Source: Sandaracinaceae bacterium
Lineage (GTDB): Bacteria > Myxococcota_A > Polyangia > Polyangiales > Sandaracinaceae
Length of the DNA stretch: 62,956 bases
Assembly (NCBI GenBank): GCA_040218145.1
Contig: JAVJQK010000106.1
Span: 1 to 62,956 of the forward strand
Reading direction: 5' to 3'
Shown here: piece after piece, positions 1 through 62,956 of the stretch
Numbering within the stretch: position 1 is the first letter of the stretch
How the letters are laid out: every line of letters starts with the position of its first letter
Translations under genes and position numbers: made by a program
Notes under the pieces: generated by a model
What the model was told of the DNA's origin: nothing
The model's database searches: none
What the model saw: only the letters and a program-made list of their open reading frames with translations

Positions 1-357
1 GCCGTGCAGCTGGATGATCGACAGCCCGCCCGGCTCCCACGTCACCCCGATCGCGCGCGTGCGCAGCCGCTTCACGTCGATCGACAGCAGCAGATCCAGG
101 TCGTGCATGAACTCGCTGACGTTCTCGTCCGGCACCGACGCGACCATGTGGAAGTGCGTCGACATCACCACCATCACGTGGATCTTCACCCCGTGCCTCT
201 GCGCGAAGAGCGCGAGGTAGTAGCGAACCAGGTCGTTCAGCGCGCCGTCCGGCCGGAGCAAGAACCTCCGCCCCTCCACGCGCCGCGTGATCGCGTAGAC
301 GGCGTTCGGCTCGATGTAGCGCGGCGGAGTCACGCCCGAGCCCACCGCATCCGTCAT
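1..357 (-). CDS. REP-associated (IS200-like) tyrosine transposase, 3' end cut by window edge
   Basis: The protein begins MTDAVGSGV at an ATG and is still open at the window edge, so only about the first 119 residues are visible. It reads like the N-terminal part of the Y1/HUH transposase family (TnpA_REP, RAYT). An early 'YAITRRVEGRRFLL' strand is followed by 'VMVVMSTHFHMV', where His-Phe-His is the metal-binding HUH pair. The catalytic tyrosine would lie further downstream, outside the window. Proteins of this family are normally domesticated or mobilise short palindromic repeats. The inverted-repeat element at 32879-32983 is a candidate substrate type. No terminal inverted repeats are visible around the gene. 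Whether it is intact cannot be judged. Confidence 0.75.
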   Translation of the reverse strand, partial: MTDAVGSGVTPPRYIEPNAVYAITRRVEGRRFLLRPDGALNDLVRYYLALFAQRHGVKIHVMVVMSTHFHMVASVPDENVSEFMHDLDLLLSIDVKRLRTRAIGVTWEPGGLSIIQLHG

Positions 358-461
358 GCCGATGCCCCAGCAAGCAATTCCGAGCACCTACGAGCGCGAA
401 TCGGCGGGGGTGGCGGGCACGGGGGTGGCGGACGCCGGCCGCGAGGGGGGTCCAGGCGAGC

Positions 462-767
462 TCAGCGCCCGAGCACGCGCCGCAGCGCTTCCTCGTCCAG
501 AGCGGCCAGCGGCTCGATACCCATCAGCAGATGCAGCCCGTAGATCGCCCCGACCTTCAGCGTGCGCGGATGCCGCCACGCGAACCGCGCCGTGCGCCAC
601 AGGCCCAACCACAGCGGCCCGAAGCAGAGCTCGACATCGGGGCTCCGGGAGTAGGGCAGCACCCGGCGCGCCCAGTCGCGTCGGAACAGGGTCAGCCCTA
701 CCCAGGCCCAGACGCTCGCGCCGACCACGAGGCCCCCCAGACCCGCCCACCAGCGCCACGCCTCCAT
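462..767 (-). CDS. Small membrane protein, function unknown
   Basis: About 101 residues if translated from the ATG giving MEAWRWWAGLGG; an ATG 18 bases further upstream (MSRPSG) is also possible. One strong hydrophobic stretch near residues 7-28 suggests an inner-membrane anchor. A Trp/Arg-rich middle ('LGLWRTARFAWRHPRT') and a second weakly hydrophobic segment follow. No catalytic motif is visible. It lies between the transposase fragment and a divergently transcribed PRC-barrel gene. No family was recognised. The coding call rests on the hydrophobic pattern and position only. Confidence 0.5.
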   Translation of the reverse strand: MEAWRWWAGLGGLVVGASVWAWVGLTLFRRDWARRVLPYSRSPDVELCFGPLWLGLWRTARFAWRHPRTLKVGAIYGLHLLMGIEPLAALDEEALRRVLGR

Positions 768-852
768 GCCGGACGGACGGCTCACCGACGATCCGACTGA
801 CGCTTCTGATGCGTCGCGGAAGCTGCTACACCATCGCAGCTCCGGAGGTCAC

Positions 853-1176
853 ATGCGGAACATCAGATACACCGAGCTCCACGGGAAACAGGTCCTCTCG
901 CAGGACGGGCGCGAGCTCGGCGAGGTGGACGATCTCATCCTCGACCACGAGGAGTGGCACGTCCACGCCTTGATCGTGAAGCTCGAGCGCGACCTGCTCG
1001 AGGACTTCCACATGAAGAAGCCCATGTTCGGCACGCAGATCCTCAAGGTCTCCACGGGCTTCGTCAGCGGCGTGAGCGACAAGGTCATCCTGCACAAGAC
1101 GATGGCGGAGCTCATCGAGCTCGCGCGCGAAGGCGGCTCGGAGCCTCCCGAGGCAGAAGAGCCGCAAGAAGCCTAG
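853..1176 (+). CDS. PRC-barrel domain protein
   Basis: The ATG at 853 is chosen because a GGAGG sits 4-8 bases upstream ('ggaggtcacATG'). It gives a 107-residue protein beginning MRNIRYTELHGKQVLS. The 'GKQVLSQDGRELGEVDDLILDHEEWHVHALIV' region is a typical PRC-barrel beta fold (a small beta-barrel found in RimM, reaction-centre H subunits and many stress proteins). It is followed by a short acidic C-terminal tail. There are no membrane segments, so it is presumably cytoplasmic. Its stop codon and that of the convergent downstream gene share the palindrome CTAG, a 4-base overlap. The role is probably as an RNA- or protein-binding adaptor, which the sequence alone cannot settle. Confidence 0.75.
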   Translation: MRNIRYTELHGKQVLSQDGRELGEVDDLILDHEEWHVHALIVKLERDLLEDFHMKKPMFGTQILKVSTGFVSGVSDKVILHKTMAELIELAREGGSEPPEAEEPQEA

Positions 1177-1580
1177 ACGACCATCCGTCGAGCTTCCGCC
1201 AGCTGCTCCTCCGACCAGGCCCGCGCTTCGTCCATGGAGCGGCACACGCGGATCGGCACCGGGTGCCGGACGACGAGCATCACGGCGCTCATCACGAAGC
1301 GCAGCGCCGCGTTGCGGAACACCAGCGCCGTCCCGAGGCAGCGCTTCCCGAGCGCCTCGCCGTGCTCCTCGAGCCAGGCAGTGGCGCGCCCCCGCATGTA
1401 GGACGTCGCGCGCCCCGCCATCGCGTTGTCGAAGATGACGACGTAGGACTCACCGCGACCGAGGTGCTCGGTGGCACGCGCGATGAAACGGTCGACCTGC
1501 GCCTCGCTCGGGATCCCCACCGTGCGATGGACCACGATCGGCCAGGCGCTGTCGTCGGTCTCGAGTACGTCGCGCGGCAC
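1173..1580 (-). CDS. STAS/SpoIIAA-like small alpha-beta protein
   Basis: Read from a GTG (start uncertain; the frame stays open upstream to 1775) this gives about 135 residues. It has an 'IVVHRTVGIPSEAQVDRFIARATEHL' beta-alpha start, a central 'YVVIFDNAMAGRA' strand, and 'LGTALVFRNAALRFVMSAVMLV'. The pattern of alternating strands and helices resembles SpoIIAA/STAS-like proteins that recur in myxobacterial genomes. No catalytic residues are evident. The gene is convergent with the PRC-barrel gene (shared CTAG) and divergent from the terpene cyclase about 80 bases upstream. The family assignment is tentative. Confidence 0.5.
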   Translation of the reverse strand: MPRDVLETDDSAWPIVVHRTVGIPSEAQVDRFIARATEHLGRGESYVVIFDNAMAGRATSYMRGRATAWLEEHGEALGKRCLGTALVFRNAALRFVMSAVMLVVRHPVPIRVCRSMDEARAWSEEQLAEARRMVV

Positions 1581-1656
1581 CCTGCCCTCCCCGTTCGATC
1601 CATACGGGGCGCCGCCGCGCTTTACAAGCGGCCCCTCGATCGCCCACAAAGCGCTG

Positions 1657-3537
1657 ATGGGGGAACGGGAAGCGACCGTAGACGACGCCATCTCGCGCGC
1701 GTCACGCGTGCTCTGGGATTCGCAGCGCGAAGACGGCTCGTGGGACGACCGCAGCGACGTCGGCCCCTCGAGCACCGCGAACGTGCTCGTCGCGCTCGCT
1801 CACGCCAACCTGCTCGACGACTCCAACCGCGCCGCCGGCGCGCGTTGGCTCCTCGCCCGGCAGCGCCCGGACGGTTCGTTCGCGCCTTACCCCTTCGCCC
1901 CTCACGGCGCCCTGTCCGTCACCGCACAGTGCGCCGCGGCGCTCTCGATAGGGGGCGAGCGCACCGCCGCCGACCGCGCCATGCGTTGGGTCGACGCGCA
2001 CGGCGGAGTCGACGCGCTCCTCGACGAGATGCGACGCGGGGACGTGGGCGCGGTCTTCGTCGCCCTCGCCGGCCTCCTGCCGCCCGAGCGGCTGCCGTGC
2101 CCGCCGCTCATCTGGTGCCTCAGCGACACGGTGGTCGACGCCATGGCCGAGCGCTTCCACTTCGGGATCGTCATCGGCGCGCTTCAGCTGTCGCTCATCG
2201 CCAAGCGCCTCCGCGACGAGCCGCTCTCCTGGCTCGAACGACGCGCCGCGCGCCGCGCGATCGATCTGATGACGCTCTATCAGAACGCAGACGGCAGCTG
2301 GAACTCGAACACGGTGCAGACCGCGATCGCCGTGCCGGCCCTCCTCGCGGCGGGGCTCTCGCCGGACGATCCACGCGTCACGCGCGCCGAGCGCTGGCTC
2401 GAGTCTCGCCGCGTCGAGGACGCGGACGGAGTCTGGTTCGACGTGTTCTCGAGCGACGTGTGGTCCACCGCGTTCGGCGCCCGCGCGCTCGTGCTCGCGG
2501 GCACGCCCGCCAACGACCCTCGTGTGGTCCGGGCCGTCGAGTGGCTCCTCGATCGACAGCTCCAGACGCCCCAGCCGCTGCCCAACAACCGCCGCCCCGG
2601 AGCGCTGCGCACGGGCGGCTGGCCGTTCCAGACCGGCAACGAGACGATGGCCGACTGCGACGACGCCGGGATCGTGCTGAGCGCGCTCGGTGTGTGCGCC
2701 GACGCCGGGCTCCCCGCCCCGCTCCGCCCCCGCGTCCACCAGGCCGTCAGGCACGCACGCCACTGGCTGCGCGACATGCAGAACCCCGACGGGGGATGGG
2801 CCGCGTTCGTCTGGAACCTGCCGGGTCACCGTCCTCCGGGCACGCTCTTCGACCCGCCCCCCGACCTGCCGCCCGACGATCCCGTCGCGGCGATACGAGC
2901 CTTCCTTCATCCACCCGCGGAGCTCGGCGATCCCAGCACCGAGGATCTGACCGCGCGCGTGCTCCACGGCCTCGCCTCGTTCGGCGCCGGCGCCGACGCG
3001 CCCGAGGTGGCGGCGGGCCTCCGATTCCTGCAGGAGACGCAGACCGCGCCCGGATGCTGGTGGGGGCGCTGGGTGTGCAACTACCTGCCGTCGACGGCCT
3101 ACGTGCTCAGCGCGCTGGCCCGCGTCGGCGTCGATCCCAGCCAGGCCTGGGTCGCGCGCGCCATCGACTGGACGTGCGGCCGTCAGAACGAGGACGGCGG
3201 CTTCGGCGAGGGCACCGAGAGCTACCTCGACCTCGACGCGGCCGGGGTGGGTCCGAGCACTCCCGCGTGCACCGGCCTCGTCCTGTCGGCCCTCGTCGAC
3301 GTCGGTCTCCACGACACGCCCACCGCGCGACGCGCCGTCGACTACTTGCTCGCGCGCCAGGAGGCAGACGGCACCTGGCCCAACGACTCCTACCTCGCGA
3401 CGAACATCCCGCCCTCGGGCTTCTACGCCTACGCAGGGGCGGTGCGCCAGGTCCCGCTCGAGGCCCTCGCGCGCTTTCGCCGCCAGCTCAGTCCTTCTTC
3501 GGAGGCAGGATCCCGCGCGGAATCGGCGGCGGTCTGA
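1657..3537 (+). CDS. Squalene-hopene-cyclase-family terpene cyclase (class II)
   Basis: A 626-residue protein (ATG at 1657; the upstream in-frame sequence is antisense to the neighbour). It shows the repeated QW motifs of the squalene/oxidosqualene cyclase toroid: 'QREDGSWDD', 'QRPDGSF', 'QNADGSW', 'QNPDGGW', 'QNEDGGF' and 'QEADGTW'. The key catalytic DxDD box is present as 'ADCDDAG', preceded by 'TGGWPFQ' as in hopene cyclases. '[14 protein letters not shown]' matches the conserved SPVWDTA region loosely. Class II cyclases protonate a terminal alkene of a polyprene such as squalene. The sequence is clearly diverged from canonical hopene cyclases, so the substrate is open: squalene, a shorter polyprene or an onoceroid precursor. 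It stands alone, about 37 kb from the sterol operon. Its last 50 bases overlap the convergent kinase gene. Confidence 0.85.
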
Positions 3538-4585
3538 TCGACTTCAGATCGGCGTCCGACAGCTCCTCCGGAGCCTCGCTGGGACGCGGGCTGGTGGCGC
3601 GCCGGCGAGGATCGATCGAGCTGCGCTCCTCGGTCTCCGCCCGCGCTCGCCGGCCTCGCTCGTCCGGGTCCCCCGGCGCGGTGTCCGCCACGCCCGCGGC
3701 TCGCTGGATCGAGATCGCGGCCTCCAGCGCGCGTCGCATCGTCTTCGCGTCGGGGTACCGCGACCCGATCTCTCTCGCGATGCACCTCATGACGACGTCC
3801 GCGAGCGGCCCGCTCAGGTCGGGCCGGTAGTCGGTGATCGGGATCGGCTCTTCCGTCGCCGTCCAGATCATGAGGTCGACCATCGTCTCCCCCTGCGACG
3901 GCAGGTTCCCGGTCAACATCTCGTAGAGGGTGACGCCGAGCGCGTAGAGGTCGACGCGCCCGTCGAGGTTCTTCGTCCCACGCGCCTGCTCCGGCGCCAT
4001 GTACCCGGGCGTCCCCACCGCCTTGTTGCCCATCGTCAGGCGCTTGCCGGTCTCGGGGCGCGCGAGACCGAAGTCGATGAGCTTCGGGATGATCCCGTCT
4101 TCTTCGCCCGCGTCGTGGAGGTAGATGTTCTCGGGCTTGATGTCGCGGTGCAGGACCCCCGCCGCGTGCACGGCCTCGAGCCCGCTCGCGATCTCGGCAG
4201 CGATCCCGAACGCGTCGTCCACGGGCAGGAGCCGCTCGCTGCGCATGCGGGCCGCGAGGGTGCGCCCCCGGAGTCGCTCCATGATCAGGTAGGGCTCGGC
4301 TTCGGGCGTCTTCCCGGCCTCGAACAGCTCCGTGACGTTCCGGTGCTGGACCGACGCGAGCGTCCGCGCCTCACGCCGGAAGCGCTCGTAGGCCACGTCG
4401 GAGTTGTTCCCGACGAAGCCCTCCTCGTGGAACTTCACGACCACCTGCCGCTTGAGCGCGAGCTGCTCGGCGATCCACACCGAGCCCATCGCCCCGACAC
4501 CCAGCAGCTCCGTGACGCGGTAGCGCCCCGCGAGGACCTGTCCCCCGCGGTCCAGCAGGTAGGTGTCGCTCCGCCGGACGGACAT
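3488..4585 (-). CDS. Hanks-type serine/threonine protein kinase
   Basis: A 365-residue soluble kinase starting [12 protein letters not shown]. The glycine loop is GVGAMGSV (residues 29-36), the ATP lysine is in 'VVVKF' (about K51), the catalytic loop is HRDIKPEN, the metal-binding motif is DFGLA and the activation-segment end is APEQA. Everything needed for catalysis is present. After the kinase core the last 80 or so residues are Arg/Pro/Ser-rich and disordered, ending [13 protein letters not shown]. There is no transmembrane segment, unlike many PknB-type receptors. It is divergent from the RNA helicase gene and its 3' end overlaps the terpene cyclase gene by 50 bases. Targets cannot be inferred. 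Confidence 0.93.
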
Positions 4586-4930
4586 CAGGCCAAGAGATAC
4601 GCGGTCGCCGCGCGCTTTGCCAGCACAACCGGGGCTCGCGCCTCCGAGGCTCCCCGACGTTCCGCGTTCGCGGCTTCCGTCCACTCCGGCGCGCCTCCAC
4701 GTCGCTGCGGCATGCGAGGCCACACCCGCCCGCCCGCTGGTGGGCGCCAGGCGGCCGCGCTCGGCCTCGATCGACACCGACAGCGAGCCAGCGCCCAGCC
4801 ATCGGGTCCCCATCCCGAAGAGCGCCATCGCGGCCATCGGAGCCCCCGGGGCGGACGACACATCGCGAGGCGGAATGGCGAAAAGCGCGACCGACGCTTG
4901 CGCTCTCCGTGGATCGTGCGAACTAGCGGC
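4586..4930. other. Divergent intergenic region between kinase and helicase
   Basis: 345 bases between two divergent start codons. It must hold both promoters and the helicase 5' leader. Six-frame inspection shows only Arg/Pro-rich readings without family features. I see no tRNA, hairpin with T-tract, or convincing promoter hexamers. Cold-shock-type DEAD-box genes often carry long leaders, which would fit, but no structure was identified. Confidence 0.4.
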
Positions 4931-6229
4931 GTGACGTTCGACGATCTCGGGCTCAGCCCGCCTTTGCTCCGCGCGCTGAAGAAGACCGGCTACGAGGAGC
5001 CTACTCCGATTCAGCGCGAGGCGATTCCCCCCGCCCTCGCTGGCCGCGACGTGCTCGGCTGTGCCCAGACCGGCACCGGCAAGACCGCCGCGTTCGGCCT
5101 GCCGCTGCTGCAGCGGCTCGACTCCATCGCGGACGACGAGACCGCGCTGCGGGCGCTGATCCTCACGCCGACCCGCGAGCTCGCCGCGCAGATCGCCGAG
5201 AGCCTCACCACGTACGGCAAGTACCTCGAGCTCTGGCACACCGTGATCTTCGGTGGCGTGAACGAGAAGCCGCAGATCGCCGAGCTGAAGCGCGGCGTGG
5301 ACACCCTCGTCGCCACCCCCGGCCGTCTGCTCGACTTGATGAACCGCGGGTTCGTGGACCTGACGGACATCGAGATCTTCGTGCTCGACGAGGCCGATCG
5401 CATGCTCGACATGGGCTTCCTGCCCGACGTGAAGCGCGTGATCGCGAAGCTCCCGAAGAAGCGTCAGACGCTCTTCTTCTCGGCGACGATGCCGCCGCCC
5501 ATCCGCGCGCTCACGCAGGAGCTGCTGCACGACCCGGTCAGCGTCGCGGTCGCGCCCGTCTCGTCGACGGCGGACAAGGTCGACCAGCGCATCTACTTCG
5601 TCGACAAGGCGGACAAGCGCCGGCTGCTCGTCGACCTCCTGCGCGAAGAGCAGGTCGAGCACACGCTCGTGTTCACGCGCACCAAGCACGGCGCGAACCG
5701 CGTCGTGAAGCAGCTCGACCAGGCCGGCATCCGCGCCGCCGCCATCCACGGCAACAAGTCCCAGGGCGCCCGCACGCGCGCGCTCGACGGCTTCCGCACG
5801 GGCGACCTCAACGTGCTCGTCGCGACCGACATCGCGGCGCGCGGCATCGACGTCGAGGGCATCACGCACGTGATCAACTTCGATCTGCCCAACGTGCCCG
5901 AGACCTACGTGCACCGCATCGGCCGCACCGCGCGCGCCGGGGCGTCGGGCATCGCGCTCTCCTTCTGTGAGCAGGAGGAGCGCCCCTACCTCGTCGACAT
6001 CGAGCGCCTGATCGGACAGCACCTCGACCGCGTCGAGCAGCACCACTACCCCGCGAGCCAGCCGCCCCCGCCGGTCACCGATCTCGAGGCGCGCGGCGGC
6101 TCGAACGGCGGCGCCCGACGCGGCGGCGGCGGCGGTGGATCGCGACGTGGCGGTGGAGGTGGCGGTGGCGGGCGTGGCGGCGGAGGTCGCCGGAACAATA
6201 ACCGCGGTCGCCGCGGACCGCGTCGCTGA
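4931..6229 (+). CDS. DEAD-box ATP-dependent RNA helicase (RhlE-like)
   Basis: A 432-residue protein from a GTG start ('[16 protein letters not shown]'). It has the full DEAD-box set in order: Q motif '[10 protein letters not shown]', Walker A 'AQTGTGKT', 'PTRELAAQ', 'TPGRLLD', 'VLDEADRM', 'SAT', then '[11 protein letters not shown]' and '[10 protein letters not shown]'. The C-terminus is a Gly/Arg-rich tail (about 40 residues) typical of RhlE/RNA-binding DEAD-box proteins. It probably unwinds or remodels RNA duplexes in ribosome assembly or mRNA decay. No member-specific domain (DbpA or CsdA type) is seen. The start codon is a GTG without a strong ribosome binding site. The acyltransferase gene follows 44 bases downstream. 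Confidence 0.92.
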
Positions 6230-6273
6230 GCGATCGCTCGACCCGGCCACCGGCGAGCGGTGATACTCGGCGC

Positions 6274-7764
6274 GTGCGACCGCGCGCCTACGACTGGGTG
6301 GTGAAGCTCGCTCACCTCCTCTTGCGCTTCTTCTTCCGGCGCGTGGAGGTGACGGGCACCGAGCACGTGCCCGAGGGCGGCGGCGGCATCCTCGTCAGCT
6401 GGCATCCGAACGGGATGATCGATCCCGCGCTCATCTTCGAGACCTTCCCGCGGCAGGTGGTCTTCGGCGCGCGGCACGGCCTGTTCGGAGTGCCCGTGCT
6501 CGGCCACCTCATGCGCGCCATCGGCACGGTGCCGATCTACCGCGCGATGGACACGAAGAAGCTCGACGAGTCCGCGCGCCGCGAGGCCAACGCGAAGAGC
6601 CTCGACGCGCTCGCGGATCGTGTGGCGCAGGGCTCGTTCAGCTGCCTGTTCCCCGAGGGCGACAGCCACGACGAGCCGCACCTGCTGGCCTTGAAGACAG
6701 GCGTGGCGCGGTTCTACTACCGGGCGCGCGAGCTCATGCCGGACGGCGCGCCGCCGCCGGTCATCGTCCCGGTCGGCCTGCACTACGACGAGAAGCGCCT
6801 CTTCCGCTCGAGCGTGCTCGTCACCTACCACCCGCCGCTGGCGCTACCCGACGGGCTCGACGTGACCCCCGACCCGGACGAGCCCGAGGAGCTCACCCGC
6901 GAGCGGCAGCGCGCGCTGACCGACGCCGTCGACCACGTGCTGCGCGAGGTCGTGCACGCGACGGAGTCGTGGGACATCCACCACCTCATGCACCGTGCGC
7001 GCAAGATCGTCCGCGCGGAGCGCGCGAGCCGCACGGACAGCGAGCTCGAGAAGCCCACCATGGAGGAGAAGACGCGCGCCTTCTCTCGCATCTGGAGCGG
7101 CTACTACCAGCGGCTCGAGTCACACCCCGAGGAGGTCGTCGCGCTGCGCGATCGCGTCCGCGAGTACGATCGGGACCTGCGCGCGCTCGAGATGGAGGAC
7201 CACGAGCTCGATCGCGGCCCGCCGCTGTTGAACCCCTGGCTCGGCGTCCTGCTCGGCCTGCAGGTCTTGCTCGTCTACTTCCTCTTCCCGCCCATCCTGA
7301 TCTTCGGCGTCATCGCCAACGCGCCGCCGGCCCTCCTGCTCTGGCTCGTCACGCGCGCGGCGGCCAAGCGCAAGAAGGACGAGGCGTCGATCAAGGTGCT
7401 CGTCGGCGCGGCGCTCTTCCCCCTGACCTGGATCGGGATCGGCGTCGCGGCGGGCGTGGCCCACGCGTTCGCGCACGACCTCTACGGCGGCATCCCCGAC
7501 ACGCCCATCATGGCCGGCGTGCTCGTGGCCACGCTGGCGTTCCTCGGCGGCGCGATCGCGCTCCGCTACATCCGCCTCGCCCGCGAGACCGCGCGCGCGG
7601 TGAAGGTCCGGCTCACCCGCGAGCGCCGTCGCATGACGATCGCGCGTCTCCGCGTCGACCGCAGCGAGCTGCACGACGGGCTCGTCGCGCTGGCTCAGGG
7701 GCTGGAGCTGCCCGGGACGCTGATGGAGGACGGCCGCGTGCTCGCGTCCGACCCCGCGCTCTGA
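6274..7764 (+). CDS. 1-acyl-sn-glycerol-3-phosphate acyltransferase family protein with C-terminal membrane domain
   Basis: A 496-residue protein from GTG. Residues 1-210 form a PlsC/LPLAT domain with 'SWHPNGMIDP' (the His-x5-Asp variant seen in the yeast Gat/Sct-like clade), 'GARHGLFGVPVLGHLMRAIG', 'FPEGDSHDEP' and 'IVPVGLHY'. The rest is a helical region followed by four hydrophobic segments (about residues 315-440), so the enzyme is an integral membrane acyltransferase, longer than simple PlsC (about 250 residues). The likely reaction is transfer of an acyl chain to glycerol-3-phosphate or a lyso-lipid. It follows the helicase gene closely but is functionally unrelated. Confidence 0.85.
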   Translation: MRPRAYDWVVKLAHLLLRFFFRRVEVTGTEHVPEGGGGILVSWHPNGMIDPALIFETFPRQVVFGARHGLFGVPVLGHLMRAIGTVPIYRAMDTKKLDESARREANAKSLDALADRVAQGSFSCLFPEGDSHDEPHLLALKTGVARFYYRARELMPDGAPPPVIVPVGLHYDEKRLFRSSVLVTYHPPLALPDGLDVTPDPDEPEELTRERQRALTDAVDHVLREVVHATESWDIHHLMHRARKIVRAERASRTDSELEKPTMEEKTRAFSRIWSGYYQRLESHPEEVVALRDRVREYDRDLRALEMEDHELDRGPPLLNPWLGVLLGLQVLLVYFLFPPILIFGVIANAPPALLLWLVTRAAAKRKKDEASIKVLVGAALFPLTWIGIGVAAGVAHAFAHDLYGGIPDTPIMAGVLVATLAFLGGAIALRYIRLARETARAVKVRLTRERRRMTIARLRVDRSELHDGLVALAQGLELPGTLMEDGRVLASDPAL

Positions 7765-8012
7765 AGGCTGAGCTCGCCCGCGCTGCCGTAGCGGTCACGA
7801 CCAGCGGCACTTCAGCGTGCCTCCCGCGCCCGGTGCCTCCCGCGCCCGCGGTGGCCGGCAGCGCCGCATGGACGCAGTGCTGTCGAGGCGTCAGGCGGCG
7901 CCATCGTCGACGCGTCCGGAGGAGCCGCCGTGTCGCAGGCCGAGAGCGAGAACGTCGCGTGGAGCCTACGCCCGACGCAGCGCACGCCGCCCCCGAGAAG
8001 CGCGCCTACGCG

Positions 8013-8633
8013 TCAGATTCCGTTGTAAACGACGCGGACGCGGGCGGCCCCGCGATAGGGCCTGAACGCGCGCAGCGCCGCCTTGATGGATCGCTGCTCC
8101 CGATCCGTGACGATGTGAGCTCCTCTCTCCGTCGCGAGCCGGCGCGCGACGGTCCAGCTCTCCTGAAACACCGCGAGAGCTTGCATGTCGAGCTGTCCAT
8201 CGACCTCGAGGGGGAACTCACCACCCGTGGCGAGGAACCCGTACATCATGTGCGCGATGTAGGCGGCGCACTCCGAATCCGCCTGGCTCATGGGGCGGCC
8301 GTTCCAGTCCTGCAGCGCGTGCGTGGCTTCGTGCACCGCGACCCCGCGGTCCTGCACTGACCGCATCATCGAGAACGGCAGCATCATCTTGTTGACGGAG
8401 TTGGGCCCCAGATTCTCGTTGTAGTTTCCGCACCCCAGCGCCGCGAGATGCGCATTGGACTCCACCTGTACGCGGTGCTGGTGCCCGACGGCTCCGCTGG
8501 TCGGGCGCCGCTGGATGGCGGCCGCGATGTGGCGGTATCCTGCTCCCCAGACGCGTGTCGGACCGCAGCGAAAATTGATGCGCGACACATGCGCACTGCA
8601 AAGGAGCTCCGCGACGTTCTCCCCCAGCGTCAC
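8013..8633 (-). CDS. Putative zinc-metallopeptidase-like HEATH-motif protein
   Basis: About 206 residues from a GTG at 8633. The protein has 'VAVHEATHALQDWNG', a classic HExxH zinc-binding motif. A helical segment follows with 'SQADSECAAYIAHMMYGF', where the Glu could be the third ligand. No signal peptide is seen. This arrangement occurs in short myxobacterial proteins of unknown role. It lies between the acyltransferase gene and the type VI cargo island, divergent (9 bases between start codons) from a lipoprotein gene. It could be an effector-like or housekeeping peptidase. The substrate is unknown and the start is uncertain. Confidence 0.6.
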   Translation of the reverse strand: MTLGENVAELLCSAHVSRINFRCGPTRVWGAGYRHIAAAIQRRPTSGAVGHQHRVQVESNAHLAALGCGNYNENLGPNSVNKMMLPFSMMRSVQDRGVAVHEATHALQDWNGRPMSQADSECAAYIAHMMYGFLATGGEFPLEVDGQLDMQALAVFQESWTVARRLATERGAHIVTDREQRSIKAALRAFRPYRGAARVRVVYNGI

Positions 8634-8642
8634 GAAAAGAGC

Positions 8643-9770
8643 ATGACAGAGACACGTCGAGATGAGAAGCAGGCCTCGCTCATCATGGCGGTGGCGGTGA
8701 GCGCCGCGCTCGCGTTGGGTTGCACGTCGGCCACCCCCTCGGCCGCGGCGGATGGCGAGAAGCTGGTCGTTCTCGCCGAGGCCGCCGAGGAGCGAGCAGC
8801 GCTCCGGACCGCCGACGCGGTCGTTCGCCTCGGCCCTCGTTCTGCCGCCCTCGACGGACGACCTCTGTTCTCGGGTCCTCGAGTCGCGCTGGCAGGGTCG
8901 GGGCCTCGTCCGCTCGTGGACCTCGTGGCGCCCCCCGCACGGTCCGCGGCGGAGGTCCTCGCGTTCACTCGCTCGCTCGTCGAAGCCGGCGCGACGGTGC
9001 GCCTCGTGGTCTCGCGCGACGGGGAACGAGGCGGCATCGCGCGGTTCTCGCCAGAGGCCCTCGGCCCCCCAGACCCCGCCGCGGTCCACGTCTGGCTCGA
9101 GCTCGGCGAAGAAGGTTTCGTCAGGACCAGCGAAGGCGCCCTCATCCCCGCGGACGACGCGAGAGCCCTCCGTGATGCGCTCCTCGACCAGCGGCAGCAG
9201 CGCCCGGAAGATCACGCCCTCTCCTTCGACCTGGGCCCAGCCGTCTCCTACCGACGCTGGGCAAGCGCCCTGGGAGTCGCGGCCGCGACTGGGTTCGACG
9301 CACCGTCGCTCGTGGCCGCTGGAGCGCTGAGGAACCTCGAGGCGTTGCCCGATCGGAGCGCGCTGTGCGTCGGTGACCTGAGAGCCCCTCCGCCGGGCGA
9401 GTACGCCCGCGCCGCGAACGCCCACCCACCCCGCCGCTCGGAGGTCGCGCTGGTGTCCGTCGGCGTGGAGGGCGCGCTCGACGAGGCCTGGGTCCGCGAT
9501 TCGTTCACGGCTCACGCCGAGCAGCTGCGCGCGTGTCACGAGCGCACGCCGCGAGCGCCCGCGGGCACCCTTCGACTTCGATTGAGAGTCGACGCTGCGG
9601 GCGCCGTTCGGTCGATCCGCCAGGGACGTTTCACGCTCGCGCACCCCGAGATGATTCGGTGCGTCCAGGCGGCGATCTTCGCGTGGCGAGCGCCGCCTCC
9701 GGGCGCGCCGGGCGCAGCGGAGCTGGAGCTGGCTTTTCGGCCCGACTGGAGTCCAGCCGCCGATCCATGA
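8643..9770 (+). CDS. Lipoprotein with ExbD/TolR-like and AgmX/PglI C-terminal-like region
   Basis: A 375-residue protein. The N-terminus has a hydrophobic signal ending in 'LALGCTSA', a plausible lipobox with Cys27. The middle ('VVRLGPRSAALDGRPL...LVDLVAPPARSAAEVLAFTRSLVEAGATVRLVV') looks like a periplasmic ExbD/TolR-type strand-helix fold. The final 80 residues ('AHAEQLRACHERTP...AGTLRLRLRVDAAGAVRSI') match the AgmX/PglI C-terminal pattern common in myxobacterial envelope and gliding proteins, including the paired Cys about 60 residues apart. It is probably envelope-located. It sits just upstream of vgrG, with a 90-base gap and the same strand. Confidence 0.65.
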   Translation: MTETRRDEKQASLIMAVAVSAALALGCTSATPSAAADGEKLVVLAEAAEERAALRTADAVVRLGPRSAALDGRPLFSGPRVALAGSGPRPLVDLVAPPARSAAEVLAFTRSLVEAGATVRLVVSRDGERGGIARFSPEALGPPDPAAVHVWLELGEEGFVRTSEGALIPADDARALRDALLDQRQQRPEDHALSFDLGPAVSYRRWASALGVAAATGFDAPSLVAAGALRNLEALPDRSALCVGDLRAPPPGEYARAANAHPPRRSEVALVSVGVEGALDEAWVRDSFTAHAEQLRACHERTPRAPAGTLRLRLRVDAAGAVRSIRQGRFTLAHPEMIRCVQAAIFAWRAPPPGAPGAAELELAFRPDWSPAADP

Positions 9771-9859
9771 GAAAAAGTTGGCCGCGGCACGCAACCGCGT
9801 CCGGGGGAGGACGAGGAGAGCGGCGTGCGACGATTTTCGAAGCAGCACGGGGAGCGGCG

Positions 9860-12592
9860 ATGACGGACCACGGTGGACACGGGGGCGGCGGCGGCCATGG
9901 CGGCGGCGGCGGCCACGGAGGCGGCGGCGGCGACGACGAGCATGGGCCGGCCCACGGCATCTCCGAGAGTACGGAGGGCCTGGCGGGCGTCGCCGAGGGC
10001 ATCGCCAACATGATCCCGGAGGAAGAGGAGCATGACGGCGACGGGCACGGCGACGACGGTCACGACGAAGAGACCGACCACACCGCCGAGGACTGGCGCG
10101 AGGGCCTCGAGACGGGCGCGAAGGTCGGTGAGACCGTCGCCAAGGGCGTCCAGGGCCTCGACAAGCTGGGCAAGGGCCTGAAGTCGGGCGACTTCGGCGA
10201 CCTGGGCAGCGGCGTCGGAGGCCTCGCAGACGCGGCGCGCTACGTCGTGCCCGAGGGCGAGGCGCAGGCCGTGATGGCGGGCGTGGGGCAGGTCGCGCGC
10301 GGGCTCGGCCAGGTCGTCGAGGGCGTCCAGAGCCTGGCCGAGCAGCTCCAGGGTGAGGCGCACACGGTGCACTATCACCTCGACGTCGACGGCACTGACG
10401 TCACCTGGAACGTGCGCTCGCTGCACTACGAGGACGCCATCGGCGAGCTGCCGGTCATCAGCGTCGAGGCGGCGGTGGCGCGCGACAGCTTCCTCGAGGA
10501 GACGGAGCTGTTCGCCAAGGACGTGCACGTGAACATCGAGCGCGAGGAGCACCAGCGCTCGCTCCGCGGCATCGTGCGGCGCGCGTCGGTCGACCATGGC
10601 CGCGACGAGCAGCTCATCCACCTCGAGATCGTGCCCGCCGCGTGGATGATGACGCAGGGCATGGACTCCCGGGTCTACCAGGACATGAACGTGCCGCGCC
10701 TCGTGAAAGAGGTCCTGCACGAGATGCTGGGCGATCGCCAGCGAGAGCTGCGCGTGGAGCTGACCGAGCAGTACCCGGTGCACGAGTACATGGTGCAGCA
10801 CCGCGAGACGCACTGGGGCTTCCTGTCCAGGCTGATGGATGAGGAGGGTATCTGGTGGTACTTCGACCACGACTCCGAGGATCACGAGGTCCTCGTCCTG
10901 TGCGACTCGAACGACAACCGCCCGAACATCCTCGAGGACGCCGACGGGCAGGTACAGTACACGCACCAGGAGAACGCTGCGGTCGGTCGCGAAGCCGCGT
11001 TCCACATGCAGCGGCAGCGCTGGATGGGTCCGACCGACGCGCACAGCACGGGCTACGACTGGACCGCCCCCCGGAGTCCCATCGAACAGCGGCACGAGGG
11101 CCGCGGCGAGCACGCCGGCCCGGCGCTCGAGGTGCACGAGCACTTCCACAACGTGCGCCACCACGAGTACGACGAAGGCAACGGGCGGTACCAGGCGCAC
11201 ACCGCCTCGCGGCATGGTCAGCACCAGACCGAGCGCCTCGATCTGGCGCGGGCGCACTGGTCCGTCCAGACGACGGTCATCGAGGCCAAGCCCGGCCACA
11301 TCTTCGAGCTCGTCGGCGCCGACACCCACGACGGGCGCTACCTGATCACGCGAGTCAGCGGCAGCGGTCAGCCCGGCGCGGCGGCCGGCGGCTTCCACGC
11401 GACCCTCGAGCTGATCCCGGCGGACATGCCCTATCGCCCGCCAGCGCCCACCCGTCCGACCATGCCGGGGCCCGAGACGGCGACCGTGGTGGGGCCGAGC
11501 TCAGAGGAGATCCACACCGACCAGCACGGGCGGGTGAAGGTACAGTTCCATTGGGACCGCCTGGGCGAGCGGAACGAGCGCTCGAGCGCCTGGATCCGCG
11601 TCATGCAGCAGTGGGCCGGCACCGGCTGGGGCGCCATCTGGATCCCGCGGATCGGCATGGAGGTCATCGTCAGCTTCCTCGGCGGCGACCCCGATCGTCC
11701 GGTCATCACGGGCTGCCTCTACAACGGCGACAACCCCGTCCCCTACGAGCTGCCCGCCAACAAGACGGTCAGCGGCTGGAAGACGAACAGCTCGCAAGGC
11801 GGCGATGGCTACAACGAGCTCAAGTTCGAGGACAAGAAGGGCTCCGAGCAGATCTATGTCCACGCCGAGAAGGACTACGACGAGGTCGTCGACCACTGCC
11901 ACACGACGCACGTGAAGGTCGACCAGACCAACACGGTGGATCACGACCAGACCGAGACCATCGGGAACGATCAGACGCTCACGGTTCACAACAACCGCGA
12001 GAAGACGGTCGACGTCGACGAGACGAACACGATCACGGGGAACCGAACGACTCAGATCGGGCCGGACGGCGGCAACGACAAGCTCTGGGTCAGAGAAGAC
12101 CGCGAGACACAGGTCGATGGTGGCAAGGACGCCCTGCTCGTGACCGCGGGAAACAAGACCACCTCCATCGCCGAGGGAAGGTGGGACATCGACACCAAGA
12201 AGCGCTTCATGGTGAAGCAGGGCGGCGGGACCCATCTCGAACTGAATGAGTATGGCTACCTGTCGACCCCGGGTCGTGTCCAGATCAAGTCGGGCGACGG
12301 TAAGGTCTGGTACGACGCCAAGGCGGACGGTCACCTCAAGCTCAGAGCTGAGGACAACATCGACGTTCATACACTCAAGAAACTCGTCACCAGTTCGGAC
12401 GCATCGACGACGATGCAGGCCGGCGACAAGGTCGAGATCACCGCTGAGAACGAGATCACACTCAGGGTGGGCACCTCTGTTCTGAGCATCAAGCCCGATG
12501 GAATCGAGATCCACGGTGGAACGATCAAGATAGCGGCGACATCCGGCGTCACCGAGATCGACGCCGCCAGCCAGGTCAAGATCAAGTGCTAG
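9860..12592 (+). CDS. vgrG: VgrG-type type VI secretion spike protein with unusual His/Gly/Asp-rich N-terminus
   Basis: A 910-residue protein. Residues 1-75 are almost entirely Gly, His, Asp and Glu ('GGHGGGGGHGGGGG' type repeats), then a helical segment ('GLETGAKVGETVAKGVQGLDKL') to about residue 170. The gp27-like VgrG body follows ('FLSRLMDEEGIWWYFDHD' is a family signature). Next come the OB-fold/gp5 region ('HTDQHGRVKVQFHWDRLGE', 'RVMQQWAGTGWGAIWIPRIGMEV') and a long C-terminal beta-helix with 'TVDHDQTETIGNDQT' repeats. VgrG trimers form the puncturing tip of the T6SS tail and carry cargo at the C-terminus. Most VgrGs lack a leading metal-binding-like tail. The base composition drops within the last third of the gene (from about 12120). 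Confidence 0.93.
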   Translation: MTDHGGHGGGGGHGGGGGHGGGGGDDEHGPAHGISESTEGLAGVAEGIANMIPEEEEHDGDGHGDDGHDEETDHTAEDWREGLETGAKVGETVAKGVQGLDKLGKGLKSGDFGDLGSGVGGLADAARYVVPEGEAQAVMAGVGQVARGLGQVVEGVQSLAEQLQGEAHTVHYHLDVDGTDVTWNVRSLHYEDAIGELPVISVEAAVARDSFLEETELFAKDVHVNIEREEHQRSLRGIVRRASVDHGRDEQLIHLEIVPAAWMMTQGMDSRVYQDMNVPRLVKEVLHEMLGDRQRELRVELTEQYPVHEYMVQHRETHWGFLSRLMDEEGIWWYFDHDSEDHEVLVLCDSNDNRPNILEDADGQVQYTHQENAAVGREAAFHMQRQRWMGPTDAHSTGYDWTAPRSPIEQRHEGRGEHAGPALEVHEHFHNVRHHEYDEGNGRYQAHTASRHGQHQTERLDLARAHWSVQTTVIEAKPGHIFELVGADTHDGRYLITRVSGSGQPGAAAGGFHATLELIPADMPYRPPAPTRPTMPGPETATVVGPSSEEIHTDQHGRVKVQFHWDRLGERNERSSAWIRVMQQWAGTGWGAIWIPRIGMEVIVSFLGGDPDRPVITGCLYNGDNPVPYELPANKTVSGWKTNSSQGGDGYNELKFEDKKGSEQIYVHAEKDYDEVVDHCHTTHVKVDQTNTVDHDQTETIGNDQTLTVHNNREKTVDVDETNTITGNRTTQIGPDGGNDKLWVREDRETQVDGGKDALLVTAGNKTTSIAEGRWDIDTKKRFMVKQGGGTHLELNEYGYLSTPGRVQIKSGDGKVWYDAKADGHLKLRAEDNIDVHTLKKLVTSSDASTTMQAGDKVEITAENEITLRVGTSVLSIKPDGIEIHGGTIKIAATSGVTEIDAASQVKIKC

Positions 12593-12608
12593 AGACAGGC
12601 CGCCATCG

Positions 12609-13634
12609 ATGGAACTGATCAATCATACGGGGATTCCAGCCGAGCTCACTTGCTCGGCACTCTCGGAGGCGGACGGGGTTCGTCTCAGGACAGGGCTCCT
12701 CGTCGCCAAGGCCACCTTCAGGAGCGGCGCCCACGGAGAGATGGAGTTGGACTTCAAGACTCCTGACCCGCTGCTGAGCGCCGAGATCCAGACCGCTCTC
12801 GGGATGCTCCCTCGTGACGACCTGCCCCGTCTGCCAGGTCAAGATGGCGTGGACGTGATGGTGCTCGGGCACGCTTGCGCGCCAGACGACACTCCAGTTG
12901 CAGAGATGACGGTTTCGCTGGACGTAAGCGACCGTCGATTCGAGCTTCGAGTCACCGGGGATCGAGTCTGGGTATCGGGACCGGACGGTGAGCGCCACCT
13001 CAGCGCCCCCACCTCGTTCCGCCGGATGCCCCTTACATGGGAGCGAGCATTCGGGGGCACCGTCGAGGTCTGGTTGGATGAGAACACGGTGGTGCCGGTC
13101 CGCCATGCGCTGAACCCACTAGGCCGCGGCTTCACGTCGGCGGACGCGACGAGCTCGATGCATGCGCGTTCGTTGTGCCCGGCTGGCTTTCCCCGTGCCG
13201 AATCGCAGCCCGCGGTGGCCCCGAACGTCGAATCACCACGAGAGCTGGTCGCGGAAGGAGCACCCTCTCCACAGCCGACCTGCTGGGCTCCTATGCCCCT
13301 CGAGCTCGGATTTCACGCGTCCGACGCTCCCCCAAGCGAGCAGCCGCGCACCAGTTTCGCGGTCCCCGAGCTGCGCGGCCTGCCCATCGGCGCAGGGGCG
13401 CGCGTCGCGATGACGGGCGTGGACGGCGCCGAATGGAGCTTCTCCGTACCCGACCTTCGCCTGGCGATGGATTACGTCCTCGGCCAGCGCACCGGCACCC
13501 TCGACCTGAGCATGACCCAGCTGCTGCTATTTCCGGACGAACGGCGCCTCACTATCACGGCGCAGCGTCTATTCAAGTTCAGGGTGAAAGACGAGTCAAC
13601 CGATCGATCCGCCCGATTGAGCCTGGGGGTCTAA
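12609..13634 (+). CDS. DUF2169 domain protein, T6SS effector adaptor/chaperone
   Basis: A 341-residue cytoplasmic protein starting MELINHTGIPAEL. 'GLLVAKATFRSG' near the start and 'RMPLTWERAFGG' around residue 145 are hallmarks of DUF2169 proteins. These are encoded beside vgrG and act in loading PAAR/RHS-type cargo onto the spike. It follows vgrG by 16 bases and its TAA stop overlaps the next ATG by one base, so the three genes are probably translationally coupled. Codon usage is noticeably less GC-rich than in flanking housekeeping genes. Confidence 0.85.
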   Translation: MELINHTGIPAELTCSALSEADGVRLRTGLLVAKATFRSGAHGEMELDFKTPDPLLSAEIQTALGMLPRDDLPRLPGQDGVDVMVLGHACAPDDTPVAEMTVSLDVSDRRFELRVTGDRVWVSGPDGERHLSAPTSFRRMPLTWERAFGGTVEVWLDENTVVPVRHALNPLGRGFTSADATSSMHARSLCPAGFPRAESQPAVAPNVESPRELVAEGAPSPQPTCWAPMPLELGFHASDAPPSEQPRTSFAVPELRGLPIGAGARVAMTGVDGAEWSFSVPDLRLAMDYVLGQRTGTLDLSMTQLLLFPDERRLTITAQRLFKFRVKDESTDRSARLSLGV

Positions 13635-14692
13635 TGCGATTCGAAAAACACATCTCGGTGAGCGTCGACATCATCGGGTTCATGGATTACCTGCCGACGA
13701 TGGTGACGACCCATCCGTACCTCGGTTTCACGCCGCCGTTCTCGATTCCGATGGTTCCTTTCGGAGAAATCGCCACGACTATGGCTTGGATCCCAGGAAT
13801 GTTCATCGGGAAGAACAAGCTGTCATCGAACGTGCTTCACAAAGACTGGAGCATCGTACTCGACGGACACGACGTCGGCCCGCTAGTTCCACATGTATTC
13901 TCGGCTCCACCTGACAACATTCATCTGGCCATCCAAACCATTCAGAGCTCTCGCAAGTCCAACTTCTGCGCGGGAGAGGTGATCTGCAATGGGACACCAA
14001 TCGCGTGCTGCACCATCTTCGAGCTCGCGATCCCGACCCCGATGTCGGCCTGCTCCATCACGCCGTGCCCGATGCTGGGGTCGGGGATGTCTGTCTTGAC
14101 CAATAGCGTCATCGTCGGCATGCACTGGATCGACGTCGTGGCCGGATGGGTGGGCGTGATCATCGACTCGCTGATCAGCATCGCCTTCATCGCTGCCGGC
14201 GGCTCGAAACCGGGCTGGCTTCCGAACCCCTGGGCCATCGTTCCCGGGCTGATCCGCTTGGCCGGCCAGGAATGGGCTGGCTACCACGGCGATGCGAAGA
14301 TGGAGATCAAGGTCGAGCTCGGGCCAGCATCTCGGAGTGTCAGTCTCGAGAGATCGGGAACTGACGGCCGCTGGACCGCGGCGTCCGAGGGCCAGTTGGG
14401 TCCCAGTCTGGCGGAAGACGGTGCGGGCGGCGTCCTCGTCGGCGACGGACTGGCGCGCGACGTCGCGAACGTACACGACCGAGAATCGGTTTCTTGGGGT
14501 GGCGACGGTGGCGAGGGAGTGGTCGTGACGGGTCAGGGCGGAGGTTCTCTGCTCGGGCAGAGTGGCGACGTCGGGGTGTCGAATCGTCGCCCCGGGGACA
14601 ATCAACCCGGGTTCTTCGGCTCCGGTACGTCGACCTGGGGTAGCGGCCAATCGCCACTCGGCCCGGCCTTGGAAGGGATTCCAGAGTTGTGA
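13634..14692 (+). CDS. Hydrophobic T6SS-island protein of unknown family (possible spike-tip/PAAR-position protein)
   Basis: A 352-residue protein starting MRFEKHISVSVDIIGF, overlapping the previous stop (taATG). Residues 1-120 hold short hydrophobic blocks and 'NVLHKDWSIVLDGHDVGPLVPHV'. Residues 110-150 contain a Cys cluster ('SNFCAGEVICNGTPIACC'). A strong hydrophobic segment ('WIDVVAGWVGVIIDSLISIAFIAA') lies at about 165-190. The last 110 residues are Gly/Ser-rich and disordered. The position between a DUF2169 gene and an RHS gene is where PAAR-like tips usually sit, but I do not recognise a PAAR or DUF4150 pattern. Composition is lower in GC. It could also be a membrane-active effector or a translocation-domain protein. 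Confidence 0.55.
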   Translation: MRFEKHISVSVDIIGFMDYLPTMVTTHPYLGFTPPFSIPMVPFGEIATTMAWIPGMFIGKNKLSSNVLHKDWSIVLDGHDVGPLVPHVFSAPPDNIHLAIQTIQSSRKSNFCAGEVICNGTPIACCTIFELAIPTPMSACSITPCPMLGSGMSVLTNSVIVGMHWIDVVAGWVGVIIDSLISIAFIAAGGSKPGWLPNPWAIVPGLIRLAGQEWAGYHGDAKMEIKVELGPASRSVSLERSGTDGRWTAASEGQLGPSLAEDGAGGVLVGDGLARDVANVHDRESVSWGGDGGEGVVVTGQGGGSLLGQSGDVGVSNRRPGDNQPGFFGSGTSTWGSGQSPLGPALEGIPEL

Positions 14693-17600
14693 GCGCCACA
14701 CCTCCGCAAGGGGTCGTTCGTCTCGCGCCCGAGGGCAACGACCGCGGAGCGTTCGGCGTCACAAAGACCGTGTTCGACCTCACTACCTCGTCGCCAAGGG
14801 CCGAAGCGGCCGTTCTGGTGGGAGACCTCTCCGACGAGAACGCAGACCCACGCTGGCCAGCGGGCTCCGACTACTGGCCTCACAAGCCCAATGCTGATGT
14901 CGTCGTTCGCGGGCAAGCCTTCGGCCAGGGTGGCCAAAGAATCGAACGAAGGACGGTCTCCGTGCGCGTCGGCAATGCGCGCAAACGCGTGGAGGTCTTC
15001 GGCAAGCGGCTGGTCGAGTGGACCTCATCAGGCCGCCCACAGATCGGCCGGCCCGAGCCTTTCGAAAGCATCCAGCTGAGCTACACGAACGCCTACGGGG
15101 GACACGACTCTCGTGTGCCGCTTCCTGAGCCGCTGGGCTTCTGGGACGCCATTCGCATCGAGGGAGACCCGCCGGGGGTCTATCCGCGAAACCAATCGGG
15201 GAAGGGATATCTCGTAATCGACTCTCCCATCGCTGGGATCGAGCTGCCGAACCTCGAAGACCCGCAGCGACTGCTCACAGCCGACAGCTTGATCGTGGGG
15301 GACCCTGCGCTCTGGTACCAACAGCCTCTGCCGTGGTTCCTCGACTGGCACTATCCCGCGATGTTCCCAAGGGCCCACTACCTCGGAGCAAGACCCTGGT
15401 TTCAGGTGCCAACGGAGGAGCGGCTCGAAGAAGTGCGGCGAGGGTTCGTGCCGGAACGGTGGCGAGAGATCTCCGGAGACCTCGAGATCTGGAAGCCGAT
15501 TCCGCCCGTCTACTACCAGGAGGCGTCGCTCGGGATGACCTTCTCCGACCTGAGGGAGGGCACGCCGATCGAGGTGGTGGGCATGCACCCGGAGCGGGAG
15601 CGGATGACGTTCGCGATCCCGCGGTTTCCGAAGATGGAGATCGAGGTCGAGGGGGACCGGCAGCAGGTGGAGGCGAAGATCCTCCACGTGGTGATCACGC
15701 CGCACGAGGAGAAGGTGGAGATCACGTGGGCGGGGATCCGCGAGGACATGCCGCGCGCCTTCTTCCCGGGGATCCACGGAGACATCCCGATCACGCTCTG
15801 GGTCGACGGGCACCCCATCCCCTTCGAGACGCCGGAGCCGATCTACCAGAAGATCAAGAAGGCCGAGGCCGAGGGCAAGTTGGACGTGCGCCCGCAGCGG
15901 CGCCGCCCCGGTGAGCCGGGCTACGTCGAGATCATGGGCGCGCTGCTGCCCGAGGATCGACCGCGGCGGGAGCGTGATCAGACGGCGCACGCCGACGCGG
16001 TCGGGCTCGGCGACGTCGACCCGGTCGCGGGGCGGCTGCTGCTGAAGGAGACCGACTGGGAGCTCGCCGGGCCGGTCCCGTTCGCGTTCCGGCGCTTCTA
16101 TTCGTCGTCGATGGCGTGGCGCGCGGGCGCGCTGGGGCTCGGATGGACGCACTGCCTCGAGCAGGCGGTGTGGGAGCAGGACGGGTGGATCCTCTACCGC
16201 ATGGAGGACGGGCGCGAGATCGGGGTGCCCGTGCCAGGCGGAGAGCTCGGCATCGGCGCGAGCGTGCACCACCCGAACGTCGGCGTGACGGTGCTGCGCG
16301 TGGCCTCGGACGCGTTCGAGGTCCGCACGGACGAGGGGCGGCGCTACGCGTTCACGAAGATCGCCGAGAGCGTGAGCGTGGGCGCCCCGAAGGCGCGGCT
16401 CAGCCGGATCTGGGGGCCGGACGGCGGCGCGCTCGACGTGCGCTACGACACCCATGGGCGGCTCGACCGCCTGATACTCCCGGGTGGGCGGCACGTCCGC
16501 TTCGAGCACGATGAGCGCGGGCGGCTGACGCGGGTCTTCGCGCCGACGCGGGACGGCGGCGACCTCGTGGTCGCGGCGCGCTACGAGATCGACGTCTCGG
16601 GGCAGCTCCGTGAGGCGGTCGATGGGCGCAACCGCGCGGCCACGTATCGCTACCAGGCGCGGCTGTTGACCGAGCAGAAGCTGCCCAACGGGCTCGTACG
16701 GCGCTTCACCTACGACGGACAGGGCGCGCGAGCGCGCTGCGTGGGCGAGCGCTGGGGCGAAGACGACAAGGAGCGCGAGTACCTCTGGAGCGAGGACGAG
16801 CGCGTGGTCGGGATCGTGGACGCGAGGGGGAGCTCGTTCTCCGCGCGGGTCACGCCGACCTTCCAGATCGATCGCGTGCTGGACCGCTTCGCGAACGAGA
16901 CGACGCGGGTCTACGACGAGACCTCCGGGCTGCTCGCGTCGCAGACCACGAAGAACGGAGAGACGACGTACCTCTACGATGCGGCCTATCACCTCGCGGA
17001 CGTCAGCGCGCCGGACGCGGGCTCGCTCGGGCTCGAGCACGACGCGCTCGGGCGGCTGGTGAAGGAGACCGACGCGGACGGGCACGCGCTGAAGCGCTCC
17101 TGGGACCACCTCGGGCGGCTGAGCGCGGCCGTCGATCGCGAGGGCGCGAGCGTGATCTACGACTACGACGGCGAGGGGCCGCTCCGCTCGCTGCTGTTGC
17201 CGGGCGAAACGCGGCTGGCGATCGAGCGCGATCCACAGAGCCAGGCCATCGCGTCGATCACGTCTTCCGCGGGCACGCGCTACGCGGCGCGCGACGCGCT
17301 CGGGCGGCCGGTCGACGTCACCGACGAGCTCGGGCAGATCACGACCGTCCGCTACGCGCCCGACGGACGTGTCTCCGACCTGATGCTCCCCGAGGGCGTG
17401 CGGCGCACCCTCGAGTCGGACACGGAGGGGCGTGTGACGCGGCTCCACGACGGGGCCGAGGACGTGCACCTGGTGCGCGACGACTTCGGGCGGCTGACGC
17501 AGGTGGCGCGGGGCGAGGTGGGGGCGCGCTTGCACCATGACGCCGAGGGCCGCGTGAAGATGGTCGAGTCGGAGGCGTTCGACTTCTGGGAGCTGGTGCG

Positions 17601-19278
17601 CGACGCGGCCGGGCGCGTGATCGAGGAGAGCGGCTTCTCGGAGGAGAAGCGGCACGCGCTTCGGGATCACGACGGCAAGGTGCGCCGCGCGATGCGAGGG
17701 GCCTCGCGCACCGAGGTGAAGCGGGACCGCGCGGCGCGGCCGGTGGAGCTCGAGCACGGCGACGGCACGTTCCAGCGCTTCGCGTGGACGCCGGGCGGCA
17801 AGCTGAGCCGGGCACAGGACGCCGACCGGGTGCTCCAGCTCGCGCACGACGGGGAGGGGCGCCTGGCCGAGGAGCGCGCGGGACAGCACGTCCTGACCTC
17901 CACGTACGATCCGCGCGGCGCGCGCACCGAGCTGGACTCGAGCCTGGGGCTGAAGGTCCGGGTCGAGCGCGATCTCCACGGACGCGCCACGCAGATCATC
18001 GCCACCCAGGGCGACCAGACGCTCGAGCTGCGCTTCGAGCGAGACGCGCTGGGGCGGGAGACCCGGCGGCACCTGCCCGGCGGGCTGTCCCTGCGCTGGC
18101 AGCGCGACGGGCTCGGGCGGCCCACCGAGCGCGGCGTGTTCTTCGGAGACCGCGCGCTCGATTCGATGGACTTCGCCTGGCGTGGCGAGTCGAAGCTCGT
18201 CCGGCGCGCGGGGGCGACGCATCACCACGACGCGCGTGGTCGGCTCGTGCAGGTCGGGCCGCTCTCGCGCGCGCTCGACGAGGTCGGCCGCGTGTTCCGG
18301 GACCCGGCGATGAGCGACCTCCGCTATGAGGGCCTGCGCGTCGTCGAGAGCTACGGGACCGAGTACGGCTACGACGGCGAGGGGCGACGCGTCTCGAAGA
18401 AGAACGCGATGGGCGACGAGACCCGGTACCGCTGGGACGGCGCGGGGCGGCTCGTCTCGGTGTGGCTCTCGGACGACGAGCGCATCGCCTACGACTACGA
18501 CGGCCTCGGTCGACGCGTCGCGCGCCGCCGTGAGAAGCGGGTCGAGATCGAGGGCCTCGACGAGCCGGTCTGGGAGCCAGTGCGCGAGACCGAGTACGTC
18601 TGGGATGGGCTGAGCTTGCTCCACGAGATCGAAGGCGGCGAGGTCGTCAGCTGGATCTGGGAGGAGGGCCGGCTCGTCGGGCGCATCTCCAGCTCGTCCA
18701 CGCACGGCGTCCTGACCGACCCAGCGGGGATCCCCACCGAGCTGACCGACGCGAAGGGCAACGTGGCCTGGAAGGGCGAGATCGACGTCTTCGGCACCGC
18801 CTCGATGGACGTCGAGAACGTCACCTGCCCCTGGCGCTTCGGCGGGCACTACGAAGACCCGGACACGCGGCTCCAGCATTCGTGGCTCCGCGTCTACGAC
18901 CCCGAGGTCGGCAGCTACCTCACCGAGAGCCCCCTCGGCGTGGCCGGCGGCACGGACCTCTACGGCACCGTGAACGACCCCTTCGGTGAAGCGAGCCCGC
19001 TCGGCCTCGGGCGCGGCTACGCGGCCTTCTGTGGGGAGCTGCCGAGCGAGCGGCTCGAGGCGGAGCTGCTCGCGCTCGCCGTCGGTGCGCTCGATCGCGG
19101 CGACGGCGCGGCGGGACCGCCCGAGCGCTTCGACCCCTCCGCGGCGCGGGTGACGCTGCCCGACGCGGAGGCGATCGTCTGGGGGCACTGGGAGCGCTGG
19201 CGGCCTGGACGCCAGCGGCCCCGACCGGCGTCCCGTCTCACCCGACTCCCCGAAACCTGTGGGCTGACGCGCCGATGA
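14689..19278 (+). CDS. DUF2169-RHS repeat fusion, candidate T6SS RHS effector
   Basis: A 1529-residue protein from a GTG that overlaps the previous stop (GTGA). Residues 1 to about 300 are a DUF2169-like domain ('KRLVEWTSSGRPQIGRPEPFESIQLSYTNAYGG'). From about 430 there is a DUF6531/RHS entry ('PVPFAFRRFYSSS..W'), then tandem YD/RHS repeats to about 1370. The RHS core closes with 'FGGHYEDPDTRLQHSWLRVYDPEVGSYLTESP' and 'NDPFGEASPLGL'. The repeats would form a cocoon that encloses a C-terminal toxin. Only about 85 residues follow, with no recognisable toxin fold, so the C-terminus may be a novel small toxin or a remnant. Base composition changes inside the gene near 15530. Confidence 0.88.
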   Translation: MSATPPQGVVRLAPEGNDRGAFGVTKTVFDLTTSSPRAEAAVLVGDLSDENADPRWPAGSDYWPHKPNADVVVRGQAFGQGGQRIERRTVSVRVGNARKRVEVFGKRLVEWTSSGRPQIGRPEPFESIQLSYTNAYGGHDSRVPLPEPLGFWDAIRIEGDPPGVYPRNQSGKGYLVIDSPIAGIELPNLEDPQRLLTADSLIVGDPALWYQQPLPWFLDWHYPAMFPRAHYLGARPWFQVPTEERLEEVRRGFVPERWREISGDLEIWKPIPPVYYQEASLGMTFSDLREGTPIEVVGMHPERERMTFAIPRFPKMEIEVEGDRQQVEAKILHVVITPHEEKVEITWAGIREDMPRAFFPGIHGDIPITLWVDGHPIPFETPEPIYQKIKKAEAEGKLDVRPQRRRPGEPGYVEIMGALLPEDRPRRERDQTAHADAVGLGDVDPVAGRLLLKETDWELAGPVPFAFRRFYSSSMAWRAGALGLGWTHCLEQAVWEQDGWILYRMEDGREIGVPVPGGELGIGASVHHPNVGVTVLRVASDAFEVRTDEGRRYAFTKIAESVSVGAPKARLSRIWGPDGGALDVRYDTHGRLDRLILPGGRHVRFEHDERGRLTRVFAPTRDGGDLVVAARYEIDVSGQLREAVDGRNRAATYRYQARLLTEQKLPNGLVRRFTYDGQGARARCVGERWGEDDKEREYLWSEDERVVGIVDARGSSFSARVTPTFQIDRVLDRFANETTRVYDETSGLLASQTTKNGETTYLYDAAYHLADVSAPDAGSLGLEHDALGRLVKETDADGHALKRSWDHLGRLSAAVDREGASVIYDYDGEGPLRSLLLPGETRLAIERDPQSQAIASITSSAGTRYAARDALGRPVDVTDELGQITTVRYAPDGRVSDLMLPEGVRRTLESDTEGRVTRLHDGAEDVHLVRDDFGRLTQVARGEVGARLHHDAEGRVKMVESEAFDFWELVRDAAGRVIEESGFSEEKRHALRDHDGKVRRAMRGASRTEVKRDRAARPVELEHGDGTFQRFAWTPGGKLSRAQDADRVLQLAHDGEGRLAEERAGQHVLTSTYDPRGARTELDSSLGLKVRVERDLHGRATQIIATQGDQTLELRFERDALGRETRRHLPGGLSLRWQRDGLGRPTERGVFFGDRALDSMDFAWRGESKLVRRAGATHHHDARGRLVQVGPLSRALDEVGRVFRDPAMSDLRYEGLRVVESYGTEYGYDGEGRRVSKKNAMGDETRYRWDGAGRLVSVWLSDDERIAYDYDGLGRRVARRREKRVEIEGLDEPVWEPVRETEYVWDGLSLLHEIEGGEVVSWIWEEGRLVGRISSSSTHGVLTDPAGIPTELTDAKGNVAWKGEIDVFGTASMDVENVTCPWRFGGHYEDPDTRLQHSWLRVYDPEVGSYLTESPLGVAGGTDLYGTVNDPFGEASPLGLGRGYAAFCGELPSERLEAELLALAVGALDRGDGAAGPPERFDPSAARVTLPDAEAIVWGHWERWRPGRQRPRPASRLTRLPETCGLTRR

Positions 19279-19291
19279 CGCGCGCATCACG

Positions 19292-19921
19292 ATGGAGCAC
19301 CCGATGAAGAACGACGCACGAGAGCCCGCCGAGAACACCGCCGAGACGGTCGAGAAGAGCCCGCTCGACGAGATGCTCGAGAGCGCCAACGCGCCCGCGC
19401 CGCAGCGCATCCTGAAGCCCGCGGGCGCCACCGAGAGCCTGGTGGGTGAGGTCGTCGACGACCGGCATCCGTCGCTGCGCGGCCGCGTGCGCGTGCGCTG
19501 GCAGGACCTCGAAGGGCAGACCTTCGAGAAGTGGCTGCCGACGCTGCAGAGCTTGCCCGTGCGGGTCCGCGACCGGGTGCTGATGACGCGCGCCACGAAC
19601 TGGCCCGAGTACGTCGTCACGGGGGTGATCGACGGCTTCGCCGCTCGCCCCGAGGCGCCGCGGGAGACGAGGGCGGCGCTCGAGCTGAAGCGCGACGAGG
19701 CGGTGCGCATCCAGACGGCGGGCGGCGAGGATCTGATCGAGGTCTTCGAGGAGGAGGGCAAGCCGGTGATCCGGATCCTCACCGACGACGTCGACCTCGA
19801 TCTGCCGGGCAAGATGCGCGTGCGTGCGCAGTCGATCGAGCTCGAGGCGAAGCGCGGTCAGGCGCGGATCAAGGCGAGCGACGACGTCGTCGTCAACGGC
19901 GAGACGATCCACCTCAACTGA
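19292..19921 (+). CDS. DUF6484 domain protein (T6SS island)
   Basis: A 209-residue protein with two possible ATGs (19292 or 19304). The central part ('ATESLVGEVVDDRHPSLRGRVRVRW', then 'WLPTLQSLPVRVRDRVLMTRATNWPEYVVTGVIDGF') is the DUF6484 beta-barrel pattern, an OB-like fold reminiscent of the VgrG gp5 barrel. The C-terminal third is short beta strands ('VRIQTAGGEDLIEVFEE', 'VRAQSIELEAKRGQARIKA'), as in the needle part of VgrG. It starts 13 bases after the RHS gene and may be a spike-accessory or cargo-linked protein. There is no separate immunity-like gene beyond this. The next gene is convergent 3 bases away. Confidence 0.75.
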   Translation: MEHPMKNDAREPAENTAETVEKSPLDEMLESANAPAPQRILKPAGATESLVGEVVDDRHPSLRGRVRVRWQDLEGQTFEKWLPTLQSLPVRVRDRVLMTRATNWPEYVVTGVIDGFAARPEAPRETRAALELKRDEAVRIQTAGGEDLIEVFEEEGKPVIRILTDDVDLDLPGKMRVRAQSIELEAKRGQARIKASDDVVVNGETIHLN

Positions 19922-19924
19922 GCG

Positions 19925-21661
19925 TCAGCGCGCCGGAAGGTCGGCGTAGCAGACCACGCGGCGGTAGAGCTCGAGGTCGAAGGCCTCGGGCCAGTCGCCG
20001 ATGCGGCGCGACCAGAGGACCCGCGAGCCGTCCGCGCTCGCGACCGGCAGCTCGTCGGTCAGGCCGTTCTTCGTCAGCGTGGTGATGCTCGCGTCCGCCG
20101 GGTCGACGAGCAGGATCTCCCAGTCCCCCGGCGCGTCACCGTCCACCGAGTGGCGCGCGCCTCCGAGGAGGCGGCCGTCGGGGAGGCTGGACACGTCGCC
20201 GAGGCAGATGGGCAGCGGCTCGGGCTCGGAGAGCGTGCGCTCGGCGAGATCGAAGCGACGCACGCTGCACTGACGCCCCTCGCGCACCATGATGTCGAGT
20301 CGATCGCCGTGCTGGTCGAGCATCGTCACGCGGCCCTCGAGCGGGATGCGCAGGTCGCCCGGGTCCGCGTCGAGGCCGATCACGGCCAGCTCCGCCGAGC
20401 CGAGCACGCCCACCACGCGCGTCTCGCCGTCGGGGAAGTCGGCCAGGCGCGCGTCGTCGAAGGTCGGCATCACCACGGGCTGGCCCTCGCCGAGGAGGGC
20501 CCAGCCCTCGCGGCGACGGTAGACGAGGGCGTGTCGACGGTCGGCGGAGGGCTCCTTGCGGAGCACGCGCTCGTTCGCCTCGAGCAGCCAGCGCCCGGGC
20601 CACTCACCCGTCGCAGGATCGAGGGTGACCACGGCCGGCGTGCCGTCCGCGAAGAACGCGGCCGACAGCGCGCTGCCGTCCGCGCGCATCGTCGCGAGGC
20701 TGTAGAAGTGCCCCACCCTGAGCAGCGCGCGCGGCGCGCCTTCGCCGGACAGCGGGACCGCGTAGACGCCCTCGGGGGGCTCGGTCCAGCGCAGGCGGCC
20801 CGTGTCGAGGTGCTCGACGATGGGCTCGCGGTAGTGCTCGTGCACGTACGCGGTCTGCCCGTCCGGGCTGATGCCCACGCTGCTCCACGGCCGGCACGGG
20901 TCGCCGAGGCAGGTGACGCCCTCCTCGGTGGCCGCGACGTCGAGCATCTGCTGACGGGCGAGGCGACACTCCTGCGCGAACGACTCGATCCGCTCGGCGC
21001 GGCGCTCGACCATCGCCTCCTTCTCGCGCAGCGCGACGACGTACTGCATGCGGTCCATCGCGAGGTCCTCGCCGTCGACGATCTCGCGCACCGCGGCGGT
21101 GCGGTAGAGCGCGTCGATGGTGTCGAGCGCCACGGTGTCGAGCCACGTGTCCTGCACCGCGCTGGCGATCTCGAGCGCGCTGACCCCCTCGAACGCGAAC
21201 TCGCTCGCGTGCGAGATCGGCTCGCCCTCCGCGGGGACGACCACCGCCTCGAGGTGGGGCCGGTAGAGGCGCTGGCCGTCGAGCACCCCGGCGCGCTCGT
21301 CACCCACGCCGAAGCGCAGGATGACCGCGCTGGCCGCCTCCGCCGCCGTCGCGCGGGCGCGCGCCTCGGCGATCGCGGCGTCACCCTCCGAGCTCAGCGG
21401 CGCGTCGTCCTCGACCACGTCGAAGCCGTGATCCTCGAGCTTGCGCCCGAAGGCGCGCGCGAAGGGCTCGTCGAAGTGCTGGTGCACCTCGCCCGCGCGC
21501 ATCACGACCACGCGCGTGGGGTCGCGGTGCGGCTCGCTCGTCAACCACCAGAACGCCGCGCCGCCGCCGCCGAGCAGGAGCACGACCAGCCCCACACCCA
21601 GCATCGCCTTGCCCGCGCCCGCCCCTCGGATCGCCGCCGCCTCGTCGAGATCGTCCGTCAT
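19925..21661 (-). CDS. Membrane-anchored beta-propeller-like protein (TolB/WD40-type), function unknown
   Basis: 578 residues from ATG (MTDDLDEAAA). One N-terminal transmembrane helix (about residues 18-40, 'AMLGVGLVVLLLGGGGAAFWWL') is followed by an alpha/beta segment and then a C-terminal half made of repeated strand blocks. These include 'VGISPDGQTAYVHEHYREPIVEHLDTGRLRW', 'ADGSALSAAFFADGTPAVVTLDPATG' and 'VASADGSRVLWSRRIGDWPEAFDLELYR', consistent with a beta-propeller. It is probably envelope-facing. It is convergent with the T6SS island and not obviously part of it. No catalytic motif is seen. Confidence 0.65.
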   Translation of the reverse strand: MTDDLDEAAAIRGAGAGKAMLGVGLVVLLLGGGGAAFWWLTSEPHRDPTRVVVMRAGEVHQHFDEPFARAFGRKLEDHGFDVVEDDAPLSSEGDAAIAEARARATAAEAASAVILRFGVGDERAGVLDGQRLYRPHLEAVVVPAEGEPISHASEFAFEGVSALEIASAVQDTWLDTVALDTIDALYRTAAVREIVDGEDLAMDRMQYVVALREKEAMVERRAERIESFAQECRLARQQMLDVAATEEGVTCLGDPCRPWSSVGISPDGQTAYVHEHYREPIVEHLDTGRLRWTEPPEGVYAVPLSGEGAPRALLRVGHFYSLATMRADGSALSAAFFADGTPAVVTLDPATGEWPGRWLLEANERVLRKEPSADRRHALVYRRREGWALLGEGQPVVMPTFDDARLADFPDGETRVVGVLGSAELAVIGLDADPGDLRIPLEGRVTMLDQHGDRLDIMVREGRQCSVRRFDLAERTLSEPEPLPICLGDVSSLPDGRLLGGARHSVDGDAPGDWEILLVDPADASITTLTKNGLTDELPVASADGSRVLWSRRIGDWPEAFDLELYRRVVCYADLPAR

Positions 21662-21742
21662 CGCCCCTCCCAAGGGGCCGCAGATAGCACGTGATCCGAG
21701 GCCGTGCAGCTCGCCCCTGCCGGAAACGATGGTTTCGATTCT

Positions 21743-22903
21743 CTACCAGCGCAGGATCGCGCCCACGGGCCCGGCGAAGGGCACGTGCAGGTCATCGACG
21801 ACGTGGATGGTCCCGCCCTTGGCCAGCGAATCGGCCGCGGCGCGGTCGCAGAGGTCGGTGTGCACCTCACCGTCGCGGAGCGCGTCTCCGGTGCGGACCT
21901 CGCGGCGCCGCTCGTCGAGCACGCCCGCGCACTCCCCGCCGCGCCGGACGAAGAGGGTGTCGACCCGGCCGTCCCAGGCGGCCAGCACCACCTCGTCCAG
22001 CCGCTCGGCGGTGAGACCCGTCCCTCTCGCGTCACGGAAGCGCTCGAGGTCGCGCGTCAGACGCTGCTGGAAGAGAGGCTCCACCACCGGCCAGGCGCGC
22101 GCATGGATCTCGTCGAGCTCGGCGTGGTCGAAGCTCCCGTGCACGAACGCGTCGCAGACGCGGGGGAGGCGCGTGATCCGTCGGAAGATGCCCTCGACGT
22201 TCTCGGTGCTCATCAGCACGATGGGCGCGTCGCGGTGCGGGATGGCCTCCCAGAGGGCGGCGTCGATGGCGCGGAGGTACTTCTCGATGTCGACGTCGCG
22301 GTCATCGGTGCCGCCGCCCTGCGCGTGATACATGGGCGCGTCGTGACGGGGAGAGCCCAGCGACGGGGTCGTCGGGTGGTACTGCAGGTGCTGCTCCTCG
22401 ATGTCCCAGCCGGCCGCGTCCTCGAGCCGCGCGGGGGCGTCCTCGGGCAGCGGGAGCTCGCGCGCCGCGTGACGGTCACAGCTGAAGAGCCGCGTGCCGT
22501 GCAGGGTGAGGCTGACGGCGTAGAAGTGCGCGCTGCTCGAGGCGAGGGGGAGCAGGGTCTCGACGTGAGGGCGCGCGTCGACCACCGCGCGTGGCTCGAT
22601 CTCGTTCGGCAGGTGCCAGCGCTCGACGCGCTGAGGGCTCGCGAGGACGACCAGCCCACGCGCGCCAGCGCGGAAGATCTCGCGGTCGCCGAGGATCTCC
22701 TCGAGCTCCTCGACGATGACGCGGGCCTCGCCGTTGAGGTCCGCCCGCGCCTCCAGCTGCGAGCGCGCGTCCTCGATCAGTCGGCGAAACGCCAACTGGT
22801 CTTGCTTGGCGAAGGGGCCGCCGCCGTGAAGCGGGGTCGAGAGGGTGACCCAGGGTCCGTCGTCGGACGTCACGAGGTCTTCCAGCTTGGCTCTACTCAA
22901 CAT
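21743..22903 (-). CDS. baeRF-family protein (bacterial archaeo-eukaryotic release factor-like)
   Basis: About 386 residues from 'MLSRAKLEDLVTSDDGPWVTLSTPLHGGG'; ATGs at 22912 and 22927 in the same frame are alternatives. Supporting features are the N-terminal 'VTLSTPLH' strand, 'RAGARGLVVLASPQRVERWHLP' and the central helical domain with 'IVLMSTENVEGIFRRI'. The C-terminal 'GRVDTLFVRRGGECAGVLDE...LCDRAAADSLAKGGTIHVVDD' is also typical of baeRF families related to eukaryotic eRF1/Pelota. These proteins are thought to act on stalled ribosomes or as ribosome-associated factors. No GGQ motif is obvious. It stands between two unrelated genes. Confidence 0.7.
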   Translation of the reverse strand: MLSRAKLEDLVTSDDGPWVTLSTPLHGGGPFAKQDQLAFRRLIEDARSQLEARADLNGEARVIVEELEEILGDREIFRAGARGLVVLASPQRVERWHLPNEIEPRAVVDARPHVETLLPLASSSAHFYAVSLTLHGTRLFSCDRHAARELPLPEDAPARLEDAAGWDIEEQHLQYHPTTPSLGSPRHDAPMYHAQGGGTDDRDVDIEKYLRAIDAALWEAIPHRDAPIVLMSTENVEGIFRRITRLPRVCDAFVHGSFDHAELDEIHARAWPVVEPLFQQRLTRDLERFRDARGTGLTAERLDEVVLAAWDGRVDTLFVRRGGECAGVLDERRREVRTGDALRDGEVHTDLCDRAAADSLAKGGTIHVVDDLHVPFAGPVGAILRW

Positions 22904-23028
22904 GGTGAACATGCCCCGATAGGGCATCACCTCGTGTGCCAAGCCGAGCGCGCCGGCCTGAGCGGGCTCTCTGGCCGCACCGTGGGGTGGGCTTTCGTGG
23001 CGTCGTGGCAGCACGCCCCGGGTCTCAC

Positions 23029-23601
23029 ATGTCGCTCGATCCCGGCCCTGGAAACGTGTTAGCTGGCGCGGTGGACGACGATCGCTTCTGGGCGCTCATC
23101 GACGAGGCCGTGCGCGCGAGCGAGTCGGCGGCGGAGCGTTTCGCGGCGAGGGCGGACGCGCTGGAGGACGGCCTGTCCCGGTGCACGGCCGAGGAGGTCA
23201 TCGGCTTCGCAGAGCGCTTCGAAGCCTGCCAGGCGCGCGCCTACCGCTGGGACCTCTGGGCGGCGGCCCACATCCTCGGCGGCGGCTGCTCGGACGACGG
23301 CTTCATCGACTTCCGGTCGTGGCTGATCTCCCTCGGGCGCGCGCGCTTCGAGGCCGCGCTCGCGGACGCGGAGTCCCTGGCCACGCTCGAGTTCGGCGTG
23401 GGGGGCGAAGACGACGCCTTCTTCGAGGAGTTCGGCGTCATCGCCGAGCAGGTCTACGAGGACCTCACGGGCGACGATCTCCCCGAGCTGGCGGCGATGC
23501 AGCTCCAGCCCGCCGCGCCGAGCGGTGAGCCCTGGCGCACCGAAGAGGAGATCGCCGCGCGCCTCCCGAAGCTCTGGGCGACCTACGGTCGGGCAACGTA
23601 G
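23029..23601 (+). CDS. DUF4240 domain protein
   Basis: About 190 residues from ATG 23029; translation could also begin at the Val of 'VDDDRFWALIDEA', which is where family members normally start. The 'DDDRFWALIDEAVRASE' opening, 'YRWDLWAAAHILGGGCSDDGFIDFRSWLISLGR' and 'YEDLTGDDLPEL' are typical of DUF4240, small helical proteins of unknown function often near WGR-like or immunity genes. It is soluble, acidic, and lacks a signal sequence. The bidirectional terminator follows at 23639-23662. Confidence 0.8.
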   Translation: MSLDPGPGNVLAGAVDDDRFWALIDEAVRASESAAERFAARADALEDGLSRCTAEEVIGFAERFEACQARAYRWDLWAAAHILGGGCSDDGFIDFRSWLISLGRARFEAALADAESLATLEFGVGGEDDAFFEEFGVIAEQVYEDLTGDDLPELAAMQLQPAAPSGEPWRTEEEIAARLPKLWATYGRAT

Positions 23602-23638
23602 GAGCGCGCCCGCCAGCACCAGCGGCCAGAAACACGAA

Positions 23639-23662
23639 CGCCGCGCTCCGAGGAGCGCGGCG
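23639..23662. terminator. Perfect GC-rich hairpin, likely bidirectional terminator
   Basis: An 11-bp perfect stem (cgccgcgctcc / ggagcgcggcg) around a 2-base centre. It is flanked by an AAACAC on the left and a GTGTTT on the right that also pair, giving a T-rich tail in each direction. It lies between the end of the DUF4240 gene (plus) and the 3' end of tRNA-Phe (minus), so it can terminate both. Confidence 0.75.
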
Positions 23663-23689
23663 CAGTGTTTGTCACACTCGGTAGTGGAG

Positions 23690-23762
23690 TGCCCAGAGAC
23701 AGAATCGAACTGCCGACACGGGCATTTTCAATGCCCTGCTCTACCAACTGAGCTATCTGGGC
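23690..23762 (-). tRNA. trnF: tRNA-Phe (GAA)
   Basis: Reading the minus strand: acceptor GCCCAGA, D-arm 'TAGCTCAGTTGGTAGAGCA', anticodon stem-loop with loop TTGAAAA (anticodon GAA, purine 37), a TTCGATTC T-loop and the pairing acceptor TCTGGGC with discriminator A. Length is 73 nt. CCA is not encoded (the next bases are CTC). The terminator hairpin lies 27 bases downstream. Confidence 0.97.
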
Positions 23763-23816
23763 GTCGGGAGCGGCGAAGTTAGCCGAGCGGCGTCGGCTGT
23801 CAAGAGAGATTCTGGC

Positions 23817-24596
23817 TCAGACCCGAAGCTGGCCGCTGAGCACGGTGATGGCGCGGCCGTACAGGCGCACCCGGTCTCCGGTCACCTCGACCTCCAGATC
23901 GCCGCCGCGAGCGCTCGCCTGGTGCGCGCGGAGCCGAGCGCGGCCCAGCCGTTCGCTCCAGTACGGGCCGAGCGCGCAATGGGCGCTGCCGGTGACCGGG
24001 TCCTCGTCCACGCCCGCGGCCGGCGCGAAGAAGCGGCTGACGAAGTCGTGGCTGCTCCCCTCCGCGGTCACGATCACGCCGCGCGCGTCCACGCGGGACA
24101 GGGCACGCAGGTCGGGCCGGAGCGCGCGCACCGCGGCCTCGTCGGGGAGCCGCACGAGGAGGTCGAAGCGGCTGCGGCAGACCTCTGTGGCGTCGACGCC
24201 GAGGGCCTCGAAGAGGCCGGCGGGCGGCTCGGACGGGCGAGGCGGCGTGGCGGGGAAGTCGAGCACGATCTGCGCGCCGTCGCGTTCGGCCTGCAGCACG
24301 CCGCTCCGGGTGTGGAAGCGGATCGTCCCCCCGGCGCGGCCGCTCTCCCAGAGCACATGGGCGCTCGCGAGCGTGGCGTGACCGCACAGGTCGACCTCGG
24401 TGCTCGGCGTCATCCAACGCAGCCGGAAGCCGTCCGCCTCGGGCCACAGGAACGCGGTCTCCGAGAGGTTCATCTCCGCCGCGACGCGCTGGAGCCACGC
24501 GTCGTCCTTCGATGTGTCGGGGAAGCAGACCGCGGCCGGGTTCCCGGTGAACGGCGCGCTCGCGAACGCGTCGACCTGATGGATCTCGATGGGCAT
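23817..24596 (-). CDS. PhzF family isomerase/epimerase
   Basis: A 259-residue protein from ATG (MPIEIHQVDAFASAPFTGNPAAV). The PhzF fold signatures are all present: 'FTGNPAAVC', 'MNLSETAFLWPE' containing the catalytic Glu, 'TPSTEVDLCGHATLASAHVL', and in the second half 'GVDEDPVTGSAHCALGPYW'. PhzF enzymes perform allylic isomerisation in phenazine synthesis, but most genomic copies such as this one are orphan members with unknown substrates. There is no phenazine operon here. The upstream 100 bases hold no other gene. Confidence 0.9.
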   Translation of the reverse strand: MPIEIHQVDAFASAPFTGNPAAVCFPDTSKDDAWLQRVAAEMNLSETAFLWPEADGFRLRWMTPSTEVDLCGHATLASAHVLWESGRAGGTIRFHTRSGVLQAERDGAQIVLDFPATPPRPSEPPAGLFEALGVDATEVCRSRFDLLVRLPDEAAVRALRPDLRALSRVDARGVIVTAEGSSHDFVSRFFAPAAGVDEDPVTGSAHCALGPYWSERLGRARLRAHQASARGGDLEVEVTGDRVRLYGRAITVLSGQLRV

Positions 24597-24808
24597 CTCC
24601 GCGAGCCTGCGGCGGAGCGCGATGCGTGGCAACGGACCACGGCCGGGATGACCGGGGTGCCACGGCTGGAGACGGAACCCGAGACGGAGCTGCTCTCGCA
24701 TGACCCTGGAGCGCTCGCGCTGACGATGCCGAACGCCTGGGCCCGCGGAACGAGCCGCTCCGTCCCGGGTTCGAAAGAGAGCTAGGTCCGCGCGCGATCC
24801 CGGCAAAG

Positions 24809-26371
24809 TCACCGCCTGCGCGGCAGCCATATGGTGAAGGTCGCGCCGCCGTCCTCCGCGTCCGCGTAGCGGAGCTCCCCGTCGTGCTGCGCGACGATCT
24901 CGTGCGCGATCGAGAGCCCGAGGCCGGTGCCCTGGCTCCGGCGCGCGTCGTCTCCGTCGGCCTGCGAGAACTTGTCGAAGAGGCGCGGGACGAATTCGGG
25001 CGGCACGCCCGGGCCTCTGTCGCGGACGCTCACCTCGAAGCCGTCGTGGGCGGCCCGGATCGCCACGTCGACGCTCGAGCCCTCGGGCGCGTGCTTGAAG
25101 GCGTTCGACGCGAGGTTGGTGAGCACCTGCTCGAAGCGGCCGACGTCGAGGGTGACGGGCGCGGTGTCCACGTGCGAGTCGAGCGACACCTGCACGCCGC
25201 GCGACGATCCGAGCGGCCGCAGGTCCGCGAGCTGCTCGGCCACGAGCGGCACCAGATCGGCGTCCTCGAAGTGAAAGCTGAGCCGCCCCGCCTCGATCTT
25301 GCGCAGGTCGAGCAGGTCGTCGATGAGCCCGCGGAGCCGCCCGGTGTTGCGCTTCGCGAGCTGGACCAGCTGGGCCGACTTCTCGCTCAGCTCGCCGCCC
25401 ACGTTCGCCTCGAGCAGCGAGAGCGACCCGTGGATGGACGTGAGCGGCGTACGGAGCTCGTGGCTCACGGCGCTCACGAAGTCCTCTTGCAATCGCTCGA
25501 CGCGCCGACGCTCGGAGATGTCCACGATCACGACCTGCGTGGCGGCTCGCCCCTCGTGCACGGTGGGGCTGCCCCGCACCTCGCACTCCACGTAGCTCCC
25601 GTCGAGGCGGCGGGCCGTCAGCTCGATCGGCTCTCCGGGCTCACCCGGGCTGCGTTTCCGGATGCGCTCGATGACGCTGGGCTGCTCCGGGGGCGAGATG
25701 AATTCACCGATGGGGCGCCCGCGCACCGCATCCACCGAGGGCGCGCGCACCAGCTGGAGGGCGGCGGCGTTGGCGTCGACGATGCGCTCCTCGACGTGCA
25801 CGACGATCGGCACCGGGTTCGAGTCGAAGAGGCGCCGGTAGCGCTCCCGCTCCTCGCGCGCGCGTCGGAGCGCCCGATCCCGCCAACCCACCAGCACCAG
25901 GATCGCCACGGCGAGCGCGGAGAAGCGCGCCAGGAACATCAGCGGCGGCGTCTCGGGCCGGTGCGCGAGCAGGACCGCGGCGACCACGGCGCAGGCGACG
26001 ACGCCCAGGTAGGCGGCGAGCGGGCGCAGGTGGCGGAAGATCAAGCTCGTCCCGAGCACCAGCGCGAAGAGCGCCATCACCTTGTCGCTGCCGAAGTGAT
26101 TGACGTGGATCGTCCACACGATCCACACGGCGTACACCGTGGCCAGCCCGTGGAACACGAGCGTCAGGTGGCGGCGGACGAACGCGTGGACGTAGCTCCC
26201 CGCCGCGAGGGCGAGGAAGGCGCCGGCCAGCACCAGCCGGTGCTCGAGCGGGTCGATCGAGCCCGGCTCGTTCCGGCGCGTGAGCCAGTGGAACCCCAGC
26301 ACGACCACCGCGGCGACGACGCACAGCGCGCGATCGCGCCGGAGGTCCGCGTTCGCGGGATCGCCGGTCAC
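24809..26371 (-). CDS. Membrane sensor histidine kinase with PAS domain
   Basis: A 520-residue protein. Five to six hydrophobic segments occupy about residues 15-165. A PAS domain follows (about 175-290, 'YRRLFDSNPVPIVVHVEERIVDANAAAL'). Then come the HisKA phosphoacceptor box 'SAVSHELRTPLTSIHGSL' and an HATPase with 'NLASNAFKHAP', 'RDRGPGVPP' and 'GTGLGLSIAHEIV'. All kinase boxes look intact. No response regulator gene is adjacent, so it is an orphan kinase. The ligand sensed is unknown. Confidence 0.92.
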   Translation of the reverse strand: MTGDPANADLRRDRALCVVAAVVVLGFHWLTRRNEPGSIDPLEHRLVLAGAFLALAAGSYVHAFVRRHLTLVFHGLATVYAVWIVWTIHVNHFGSDKVMALFALVLGTSLIFRHLRPLAAYLGVVACAVVAAVLLAHRPETPPLMFLARFSALAVAILVLVGWRDRALRRAREERERYRRLFDSNPVPIVVHVEERIVDANAAALQLVRAPSVDAVRGRPIGEFISPPEQPSVIERIRKRSPGEPGEPIELTARRLDGSYVECEVRGSPTVHEGRAATQVVIVDISERRRVERLQEDFVSAVSHELRTPLTSIHGSLSLLEANVGGELSEKSAQLVQLAKRNTGRLRGLIDDLLDLRKIEAGRLSFHFEDADLVPLVAEQLADLRPLGSSRGVQVSLDSHVDTAPVTLDVGRFEQVLTNLASNAFKHAPEGSSVDVAIRAAHDGFEVSVRDRGPGVPPEFVPRLFDKFSQADGDDARRSQGTGLGLSIAHEIVAQHDGELRYADAEDGGATFTIWLPRRR

Positions 26372-26405
26372 CCCAGCACGATATCAGGAGATCCCGGGCG
26401 CGGGC

Positions 26406-27599
26406 TCACGCCCGCTTCTTGCGGCGACGCTTCTTCTCCGCCGGCGGCTCGGGCTCCGGCCTGGCCGCGCGGGCGGCGCGCTGACGAAGACGATCGCCGG
26501 CCAGCGCGATGAACCCGGCCCCGAAGATGAGCACGAGGAAGAGCCACCAGCGCACGCGCCGGCCGCCGTCGCGGGCCGCGGCGTGGATCGCCTCGACGTA
26601 GGGGCGCGCCCCGCTGCGGCCGTCGAAGCCGACGAGCGCGCGCTCGCCCACCCAGACCGTGGGGAGCCCCTCCATGCCGGCCCGTCGGGCGTCCTCCATG
26701 TCGGCGTCGATCGCGTCGTCGATGGCGTCTTCATCGAGGCAGCCCTCGAACGCGGCCACGTCCAGGGAGAGCTCGCGCGCCGCCGTGAGCAGGCCCTCGC
26801 GCCCGATCTCCTCGGCCGCGAAGAGGTGGCTCGCCATCTCGTCGCCCTTCCCCTCTCGCTGGGCGCAGAAGAAGGCCGCCGCCGCCCCGCGCGCGTGCTC
26901 GTGGAAGGGCAGCGGGACCATGATGCGGGTCAGGTGCACGTCGAGCCCGCTCTCCTCGATGGCCTCGTGCAGCACCGGATCCAGCGCGCGGCAGTAGGGG
27001 CACTCGAAGTCCGCCATCTCGACGATGTTCACGTCGGCGGTGCGGTCCCAGCGCTCGACGATGGGCGCCGGGAGATCGGGGTCGGGGAAGGCGAAGATCC
27101 AGAGGAGCGGACCGACGGCGGCCACCGCGAAGAGACCCCACCACGGGCTGGCGAGCGTGCTCTTCGCCCCCGGCTCGCCGAGCTCGGCCCGCAGGATCCA
27201 GCCCCCCGCGATGCCGCCGACGATCGCCGCCGTGTCGACCCCGACGCAGAGCACGCACCACTCGCCGATCACCAGGCCCTGGAGGCCGAGGAACACGGCG
27301 GCGCCGACGGCCCCGGCGATCGCCAGCAGGCTCATCGTCCGGAGCGCCTCGCGGCTCGAGAACAGGCTGCCGACGAAGATCGACGTGTACACGAGGAGGC
27401 CGAGGGCCGGCAGCCACGGGCCGATCAGCTGGCCGATCGCGGAGCCGGCCACGTGGGCGCAGCCTCCGTCCGCGCCACAGAACGTGGAGCGTGGCCCGTA
27501 GTAGTCGATGGCGAGCGCCACGCTGAAGGCGAGCGCGGTCAGGGCGCTCAGACGCAAGAGCAAGACGGCGGGATGCGCGCGCTTCACGGGCGAAGTCAT
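26406..27599 (-). CDS. VKOR-DsbA fusion: disulfide-bond formation enzyme
   Basis: A 397-residue protein from ATG (MTSPVKRAHPAV). N-terminal four-helix vitamin K epoxide reductase domain: loop Cys41/Cys47 ('FCGADGGC') and active-site Cys115/Cys118 ('GEWCVLC'). This is joined to a thioredoxin-fold DsbA-like domain with the CPYC motif at 200-203 ('DFECPYCRALDPVL'). A further transmembrane helix and a basic tail (KKRRRKKR) end the protein. VKOR reoxidises the thioredoxin partner by passing electrons to quinone, so fusion makes a self-contained oxidative folding unit in the envelope. It is divergent from the cyclotransferase gene. Confidence 0.9.
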   Translation of the reverse strand: MTSPVKRAHPAVLLLRLSALTALAFSVALAIDYYGPRSTFCGADGGCAHVAGSAIGQLIGPWLPALGLLVYTSIFVGSLFSSREALRTMSLLAIAGAVGAAVFLGLQGLVIGEWCVLCVGVDTAAIVGGIAGGWILRAELGEPGAKSTLASPWWGLFAVAAVGPLLWIFAFPDPDLPAPIVERWDRTADVNIVEMADFECPYCRALDPVLHEAIEESGLDVHLTRIMVPLPFHEHARGAAAAFFCAQREGKGDEMASHLFAAEEIGREGLLTAARELSLDVAAFEGCLDEDAIDDAIDADMEDARRAGMEGLPTVWVGERALVGFDGRSGARPYVEAIHAAARDGGRRVRWWLFLVLIFGAGFIALAGDRLRQRAARAARPEPEPPAEKKRRRKKRA

Positions 27600-27622
27600 A
27601 GCACCCGCGCCATCCTTCGGCC

Positions 27623-28471
27623 GTGCTCTACTTCGGCTACGGCTCGAACCTCTGCGCGGTGGACTTCGCCCGGTGGTGCGAAGCGCGGGGTCACACACGC
27701 GTCGGAGTGCGCCCCGTCGGCGTGGGCTGGCTCCCCGACCACGAGGTCGTGTTCCACTACCACTCGCGCGCGCGCCGCGGTGGGGCGCTGAGCGTGCGGC
27801 CCCGGCGAGGCTCGTCGGTCCCGGGCGTGCTCTACGAGGTGGACGCGGCCGGCTGGGTCGCCCTCGACGACAAGGAGGGCGCGCCGGACTTCTACGCGCG
27901 GGTGGCGAAGGACGCGATCACGGAGGCGGGCGACGAGGTGCGCGTGACGACCTACGAGGTGGTCGAGGCGCGCCGCCAGGCGAGCCACGTGCCGCCCACC
28001 GAGGAGTACGTGGAGACGGTGCGCCGGGGGCTCGCAGCCCACGCCCTGCCCGACGACCAGGTCGTCGCCGCGGCGCGGAGCCTGCGCACGCCGCCGCTCC
28101 CGCGCGCCATCTTCGTCTACGGCACGCTGATGCGCGGGCAGCTCCGCGAGCCCTGTCTCGGTCGGTACGCGCCGGAGCGCTGGGAGCCGGCGAGGGCGCG
28201 GGGACGGCTCGTGCACCTCGGCGCCTACCCCGGGCTGCTTCCCGACGAGCGGGCCGAGGTCCGGGGCGAGCTGGTCACGCTGGGCGACCCCGGCGACGCG
28301 CTGCGGGAGCTCGACGAGATCGAGGACTTCCTCGGCTACGGGCGCGAGGGCTCGCTCTACCGGCGCGTGGTCACGCGGGCCCACACCGCGCGCGGCGCGG
28401 AGCTGGCGTGGACGTACCGCTACCTCGGCGGCGGCACCATCATCCCTTCGGGCGACTGGCGGTCCGTGTAG
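27623..28471 (+). CDS. Tandem gamma-glutamylcyclotransferase-like (AIG2-like) protein
   Basis: A 282-residue protein from GTG. Two cyclotransferase-like folds are present: the first begins 'LYFGYGSNLCAVDF', the second about residue 160 'IFVYGTLMRGQLREPCLG'. A fold-2 Glu is present in 'ELDEIEDFLGYG'. These folds cyclise gamma-glutamyl amines with release of 5-oxoproline. Single-domain proteins are usual, so the tandem arrangement is less common. It starts 23 bases from the divergent VKOR-DsbA gene, and a shared promoter region is implied. Confidence 0.8.
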   Translation: MLYFGYGSNLCAVDFARWCEARGHTRVGVRPVGVGWLPDHEVVFHYHSRARRGGALSVRPRRGSSVPGVLYEVDAAGWVALDDKEGAPDFYARVAKDAITEAGDEVRVTTYEVVEARRQASHVPPTEEYVETVRRGLAAHALPDDQVVAAARSLRTPPLPRAIFVYGTLMRGQLREPCLGRYAPERWEPARARGRLVHLGAYPGLLPDERAEVRGELVTLGDPGDALRELDEIEDFLGYGREGSLYRRVVTRAHTARGAELAWTYRYLGGGTIIPSGDWRSV

Positions 28472-29099
28472 ATCGGGACGAGCGGGAGAGCGCGAGCCCG
28501 AGCAGCGCGTACGCGACGCCGAAACACGCGACGACGCCGAAGTGCTCGGTGACCAGGTGGATGAGGCCGGGCGCGCCGCAGAGGAGCTGGACGCTGAGCG
28601 CCCCGGCCAGCGTCGCCGACAGCGCCGCGAAGAGCACGCCGCGTCGCGGGTGACGGTCGAGCAGGGTCGCGGCGACGAAGGTGGGCAGCCCGGCCACGCC
28701 CCCGACGATGAGGCAGCGGCCCGTCCCGAGCCCCCCCAGCGTTCCGTCCCCCGCCAGCGTGATGGCGCCGAGCGATCCGAGCGCGATCGCCGCGGCCACG
28801 AGTCGACGGCGCGCCGGGGACCACGCGTCCGCGTGCACCGGTCGGAGGAGCGCGGCCATCGCGACCGCGGCCATCGTGATCGCCGCGACGAGCCCCAGCA
28901 CCCAGCCGAGCGAGCGCGGCTCGAAGAACGCCTCGAGGCGCATCGACGCCACGAGCGTGACCACGCTGCCGAACGCGACGGCGCCGAGCAGCACCGCGCG
29001 CGTCGATGTGGGCCGGGCGCGGAGCCAGGCGCGGGCGCCGCGTTCGCTCGCGATGTCCTCGCGGATGCGATCGTAGAGGTCGTCGGGGGGAGCGGGCAT
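28440..29099 (-). CDS. NrsF/DUF1109-like multi-helix membrane protein (probable anti-sigma)
   Basis: 219 residues from ATG (MPAPPDDLYDRIREDIASERG). Six hydrophobic segments follow a short charged N-terminal cytoplasmic helix. This is the layout of NrsF-type anti-sigma proteins, where the cytoplasmic N-terminus holds the sigma factor. It is directly downstream of and on the same strand as the ECF sigma gene (51-base gap), the usual sigma/anti-sigma order. Its 3' end overlaps the convergent cyclotransferase gene by 32 bases. Assignment rests on topology and context; no diagnostic motif was checked. Confidence 0.65.
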   Translation of the reverse strand: MPAPPDDLYDRIREDIASERGARAWLRARPTSTRAVLLGAVAFGSVVTLVASMRLEAFFEPRSLGWVLGLVAAITMAAVAMAALLRPVHADAWSPARRRLVAAAIALGSLGAITLAGDGTLGGLGTGRCLIVGGVAGLPTFVAATLLDRHPRRGVLFAALSATLAGALSVQLLCGAPGLIHLVTEHFGVVACFGVAYALLGLALSRSSRSTRTASRPKG

Positions 29100-29150
29100 G
29101 GCGAGCGATGGCGGCGACGGAAGCATACTCCGCCGCGCGTCCCGCCCCGG

Positions 29151-29708
29151 TTACGTATGCGGCGCGGTCTCGGTTTCGAGCCAGCGCCGCATCTTCTTGT
29201 AGCCGCGGTGCGCCCGCACCTTCACCGCGCTCACGCTGGCCCCGACGATGTCGGCGATCTCGGCGAAGGGGCGCTCCTCGAGCCAGTGGAGCTCGATCGC
29301 GCGGCGCTGGTCGGCCGGCAGGGTGGCGAGGGCTCGGCGCACCAGGCGCGCGTCCTCCTCGCGCTCGAACCGATCGGCGACCACCGCGGGATCGTGGCGC
29401 CCGTCGAGCTCGAGCGGGCTCTCGCGCTGGCGCTTGCGCCGCCGGAAGGTGTCGCGGACCAGGTTCATCGCGATGGTGAACACCCAGGGCCGGACCTTGG
29501 CCCCAGCCCGGAAGTCGTGGCGGGCGCGGTGCACGGCGAGGAAGGTCCGCTGGAGCACGTCCTCGGCGTCCGCGTGGTCCTTCAGGTGTCGCCGGATCGA
29601 GGCGGTCAGCTGCGGGGCCAGGCGGTCGAAGAGCGCGCGGTGCGCGGCCTGATCGCCGCACAGATAGGCCGCCATCAGCGCTTCGTCGCTGCACGCGTCG
29701 AGGTCCAT
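29151..29708 (-). CDS. ECF RNA polymerase sigma factor
   Basis: 185 residues. The second ATG (29708) is preferred over the one at 29714 because GGAG lies 6 bases upstream of it and only 0-1 base from the other. Region 2: 'LFDRLAPQLTASIRRHLKDHADAEDVLQRTFLAVHRAR..F' and 'VRPWVFTIAMNLVRDTFRRRKRQ'. Region 4: 'LATLPADQRRAIELHWLEERPFAEIADIVGASVSAVKVRAHRGYKKMR'. It is followed by the NrsF-like membrane gene. A GGAAAC-N15-CGTGAC sequence upstream fits autoregulation by an ECF sigma factor. Confidence 0.93.
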   Translation of the reverse strand: MDLDACSDEALMAAYLCGDQAAHRALFDRLAPQLTASIRRHLKDHADAEDVLQRTFLAVHRARHDFRAGAKVRPWVFTIAMNLVRDTFRRRKRQRESPLELDGRHDPAVVADRFEREEDARLVRRALATLPADQRRAIELHWLEERPFAEIADIVGASVSAVKVRAHRGYKKMRRWLETETAPHT

Positions 29709-29740
29709 GGGCATCTCCAACCGGGCCCTATGCCGCCGAG

Positions 29741-29774
29741 GCCCGCTCGTTACGGAGCCGCGGGCGCTTTTTTT
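29741..29774 (+). terminator. Intrinsic-terminator-like hairpin followed by seven T residues
   Basis: GCCCGC (29741-29746) pairs with GCGGGC (29760-29765), with an alternative inner GCTC/GAGC pairing, and TTTTTTT follows at 29768-29774. Orientation is plus strand, upstream of the quinone oxidoreductase gene and antisense to the ECF leader. The hairpin would also lie in the 5' leader of the sigma mRNA on the minus strand. Confidence 0.5.
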
Positions 29775-29790
29775 CGTTTCACTGGCCGCA

Positions 29791-29817
29791 GTCACGCCGC
29801 TCCCCAGGCGGGTTTCC
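29791..29817 (-). promoter_or_regulatory. Candidate ECF-type promoter upstream of the sigma gene
   Basis: On the minus strand GGAAAC (29817-29812) is separated by 15 bases from CGTGAC (29796-29791). This matches the common GGAAC ... CGT shape of ECF-dependent promoters. It lies about 85 bases upstream of the sigma factor start. The spacing is at the short end of the range, so this is only suggestive. Confidence 0.35.
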
Positions 29818-29855
29818 GGTGCGCGAGGACGGCACCGGTCGTACCCTCGCCGCGC

Positions 29856-30848
29856 ATGCGCGCCGCTCGGATTCATCGCTACGGTCCGCCCGAGGTTCTG
29901 CAGGTGGACGACGTCCCGCCCCCCGAGCCCGGCCCACGCGATCTGCTCGTGCAGGTGCGCGCCTCGAGCGTGAACCCGGTCGACGTGAAGATCCGGAGCG
30001 GCGGCCAGCGCGCGCTGATCCACTACCGCCTGCCGTGGACGCTCGGGCTCGACTTCAGCGGGGAGGTCGTGGCGGTCGGCAGAGACGTCACGCGCTTCCG
30101 CGTCGGGGACGAGGTCTACGGCTCGCCGACCCACCGTCGCCCCGGGTGCTACGCGGAGCAGCTCGCGGTGGACGAGCGGGTCGCGGCTCGCAAGCCGAGG
30201 AACCTGAGCCACGAGGAGGCGGCGTCGATCCCGCTCGTCGGGCTGACCGCGTGGGACGCGCTCGTGGTGAAGGGGCGCCTGAAGCGCGGGGACCGGGCGC
30301 TGATCCACGCGGGCTCGGGCGGGGTGGGGACGTTCGCGATCCAGCTCGCCAAGGATCTGGGCGCCGAGGTGGCCACGACGTGCAGCGAGGCCAACGCGGA
30401 GCTGGTCCTCGGGCTGGGCGCCGACCGGCACGTGGACTACCGCGCGGAGAAGTTCGAGGAGGTCCTCGGGAAGCAAGACTTCGTGCTCGACGCGCTGGGC
30501 GGGGAGACCCGCGACCGGTCGCTGAAGGCGCTGAAGCGCGGCGGCCACCTGAGCACGATGATCGGCGGCTTCCCGGCCGCGACCAAGAAGTACGGCGTGG
30601 TGCTCGGCGCACCCATCGCGCTGGGGCAGCTCGCGAGCGTCACGCTGCGAGGCTGGGCGCGCGGCGTCGGCGTGCACCACGTCCTGCGGGAGAGCAGCGG
30701 GGAGCTCCTGGCGCAGATCACGCGGCGCATCGAGGCGGGGGCGATCCGCGCGGTGATCGACCGGACCTTCCCGCTCGAAGAGATCGCCGCCGCGCACGCC
30801 TACAGCGAGACGGGGCGCGCGCGCGGCAAGATCGTGATCAGTCTTTGA
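29856..30848 (+). CDS. Zinc-independent NADPH:quinone oxidoreductase / MDR family reductase
   Basis: A 330-residue medium-chain reductase. N-terminal GroES-like fold ('MRAARIHRYGPPEVLQVDDVPPPEPGPRDLLVQVRA' region, 'NPVDVKIRSG', 'GLDFSGEVVAVG'). Rossmann fold with 'ALIHAGSGGVGTFAIQLAKDLGA'. C-terminal 'GKIVISL'. The structural-zinc Cys cluster of alcohol dehydrogenases is absent, so a quinone/enal reductase is likely. The C-terminus overlaps the convergent reductase gene by 11 bases. Confidence 0.88.
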   Translation: MRAARIHRYGPPEVLQVDDVPPPEPGPRDLLVQVRASSVNPVDVKIRSGGQRALIHYRLPWTLGLDFSGEVVAVGRDVTRFRVGDEVYGSPTHRRPGCYAEQLAVDERVAARKPRNLSHEEAASIPLVGLTAWDALVVKGRLKRGDRALIHAGSGGVGTFAIQLAKDLGAEVATTCSEANAELVLGLGADRHVDYRAEKFEEVLGKQDFVLDALGGETRDRSLKALKRGGHLSTMIGGFPAATKKYGVVLGAPIALGQLASVTLRGWARGVGVHHVLRESSGELLAQITRRIEAGAIRAVIDRTFPLEEIAAAHAYSETGRARGKIVISL

Positions 30849-32073
30849 CCTCGAAGGTCATGCCGGCCGCGCGGAGGCGCTCGATGAGGTGCGGACCCAT
30901 CGCGACGGACGGCGTCGTCACCCCGGGCTCGCTGTCGAGCGGGTCCTTGGCGAGGCACACCGCGGCCTCGCCGAGCATCTTGGAGGTCTCGCCGTAGCCG
31001 GGGTCGTTCTGGCCGACCACCAGCCCGCGAAGCTCGACCTCGCCCGCGTCCGTGTCGGCGATCGCGACGAAGCGGATCTTGAAGAAGCCCTCCTCGCGCG
31101 CCTTCGCGTCGGGCCCTTCGCCGGGAGGGAGCAACCTGGACAGGACCTTGCGCCCCACCTCGACGCTCGCGGCGCCCAGGAACGCCGCCATGCCCCCCGC
31201 GACCGCCGCCGCGGCCACGCTGCCCTTGGCCCCGCTCCCGAAGGTCATGCGCTCGGAGTAGCGGAAGCCCTTGCCCCACGGGTAGCCGCGGAGCGCGTGT
31301 GAGCGGCGCACCACGCGCGTGTTGATGGCGGCCATGACGAACGGGCCCGTCCACTGATCGACGTAGGGGTCCTTCTCGACGCCCATCGGATCGGAGCCGT
31401 CCGGGCCCTCGCGCTCGCCCTCGGGGTTGAGCGCGTAGGGGTGCCCGACGACCTTTCGCAGGCTCGGGTCGCGCCGGATCTCCTCCATCAGGTTCAGCAT
31501 GCTGGCGAGGGTCCCGCCGCTGAACCCGCCCTTGCTCTCGCCCGCGTAGAAGCGCACCTCCTTGGCGTAGACGCCGTGCCTGCGATGCATCTCTTCTTGC
31601 ATCATCCAGGTACCGAGATCGCTGGGGATCGAGTCGAAGCCGCAGCAGTGCACGATGCGCGCGCCGGACCTCTTGGCCGCCTCGTGGTGGCGGTCGACCA
31701 TGCGCCGGATGAACTGCGTCTCGCCGGTGAGATCGCAGTAGTGCGTGCCGTGGCGGACGCAGGCGTCGACGAGGGCTTCGCCGTACTTCGCGTAGGGGCC
31801 GACCGTGGTGCAGACCACCGTGGCGCGCTGCGCGATCGAGCTGAGCGCCTCCTCGTCGAAGCTGTCGCCGAGGAGCAGCGGGAGGTCCTTCGCCTTCGGG
31901 CCGAGCCCGGCGCGGATCTCCTCGAGCTTCTTCTCGTTGCGGCCGGCGAGCGCGAGCTTCAGGCCGTCGTCGAGGTGGTGCTTCACGAGGTACTCGGCGA
32001 CGAGGCGGCCCGTGAACCCGGTGGCGCCCCAGAGGACGATGTCGAACGGTCGGTCGGTCATGGCAGGGGTCAT
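30838..32073 (-). CDS. Saccharopine-dehydrogenase-like / trans-acting enoyl reductase family protein
   Basis: A 411-residue protein from ATG (an internal start at MTDRPF is possible). N-terminal Rossmann motif 'VLWGATGFTGRLVAEYLV', then 'KLALAGRNEKKLEEIR', 'VVCTTVGPYAKYGEALVDACVRHGTHYCDLTGE' and 'RIVHCCGFDSIPSDLGTWMM'. This set is typical of the family that includes mycobacterial trans-acting enoyl reductase and saccharopine-dehydrogenase-like oxidoreductases. A hydrophobic Gly/Ala stretch in the C-terminal half ('GSVAAAAVAGGMAAFLGA') suggests a membrane-associated helix. The probable role is reduction of a lipid or polyketide intermediate. The substrate is unknown. Confidence 0.85.
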   Translation of the reverse strand: MTPAMTDRPFDIVLWGATGFTGRLVAEYLVKHHLDDGLKLALAGRNEKKLEEIRAGLGPKAKDLPLLLGDSFDEEALSSIAQRATVVCTTVGPYAKYGEALVDACVRHGTHYCDLTGETQFIRRMVDRHHEAAKRSGARIVHCCGFDSIPSDLGTWMMQEEMHRRHGVYAKEVRFYAGESKGGFSGGTLASMLNLMEEIRRDPSLRKVVGHPYALNPEGEREGPDGSDPMGVEKDPYVDQWTGPFVMAAINTRVVRRSHALRGYPWGKGFRYSERMTFGSGAKGSVAAAAVAGGMAAFLGAASVEVGRKVLSRLLPPGEGPDAKAREEGFFKIRFVAIADTDAGEVELRGLVVGQNDPGYGETSKMLGEAAVCLAKDPLDSEPGVTTPSVAMGPHLIERLRAAGMTFEVKD

Positions 32074-32160
32074 GTACTGCGCCGCGGCACCCGGAACAAC
32101 GGCCGAGCCTTTCTTGCATCGACAGCGGAGGATTGCGCACCCTGGACCCGGAGGTTCGCG

Positions 32161-32847
32161 ATGAGAGTCTTGGCTTGTCTGGTGCTCGTGCTGGCGTGGG
32201 GTTGTGATGGCGAGGCCGCGCCCGAGGACTCGGGGCGGGTGGGCATGGACGCGGGCCCCGTCGAGACCGACGCGGGCGGGGATGGAGGCGTGACTGACGA
32301 CGCCGAGGTCGGTGACGCGGACGTAGGGGACGGCGGCGCGGACGGCGGCGTGGAGACCGACGCCGGCCCCGCGGGACCGTGCCCTGGCGCGCTGCCGAGC
32401 GCGGGCGCGTCGTGCGGCATGCCGGGCCTCGTCTGCACTTACGGCGACGACCCTCGGCTCGCGTGCCGTGATCGGGCCGAGTGCACCGACGCGGGCTGGA
32501 CGGTGGACATGCCCGACTGCGCCCCGCTGGACATGAGCGCCTGCCCGCCGGAGATGCCCGGCGCGGTCGACACCTGTGACGGCATGGTCGGCGCGTACTG
32601 CGAGTACGGCGAGACCGCGTGCGGTTGCACGAACTGCTTCGGCGGCCCCTGCGGCGGCACCGCCATGTGGGACTGCACCATGCCGCCCCCCGACTCGCGC
32701 TGCCCGCGCCGGACCCCGAACGCCGGCGACTACTGCGCCGAAGAGGGCCTCACCTGCGACTACGGCACGTGCACCCTCGGCACCCAGGCGAGCCTCACCT
32801 GCACCGACGGCGCCTGGCGCAGCACCGACATCCCCTGCCCGGTCTGA
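32161..32847 (+). CDS. Cys-rich lipoprotein with Asp/Gly-rich linker
   Basis: A 228-residue protein with a purine-rich stretch upstream. The signal peptide ends in 'VLAWGCDGE' (lipobox-like, Cys15). Residues 20-65 are an Asp/Gly/Ala/Val-rich low-complexity linker ('DAGGDGGVTDDAEVGDADVGDGG'). The rest contains about 20 Cys in three related blocks ('CPGALPSAGASCGMPGLVCTYGD', 'CPPEMPGAVDTCDGMVGAYCEYG', 'CPRRTPNAGDYCAEEGLTCDYG'), each roughly 60-70 residues. Such surface lipoproteins are abundant in myxobacteria. The three-fold repeat suggests disulfide-stabilised modules. Function unknown. Confidence 0.8.
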   Translation: MRVLACLVLVLAWGCDGEAAPEDSGRVGMDAGPVETDAGGDGGVTDDAEVGDADVGDGGADGGVETDAGPAGPCPGALPSAGASCGMPGLVCTYGDDPRLACRDRAECTDAGWTVDMPDCAPLDMSACPPEMPGAVDTCDGMVGAYCEYGETACGCTNCFGGPCGGTAMWDCTMPPPDSRCPRRTPNAGDYCAEEGLTCDYGTCTLGTQASLTCTDGAWRSTDIPCPV

Positions 32848-32878
32848 CCCGGCCCAGGACCTCCCCGCTCAGGGATAT

Positions 32879-32983
32879 GGGGACGGTGTTCGGTTGTTAA
32901 CTTGTGGTGCGCAAAACGTGCATACCACCGATTGCGGGTACGCAAAGATTCCGACGAGAACTTAACAACCGAACACCGTCCCC
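32879..32983. repeat. 105-bp element with 22-bp perfect terminal inverted repeats (REP/MITE-like)
   Basis: The left arm at 32879-32900 begins GGGGACGGTGTTCGG and ends GTTGTTAA. The right arm at 32962-32983 is its exact reverse complement. The 61-base interior has two small hairpins: GTGGT...ACCAC about 32904-32928, and TTGCG-GGTA-CGCAA about 32932-32945. The right end abuts the TAA stop codon of the GreA-like gene (32984-32986). GC is visibly lower than in the surroundings. This fits a nonautonomous palindromic element mobilised by a REP-associated transposase, like the one at the window start. No ORF lies inside. Confidence 0.8.
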
Positions 32984-33463
32984 TTAGCTCAGTTTGGTGA
33001 TGGTGAGCGTGCGGGTGCGGCCGGCGAGGCGGAGGTCGAGCTCGTCGCCTTCGAGCTTGTCGACCAGGGCTCGTCCGACGGGGGACGCGGGGGTGATGAG
33101 CTGGACGCGCTGGCCGTCGACCTCGACCTCGAGGCCGCCGCTGACCGGCGAGAGGAAGTAGAGGCGCTCGTCCTCGTCGACCTCGACGGTGATGAGCGCC
33201 GCGAGGCCGATGGGGTCGTCCGGACCGTAGTCTCGCAGGGCGAGGAAGCGCAGGCGGCCGTCGGCCTCCTCCAGCTCCTCCGCGCGCATGGCCTGCCCGC
33301 GCGCGAGGTAGCTCGCCTCGAGCCCCCGCGTGTCCTTGTCGTTCTCGGGCCGCGCCTCCTCGTGGGTGGCCGCCTGCCGCGTCTCCTCCGCCCGCGCCCG
33401 CGTGCGCTCGAGATCCCGCCGAATCTGCGCGCGCGCCGCCGCGACGATGTCCGCCTTCTTCAC
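32984..33463 (-). CDS. GreA/GreB-family transcription elongation factor-like protein
   Basis: A 159-residue protein. A long N-terminal helix ('MKKADIVAAARAQIRRDLERTRARAEE') resembles a coiled-coil arm. The C-terminal FKBP-like half reads 'IGLAALITVEVDEDERLYFLSPVSGGLEVEVDGQRVQLITPASPVGRALVDKLEGDEL', the Gre/Rnk pattern ('SPVGRALVGKKVGDEV' in canonical Gre factors). The N-terminal arm is shorter and less acidic at its tip than GreA, so whether it stimulates RNA polymerase cleavage is doubtful. It is divergent from the MFS gene. Confidence 0.8.
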   Translation of the reverse strand: MKKADIVAAARAQIRRDLERTRARAEETRQAATHEEARPENDKDTRGLEASYLARGQAMRAEELEEADGRLRFLALRDYGPDDPIGLAALITVEVDEDERLYFLSPVSGGLEVEVDGQRVQLITPASPVGRALVDKLEGDELDLRLAGRTRTLTITKLS

Positions 33464-33512
33464 CCGGGCGAGGGTAGATCGGCTGACGCCACCGCACTAT
33501 GGTCCGCCGCGC

Positions 33513-35147
33513 ATGGCCGAAGTGAAGCGCCCCCTCATGCGCGGGATGGCCGAGGACTTCCGCGAGCTGCTCGGCGCGCCGCGTGACCTCTGGATCATCT
33601 ACGCGGTGAAGCTCCTCGAGAGCATCTCGTACTTCGCGGTCCTCGCGATCCTGATCCTCTACCTCCACGACGACCTGCGCTTCTCGGACGAGATGAGCGG
33701 GCTCATCTTCGGCACGTGGGGCACGGTCGTCTCGCTCCTGACCTTCCTCGCCGGCTTCGTCGCCGACGCGATGGGCCAGCGGAAGGCGCTCATCATCGCC
33801 GCGCTGACCGCGGTGATCGGCCGCGCGATGCTGCTCGGCTCCGAGGTCGCGGTCCTCCCTCTCACCGGGCTCATCATCAGCGCGTGGGCGGTCGCCTCGA
33901 TGAAGCCGGTGATGACCGCCGCCATCAAGACGCACGCGCCGGCGAAGATCCGCGCGTTCGCCTACTCGATCTTCTACGTCGTGATGAACCTCGGCGCGTT
34001 CATCGCCAACCACGTGGTGAGCTGGCTCCGCATCTCGCTCCTCGGCCGCGTGATCCGCCCAGGCGAGGTGATCGACGGCGTCGGCCCCGCCCCCGAGGCC
34101 GCCCGCTCCGCGCTCACCGAGTCGCTCATCGAGCAGTTCCCGCCCGAGAAGGTCGTCGTGCACAGCGACGAGGCGGTGCGCGCGTTCGGCCGCATGGTCA
34201 CGGGCGGGCGCGACTTCGAGTACTGGACGAGCGGCGACGTGGATCTGATCCGCGCCGCGGCCGAAGCCGAGGCGCTCGGGCGCGAGCTGCCCGCGGCCCC
34301 CTTCGGTCTGAGCGGCTACGAGATGATCTTCGCCGTCGCGGCCGGACTGGCCGTGATCTCCCTGCTGCTCCTCCGCACCCTCCGCGAGGAGAAGAAGCCC
34401 GCGCTCCCCGGCGGCGGGACGGGCGCCCGCGCGGTGCTCAACCAGGCGGCGAAGATCGGCGTGGGCCTCTTCCAGGAGAAGACCTTCTGGGCCTACCTGC
34501 TGTTCATCTGCGTGCTCGTCCTCGTCCGCGCCATCTTCGTGCACGCGCACTCCACGTGGCCGACATACATGATCCGCGAGTTCGGCCGCGACACGCCGCA
34601 GGCCGCCTATTGGTCCCTCAACCCCCTGCTCATCATCTTCATCACGCCCGTGATCGGCTCGATGACGAGCCGACTCAGCGCGTGGTCGGTCATCATGACC
34701 GGCTCCTTCATCACCGCGGCGTCGGTGCTGTGCATGGTCGTGCAGCACCCGCTCGAGGGCCTCGCCGAGACGACGCTCTCCCCGCTCTTCGGCGACTGGC
34801 TCGACTACCGCGTCGCCGGGCCCATCCTGTTCATCATCGTCCTCAGCTTCGGCGAGGCGCTCTGGTCCCCACGGCTCTACGAGTACGTCGCCGTCATGGC
34901 GCCCCCGGGCCGCGAGGCGAGCTACATGGGCCTCACCCAGCTGCCCATGTTCGCGGCCAAGCCGCTCGTCGGCGTCATGAGCGGGTTCTTGATCGCGGCG
35001 TACTCCCCCGAGTCCGGCGCCCGCAACACCGAGCTGATGTGGACGATCATCTTCGCCACCACCCTCGCCGGCCCCCTCATCGCGCTGCTCTTCGCGGGGG
35101 TGATCCGCGCGGCCGAGAAGGAGCGCCTCGCGCAGTCCTCCGGCTGA
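33513..35147 (+). CDS. MFS transporter (POT/peptide-transporter-like)
   Basis: A 544-residue integral membrane protein with about 12 hydrophobic segments. An early 'ILYLHDDLRFSDEMSGLIFGTWGTVVSLLTFLAGFVADAMGQRKALI' segment contains the MFS loop-2 motif (G..AD..GQRK). A long, charged periplasmic or cytoplasmic insert ('SLIEQFPPEKVVVHSDEAVRAFGRMVTGGRDFEYW') separates helices 6 and 7. The size and insert suggest the proton-dependent oligopeptide transporter-like branch, but substrate determinants (ExxER) are not seen. It is divergent from the GreA-like gene (49 bases). Confidence 0.82.
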   Translation: MAEVKRPLMRGMAEDFRELLGAPRDLWIIYAVKLLESISYFAVLAILILYLHDDLRFSDEMSGLIFGTWGTVVSLLTFLAGFVADAMGQRKALIIAALTAVIGRAMLLGSEVAVLPLTGLIISAWAVASMKPVMTAAIKTHAPAKIRAFAYSIFYVVMNLGAFIANHVVSWLRISLLGRVIRPGEVIDGVGPAPEAARSALTESLIEQFPPEKVVVHSDEAVRAFGRMVTGGRDFEYWTSGDVDLIRAAAEAEALGRELPAAPFGLSGYEMIFAVAAGLAVISLLLLRTLREEKKPALPGGGTGARAVLNQAAKIGVGLFQEKTFWAYLLFICVLVLVRAIFVHAHSTWPTYMIREFGRDTPQAAYWSLNPLLIIFITPVIGSMTSRLSAWSVIMTGSFITAASVLCMVVQHPLEGLAETTLSPLFGDWLDYRVAGPILFIIVLSFGEALWSPRLYEYVAVMAPPGREASYMGLTQLPMFAAKPLVGVMSGFLIAAYSPESGARNTELMWTIIFATTLAGPLIALLFAGVIRAAEKERLAQSSG

Positions 35148-35184
35148 TCTGGCGGGAGGGGCGCTCCGGCCCTAGCTGTGCTCC

Positions 35185-36114
35185 GTGGGGAGCTTCATCC
35201 GAACCGGGCTCGCGCTCGCGCTGCTGACCGCCTGCGGCGCCGACGGCTTCGAGCGGCGCCTCGCCTACGACACCCTGCCGAGCTCCGCCATGAACGGTCG
35301 CGCGATGCGCTACGCCGTCTACACCCCGCCCGGCTACGTGCGCGGCGAGCGCCTCCCGCTGGTGGTCTTCCTCCACGGGGGCGGCGACGACGAGGCGAGC
35401 TTCGACCGACACGGCCTCAGCGCTCGGCTCGACGCGGCCACACGCGAAGGCCGCATTCCCCGCGTGCTCGTCGTCATGCCCCAGGGCGAGCTCGGCTTCT
35501 GGGCCAACTGGTACGACGGCTCCGCCGGCTACGAGGACTGGGTGATGGAGGAGGTCGTGCCGCGCGTGGCCTTCGACTACGAGACCCTCCCCTGCCCCGA
35601 GTGGTGCCACGTGATGGGCGTCTCCATGGGGGGCTCCGGCACCATCCGCTTCGCCCTCCACCACGACTGGGCGAGCGCGACCATGATCAGCGCGCCGGTG
35701 CTCGACACCGACCAGATGATCAACCTCGCGCGCAACCCGCTGTTCCAGCCGATGATCCCGATGGACCGCATCTTCGGCCCCACCCACGGCCCCGAGGCTC
35801 GCGAGCGCGTGCGCGGCGACGATCCGTTCCTCCGCTGGGCCGACGCCGACGACCTCGACGGCATGCGCCTCATGGTCGCGTGGGGCGATCAGGACCGCGG
35901 CCCCATCGTCGACACCTCGCGCCGCTTCGTCGCGCACCTCGAGGCCAACGACGTCCCCCACGAGCGCCTCGAATACGACGGCAACCACTCGTGGGTCAGC
36001 TGGGGCCCCGTCATCGAGGAGGCCCTCCACCGCATGGTCACGCCCTCCCCTTGGGCCGCCGACGCCCCTCCGCCCTCGGCCCCGAGCCGCATCGCCGGCT
36101 CCACCGCACGCTGA
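35185..36114 (+). CDS. Esterase/alpha-beta hydrolase lipoprotein (esterase D-like)
   Basis: A 309-residue protein from GTG. Short signal peptide with lipobox-like 'ALLTACGA' (Cys17). The hydrolase core starts 'RAMRYAVYTPPGYVRGERLPLVVFLHGGGDDE'. The nucleophile elbow is 'GVSMGGSG' (Ser). The acid region is 'VAWGDQDRG' and the catalytic His is in 'YDGNHSWVSWG'. All three triad residues look present. It most resembles tributyrin-esterase/S-formylglutathione-hydrolase-type enzymes but is envelope-anchored. Its last 77 bases overlap the convergent lipoprotein gene. Confidence 0.85.
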   Translation: MGSFIRTGLALALLTACGADGFERRLAYDTLPSSAMNGRAMRYAVYTPPGYVRGERLPLVVFLHGGGDDEASFDRHGLSARLDAATREGRIPRVLVVMPQGELGFWANWYDGSAGYEDWVMEEVVPRVAFDYETLPCPEWCHVMGVSMGGSGTIRFALHHDWASATMISAPVLDTDQMINLARNPLFQPMIPMDRIFGPTHGPEARERVRGDDPFLRWADADDLDGMRLMVAWGDQDRGPIVDTSRRFVAHLEANDVPHERLEYDGNHSWVSWGPVIEEALHRMVTPSPWAADAPPPSAPSRIAGSTAR

Positions 36115-37516
36115 CCGTGCTCAGGGCGGGCAAGATGGGCGCGGGCAGGATAGGCGCGCTCCCCCACCGCCAGACGCGCTGAGGCCCGGCGCACGTCGCC
36201 ACCGGACGCTCGCCGCGCAGCAGTGCATGCCCCTCGACGTCCAAAAGGCGCACGCCATCGGCGTTACCACTTACACACCGCGTTGCCATCACTTCGTACG
36301 TGTCGAAGACGATCGCCGTGCGCGGCGAGAGACAGCCTTCCCGAGGTGCCCGCGCCGGCCGCCACGCGCGGGCCTCCCCGTCCCAGATCACCTCGTCCAT
36401 CCCGGCCAAGAGCAGCGCGCTCGAGCCGGGAGTGACCCAGCGGATGGACGCGCCGTCGACCTCGAGTAGCCTCGACCTGCGAACGAGCGAGCGGTCCTTC
36501 GGTCCGAGGGCCTCGAGGAGGGTCGCGCCCGCCCCCACGAGCGGCCGCACGGCCCACGAGTCGACGCGGTCAGACGGGGTCGCGAAGTACGAGCCGCCCT
36601 GATCGCAGCGCACCACGACGAGCGGGCGATCCGACGCGCTGAACGAGACACGACAGCTTGGCTCGGGGAAGGAGAGAGCCAGGTCGTGCGAGGGTCGCAC
36701 CACGCGGACGCTCCCCTCTCGCTCGAGGACCCAGCCCCAGTCGTGCCGGGTGGCCTCCCACCCCGCCGGCAGCGAGAACCGGGCCCCCGCGTCCAGGTGC
36801 ACGAGCGAGATGGTACGAGAGGGCCCTCCGCACGTGCCGAGACCACCGCACGCGAAGCGGATGCTGGAGAGCTCGACGTAGGGCAGCTCCGAGTCGCCCT
36901 CCGACACCAGCTCCGTGACGACCCACTCGCCGAGCGCGGAGAGCCGGACGATGCGATCGCGATGCGCTCCGACCAGTCCGAGACGCCCGGTGGCCGGGTC
37001 CCACGACTCGACGCGCGCTCGGTCCGAGGTGAAGACGAGCCGTCCATCCTCTCGCACCGCGGCGGCGTCTTCGCCGATCCACAGGGCGCCATGCACCGGC
37101 CATGGGAGAGGCGCCGGGGCAGGGGCGATGGGCGTCTCCCGCCACGTGCTCGCGTCGAGTCCCACGAACCGACCCTCATCGACGAAGTAGACGAACCGAC
37201 CGTCGCGGCTCGAGCCGACGTAGCGCTCGATCTGCCTTCCCAGCCCCGACTCGCGCACGAGGTAGGTCCCGAGCTGATCCCCGGCGAGCTCCCCGCCGTG
37301 TCCGTGCTCGTACCACTCGAGCGCCACGCGTCCGTCGCCGTCTGTGTCCGCGCGCGCCTCGCGCAGCACGACCCAGCGGTAGTCGTACGAGGCGGCGATG
37401 GGCGCCCCGTCCCCGCCGCCGATCGCGCCGGGAGCCATGGACGACCGACGCGGCGCGGCGCCGCCGCAGCCCGTGAGAGCCACGAGCCCGGCCAGCAACG
37501 CGAGCGCCCGCAACAT
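36038..37516 (-). CDS. Lipoprotein with beta-propeller-like repeats, function unknown
   Basis: A 492-residue protein with a signal peptide ending 'LVALTGCGGA' (lipobox Cys17). The mature region is built of short strand blocks such as 'SRDGRFVYFVDEGRFVGLDASTWRETPI', 'ALWIGEDAAAVREDGRLVFTSDRARVESWDPATGRLGLVG' and 'RIVRLSALGEWVVTELV'. This suggests a WD40/propeller-like fold. The last 25-30 residues are Arg-rich and lie in the overlap with the convergent esterase gene, so the natural stop may have drifted there. No enzymatic motif. Base composition is somewhat less GC-biased than that of neighbours. Confidence 0.65.
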   Translation of the reverse strand: MLRALALLAGLVALTGCGGAAPRRSSMAPGAIGGGDGAPIAASYDYRWVVLREARADTDGDGRVALEWYEHGHGGELAGDQLGTYLVRESGLGRQIERYVGSSRDGRFVYFVDEGRFVGLDASTWRETPIAPAPAPLPWPVHGALWIGEDAAAVREDGRLVFTSDRARVESWDPATGRLGLVGAHRDRIVRLSALGEWVVTELVSEGDSELPYVELSSIRFACGGLGTCGGPSRTISLVHLDAGARFSLPAGWEATRHDWGWVLEREGSVRVVRPSHDLALSFPEPSCRVSFSASDRPLVVVRCDQGGSYFATPSDRVDSWAVRPLVGAGATLLEALGPKDRSLVRRSRLLEVDGASIRWVTPGSSALLLAGMDEVIWDGEARAWRPARAPREGCLSPRTAIVFDTYEVMATRCVSGNADGVRLLDVEGHALLRGERPVATCAGPQRVWRWGSAPILPAPILPALSTVSVRWSRRCGSGPRAEGRRRPKGRA

Positions 37517-37534
37517 CGCGTGAGGGTAGCGCGC

Positions 37535-38980
37535 TCAGCGGGGCGGCGGGGCGCAGGTGCCGTCGGTGAGGCAGGTGGCGAGGGCGCGCACGGTGGCGTC
37601 GACGTCGCGGCCGTCGAGCCAGAGATCGGGGAGGAAGCCGCGGCCCTCGGCGAAGCCGCCGTTCGGGTTGGGGTCGCGGTGCACGCGGGTGCCGGCGCTC
37701 AGCCAGAGGCCGCTCTCGGGGAGGCGATACCAGCGGAGCTCACCCACCTTCATCGTGCCCTCGGTGTTCTCGCCGACGACGATGGCGCCCGGGATCTGGC
37801 GGGCGAGCATGACGCTGGTCTCGCACGCGCTCGCGCAGCCGCGGTCGACGAGCAGGATGAGCTTGCCGGTGAAAGGCGTCGGCGCGCGGCCCTCGAGGGT
37901 GACGTGGCCGGGGAGGACGTCGCGGAACGGTCCGCGCTCTCGCATGGCCTGGCTCAGCTCGCGCTCGGCGCGCCCGACGCGGCCGTCGAGCCACTCGCGG
38001 CCGCCCGCGTCGGCGCCGCTGAAGGATCGAACGCAGCCCCAGAAGTTGAGCGCGCCCTGGAGCGTGACCTCGCTGCGGAGGTCCTCGACGGCCCAGTAGG
38101 AGAGCTCGCGCGATGTCAGCCGCGAGAACCACCGCACGAGGAACCGGTCGCTGCCTCCACCCGCGCGGCGGAGATCGAGCACGACCACCGGCGCGTCGCG
38201 GACCTGCTCGGCGCTCTGTACGAACGCCTCGAGCGCGCCGCGGCGGCTGTACGCGAGGGTGCGCACGCGGAGCCAGGGGAACGGCGCGTCCGCGCGCTCG
38301 AAGGGCGGCCCTCCGCTCCGCCCGAGCCCGAGGCGACGCGCGGGGTAGACGACCTCCTCCTCGCGCTCGCTGCGCGTCACGGTGCAGGACAGCGCGTGGA
38401 CGCGCTCCGGTGAGAGCAAGATCGGCGCCCACGCGACGGAAGGTGGTGCGGCGACGGGGCGCAGGATGGCCTCGGGGGCTTGGTCTCCACACGCGACGAG
38501 TTGACGCCCCTCGGAATCCAGGAAACCTCCTGGCGTGCGCTCGAAGCGCGCGTCGGCGAGATACGCCTGTCGGTGCCGGCTCGTGGCCCGGAAGTGGCGG
38601 CCCTCGTCGTCGTAGAACCAGAGCCCCACGTGGTTGTCGTCGAGGAAGGCGATGTGTCGGAAGAGGTGCTCGCGGAACGCGGACGGGCTCAGCGGCGAAT
38701 CGGGCAGCGAGCCGCGCGCGTCTCCCATCGCGTCGCGCACGCGCTCGGGTGAGTGGAGGCCGTAGCCCGCGTAGCCGCGCGTGAGCACGCGCTCCAGCAC
38801 GTTCAGATCGCGCACCGCCTGAGCGCGCGTGACCTCGGCCGCCGGCTCCCGACAGCGCTCCGGCGCGACGCGCAGATCGTGGTAGGCGGCGCGGGTCTCC
38901 GGCGTGAGCGGGGGCCGCTGAGGGCCGCAGGCGGCGAGCGCGAAGGCGAGGACCTGGGCGAGGACGAGGGTGGAGCGCAC
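37535..38980 (-). CDS. S41 family peptidase lipoprotein (C-terminal-processing-like)
   Basis: A 481-residue protein with a lipobox 'LAFALAACGPQ' (Cys18). In the C-terminal half 'VVVLDLRRAGGGSDRFLVRWF', 'GKLILLVDRGCASACETSVMLARQIPGAIVVGENTEGTMKVGE' match the S41/tail-specific protease core. The nucleophile Ser is in 'CASACE'. The usual active-site Lys lies near 'GTMKVG', as in other S41A/S41B members. No PDZ domain is obvious. It is probably an envelope protease or scaffold. A 3' neighbour propeller lipoprotein lies 18 bases away, also on the minus strand. Confidence 0.85.
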   Translation of the reverse strand: MRSTLVLAQVLAFALAACGPQRPPLTPETRAAYHDLRVAPERCREPAAEVTRAQAVRDLNVLERVLTRGYAGYGLHSPERVRDAMGDARGSLPDSPLSPSAFREHLFRHIAFLDDNHVGLWFYDDEGRHFRATSRHRQAYLADARFERTPGGFLDSEGRQLVACGDQAPEAILRPVAAPPSVAWAPILLSPERVHALSCTVTRSEREEEVVYPARRLGLGRSGGPPFERADAPFPWLRVRTLAYSRRGALEAFVQSAEQVRDAPVVVLDLRRAGGGSDRFLVRWFSRLTSRELSYWAVEDLRSEVTLQGALNFWGCVRSFSGADAGGREWLDGRVGRAERELSQAMRERGPFRDVLPGHVTLEGRAPTPFTGKLILLVDRGCASACETSVMLARQIPGAIVVGENTEGTMKVGELRWYRLPESGLWLSAGTRVHRDPNPNGGFAEGRGFLPDLWLDGRDVDATVRALATCLTDGTCAPPPR

Positions 38981-39031
38981 GGCTTTGGTGTAGGTCGAAA
39001 CGCGGGCGTCGGATACGAAAAAGGCAGCGCT

Positions 39032-40720
39032 CTACTTCTGCAGGCGCGCGAGGAGCTGCTTGGGCGCGAAGGGCTTGGGCAGCACCTCGAGCTGCTCGGT
39101 GCGGAGATCGCGTCGCATCAGCTCCTCCTCCACGTGGCCGGAGCAGAGCAGCACGCGGCCCTCGGGGTGGAGCTCGCGGAAGCGCGCGATGACGCTCCGG
39201 GTCGACACCCCCGGCATCACCCCGTCGGTGCAGAGCACGTCGATCGGTCCCTGGTGCGTCTCGACGGTCTCCATCGCGCGGTCACCGTCCTCCGCCTCCA
39301 GCACCGTGTAGCCCGCGCCGCGCAGTACCGAGGCGAGGCTGCGCCGGATCAGGGGCTCGTCCTCGGCGAGCAGGATCACGCCCTCGGCCCGCCGATCCGT
39401 GGGGCGCGACGGCCGCTCCTCCGCCTCGGCCTCGACCTCTTCGATGCACGGCAAGTAGACCGTGAACACGGCCCCCTCGCCCGGCTCGGAGGCGACCTGC
39501 ACGATCCCCCCCGCGCGCTGCACGGCGGCGTAGACGATCGAGAGACCGAGCCCCGTCCCCATGCTCTTCTTGGTGCTGAAGAAGGGCTCGAAGACGCGCT
39601 GGCGAACCTCCGCCGTCATGCCCGGCCCGTCGTCCCGCACCCTCAGCCGCGCGACGCGCGACGACCGGATGCCGGCGCCGGGCACCTCGCTGGAGGGGAT
39701 CTCGTCGAGCTGGATGTCGACGTGGCCCGCTCCGTCGAGCGCGTCCCGTGCGTTGATGACCAAGTTCAGGAGGATCTGCTCGATCTGACCCGGGTCGCAG
39801 CGCACCGTGGGATCGCCGTCGCACACCGTGGTCACCACCACGTCCTCGGGGACCATACGACGCATCGACGCGCTCCAGCGCTCGACCTCCTCGCGCAGGT
39901 CGAGGACGCGCGGCGACCAGATGTCGCGGCGACCGAACGCGAGGAGCTGCGCGGTCAGCCGGCTCGCGTGCTCGGCGGACGCGTGGATCTCGTCCATCGC
40001 CTCACGCACCTCGACGTCGTCGTGGTCGGCGAGCAGCTCGCGCCAGACGAAGATGACCTGGAGCGCGTTGTTGAAGTCGTGCGCGACGCCGCCCGCGAGC
40101 CGCCCGAGCGCCTCGAGCCGCTGCGCGCGCGCCTTGGCCACCTCGCGGCGCTCCAGCTGCACGACGAGCTGCATGATGACCGCGGCGACGCTGCCGCCGA
40201 AGAGCGCGTACTCGAGCGCGGCGCGGATCCAGTGCGTGAGGTCGGAGGTGACGAAGGTGTCACTGACCGGAGCGACGAGACCTCGCGTGACGAGCCACCC
40301 CGCGGCGATGACGGAGGCGGTGGTGGTGACGAGGGTGAGGAGGAGCGCCGCGCGCCCGAGGAACGCCCCGGCGGTGACGGTGGCCAGGCAGAGCGCGATG
40401 AATGGGCCAGGGGCGAGCCCGAAGTTCAGGAGCGCCATCGAGCCCAGCATCGCGAGCACCGCGACGAACGAGATCGCTCGCCAGCGGAAGGGCATGCGCA
40501 GGAAGCGGACCGCGAGCAGCCCGGCGAAGAGGAGCATCATCGACGCGTAGCTGGGCGCGAGCAGGCCCACCGGGTCCTGGGCCCACACGAGGCCCACGGT
40601 CAGCGCGGCGACGAGCGAGCCGAGCACCAGCACCCAGGAGATGCCCCGCGCCAGCGCCGGCTCTCGCCAAGGAGCTTCGACCTGCCCTTCCTTCACTCGT
40701 GGAGTGTAGGCGCCTCGCAC
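39032..40720 (-). CDS. Hybrid sensor histidine kinase/response regulator
   Basis: 562 residues. Five or six N-terminal transmembrane helices (about 25-190). HisKA-like box 'LAGGVAHDFNNALQVI' of the NtrB-like type. HATPase motifs 'NLVINARDAL', 'VRDDGPGM' and 'GTGLGLSIVYAAV'. A C-terminal receiver from about 440 has acidic pocket 'LLAEDEPL', phospho-acceptor Asp in 'VLCTDGVMPG' and Lys in 'VLPKPF'. It stands directly downstream of the sterol operon's last gene on the same strand (14-base gap from GMC stop to its start). Read-through is possible, but it need not belong to the operon. Confidence 0.92.
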   Translation of the reverse strand: MRGAYTPRVKEGQVEAPWREPALARGISWVLVLGSLVAALTVGLVWAQDPVGLLAPSYASMMLLFAGLLAVRFLRMPFRWRAISFVAVLAMLGSMALLNFGLAPGPFIALCLATVTAGAFLGRAALLLTLVTTTASVIAAGWLVTRGLVAPVSDTFVTSDLTHWIRAALEYALFGGSVAAVIMQLVVQLERREVAKARAQRLEALGRLAGGVAHDFNNALQVIFVWRELLADHDDVEVREAMDEIHASAEHASRLTAQLLAFGRRDIWSPRVLDLREEVERWSASMRRMVPEDVVVTTVCDGDPTVRCDPGQIEQILLNLVINARDALDGAGHVDIQLDEIPSSEVPGAGIRSSRVARLRVRDDGPGMTAEVRQRVFEPFFSTKKSMGTGLGLSIVYAAVQRAGGIVQVASEPGEGAVFTVYLPCIEEVEAEAEERPSRPTDRRAEGVILLAEDEPLIRRSLASVLRGAGYTVLEAEDGDRAMETVETHQGPIDVLCTDGVMPGVSTRSVIARFRELHPEGRVLLCSGHVEEELMRRDLRTEQLEVLPKPFAPKQLLARLQK

Positions 40721-40734
40721 GTCGGACGCAGCGC

Positions 40735-42339
40735 TCAGGCGTCGACGGTCGGCGTCTCCTCACGCATGAAGCGCGCGGCGCGCCAGCCCACGAGCATCGA
40801 CGGCGCGTTCAGGGCGGAGACGGGCGTGAACGGGATGGCGGACGCGTCCGCGATGCGGAGCCCCCTGACGCCACGCACCCGGAGGCGCGGGTCGCAGACG
40901 CTCGCCCCGTTCTCGCCCATCGCGCAGGTGCCAGCGTAGTGGTACGTGGTCATCACGTTTTGCCGAATCCATCCCTCGAGCGCGTCGCGCGAGCGGCCGA
41001 GCATGCCGGGGAAGAGCTCGGCGTTGCCCCAGCTCCGCAGCGGGGGCGCGCCCGCGATGCGGCGCGCGCGCTCGACGCCGAGGAGCATGGTCTCCATGTC
41101 TTCGGGGTCGGCGAAGTAGCCGGGGTCGATGGCGGCGGGGGCGCTCGGGCTCGAGGCCTGGAGCCGCACGCGACCTCGGCTCTTGGGCTTGCCGAGGATG
41201 ACGACGATGCCGTACACGCGCTTGACGGCGTCGCGCATCGCCTGTGGGCCGAACGCGAGCTGGACGCCGCCGCGCACCATCTTCGGCATCGCCGGGATGT
41301 CGTAGAGCGCCTCGGGCAGCACGAGCCCGGGCAGGATGCGCATCATCGCCTCCTTGAGCGAGCTGCGCGCGGGGTAGAAGACGTAGCAGGTGTCGCTCGC
41401 GCCCTCGGGGAGATCGGTGGCAGCGTTTGCGCGGTGGAAGCCGTAGAGCTGCGGGTAGTTGCAGTCGACCTCGCGCTGGCCGCGGAAGAAGAGGCAGACG
41501 TTCGGGTGGTCGTGCAGATTCTCGCCCACGCCTGGCACGTCGTGCACGGCGGGCAAGCCGACATGACGCAGCGCGCCGCTCGGGCCGATCCCGGAGAGCA
41601 TGAGGATGCGCGGCGTCTCGAGGGCCCCCGCGCACATCGCGACCTCACGGGCGGCGCGCGCCTCGTGGTCCGCGCCCTCCCACGCGTAGCGCACGCCGGT
41701 GACGCCGCGCTCGTCGACGGTGAGCCGCTCGACCTTGGCGTTGGTGCGCACGATGAGGTTGTCGCGCCCGAGCGCGGGCTGCAGGAAGGCGACGTAGCTG
41801 CTGCGGCGCCCCTCGCCCTCGTAGTTCATGTGCTCGTAGCCGAGCACGCCGCTGAGGTCGCCGTCGTTCAGGTCGGACGAGCGGGCGAAGCCGGCCGCCT
41901 CGGCCGCGTCGAGGCACACCTCGGTGAAGGTGGTCGGAGCGCGCGGCTGCGGGCGGAGCTCCCGCTCGATCTGCTCGAAGTCCGGCGCGACGTCGGCCCA
42001 GCGCCAGCCCTTCGGGAAGGCGTCGTAGTCCACCTTCGCGCCGCGCGTGTAGACCATGCCGTTGATGTTGCCGCTGCCGCCGAGCCCGTGGCCCGAGCCC
42101 ATGAACAGGCGGCGGCTTCCCCAGCGCTCGCCGTGCACGCTGAAGCGCTCGAGCACGAGCGCGTCGTTCGCGAAGGCGTCCTTGTAGCCGTCGGCGCGCA
42201 GCGTCTCGGGGTGCTCGAGCGCATCGTCCCCTCGCTCGAGCAGGAGCACGCGCACGGACGGATCGGCGCTCAGCTCGGCCGCGACGATGCAGCCGGCCGA
42301 TCCTCCGCCGACCACGACGTAGTCGAAGGTCTCGATCAT
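40735..42339 (-). CDS. GMC family FAD oxidoreductase (sterol operon, last gene)
   Basis: A 534-residue flavoprotein. FAD motif 'VVVGGGSAGCIVAAEL' (residues 8-23), 'GSGHGLGGSGNINGMVYTRG' (GMC signature 1) and 'CAGALETPRILMLSGIGP' (signature 2). The active-site His is in 'TTYHYAGTCAMG' and the Asn in 'SALNAPSML'. Members oxidise alcohols (choline, glucose, cholesterol). The 4-base ATGA overlap with the aldehyde dehydrogenase gene and the operon position suggest a lipid alcohol substrate, possibly a sterol 3-OH or hydroxymethyl intermediate. That is an inference. It is longer at the N-terminus than vanillyl-type enzymes and has no signal peptide. Confidence 0.9.
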   Translation of the reverse strand: MIETFDYVVVGGGSAGCIVAAELSADPSVRVLLLERGDDALEHPETLRADGYKDAFANDALVLERFSVHGERWGSRRLFMGSGHGLGGSGNINGMVYTRGAKVDYDAFPKGWRWADVAPDFEQIERELRPQPRAPTTFTEVCLDAAEAAGFARSSDLNDGDLSGVLGYEHMNYEGEGRRSSYVAFLQPALGRDNLIVRTNAKVERLTVDERGVTGVRYAWEGADHEARAAREVAMCAGALETPRILMLSGIGPSGALRHVGLPAVHDVPGVGENLHDHPNVCLFFRGQREVDCNYPQLYGFHRANAATDLPEGASDTCYVFYPARSSLKEAMMRILPGLVLPEALYDIPAMPKMVRGGVQLAFGPQAMRDAVKRVYGIVVILGKPKSRGRVRLQASSPSAPAAIDPGYFADPEDMETMLLGVERARRIAGAPPLRSWGNAELFPGMLGRSRDALEGWIRQNVMTTYHYAGTCAMGENGASVCDPRLRVRGVRGLRIADASAIPFTPVSALNAPSMLVGWRAARFMREETPTVDA

Positions 42340-43910
42340 CGACGCAGGCTCTTCGCGAGCTCGACCACCGCCCTGGCCCGACCGCGCAGGGTGGGCTGGT
42401 AGAGCGCGCGCAGGGTCCCGCGCACGAGCGAGTAGACCTCGGGCTTGACCGGGTAGAGCTTGGCCGGCATGTGCAGCGGCAGCCGATCCTCGAGGATCGC
42501 CTTCTGGTTGGTGCAGCCCCGCAGCCCCTCGCGGCCGTTCAGGCGACCGAAGCCGCTGGCGTCCACGCCGCCGAAGGGCAGGTCCTGCGCCATGTAGGTG
42601 AAGCCGAAGTCGTTGACTGTGCAGGAGCCGACGCGCAGGCGCTCGGCGAGCCGGCGGGCGCGGGTGTGCGAGCGGCTCATGACCGTGGAGCCCAGCCCGA
42701 AGCGCGTGCCGTTGGCGATGGCGATCGCGTCGTCGTCGCTCTCGTAGCGGTGGATGCACATCACCGGACCAAAGACCTCTTCGTTCATGATGGCCATGTC
42801 GGGCGTGACGTCGACCAGCACGGTGGGCTCGAAGAACTGCCCCGGTCGATCGCTGCGCTTGCCGCCGACGAGCGCGCGCGCGCCGTTGGCCAGCGCGTCC
42901 TTCACCAGCCTCTCGACGATCTCGACCTGCTGCTGCGAGACGAGCGCGCCGACGTCGACGCCGCCCGCGGGCGCGTCTCCCATGCGGAGCGCGCGCACCT
43001 CGCTGACGATGTGGCCGACGAACTCGTCGTAGACCTTCGCGTGCACGAGGACCCGCTCGGCCGCCATGCAGTTCTGGCCGGCCGCGATGAAGACGCCCGT
43101 GAGCGCGGCGTGCACCGCCTGCTCCATGTGGGCGTCCTCGCAGACGATGAACGGGTCTTTCCCGCCGAGCTCGAGGACCACGGGCGTGATGTTCTCGACG
43201 CTGCCCTCGAGGATGCGCCGGCCGTTGGGCACCGAGCCCGTGAAGATGATCTTGTCGACCCCGGAGCGCACGAGCGCGGCGCCGGTCTCGCCGTAGCCGT
43301 TGACGATCTGCACCGTGTCGCGCGGGTAGCCCAGCGCGTCGAAGGCCTCGTCGAAGATCCGCTGGATGCGCGCGGAGGACCACGCGACCTGCTCCGAGAC
43401 CTTCACCACGACCGCGTTGCCCGCGAAGAGCGCGGGGATGGTCGGGCCGAGCACGTTCTGCAGCGGGTAGTTCCACGGGCAGATCACGCCGATGACGCCG
43501 AGCGGCTGGTAGAGGACGGTGGCCTTCTTGTGCAGGAAGAGGCCGCTCGACATGCGCTCGGGGCGGAGGTGCTTCTCGCCGTTGCGGATCGTCCAGCGGA
43601 GCTTCTCGCAGACGGGCCAGATCTCGCCCATCACCGCGTTCTCGCGGGTCTTGCCCGCGTCGCGCACGACGACCTCGCAGAGCTCGTCCGCGTGGTCGAG
43701 GACGTGGGCGAGGATCGTCGACAGGAGCTTCCGCCGCTCGCGGAACGTGCTCTCGGCCCAGTCCTTCTGGGCGACGCGCGCGCGCGCGACCTTCGCGCGG
43801 ACGGCGTCGGGGCCGTCGACCGGGACCTTGCCGAGCGGCGCGTGGGTGGCCGGCTCGCGGCAGTCGATGGTGTCGGGCGCGCCGGCCCGCTCGATGGCGA
43901 CGTTCTGCAT
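42336..43910 (-). CDS. Aldehyde dehydrogenase (sterol operon)
   Basis: A 524-residue ALDH-superfamily enzyme. NAD-binding 'PWNYPLQNVLGPTIPALFAGNAVVVK', general base Glu247 ('LELGGKDP'), nucleophile Cys281 ('GQNCMAAER'), and 'NEEVFGPV' near 360. A basic C-terminal extension ('VRGTLRALYQPTLRGRARAV') may form a membrane-associating amphipathic tail, as in fatty-aldehyde dehydrogenases. It overlaps the GMC gene by 4 bases and lies 15 bases after CYP51. A role oxidising an aldehyde from C-4 or C-14 methyl oxidation is a plausible inference, though generic fatty-aldehyde oxidation is equally possible. Confidence 0.9.
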   Translation of the reverse strand: MQNVAIERAGAPDTIDCREPATHAPLGKVPVDGPDAVRAKVARARVAQKDWAESTFRERRKLLSTILAHVLDHADELCEVVVRDAGKTRENAVMGEIWPVCEKLRWTIRNGEKHLRPERMSSGLFLHKKATVLYQPLGVIGVICPWNYPLQNVLGPTIPALFAGNAVVVKVSEQVAWSSARIQRIFDEAFDALGYPRDTVQIVNGYGETGAALVRSGVDKIIFTGSVPNGRRILEGSVENITPVVLELGGKDPFIVCEDAHMEQAVHAALTGVFIAAGQNCMAAERVLVHAKVYDEFVGHIVSEVRALRMGDAPAGGVDVGALVSQQQVEIVERLVKDALANGARALVGGKRSDRPGQFFEPTVLVDVTPDMAIMNEEVFGPVMCIHRYESDDDAIAIANGTRFGLGSTVMSRSHTRARRLAERLRVGSCTVNDFGFTYMAQDLPFGGVDASGFGRLNGREGLRGCTNQKAILEDRLPLHMPAKLYPVKPEVYSLVRGTLRALYQPTLRGRARAVVELAKSLRR

Positions 43911-43925
43911 GGTGCTTCTCTCTGA

Positions 43926-45665
43926 TCAGTGCGCGACGGGGCAGCCGCTGGGGAGCGAGGCGTCGTCCTGCGGCAGCGCCTCCTGGGACAGTGCCTCTTC
44001 TTCGAGCTGGATCGTGCGCTGAGGGCAGTAGTCCGCCGCCGCGCGCACCGCGTCGTTGTGCTTCGGGTCGGGTCGGTCCGTGTGCACGGCGACCTTGCCG
44101 GTCTCGTCATCGAGGTAGAAGACCTCGGGCGCCTCGTTCACGCAGACCGCGTGGCCCTGGCAGACGTCGAGGTCGAGCGCGATGTGGAGCTGGACGCGCT
44201 CGCGCTTCGGCGCCGGCGCGACCGCCTCTTCCTTCACCTCTTCGCGCGCCTCGTCGCCTACGGAGGCGGGCTCGCCCGTCGAGACGGCGGGCGTCACGCT
44301 CAGCTCGGCGCGCTTGCGGTAGCGCAGGCGGCAGGGCTCCGACGGTCCGATCACGAGGCCGTGGAAGTCCGGCTTCACCTTCGGGTCCACCAGCTCGAAC
44401 TCGTAGCGGCGCAGCAGGGTGCCGAGGATCGCCTTGATCTGGAGCAGCGCGAACGCGTTGCCGAGACACTTGTGGCGGCCGCCGCCGAAGGCGATGAAGG
44501 CCCAGTCCTTCTTGCCCTCGCTCCGCGGCTCGGCGAAGCGGTCCGGGTCGAATGTGTAGGGGTGCGTGAAGACCGCGCGGTCCCGCTGCGAGACGGTCGG
44601 GGAGACGAGCACCCAGGTGCCCTTGGGCAGGTGGTGCCCCTTGTAGACCCAGTCCTTCTGGACCACGCGGATGAGCAGGAAGAGCGGCGGGTAGAGCCGG
44701 AGCGTCTCCTTGACGGCGTGCTCGGTGACCGGGATGTTCCGCAGCGACGCGTAGTCGGTCTGGCCGTCGGCCCCGTAGACCTCGTCGAGCTCCGCGACCA
44801 CGCGGCGCATGTAGGCGGGGTGGCGACAGAGCTCGATCAGCGCCCACGCGGTGGTGACCGAGCTGGTGTGGTGCCCGGCGAACATCGCGGCGAGCAGCAT
44901 GCCGGTGATCTCGTCGTGCGTCAGCGCGGCGCCGTCCTCGTAGCGCGCCTCCATCAGGGTCTGCAGGAAGTCCTCGCCCGTGCGCCCGGTGCGCTTGCGC
45001 TCCTCGATGATCTCGCCGATGAGCTTCACGAGCCGGACGCGCGCCTGATCGCGCTTCTTGAAGCTCGGGATGGGCAGGTTCGCGTCGATGTAGGCGAGCG
45101 GCGTCACGCCACGCTCGAGGTCGTGGTAGATGCGCGCGAACTCGTCCGTCATGCGCTCGCGGAACTCCTCGCCGATGAGGCAGCGCGAGGAGGTGAAGTT
45201 GGTCAGCACGCGGCAGTAGTCGACGACGTCGACCTCGCCCTCGTCGCCCCAGTCGGCCACGCTCCGCTCCACCTCGTCGAGGATGGTCTCCCCGTAGGTG
45301 CGCATGCGCCGATCCTTGAGCGCGGGGAGCAGCATCTTGAACTGCTCCGCCATCTTCTCGGGCGTGGCGTCGTAGACCATCCCCTCGCCGAAGACGGGGG
45401 TCATGATCTTGTAGGCCTCGCGCGGGTCGAGCACCGCGTCCTTCGCGCGGAAGACGGCCTCGTGCGCCTCGGGTCCGAAGAGCGCCACCATGCGGCGGCC
45501 GGCCACGCGCACGGCGGCGATCTCGCCGAGCTCGTGGTTCGCCCGCTCGAGCATGCCGATCGTGTCGCGCACGAACTCCACCGTGTGCCCCACCAGCGGG
45601 AGGCCGCGGGACAGCTCGGGGGCCAGCTTCAATCCATCCGGGACTTCGGGTCGACGCAGGAACAT
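43926..45665 (-). CDS. cyp51: CYP51 sterol 14alpha-demethylase fused to a [3Fe-4S] ferredoxin
   Basis: A 579-residue fusion. Residues 1-455 are a cytochrome P450 with CYP51-specific signatures: 'IMTPVFGEGMVYDA' (B-C region), I-helix 'FAGHHTSSVTTAW' (263-274), ETLR at 320-323, and heme loop 'FGGGRHKCLG' with Cys400. A linker (about 455-488) leads to a ferredoxin with 'CQGHAVC' (C502, C508), the [3Fe-4S] CxxHxxC pattern, plus 'YCPQ' (C547). The enzyme should remove the 14alpha-methyl of lanosterol- or cycloartenol-type sterols, supplied with electrons by its own ferredoxin. A similar natural fusion is known from Methylococcus. It ends 'CPVAH'. Confidence 0.93.
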   Translation of the reverse strand: MFLRRPEVPDGLKLAPELSRGLPLVGHTVEFVRDTIGMLERANHELGEIAAVRVAGRRMVALFGPEAHEAVFRAKDAVLDPREAYKIMTPVFGEGMVYDATPEKMAEQFKMLLPALKDRRMRTYGETILDEVERSVADWGDEGEVDVVDYCRVLTNFTSSRCLIGEEFRERMTDEFARIYHDLERGVTPLAYIDANLPIPSFKKRDQARVRLVKLIGEIIEERKRTGRTGEDFLQTLMEARYEDGAALTHDEITGMLLAAMFAGHHTSSVTTAWALIELCRHPAYMRRVVAELDEVYGADGQTDYASLRNIPVTEHAVKETLRLYPPLFLLIRVVQKDWVYKGHHLPKGTWVLVSPTVSQRDRAVFTHPYTFDPDRFAEPRSEGKKDWAFIAFGGGRHKCLGNAFALLQIKAILGTLLRRYEFELVDPKVKPDFHGLVIGPSEPCRLRYRKRAELSVTPAVSTGEPASVGDEAREEVKEEAVAPAPKRERVQLHIALDLDVCQGHAVCVNEAPEVFYLDDETGKVAVHTDRPDPKHNDAVRAAADYCPQRTIQLEEEALSQEALPQDDASLPSGCPVAH

Positions 45666-45684
45666 CAGGGTCTCTTTCAGCGCT

Positions 45685-46383
45685 TCAGACCGAGGTCCGG
45701 AAGACGATGTCGGGGAGCGGCGTCACGGACGCGAAGTTGTGTCCGTGCTTGTTCAGGTGATGGCGATGGTGCTTCAGCGTGAGGAAGTTCATCACGCGGA
45801 AGACCGGGTGCGGGAACGTCATGCCGGAGTGGATGACGATGTGGAGGGTCGAGTAGAGGAAGAAGACCGCCACGAACGCCGTCCAGTGGATCGGGCCCAG
45901 CGCCCAGGTCACGGCCATCAGGAGCAGCAGGCCGGCGAGCATCTCGACCGGCGAGAGGTAGAGGCTCTCGAGCGCGCTGGGCACGCGGACGCGGTGGTGG
46001 ATCTCGTGCACCAGCGGCATCAGCTTCGGGTGATGCATCGTCCGGTGCATGAAGTAGTAGGCGAAGTCGTAGACGAAGAGCACGCCGAAGAACTGGAGCG
46101 CGATGAGCCACCACGGCGTGTCCGTCGCCTCACTGATCGTGAACGGCGCGAGGCCGTAGATCAGGACCACGGTCGAGCTGCTCGAGAGCAGCCCGATCAC
46201 GCCCACCGTCCAGCGGTAGTTGGACTGGCTCACCCGCATCTCCATCGGCTTGCGGATGTGGAAACGCGCGAAGCGCGGCGAGCGGTACGCCCAGGAGAGG
46301 AAGATGAGGAGCACCGCGTCGACGAAGAGCGTGATGCCCACCGCGACGTGAAAGTGCAGGTTGTCCATCATGGGGATCTGCAT
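45685..46383 (-). CDS. Sterol desaturase / C-4 methyl oxidase family di-iron membrane enzyme
   Basis: A 232-residue protein from ATG; a GTG 9 bases upstream is an alternative. It has four to five hydrophobic segments and the tripartite His-box set of the fatty-acid-hydroxylase superfamily: H113-x3-HH (MHRTMHH), H126-x2-HH (VHEIHH) and the C-terminal 'LKHHRHHLNKHGHN' cluster. In sterol pathways this fold is used by ERG25-type C-4 methyl oxidases and ERG3-type C-5 desaturases. Because the operon also has a 3beta-HSD-like SDR domain, C-4 demethylation is a reasonable inference, but C-5 desaturation is not excluded. It lies 20 bases from the upstream fusion gene and 19 bases before CYP51. Confidence 0.88.
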   Translation of the reverse strand: MQIPMMDNLHFHVAVGITLFVDAVLLIFLSWAYRSPRFARFHIRKPMEMRVSQSNYRWTVGVIGLLSSSSTVVLIYGLAPFTISEATDTPWWLIALQFFGVLFVYDFAYYFMHRTMHHPKLMPLVHEIHHRVRVPSALESLYLSPVEMLAGLLLLMAVTWALGPIHWTAFVAVFFLYSTLHIVIHSGMTFPHPVFRVMNFLTLKHHRHHLNKHGHNFASVTPLPDIVFRTSV

Positions 46384-46403
46384 CGTGTTCACCCGACCCC
46401 TGC

Positions 46404-49400
46404 CTACCGGATGCTCTGGGCGGAGCGCGCCGGCTCGAACAGCCGCGCGTAGCGTGTGCGGAGCGCCGCGTCGTCCTCGGCGAGCGTCATGCACTCGGCG
46501 ATCAAGGCCTCGACCTCGCCGCGCGTGATCTTGACCGGCAGCTCCGGCTCGAACATCGCGTCGTTGCCCCGGCCGAGCGCGAGCGTGCGGCCCGCCATCC
46601 AGAGCGGCAAGAGACAGAAGAGCCGGATCTGGCGGTGCTCGGACGGGATGAGCAGCGAGTACTCGAGCGCCGCGTCGAGCCGCTCCTTCGCGAGGTCGAA
46701 GACGGGGGAGACCGCCGCGTGCGCGCGGTCGCGCACCTTCGGGTCGGCGAGCATCGCCACCGAGAAGCCCTGCCGCGAGCACTCCGTGCGCGGGATGAAC
46801 GAGACCCCGCGGGCGAGGTCGTCGGTCACGTCCTTGAGGATGTTCGTCAGCTGCAGGCCCGTCGCGAAGCCCTCGGCGTGGTCGCGCAGGGCGATGGCGA
46901 TCGCGCCCTCGGGGTCCTCGCCGATCGAGTCGACGAAGAGGTCCGTCAGCAGGTGCCCGACGGTGCCCGCGACGTAGTAGCAGTAGCGCTCGAGGTCGGG
47001 GATGGTGTGGAGCGCCGCGACGCCGTCCGCCTCGGGCTTGCGGTGCGTGTAGAGGCTCATGCCCCGCGCCATCTCGCAGACCCAGCGCGCGCACGCCTTC
47101 TTGGTGGCCTCGTCCTGGGCCTCGTAGACGCGCATCACGCGGGGCAGCTCGCGCGCGAGGCGGAGCTCGGCGTCGTCGCCCTCGATCTGCTCGAACGCGG
47201 CCGAGAACGGCGCCGGATCCGCGCCCTCCTCGAGCACCGCGCAGAGCCGCACGAAGAGCTCGTCCTTCACCTCGAAGGGCACCGCGATGTGGTCCTCGAC
47301 CGTGTCGGCGATGCGGCAGAGGAGGTAGCCGAGGGAGACCGCCACCTCGAGCTTCGGGGGCAGCATCTCGATCGGCCGCGCGAAGGTGCGCGAGACCTCA
47401 CCGAGGGCGCTCCGGCAGAACTTCCAGTCGGCCTTCAGCTCCGGACCGATCGGCGACTTGTCGCTGCCCTTCTTGCGGCGCCGCGCCCGCTTCTGGGGCC
47501 GCTCGGCGCGACGCACCTCGCACGCGGCGAGGGCCTCGACGACCTCGCGGGCCACGCGCCAGTCGGTCGGCTCGAGGGAGGCGAGCGCGCGGGCCGTGGA
47601 CACGATGGCCTCGTTCGACGACACGCCGGCGGCGAGGAGCGCCCGCACCGCGCGGGCCGCCTCCACCGGGTCGCCGCTCGGGTCGAGCGCGGCCGAGAGC
47701 CAGCGGACGGCGCGACGCGTGGCCGGGTCCCCCGGGTGCACGCCCGCCGCGATCAGCGCCTCGAGCGCCCAGGCGGTGCGCGAGAGGTCGGCGCCGAAAT
47801 CGCCGTCGTCGCCCTGCAGGCTCACGACCCAGTCCGCGGCGCGGTCGAGCGCGCGCTGCAGGTTCGCGTCGGTCGCGCCCCTGCGCATCACGGCGTCGAG
47901 CGCGCGGCACGCGAGCGAGGTCAGCTCGAGCTCCCCGGCCGCGCCGGGCGAGGAGGCGACGCCGTGCGTGCGCGCGAACCCGCCGCTCTCGGTCTGGCAG
48001 TCGAGCAGGGCGCGGACGCCCTCGTCGAGCTGGGGGATGGGCTGCTCGTCCCACGGCGCGCCGTCGAGCAACACGAGCAAGAGCTCCGCGAGGTGACGAC
48101 AATGCGGCTCGCTGTCGAGCAGGCGCGGGAAGCCGTCGGTCGCGAGGCGACGGCGGCCGAGCGTCATGCGCGCCGCCATGCCGAGGCGCATCCGGGTCGC
48201 GGTGATCGCGCGGATGCACGAGAGCGCCGGGCCGGCGAGCGTCGCGTCGGGGACCTCGCCGAACTGCATCGCCAGCCGCTCGAGCTCACGCAGCAGGGTC
48301 GCCGAGCCTCGCTCGAGCGCGGGCGTCAGCGGTACGTCGAGCGCGGGCGACTTGCCGCCGTGCTGCTCGGGCGGCGCGACCGGCGCCGCGGTGGGGGTCA
48401 GCTTGGCGAGCTGCGGGATCGGGTGCGTCGTGCTGCTCTGCGCGCGCACGCTCGCGTCCAGCCCGCTCGGCACGACCAGCGCGGCCGGCCACTGCATCCA
48501 CTCGCCGAAGCTCATCAGGCGCGACAGCGGCCGATCGCTCTCGAGCGTGCCGCCGATGGCGCGCGCGGCGATGCGCAGGAAGGCCGAGCCGAAGCTCCGC
48601 CGGCTCTGGTCGGTCCCCGCGAGGATGTCCATCGTGCGGCGGCGCTCGCGCGGCTCCTTGCGGAGGGTCTCGAACATCGCGCGGCGGATCGCGGTGGCGC
48701 TCGGGTCGTCGCGCCGGAAGCAGTGGTAGAGCGCGTTCGACAGCAGCTCCGGCACGTAGCTCCGGCGGGCCTTCGCGTAGTCCTCGAGGCTGTCGGTGTC
48801 GGCGAGGGCCTTCGCGTCGAGCAGCCCCAGCGTCATCCCGGTCGCCGTCATCGGGTGCACGTGCCCGACCGCGTCGCCGACGAGGCGCACGTCGCCGGCC
48901 CCGAAGAGGGCGCGCGGGCGGAACTGGTTGATGGCCCAGCCGCTCGGGCCGCGCTCGAGCGCCGCGCGGAGCGCCGGGCGCATCTTCTCGGGGACCACGG
49001 GGCCGAAGCCGTCCCAGAGCGCTTCCAGCGAGCGCGCCTGCGGGCCCAGCGCGATCGGCACGTCGAGGCAGCCGCGGATGAGGCCGTCGCCGATGCGGTA
49101 GAAGAGCGCCGGCCCGGGGCCTCCCAGGATCAGGTGGCCGAAGCCCTCGAAGGGCAGCTCCACGTCCCGCAGCTCGACCGACGCCATGTACGAGAGCGGC
49201 GCCGCCTTCACCGTCTGGATCCCGAGGCTCTCGCGCACCGTCGACTTGCGTCCGTCGGCGCCGATGACGCGCCCGGCCCGGATGTCGGTGGCGCGACCGC
49301 TCTTCTTCTCCTCGATGCGCACGACGCCGTCCGCGACGCGCACCGCCCGGCCGCCGATGAGCAGCTCCACGCCATCCTCGGCCCGGAGCGCGTCCCGCAT

Positions 49401-49721
49401 CGCGTCGACGATCGCGTGGTGCTCGGCGCTGAGCGCGACGCCCTTGGTGTAGGGCATCTCGATCGGCTCGCTGCCGTCGTCGGGGAAGATCACGAAGCCG
49501 TAGCCCGCGCGGGCGCGCGCCTGCTCGAGCCGTCCCACACGGAGCGCGTCGAGCACCTCGACCCCGGTCGGGTGGAGCCACTCTCCGGCGAAGCGCTTGG
49601 CGGCGCGCGGGTCTGCCTCGACCACGAGGACGGAGGCGCCCTTGCGCGCGTGCGCGAGCGCGGCCCCACATCCGGCCGGGCCTGCGCCCACCACCACGAC
49701 GTCGTAGCTGCTGCGGTTCAT
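46404..49721 (-). CDS. Squalene epoxidase - cyclase-like toroid - squalene synthase fusion
   Basis: A 1105-residue trifunctional-looking protein. Residues 1-410: flavin monooxygenase of squalene-epoxidase type, with GAGPAG at 12-17, 'RFAGEWLHPTG' (43-53), DG motif 'VIGADGRKS' (152-160) and 'VGDAVGHVHPMTATGM' (281-296), all intact. Residues about 470-740: helical repeats resembling a terpene-cyclase alpha-barrel ('CQTESGGF', 'LQGDDGDFG'), with no DxDD or DCTAE. Residues 766-1105: squalene synthase, 'FCRSALGEVSRTF', 'RIADTVEDH' (DxxED, 804-811), 'RYCYYVAGTVG' (912-922) and 'TNILKDVTDD' (959-968). Both head-to-head FPP coupling and 2,3-epoxidation could occur on one chain. It follows the cyclase fusion gene by 34 bases. 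Confidence 0.9.
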   Translation of the reverse strand: MNRSSYDVVVVGAGPAGCGAALAHARKGASVLVVEADPRAAKRFAGEWLHPTGVEVLDALRVGRLEQARARAGYGFVIFPDDGSEPIEMPYTKGVALSAEHHAIVDAMRDALRAEDGVELLIGGRAVRVADGVVRIEEKKSGRATDIRAGRVIGADGRKSTVRESLGIQTVKAAPLSYMASVELRDVELPFEGFGHLILGGPGPALFYRIGDGLIRGCLDVPIALGPQARSLEALWDGFGPVVPEKMRPALRAALERGPSGWAINQFRPRALFGAGDVRLVGDAVGHVHPMTATGMTLGLLDAKALADTDSLEDYAKARRSYVPELLSNALYHCFRRDDPSATAIRRAMFETLRKEPRERRRTMDILAGTDQSRRSFGSAFLRIAARAIGGTLESDRPLSRLMSFGEWMQWPAALVVPSGLDASVRAQSSTTHPIPQLAKLTPTAAPVAPPEQHGGKSPALDVPLTPALERGSATLLRELERLAMQFGEVPDATLAGPALSCIRAITATRMRLGMAARMTLGRRRLATDGFPRLLDSEPHCRHLAELLLVLLDGAPWDEQPIPQLDEGVRALLDCQTESGGFARTHGVASSPGAAGELELTSLACRALDAVMRRGATDANLQRALDRAADWVVSLQGDDGDFGADLSRTAWALEALIAAGVHPGDPATRRAVRWLSAALDPSGDPVEAARAVRALLAAGVSSNEAIVSTARALASLEPTDWRVAREVVEALAACEVRRAERPQKRARRRKKGSDKSPIGPELKADWKFCRSALGEVSRTFARPIEMLPPKLEVAVSLGYLLCRIADTVEDHIAVPFEVKDELFVRLCAVLEEGADPAPFSAAFEQIEGDDAELRLARELPRVMRVYEAQDEATKKACARWVCEMARGMSLYTHRKPEADGVAALHTIPDLERYCYYVAGTVGHLLTDLFVDSIGEDPEGAIAIALRDHAEGFATGLQLTNILKDVTDDLARGVSFIPRTECSRQGFSVAMLADPKVRDRAHAAVSPVFDLAKERLDAALEYSLLIPSEHRQIRLFCLLPLWMAGRTLALGRGNDAMFEPELPVKITRGEVEALIAECMTLAEDDAALRTRYARLFEPARSAQSIR

Positions 49722-49755
49722 GACTGCTCCTTCGGCTCCAACAACGGGAAGCGGT

Positions 49756-52700
49756 TCAAACGACGGCCGGGCGACGGTCGCGGCGACCGCCCTCGGTCCA
49801 GGCGGCGCGCGCCTTCGCGCGGCTCACGAAGAGCCCCAGCGCCCACGGGGGGAAATAGGATCGGTAGAGGCGGTACTCGAGGAGCGCGGTGTGGAAGAAG
49901 ATCCCCTCGGGGTCTTGCTTCGGCCACGTTCCGTCGGCGCGCTGCGTGCGTGCCAGCAGACGCGCCGCTCGCTCGAGCGCGGCGAAGTCGGGCTCCTCGG
50001 CCTCGAGCAGGCACGTCAGCGCCCAGGCGGTCTGCACCACCTGCGCCTCCTCGTGCTCGACGTAGCGGTGCTCGGTCACGCTCGCGAAGTGCTCGCCCCA
50101 GCCGCCGTCCGGGCGCTGGCGCTCGAGCAGCCACGCGCACGCGCGACGGATCTGCGGGTCGACGCAGGGCACGCCCGCGGCGAGCAGGCCGCGCACCCCG
50201 AAGAGCGTGCCGTAGATGAAGTTCACGCCCCACATGCCCTCGAAGGAGCCGTCGGCGTTCTGCGCCGCGCGGAGCCGCTGCACGCCGCGCTCGATCGCCG
50301 CGTCGACCTGCTCGCGCATGCGGTCGGGGTAGCGCTCGCGGAAGGCGGCGAGGCCCTGCACGCAAGAAGACGTGCACTCCACGTAGGAGCGCTCGGTCAT
50401 GCACGCGCCGAACATCTCCGACGGGTTCAGCCAGTCGATCGACAGCCGCGCGTGGCGCCGCGCCTCGTAGCTCCCGAAGCCGCCGTCCGCGTTCTGACAG
50501 CGCAGCACGAACTCCGCCGCCTGCTGCATCGCGCGCGCGCTCGGCCGGGCCACGGGGCTGTGCAGCCGCGCGAGGATCGCCTCGGCCGTGCAGTCGCTCA
50601 CCGGCCAGCCATGCCAGACGCCCGCGAAGCAGTAACCGCCGGTCGGGTCCAGGCGATCGTGCTGCGCCTCGAGGCCGGTGCCCTTCTTGATCTGCTGGCT
50701 GGCGAGGAAGGCGTCCGCCTGCGTCAGCGCGCTCGTCAGATCCACGTGCGGTGCCGCGGCGCTCAGCGCCTGGGCCGCGAAGGCCGTGTCCCAGGTCGCG
50801 CTCCGGGCGCCCGCGATGCGCGTGCCCTCCTGCTCGTCCTCCCAGATCCAGCCCTCGAACGCCTCGAGGCCCTGCGACAGATCCGGGTCGTCGGGATCGG
50901 CCGCGTGGAGCGCGAGCAGGCCGAGCATGCCGCTGACCGGGGAGATGCAGGTGTAGTGCGTCGAGCGCAGCTCGTAGCGGATCTTCTCGCGCAGGTCGCC
51001 GAGCAGCTTCTCGCGGAGCGCGGGCGACTTCGCCTTCTCGAACGCGACCAGCGCGCGGTAGCCCAGCTTCAGGAGCGGGCCCGGCGCGTCGTGCACGTCG
51101 CCGTCGCGCAGGGTCTCGCGCGCGGCCTCGAAGTCGATGTCGGCGTAGGGCGCGAGGAAGATCTCGTCGCGCACGCAGCGCACGGTCGCCGTCGCCTCGC
51201 GGGTCACGCGGCCGCCGTAGAGCGCGGCCATGCCCATGTAGATGAGGCGCGTGTGGCAGTAGTAGCGGCTCGGGTGCACGGGCAGCCAGCGCGGGGTCGC
51301 CCAGAGCTCGGGCACCACCGGGTTGACGCCCTCCCACTCGTAGAGGCCGACCAGCGCGAGCCAGAGCTTGCCCCAGCTCGGGATGCCGACCGCCCCGCCC
51401 TCGCGGCGGATGAAGGCCTTCGCCTCGCGCAGCAAGGGCGCGTCCTTGTCGAGCCCGAGCAGCCGCGCCGCGACGTAGACGAGCGTGGTGACGAAGAGGT
51501 AGGGCTCGCTCTTCTCGTGCAGGCCCCAGGCGCCGCCCGGCAGCCGCGTGTCCTCGAAGTGCTTCAGCAGGAGGCGCTTGCGCTCCTCGCCGATGGGGCG
51601 CTGCATGACGTGCGAGGCGAGCACGTACTGCGCGGCCAGCATCGGGCACCAGACGACCTCGCCCTCGAACGAGCCGTCCTCGGCCTGCTCGGCCACGAGC
51701 GCCTGCGCGCCGCGGCTCAGCGCGGTCTCGATCGACGCCGCGCGCCCGCTCCGGCTGGGCAGCCCCACTACCTCGGCCTCGCCCGTGTGGTGCATGGCGC
51801 CGACGAAGCGCGTGGTGCCGCGCGCCTCGAGCTTCTCGGCCAGCCCGTCGGGCAGCAGATCGCTCCAGCCGAGCGCGCCGCCGACCATCCAGCCGACGCG
51901 CTCGAGCATCGCCTTGCCGGTCTTGTGGGCGAAGCGCAGATCGCCGCGCGCGCCGGCCCTGGCCACCCGGGCCGCGCTCGAGAGCATCACGCGGAGGCAC
52001 GAGCCGCCGAAGCGCAGCACGCCGTCGTGCTCGCCCGCGATGTAGCTCATCGTGCGGAGCCGCTCGCCGGGATCGTCGCGCCACATCGCGTACATCGCGC
52101 GGCGGATGGCGACGCTCTCGGGCGCCTCGTCGGTCAGCACCTCGGCCAGGCCGATCGCGATGGCCTCGGGCACGCGGGTCGCGCCGCGGCGCGCGCGGGC
52201 GAAGGCGGCGGGAGAGCTCGCCTCGGCGAAGGCCACGCCGTCCGCGATGGCCAGGCTCGGCCCAGCCGCGGTGAGCGGGTGCAGGCTGCCGGCCGCGTCG
52301 CCGACGCGCGCGACGCCGCCGCGGATCATGTTGCCGCGGGGCTGGATGCGCCCGTGCGACCAGGACGGCGCCCCACGGCGGAGCGCGTCCGCGAAGGGCT
52401 CCACCAGCTCCTCGGGCAGCGCGGGCGAATAGGCCTCGAGCAGCGCCACGCCGCCCTCGCGCGGGACCCGCCAGCCGAGCGGGACGTCGAGGGCGAGCCG
52501 CACCGTCGCGGGGCCCACGCGGTGCGCCACCGCCACCCCGGAGCCGCCGACGAAGACGTGACGGAAGCCCTCGAAGGGCAGGCGCGCGCCGACGAGATCC
52601 AGGCTCGCGATGCGGTGGGTGGGCGGCCGCTCGACGGCGCCGAAGGCGTACGCGCCCTCCCCGCGGCGGACCGGCTGCACGTCGGCGCCGGCCGCGAACA

Positions 52701-53154
52701 CGAGGTGCGAGACGCGCGCGCTGCGCGGGCGGCCACGCTCCTGCCAGGTGACGGTGTCGGCGTCGACGCGGCTCGCGCGGACGGGCGTGCGCAGGGTGAT
52801 CGCCTCGTCCGCCTCGCAGTGCTGGCGGAGCGTCTCGACCAGCAGACCGTGGGGGAGCGAGAAGCCGAAGCGGCCGACGCGGTAGGGGAGCGCGACCGGC
52901 TCGGTGCCGTCCTCCGGGTAGAGCACGAAGCCCTTGCCCGTCGGGTATCCGACCGGCGGCACGAGGTCGACGCCGAGGCCCTCGAGCGCGTCCATCGCCT
53001 CGGGGTGCAGCCAGGCTCCGACGTGCTGCGCGGCCGCCTCGTTGGGGTCGGCCTCGAGCAGGAGCACGCGCGCCCCCGCCTTCGCGCACGCCAGCGCGGT
53101 GGTGCACCCGGCGATCGACGCGCCGACGATCCCGACGTCGTACCGCGGCGTCAT
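49756..53154 (-). CDS. Squalene-epoxidase-like domain fused to oxidosqualene cyclase
   Basis: An 1132-residue fusion. Residues 1-390: FAD-monooxygenase fold related to squalene epoxidase ('WLHPEAMDALEGLG', 'VGDAAGSLHPLTAAGPS' at 284-300). But the nucleotide loop reads GASIAG (11-16) instead of GxGxxG, and the DG motif is replaced by 'AAGADVQ' (154-160), so FAD activity is doubtful. Residues about 440-1132: oxidosqualene cyclase with the signature 'HGWPVSDCTAE' (catalytic Asp854), plus 'WDTAF' (788-792) and QW motifs 'QNADGGF', 'QNADGSF', 'QRPDGGW' and 'QRADGTW'. It should cyclise 2,3-oxidosqualene to lanosterol, cycloartenol or a related protosteroid. The start overlaps the previous stop by one base (TGATG). 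Confidence 0.92.
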   Translation of the reverse strand: MTPRYDVGIVGASIAGCTTALACAKAGARVLLLEADPNEAAAQHVGAWLHPEAMDALEGLGVDLVPPVGYPTGKGFVLYPEDGTEPVALPYRVGRFGFSLPHGLLVETLRQHCEADEAITLRTPVRASRVDADTVTWQERGRPRSARVSHLVFAAGADVQPVRRGEGAYAFGAVERPPTHRIASLDLVGARLPFEGFRHVFVGGSGVAVAHRVGPATVRLALDVPLGWRVPREGGVALLEAYSPALPEELVEPFADALRRGAPSWSHGRIQPRGNMIRGGVARVGDAAGSLHPLTAAGPSLAIADGVAFAEASSPAAFARARRGATRVPEAIAIGLAEVLTDEAPESVAIRRAMYAMWRDDPGERLRTMSYIAGEHDGVLRFGGSCLRVMLSSAARVARAGARGDLRFAHKTGKAMLERVGWMVGGALGWSDLLPDGLAEKLEARGTTRFVGAMHHTGEAEVVGLPSRSGRAASIETALSRGAQALVAEQAEDGSFEGEVVWCPMLAAQYVLASHVMQRPIGEERKRLLLKHFEDTRLPGGAWGLHEKSEPYLFVTTLVYVAARLLGLDKDAPLLREAKAFIRREGGAVGIPSWGKLWLALVGLYEWEGVNPVVPELWATPRWLPVHPSRYYCHTRLIYMGMAALYGGRVTREATATVRCVRDEIFLAPYADIDFEAARETLRDGDVHDAPGPLLKLGYRALVAFEKAKSPALREKLLGDLREKIRYELRSTHYTCISPVSGMLGLLALHAADPDDPDLSQGLEAFEGWIWEDEQEGTRIAGARSATWDTAFAAQALSAAAPHVDLTSALTQADAFLASQQIKKGTGLEAQHDRLDPTGGYCFAGVWHGWPVSDCTAEAILARLHSPVARPSARAMQQAAEFVLRCQNADGGFGSYEARRHARLSIDWLNPSEMFGACMTERSYVECTSSCVQGLAAFRERYPDRMREQVDAAIERGVQRLRAAQNADGSFEGMWGVNFIYGTLFGVRGLLAAGVPCVDPQIRRACAWLLERQRPDGGWGEHFASVTEHRYVEHEEAQVVQTAWALTCLLEAEEPDFAALERAARLLARTQRADGTWPKQDPEGIFFHTALLEYRLYRSYFPPWALGLFVSRAKARAAWTEGGRRDRRPAVV

Positions 53155-54275
53155 CACATGGCCGCCATCAGCTTCGCGGTGACCGACTGCACCATGGGCT
53201 TCTCGCCGATGGCGACGGCCCAGTCGAGCGCGTCCGTGCGGACCATCTTGCGGAAGACCCCGCCGCCCCAGAAGGAGAGCTGGAACGCCTTCTTGCACTC
53301 CCGCTCGTACTTCGCGCCCGCCTCGCTCTCGAGCTGGCCCTCACGCAAGATGCCGTGCACGGCCTCGGCGCCGAGCATGCCCGATCGCATGCCCTGGTAG
53401 ATGCCCTCGGCCGTGGCCGGGTGCGTCATCAGGCCGGACTCGCCGATCGCGATGCGGCCGGGCGCGGTGAGCGAGTCGATCTTGTAGCTCCACACGACCG
53501 GGTGGCCCTTCCAGCCGCCGACCTGCGTCGCGTTGGCGAGCCGCTCGCCGTAGTACTTGTCGAGGAACTCCTGGAAGAGCTTGCGCGCGTGCTTCTTCCC
53601 GTCGGGCGGGTCCTCGTAGGTGATCCCGATGTTGACCCGCGTCTCCGACTCCGGGAAGAGCCAGCCGTAGTAGGGCTCGATCATCCGGTCGAAGATCATC
53701 TCGACGTGGTGCGGCTTGAACTCCGCGTCGTCCCACCAGCCCATGATCGCCTGGATGGTGCGGCGCGGGCGCAGCTCGGGGAGGCCGACGCGGCAGTGGC
53801 TGCCGCCGGCGATCAGCGTGAAGCGCGCGCGCACCTCGCGGCCGTCGCGCGCCTTGAAGCCGACCATGCGGCCGCGCTCCTCGATCGCCTCGCTCGCGTC
53901 GAAGTTCGGCAGGAAGCGCACGCCGCCGCTCGTCGCCTTCTTCCACAGGATGTGGTCGAGGGTGCGGCGGTGGCAGACGACCGCCTCGGCGACGTCGCCC
54001 GCGGACTGCCAGCTGTCGCGGCCGCCGGGGGTGACGATGCGGATCCCGCGGATCCAGTAGGCGTGCGGCTCGACCTCTTCCCAGATGCCGAGCTCCTTGA
54101 GCACCTTGATCCCCTTGGGGGAGATGCCGCTGCCGCAGGTCTTGTCGCGGGGGAAGTCGTGGCGGTCGACGAGCACGACGTCGTCGATCCCCAGGGTGGC
54201 GAGGTGGGCCGCGGCGGCGGTGCCCGCAGGCCCCGCTCCGATGATCGCGACCTCGGCGTCGTATGTCTCGGGCAT
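53154..54275 (-). CDS. Geranylgeranyl-reductase-family FAD oxidoreductase (candidate sterol reductase)
   Basis: A 373-residue flavoprotein from ATG. 'AEVAIIGAGPAGTAAAAHLA' (GxGxxG at 13-18), then the substrate-loop motif 'DFPRDKTCGSGISPKGIKVL', 'AGGSHCRVG' and 'IAIGESGLMTHPATAEGIYQGM'. This fits the geranylgeranyl reductase family, which saturates prenyl double bonds. In this operon a sterol side-chain (C-24) or nuclear double-bond reduction is a good guess, but not proven. It lacks a membrane helix. It starts 3 bases after the HMG-CoA reductase fusion and its stop overlaps the cyclase fusion start, so translation is probably coupled. Confidence 0.88.
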   Translation of the reverse strand: MPETYDAEVAIIGAGPAGTAAAAHLATLGIDDVVLVDRHDFPRDKTCGSGISPKGIKVLKELGIWEEVEPHAYWIRGIRIVTPGGRDSWQSAGDVAEAVVCHRRTLDHILWKKATSGGVRFLPNFDASEAIEERGRMVGFKARDGREVRARFTLIAGGSHCRVGLPELRPRRTIQAIMGWWDDAEFKPHHVEMIFDRMIEPYYGWLFPESETRVNIGITYEDPPDGKKHARKLFQEFLDKYYGERLANATQVGGWKGHPVVWSYKIDSLTAPGRIAIGESGLMTHPATAEGIYQGMRSGMLGAEAVHGILREGQLESEAGAKYERECKKAFQLSFWGGGVFRKMVRTDALDWAVAIGEKPMVQSVTAKLMAAM

Positions 54276-54278
54276 CGT

Positions 54279-56792
<2,514 letters not shown>

Positions 56793-57103
56793 TTGAGTCC
56801 TCCTCGGACGGGGCGGGCATCGGACGTGCGCGCACCGGACCCCTCCCGGAACTGGGCGGCGACGCTAGCCCACGACGGGGGTCTCGCGCAACGCGACGGC
56901 GTGAGAGTTCAAAGTGCGAAAGACGCTACGCAGCGGGGATCAAACGATCGGCGGCGTGCCGGGGAATCCCCGACACCCGAGGCGGGTCCGATCCAGTGGA
57001 CTTGTAGGGCTGCCGTTACGGGACGACCGTGAAGGTGTGGGTGTGAGACGTCCCGAGGTCGGGAGGTCAAGTTGTTCAACGACCCGCCGATGTGAGGAAG
57101 ACC
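56793..57103. promoter_or_regulatory. Divergent promoter region of the sterol operon and EAL regulator gene
   Basis: A 311-base gap between two divergent starts, with no coding evidence. It contains an odd palindrome cggggaatccccg at 56960-56972 within a longer imperfect repeat (gtgCcgggga-a-tccccgAcac), a possible operator. A purine-rich AGGAAG lies at 57096-57100 before the plus-strand ATG. No convincing -35/-10 pair was identified. Confidence 0.45.
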
Positions 57104-58339
57104 ATGCATTCCATCCTGGTGGTGGACGACGACGAGCTCGTCCGGCGGACCATTCGGCACGTGCTGCAGCGCGCCGGCTTCGAGACCATCGGGGCGGCGG
57201 GCGGCGCGGAGGCCCTGCGGATCGCGAGAGAAGAGGCGCTCAGCGTGGCGCTCGTCGACTACCGCATGCCGGGCATGGACGGGCTGAGCCTCCTGGCCCG
57301 CCTGCGTGACGTGCAGCCGTCGATGGTGCGCCTGCTGGTGTCGGGCGCGCTCGACGTCGACGTGATGGTCGACGCGGTCAACCGCGGTGAGGTCGCCCGG
57401 ATCATCCAGAAGCCGGTCCACCCGAAGGACCTCGTCGCCACCGTCCGCGAGGCCATCGAGACGGCCGAGCGCGCCGGCCTCCGCTGGCAGCGCGCCCGCG
57501 ACACGGCCCATCAGGAGCAGGGTCGAGCCCTCGACGCGCTCATCGCCCGCGGCGGGATCTCGCTGGGCCTCCAGCCGATCACGCGGGCCGACGACCGCCG
57601 CACGGTCGCCTTCGAGGCGCTCCTGCGCTGCGACTGCCCCACGCTCACCGGGCCCGAGCAAGTCCTGGCCGCGGCGGAGGCGCACGACGCCGTCCACGCC
57701 CTGGGACGCGCCGTGGCGCACGCCGCCGCGGAGTGGCTCTCCAAAGTCCCGGCCCCGATCCAGCTGTTCTTGAACCTGCACCCGGACGAGCTGACGGACG
57801 CCGAGGCGCTGATGATCCGCATGGGCCCGCTCCGCGCGCACGCGCGCCGGGTGGTGCTGGAGATCACCGAGCGCTCGTCGTTGATCGGCCGCCCCGGCTG
57901 GGCCGCGTCGGTCGGGCGGCTGCGAGAGGCCGGCTTTCGCATCGCGGTCGACGATCTCGGCGCCGGCGCGAGCTCCCTCGCCGCGCTCGCGGACATCGAC
58001 CCGGACATCGTGAAGCTCGACATGAGCCTCACCCGGGACCTCGATCGGGAGCCGCGCAAGCAGCGGCTGGTGGATCTGCTCTGCCGCTTCGCGTCCACCA
58101 CGGGCGCGCAGGTCGTGGCCGAGGGGATCGAGACGCAGGAGGAGGCGCAGACGGCGACCGGCCTGGGCGTGGATCTGCTGCAGGGCTGGTACCTCGGGCG
58201 CGCCGAGACGGACCCCGGCCGCGTGCTCCGCTACGCGATGGCCGAGGAGCTGCCCTTCTCCGCGCGCCGCGCGGCGAGCGGGATGCGCACGAAAGCGCTC
58301 AGGCTCGTCCCGGCCGACGACGAAGCCGAGACCGGCTGA
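57104..58339 (+). CDS. Response regulator with EAL (c-di-GMP phosphodiesterase) domain
   Basis: A 411-residue protein from ATG 57104, with AGGAAG 3-8 bases upstream; a GTG at 57092 is in frame. N-terminal receiver: 'ILVVDDDELVRR' and Asp in 'VALVDYRMPGMDG', Lys in 'IIQKPVHPKDL'. C-terminal EAL domain with all catalytic landmarks: 'AFEALLR' (EAL), 'LFLNLHP', 'LEITERS', 'VDDLGAGASSL', 'DIVKLDMS' and 'AEGIET'. It should degrade c-di-GMP when phosphorylated by some kinase. It is divergent from the sterol operon, sharing the 311-base gap. Whether it regulates the operon is unknown. Confidence 0.92.
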   Translation: MHSILVVDDDELVRRTIRHVLQRAGFETIGAAGGAEALRIAREEALSVALVDYRMPGMDGLSLLARLRDVQPSMVRLLVSGALDVDVMVDAVNRGEVARIIQKPVHPKDLVATVREAIETAERAGLRWQRARDTAHQEQGRALDALIARGGISLGLQPITRADDRRTVAFEALLRCDCPTLTGPEQVLAAAEAHDAVHALGRAVAHAAAEWLSKVPAPIQLFLNLHPDELTDAEALMIRMGPLRAHARRVVLEITERSSLIGRPGWAASVGRLREAGFRIAVDDLGAGASSLAALADIDPDIVKLDMSLTRDLDREPRKQRLVDLLCRFASTTGAQVVAEGIETQEEAQTATGLGVDLLQGWYLGRAETDPGRVLRYAMAEELPFSARRAASGMRTKALRLVPADDEAETG

Positions 58340-58427
58340 CGCGCTTCCGGGCCCCTCTCCATTTTCGTCGAGACGCCCGACACGCGGGTGGGGCACACTC
58401 GCGCCCTCTCTCTCTCCCGAGGTATCG

Positions 58428-59018
58428 ATGAAGATGAAGCTCTCGAAGGGACTGCGCATCGCCGCGGCCTGGATGATTCTCGGCGCGATCGTGGCGTGTG
58501 GTGGCAGCGACGACGACGACGCGCCCCCGGTGGCGCCGACGCCGACCCAGCCCGCCACGCCCACGCCGCCGCCCACGCAGCCCGCGACCGGCGCCCAGCC
58601 CGGCTCGGCGACCCCGAACGTCTCGCTGACGCCCGGCTTCATGCCCGACCCGCAGACCGCGCAGGGCACGGCGGGCGGCTCGACGATGGCCAACAGCTTC
58701 GACCCCAACTGCAACGCGGGCCGCATCCCGCCGCAGGCGCAGCACAACGTCACCCTCTCGAGCAACTTCGGCAACCTCCGCGTGATGGTGAACTCGCAGC
58801 ACGACACCACCCTGGCCATCCGCGGCCCGGACGGCACCTGGCGCTGCAACGACGACGGCGTCGGCCTCGACCCGCTGATCGAGGGCGCCTTCGACGCGGG
58901 CACCTACCAGGTCTACGTGGGCACCTTCACCGGCAACACCGAGCCCTACACGATCGGCTTCTCGGAGCTCGCGAGCGTCACGCCCTCGAGCCTGCCCGAG
59001 CCGCCGGCCGCGATGTAG
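58428..59018 (+). CDS. Lipoprotein with C-terminal PPC-like (peptidase pre/C-terminal) domain
   Basis: A 196-residue protein with a lysine-rich start and signal peptide ending 'GAIVACGGSDDDD' (Cys at the lipobox). A Pro/Thr-rich linker (residues 30-60) precedes a compact beta domain, 'NVTLSSNFGNLRVMVNSQHDTTLAIRGPDGTWRCNDDGVGLDPLIEGAFDAGTYQVYVG', which matches pre-peptidase C-terminal-like domains. These are typically secreted or surface-anchored adhesion/stabilising modules. No enzymatic partner lies within the protein. A 3-base separation from the convergent next gene is visible. Confidence 0.8.
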   Translation: MKMKLSKGLRIAAAWMILGAIVACGGSDDDDAPPVAPTPTQPATPTPPPTQPATGAQPGSATPNVSLTPGFMPDPQTAQGTAGGSTMANSFDPNCNAGRIPPQAQHNVTLSSNFGNLRVMVNSQHDTTLAIRGPDGTWRCNDDGVGLDPLIEGAFDAGTYQVYVGTFTGNTEPYTIGFSELASVTPSSLPEPPAAM

Positions 59019-59024
59019 CGCTAC

Positions 59025-59312
59025 CTACTCGAAGACCGTCTTCAACCAGGCCTCCTCGCCGGGCTCCGCGCCCTCGGGGAGGCCTTTGACGATCAGGGTC
59101 AGCGGCGGCTCGTTGGCCTGGAACGCGCTGCCCCACGCGAGGTCGACGACCTTCGCCTTCGCGGTCCCCTCGCGCAGCTGCAGCTCGATCTCGTCGCCCG
59201 GGCCGACGTCGCCCTCGTAGTCTTCCTTCAGCACGACGAGCTGGGTGTCCGTGAGCCGATAGACCTGACGCACGGTGGCGCGAAACGGGGCCGAGCGGGG
59301 GGCGTCACTCAT
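59025..59312 (-). CDS. Small beta-barrel protein (elongation-factor domain 2-like)
   Basis: 95 residues from ATG (MSDAPRSAPFRATVRQVYRLTD). The sequence alternates short strands ('FRATVRQVYRL', 'TQLVVLKEDYEGDVGPGDEIELQL', 'AKAKVVDLAW', 'LTLIVKGLP'), fitting a translation-protein beta-barrel/OB-like fold. It lies between the lipoprotein and the Pfa3-like gene and is probably a small cytoplasmic regulator or modifier. Function unknown. The start is supported only by its length and by the absence of a clear upstream alternative. Confidence 0.6.
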   Translation of the reverse strand: MSDAPRSAPFRATVRQVYRLTDTQLVVLKEDYEGDVGPGDEIELQLREGTAKAKVVDLAWGSAFQANEPPLTLIVKGLPEGAEPGEEAWLKTVFE

Positions 59313-59367
59313 GGGCGCCACCGTAGCAGGGCCCGCGACCGAGAGGCCACCGCCGATGATCCGCCCG

Positions 59368-62300
59368 TCAACGTTCGGGCGCCGCATGGACGAGGGCGAG
59401 GAACGCGCGCGCCCACGCGTCGGCAGGCACCGCGGCCTCGTCGACGAGGCTGGCCAGCACCGCGCGCGCGTCGGCGTCCGGGAGCTCTGCCTGCGGCGGG
59501 TTGGGCGCGTCCTCGCGCGGACCGAGCGCGCCGATGGCTTCGCTCACCCGCGCGACGCGCTCCTTGTAGGGAAGCGCGTCGAGCGCGGCGGGATCGAGCG
59601 GCGCGCCGACGTGCACGTCCTGCTTCGCCATCCCGACCGGGAAGTCGCGCTTGCCGCCGGGCGCGAGCGGGAGGCCGCCGGTGAAGCGCACCGGGACGAC
59701 GGGCATGCCGCGCTCGATGGCCAGATCGATGGGCACGCCGCTGAGCGGGCGGAGCGGCTGGTTCGCGTGGGTGGCCCGCGTGCCTTCGCCGTGCAGGAAG
59801 ACCGAGCGTTCGCGCGGGATGGTGCGCAAGAGCGCGGGGAGCTGCCCCGGGTCGTCGCGCTCGAAGTAGCGGGTCAGCTCGGGCTCGGTGACGTCCGGGT
59901 GGGCGAAGAGCCAGGCGAGCAGCCGGCCGTACCAGCTGTCCCGGTGCTCCGCCTTGGCGATCGTCACCATCGGGACGCCGCTGATGGAGCCACCGAGGAG
60001 GGAGAACATCAGGGTCTCGATCGCCGTCTGGTGGTTGGCGACGTAGAGCACGGGCCGGCCGCGCAGCGCCTCGACGTCCTCGACGTGGACCTCACCGACG
60101 AAGCGATCGAAGAGCCCGAGGAGGACGTCTTCGCCGAGCCAGGGGCCGACGCCGAGAAAGCGGCGCCAGAAACCCTGCACGCCGTCGCGCGACGCCGCGT
60201 CGACGGCGGTGGTGCCGAGGGAGGCCTCGTAGATGCGCTTGGCGTCGACCCAGAACGACGCGTCGGCCCCGATCCGGGCTCCCTCGACGGCGGTGACCGC
60301 GAGGGTGACGGCGATGCGCTCGGCCGTCGGGCGGACCTGACCGCGGTACTTCCAGCGGTGCGCGCCGTCGAGCGGCGTGAAGTCGGGCGCGACCATGCCC
60401 TCGGTGAGCCCCTTCTCCATCGCGACGAGCCGCAGGAGCTGATGCATCGCCTCGAGCCCGAGCGAGCCCGGTTGCACGGGGTCCTGGAAGAAGTGCGCGC
60501 GGAAGAACCAGTCACCGGCGTCGACCGCGCGCTCCGCCCGCGCCTCCCCGAGCCCCGCCGGGCCGCCGTCGAGCGCGAGGTAGGGGACCTCCGAGAGGAG
60601 CGCGAGGCGGTCGCGGCCCGGGAGCGCGTAGCGAGGCGAGCCGCCGCGCGCGAGGAGGCGCGTCCGCTCGGCGTCCGAGACCGAGAGGCCCGCCTGATCC
60701 TCGAAGGCCGCGTCGGGGAAGAAGCCGAAGACTGTCTTCAAACGCAATACGTCATGCACTCCCATTCGCGTCACGACGTCGAACGCGACGATGGACATGG
60801 CCGCGGTGTCGCTCACCGACGTCAGGGTGGCGGTGGTGGTGAGCCGCCCCGCGCCGGGACCGACCTCGGCCAGCACCTCGCCCTCGCCGTCCAGGTTGCG
60901 GAAGCGGACGTCGACGTCGCGACCGAGCGTGCAGCCGCTCGCGCTCGCGAGCCAGCCGCACGGCTGGAGCGCGGCCTCGAGCAGCAGCGCGTAAGGCATG
61001 CTGCGCGCGCCCGCGAAGTACCAGGCGTCGGGCGGCACGTCGTACTCGACCTCCACCTCGGCGCCGGCCTTCTTCGCCCAGGGCTCGCCCTCGAGGCGCG
61101 CGACGCGGCTGACCATGTGGTAGGGCGGCCCGGGCAAGCGCGGCGCGCGGCGGAGGTGATCGAAGGCGGCGTAGCGCGGGCCGAACGCCTTCGACGGCTG
61201 GCCCCACGCGCTGTGCAAGAGCGCGGCCCGGTCGAGCTTCACCCCGTCGAGGGTGGCCGCGGGCCGTTCGTCATCGGGGAGCGCGTGGCTGCTGATGGGG
61301 AAGTCCGGGACGAGCTGCAGCCCGAAGCGCCGCGCGTGGAACGCCTTCAGCCCGTCGACCGTGCAGAGGAGGTCCGCGTAGAGCTTCGGCACCGGGCCGT
61401 CGTGCACCTCCTCGACGAAGACCTCGTAGACGAGCTCCTTCGAGGTGGGCGTGACCTGTCCCCGGCAGATCATCGAGTAGGTCTCGTCCGGGATCGGCTC
61501 GAAGCGCCAGCCGTCCCGGTCGAGCGAGTAGCCGAGCCCGACGAGGTGGAACGCCATCGCCTGCAGGCAGCCCTCGAGCATGAGGGTGCCCGGCATGCAC
61601 GGGTCTTCGTGGAAGTGCCCCTCGAAGTACCAGTCGTCGGGGGAGATGCGGGTCGTCGCCTTCAGGTAGCCGCGCCCCCAGGGCCCGCCATCGGCCGACC
61701 ACTCGTCGACCAGGCCGAGGAACCGCTTGTAGCCCGCGGCGATCCGCGGGGTGCGCACGTGCGAGCGCGTCGCCTCGAAGCCGGCACCGAAGCACCCCAC
61801 GACGTCCCCGCGGCTCAGCGCCTCGAGCGCCGCGTCGTCGAAGGCGGCGCGCGTGCAGGCGACCGCGGGCGGATCGACGCGTGCGTCGGCCGAGATCTCC
61901 TGCTCTTCGGCCGACCAGATCACCCCCGCCGACCCGGCGAGCTCGGCCGCGGTGAAGAACCCCGCCTGTCCGCTCCGCACCGTCAACGCCGGCTGTCCGT
62001 CGACGTGGCAGTCGTAGTGGAAGAAGAAGAGCCGCACGTCGCCCTGCTTCGCGTGGCCGTCGATGTGGATGTCGTAGGAGAGCGTCTCTCCGACGCGCGG
62101 CGGCGACCGATGCCAGGTGAGCTTGCATCCGAGCAGCCGATAGGCGCGCTCGCCGCGGTTGAGCAGATCGGCGCCGAGCCAGCTGATCAGGAAGAGGTCC
62201 GCCTGCCCGCTCTCGATCATGAGCCCCGGCGGCATGCGCCCGTTCTCGAGGTACCAGGCGTCGCGCGTGACGTCGGTCTCGGTCCAGACGGTGCCCTTGC

Positions 62301-62956
62301 CGTGACTCGCCGGCTCGCCGACCAGCCCGGTGACGCGGTCCGCCATGAGGAGCGGCGCCTTGGGCATGCGGCACTGCACCCGGTAGCCGTCCTGCTCCCT
62401 GAAGCGCGCGCCGAAGATCTCGCTGATGGCGCCCCCGGCGTGGATCTCGAGCGCCGCCTTGTCGAAGGTGGGCCCGCTGGGGGTGGGTGGCGGCGTGGCC
62501 GGCTCGAGGCCGCGCCCCCGGAGGCGGTCGGCGGCGGGGAAGGATGCGGGAGCGGTCGCGGATCCGGCAGGGAGCGCGGATCCGGCGGGGAGCGCGGATC
62601 CGGCAGAGAGCGCGGATCCGGCAGGGAGCGCGGCTCCGGCAGGGAGCGCGGATCCGGCAGCGGGCGCGGATCCGGCAGCGGGCGCGGATGCGGACGCGGA
62701 AGCGGCAGCGGTCGCGGATGCGGTCGCGGATGCGGCAGCGGTCGCGGATGCGGATGCGGATGCGGATGCGGCAGCGGTCGCGGATGCGGCAGCGGAGACG
62801 GGAGCGGGAGCGGATGCGGCAGCGGGAGCGGGAGCGGGAGCGGGAGCGGGAGCGGGAGCGGGAGCGGGAGCGGGAGCGGGAGCGGGAGCGGGAGCGGGAG
62901 CGGGAGCGGGAGCGGGAGCGGGAGCGGGAGCGGGAGCGGGAGCGGGAGCGGGAGCG
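59368..62956 (-). CDS. pfa3: Pfa3-like PUFA synthase subunit: Ala/Pro linker, two double-hotdog dehydratases and acyltransferase (5' end cut by window)
   Basis: The reading frame is open from the stop at 59368 to the window edge, over 1190 codons. From the edge inward: a low-complexity Ala/Pro/Ser linker (62500-62956), then 'TFDKAALEIHAGGAISEIFGARF', the opening of the DH region of PfaC/Pfa3 proteins. Four FabA-type hotdog folds follow, forming two double-hotdog domains. Only the second and fourth carry a catalytic His (GHFHEDPCMPG near 61590-61625; AHFFQDPVQPG near 60470-60505). The C-terminal third is a PlsC-type acyltransferase with 'NHQTAIE' (HX4E variant) and 'FLHGEGTR'. Myxobacterial PUFA synthases have this DH-DH-acyltransferase order. 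KS/CLF/AT domains should lie outside the window. Confidence 0.88.
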   Translation of the reverse strand, partial: APAPAPAPAPAPAPAPAPAPAPAPAPAPAPAPAPAPAPAPAPAPAAASAPAPVSAAASATAAASASASASATAAASATASATAAASASASAPAAGSAPAAGSALPAGAALPAGSALSAGSALPAGSALPAGSATAPASFPAADRLRGRGLEPATPPPTPSGPTFDKAALEIHAGGAISEIFGARFREQDGYRVQCRMPKAPLLMADRVTGLVGEPASHGKGTVWTETDVTRDAWYLENGRMPPGLMIESGQADLFLISWLGADLLNRGERAYRLLGCKLTWHRSPPRVGETLSYDIHIDGHAKQGDVRLFFFHYDCHVDGQPALTVRSGQAGFFTAAELAGSAGVIWSAEEQEISADARVDPPAVACTRAAFDDAALEALSRGDVVGCFGAGFEATRSHVRTPRIAAGYKRFLGLVDEWSADGGPWGRGYLKATTRISPDDWYFEGHFHEDPCMPGTLMLEGCLQAMAFHLVGLGYSLDRDGWRFEPIPDETYSMICRGQVTPTSKELVYEVFVEEVHDGPVPKLYADLLCTVDGLKAFHARRFGLQLVPDFPISSHALPDDERPAATLDGVKLDRAALLHSAWGQPSKAFGPRYAAFDHLRRAPRLPGPPYHMVSRVARLEGEPWAKKAGAEVEVEYDVPPDAWYFAGARSMPYALLLEAALQPCGWLASASGCTLGRDVDVRFRNLDGEGEVLAEVGPGAGRLTTTATLTSVSDTAAMSIVAFDVVTRMGVHDVLRLKTVFGFFPDAAFEDQAGLSVSDAERTRLLARGGSPRYALPGRDRLALLSEVPYLALDGGPAGLGEARAERAVDAGDWFFRAHFFQDPVQPGSLGLEAMHQLLRLVAMEKGLTEGMVAPDFTPLDGAHRWKYRGQVRPTAERIAVTLAVTAVEGARIGADASFWVDAKRIYEASLGTTAVDAASRDGVQGFWRRFLGVGPWLGEDVLLGLFDRFVGEVHVEDVEALRGRPVLYVANHQTAIETLMFSLLGGSISGVPMVTIAKAEHRDSWYGRLLAWLFAHPDVTEPELTRYFERDDPGQLPALLRTIPRERSVFLHGEGTRATHANQPLRPLSGVPIDLAIERGMPVVPVRFTGGLPLAPGGKRDFPVGMAKQDVHVGAPLDPAALDALPYKERVARVSEAIGALGPREDAPNPPQAELPDADARAVLASLVDEAAVPADAWARAFLALVHAAPER
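62558..62683. repeat. Seven tandem 18-bp imperfect repeats (within coding linker)
   Basis: The unit is close to GCGGATCCGGCAGGGAGC, repeated head-to-tail seven times with one- to three-base changes. On the coding (minus) strand each unit encodes an Ala-Leu-Pro-Ala-Gly-Ser-type linker hexapeptide. Confidence 0.85.
62821..62956. repeat. Perfect (GGGAGC)n hexanucleotide tract running off the window end
   Basis: At least 136 bases of uninterrupted GGGAGC units (about 22), encoding (Ala-Pro)n on the coding strand of the Pfa3-like gene. Being a multiple of three, unit gains or losses keep the frame. The tract continues beyond the window, so its length is unknown and is also a likely assembly weak point. 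Confidence 0.95.

Follow-up and report, generated by a model that had tools for sequence, protein, structure and literature searches.

A squalene epoxidase-oxidosqualene cyclase fusion with a sharply diverged epoxidase half in a putative sterol gene cluster of a Sandaracinaceae bacterium

Introduction

The committed part of sterol biosynthesis begins with squalene epoxidation, which needs oxygen, followed by oxidosqualene cyclisation. In Methylococcus capsulatus, whose Osc is a bacterial lanosterol synthase, squalene epoxidase (SE) and oxidosqualene cyclase (OSC) carry separate locus tags (PMC4919349). Both activities on one chain, with the SMO part N-terminal, are found in the 'fused SMO/OSC homologs' that were trimmed according to the methods of a 2023 paper (PMC10070321). 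The mention there is confined to trimming from an alignment, and those homologs may include the present proteins. No paper discussing the function of the fusion was found in a search of the literature that covered few subscription papers. The SE-OSC architecture is already known to specialists and has been little discussed.

The protein described here, P0001, is a variant of this architecture with a sharply diverged first half. It is encoded in a 62,956-nucleotide contig of a Sandaracinaceae bacterium (JAVJQK010000106.1), the whole of which is referred to as the window. Like the fused SMO/OSC homologs, P0001 holds both parts in one chain with the epoxidase part first, but its SE half is strongly diverged in the window lineage. 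Whereas the Methylococcus cyclase is encoded apart from its SE, the cyclase of P0001 shares its chain with an SE-type domain that precedes it.

Gene structure and predicted fold

The gene and its parts are arranged as follows.

49756..53154, minus strand: SE-OSC fusion gene P0001, 1132 aa, a single open frame; AlphaFold pTM 0.89
51859..53148, minus strand: N-terminal domain of squalene-epoxidase type (residues 3-432) with eroded FAD motifs; matches human SQLE at Z 39.6 and departs from the consensus at 23 of 76 conserved positions
51739..51858, minus strand: linker, about residues 433-472, mostly of low pLDDT (below 50 at 431-439 and 446-471)
49801..51738, minus strand: oxidosqualene cyclase domain (473-1118) carrying VSDCTAE at 852-858; matches 1w6k at Z 43.7

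The frame runs from an ATG at 53154 to a TGA at 49756 without an internal stop, exactly the span proposed in an earlier sequence-only reading of the locus, and the start codon overlaps the stop of the upstream gene (53154..54275) by one base. GC3, taken per 40 codons, stays at 0.88-1.00 across the domain junction, and just the short tail at the C-terminus is lower, at 0.75; since GC3 is steady through the junction, no frame change is visible. Both domains lie in this one frame, SE followed by OSC, and relatives keep the order. A separate OSC made from an internal start was considered and rejected: no obvious Shine-Dalgarno sequence precedes the in-frame start codons around the linker (e.g. Met454), and Met454 is absent from the majority consensus of the other fusions.

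The sequence-only reading had described a flavin-monooxygenase fold joined to a complete OSC with VSDCTAE, had taken the two reactions to be consecutive, which is correct, and had suggested a domain search and a full-chain structure prediction as checks. The Pfam search matches the N-terminus to SE (PF08491, E 2.7e-6, 27.1 bits against a cut-off of 20.1) and, over residues 5-63 only, to FAD_binding_3; further along the chain it matches SQHop_cyclase_N at 481-774 (E 2e-52) and SQHop_cyclase_C at 785-1108 (E 1e-54). With 59 homologous fusions as input, AlphaFold2 gives a full-chain model that contains both folds at a mean pLDDT of 86.6 and a pTM of 0.89, with the linker at about 431-471 poorly predicted; the SE half modelled alone reaches a pLDDT of 89.2.

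Comparison of the model with the PDB pairs residues 470-1118 with human lanosterol synthase (1w6k; Z 43.7, rmsd 2.0 over 647 residues), so that the OSC is complete as described. Residues 3-432 find their best match in human SQLE (6c6n; Z 39.6, 18% identity), ahead of PHBH-type monooxygenases, for which the best Z among those listed is 32.8. Because SQLE is the top match, above other flavin monooxygenases, the N-terminal domain can be assigned to the squalene-epoxidase type in particular, and the domain assignments of the sequence-only reading are correct.

Distribution of the fusion

In the window's order, the SE-OSC fusion occurs in 20 genomes beyond the window's own. These include a second assembly of the same species, with a near-identical copy of P0001, and one genome (G178) in which the fusion is split over two contigs. 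A wider scan covered 84,980 species genomes, and the best 80 of the 273 loci encoding a relative were taken. Single-frame SE-OSC fusions make up 79 of these 80 (one of them, L114, cut by a contig end); the remaining locus, in the cyanobacterium Amazonocrinis nigriterrae (L097:5902-9270, plus strand), encodes SE and OSC as adjacent separate frames, possibly a state of fission or one that precedes fusion. By record titles and NCBI ranks, the fusions fall into nine phyla (Myxococcota, Pseudomonadota, Cyanobacteriota, Actinomycetota, Nitrospirota, Chloroflexota, Acidobacteriota, Bacteroidota and Binatota), although single phylum labels may carry binning errors because many of the records are sponge-associated metagenome bins. 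The fusion is widespread in bacteria, and together with the 'fused SMO/OSC homologs' of PMC10070321 this overturns the earlier statement that SEs and OSCs are separate proteins in known examples.

The same survey bears on the possibility that two genes were joined by an artefact of assembly or a frameshift. Adjacent separate frames do exist, in Amazonocrinis, but the near-identical copy of P0001 comes from a separate assembly of the species, 79 of the best 80 loci are fused in a single frame, and fusions are found in genomes assembled into one or two contigs, of about 10.3 and 13.2 Mb. With the second-assembly copy and the conserved single-frame fusions, the artefact is refuted and its probability is negligible. 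Other signs against a true fusion that the sequence-only reading had named were looked for as well: no stop lies between the domains, no obvious internal ribosome site is present, and the joined frame recurs in distant relatives. On an OSC tree from a short search, five changes between fused and unfused labels are needed, at least two of them forced by well-supported branches; with these changes, the tree is compatible with a single origin followed by fissions but does not demonstrate it.

Genomic neighbourhood

P0001 belongs to a run of six co-directional minus-strand genes (43926-56792) separated by gaps of at most 34 bases or joined by one-base overlaps. The run resembles a sterol operon. 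Its other members, and one further cyclase-like gene of the window, are listed here.

54279..56792, minus strand: HMG-CoA reductase fused to an SdmB-like SDR; TIGR00532 351.5 bits (over cut-off), NF052578 SdmB 294.3 bits (cut-off 600)
53154..54275, minus strand: geranylgeranyl-reductase-family protein, probable sterol C-24 reductase (Bsr-like); TIGR02032 158.2 bits, cut-off 158.8
46404..49721, minus strand: P0002, SE plus degenerate cyclase-like remnant plus squalene synthase, 1105 aa; FAD_binding_3 2.2e-20, SE 3.5e-19, SQS_PSY 3.4e-41
45685..46383, minus strand: fatty-acid-hydroxylase-superfamily membrane oxidase (sterol desaturase/oxidase type); PF04116 5.2e-20, start (~46383) estimated
43926..45665, minus strand: cytochrome P450-ferredoxin fusion, probably CYP51-type; PF00067 4.4e-74, PF13370 3e-11
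1471-3537, plus strand: unfused squalene-hopene-cyclase-like gene; best NCBIfam model TIGR01507, under cut-off

The P450-ferredoxin fusion resembles a CYP51-ferredoxin fusion that is reportedly present in Methylococcus. A PDB sequence search with the fatty-acid-hydroxylase-like protein (45685..46383) returned no match. For the probable C-24 reductase, a GGR homologue of the Sandaracinus amylolyticus sterol cluster was demonstrated to reduce sterols at C-24 (PMC12004948).

The gene following P0001 encodes the second SE of the run. P0002 has an intact GADGR motif together with DTVED and DVTDD, and it is probably the working epoxidase. Both P0001 and P0002 carry an N-terminal SE within a fused sterol enzyme; they differ in the partner, which is squalene synthase in P0002, and in the SE of P0002, which the SE tree places in a separate set and which keeps its flavin motifs. 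SE-squalene synthase fusions recur across several families of the window's order, and relatives also carry squalene synthase-SDR and HMGR-squalene synthase-SDR fusions (L047).

Epoxidase lineages in Polyangiaceae and Sandaracinaceae

In the SE tree, the SEs fused to squalene synthase and related stand-alone SEs form a set of their own (98/99), and the Sandaracinaceae SE-OSC proteins are one clade (100/99) within the Myxococcota fusion set (99/99). Because these sets are separate, the SEs of P0001 and P0002 are paralogues of different lineages and not products of a recent duplication. All eight Sandaracinaceae genomes searched contain at least two SE matches, one in the SE-OSC protein and one in the SE-squalene synthase protein, the latter being cut by a contig end in one genome (G176). 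The two genome groups compared here (f1 and f11) were assigned to Sandaracinaceae and Polyangiaceae through contigs in common with named records.

The fusion genomes of the Polyangiaceae differ from this arrangement. Their only PF08491 match lies inside the fusion frame in 13 of 13. Eight of them were also checked for cyclases, and in five of these eight no cyclase match lies outside the fusion. Holding the only match of both kinds makes a two-step enzyme likely in these five: provided that the organisms make sterols and have no unrelated alternative epoxidase, the fusion likely performs both steps. In relatives of this kind, channelling of the epoxide between the two domains, as suggested in the sequence-only reading, is plausible.

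A different combination is seen in genus g82. Two of its fusions have an altered cyclase motif, DATAE in one genome (L094, G171) and ECTAE in another (L098, G170); each genome has a second, unfused cyclase (L161, L162), and the SE of the fusion is its only SE match. The genus seems to be the converse of the window lineage, with the sole SE kept and the cyclase motif altered.

The cyclase half

The DCTAE motif of P0001 is intact, starting at 854, and the residues at human positions 381, 449, 453 and 455 are A, H, V and D. V453, as opposed to the I453 of cycloartenol formation, went together with lanosterol production among the tested strains (PMC4919349), and P0001 has the valine. It has this residue type in common with Methylococcus Osc, together with DCTAE and a complete two-domain cyclase fold. 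The NCBIfam model TIGR03463 scores 703 bits, under its cut-off of 851, a threshold that serves annotation and says nothing biochemical. The superfamily model TIGR01787 scores 468 bits, over its cut-off of 322.7. Sandaracinus amylolyticus produces lanosterol and zymosterol (PMC4919349) as well as cholesterol (PMC12004948), and in a genome that is probably of this species (G180) the fusion is the only OSC match in the P0001 search. The valine, the sterols of S. amylolyticus and the fusion as the only OSC match in that genome together suggest that the OSC half probably makes lanosterol.

Residue loss and constraint in the epoxidase half

Conservation was assessed against a reference of 76 fusions from outside Sandaracinaceae, in which 76 positions of the SE half and 182 of the OSC half are conserved to 95% or more. 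P0001 breaks 23 of the 76 SE positions and nine of the 182 OSC positions. When each of the 76 reference fusions is left out in turn, the number of broken SE positions has a median of 1 and a maximum of 7, and the Sandaracinaceae relatives of P0001 break 11-24. The asymmetry also appears in the ratio of SE to OSC distance to Polyangiaceae, which is 1.84 for P0001, has a mean of 1.07 within Polyangiaceae and does not exceed 1.55 in 63 fusions from other records.

The changes include flavin-site residues. In the first FAD motif, GxGxxG, the second glycine has become S13 (GASIAG), a type of motif that other flavin monooxygenases tolerate. The FAD-pocket arginine (human R161) is Q43, the conserved glutamate (human E165) is A47 and the aspartate of the DG motif (human D284) is A155, which turns DG into AG. 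Measured against human SQLE, P0001 thus shares the fold over 3-432 and the GD motif at 18% identity but has no equivalent of the DG aspartate, R161 or E165. As a set, the flavin motifs GxGxxG, DG and GD fail in the SE half, with GD alone kept. The FAD_binding_3 match shrinks to residues 5-63 in P0001, as against 2-301 in a Polyangium fusion and 6-307 in P0002; the whole-domain match persists in other Sandaracinaceae SE-OSC proteins. The DG aspartate is also missing from Polyangium fusions, where the fusion holds the sole SE, and from some stand-alone SEs, so its loss alone is no proof of inactivity.

The domain is nevertheless maintained. Between P0001 and its nearest relative outside its species, the SE half is 63% identical and the OSC half 75%. 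In a Sandaracinus pair, the SE half is the better conserved of the two, and its dN/dS is about 0.02-0.05. The 63% identity and this low dN/dS indicate that the SE half is under selection. Values of dN/dS for P0001 against G174 and G178 were set aside, since only NG86 was used and a GC3 near 1 saturates dS. Simple pseudogene decay of the SE half was considered and is weakened by the lasting constraint and the very low dN/dS of the Sandaracinus pair. On these comparisons the SE half of P0001 is read as a folded domain under constraint, with flavin chemistry that has probably been reduced or lost in the window lineage.

Two alternatives keep a catalytic role for this domain. P0001 might carry out both epoxidation and cyclisation at full activity, and the neighbouring SE-squalene synthase would then be an additional epoxidase. 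The Polyangiaceae, whose fusion genomes have no SE match outside the fusion and, in five cases, no other cyclase match either, indicate that the architecture can probably work, and the SE half of P0001 retains the SQLE fold, the GD motif and selection. Against this, 23 near-invariant SE positions are changed, the equivalents of R161 and E165 among them, the D284 equivalent is gone, the SE half has evolved at an accelerated rate and a better-conserved SE is encoded next door in P0002; full activity is judged unlikely, though it deserves some weight. The SE half might instead have been repurposed for another oxidation, such as a second epoxidation of oxidosqualene or the oxidation of a sterol product. 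Constraint that outlasts the canonical residues, and the strong conservation in the Sandaracinus pair, would fit a new or structural function, but no new conserved motif was found, and the lost residues are at flavin-binding positions, which no flavin monooxygenase would be expected to do without. Repurposing is accordingly rated as improbable.

Proposed function

The preferred reading, given a probability of about 0.6, is that the OSC half forms lanosterol using epoxide supplied by P0002, while the SE half is constrained and weakly or non-catalytic. It draws on the observed architecture, gene order, distribution and asymmetric residue loss and on the predicted fold. P0001 would be a membrane-associated SE-OSC fusion derived from a widespread bacterial protein of bifunctional type. 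The ancestral protein would have made (3S)-2,3-oxidosqualene with its N-terminal flavin domain and converted it to lanosterol with its C-terminal cyclase. Sandaracinaceae encode in addition a second SE, fused to squalene synthase, which in the window is the next gene. The SE half of P0001 has shed many flavin-site residues in the window lineage, yet has stayed in frame and folded. The neighbouring P0002 would deliver the epoxide from which the cyclase half produces lanosterol, and the SE half may help the cyclase to stay folded, to remain at the membrane or to dock to its partner.

More tentatively, P0001 may be an enzyme in transition, whose SE domain became a non-catalytic docking domain once the squalene-synthase-fused epoxidase was present; synthase, epoxidase and cyclase would in that case operate as two paired multidomain proteins. 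With SE residues lost and a better-conserved SE in the adjacent gene, P0001 is, on sequence grounds, a weaker candidate for channelling than the Polyangium fusions.

Significance

Surveys that look for separate SE and OSC genes, or that trim the fused N-terminus, will miscount epoxidases. Where the fused pair is the only copy of both activities found, as in some myxobacteria, it offers a direct test bed for channelling. The window lineage provides a natural comparison, in which one half of the same architecture has apparently been relieved of catalysis.
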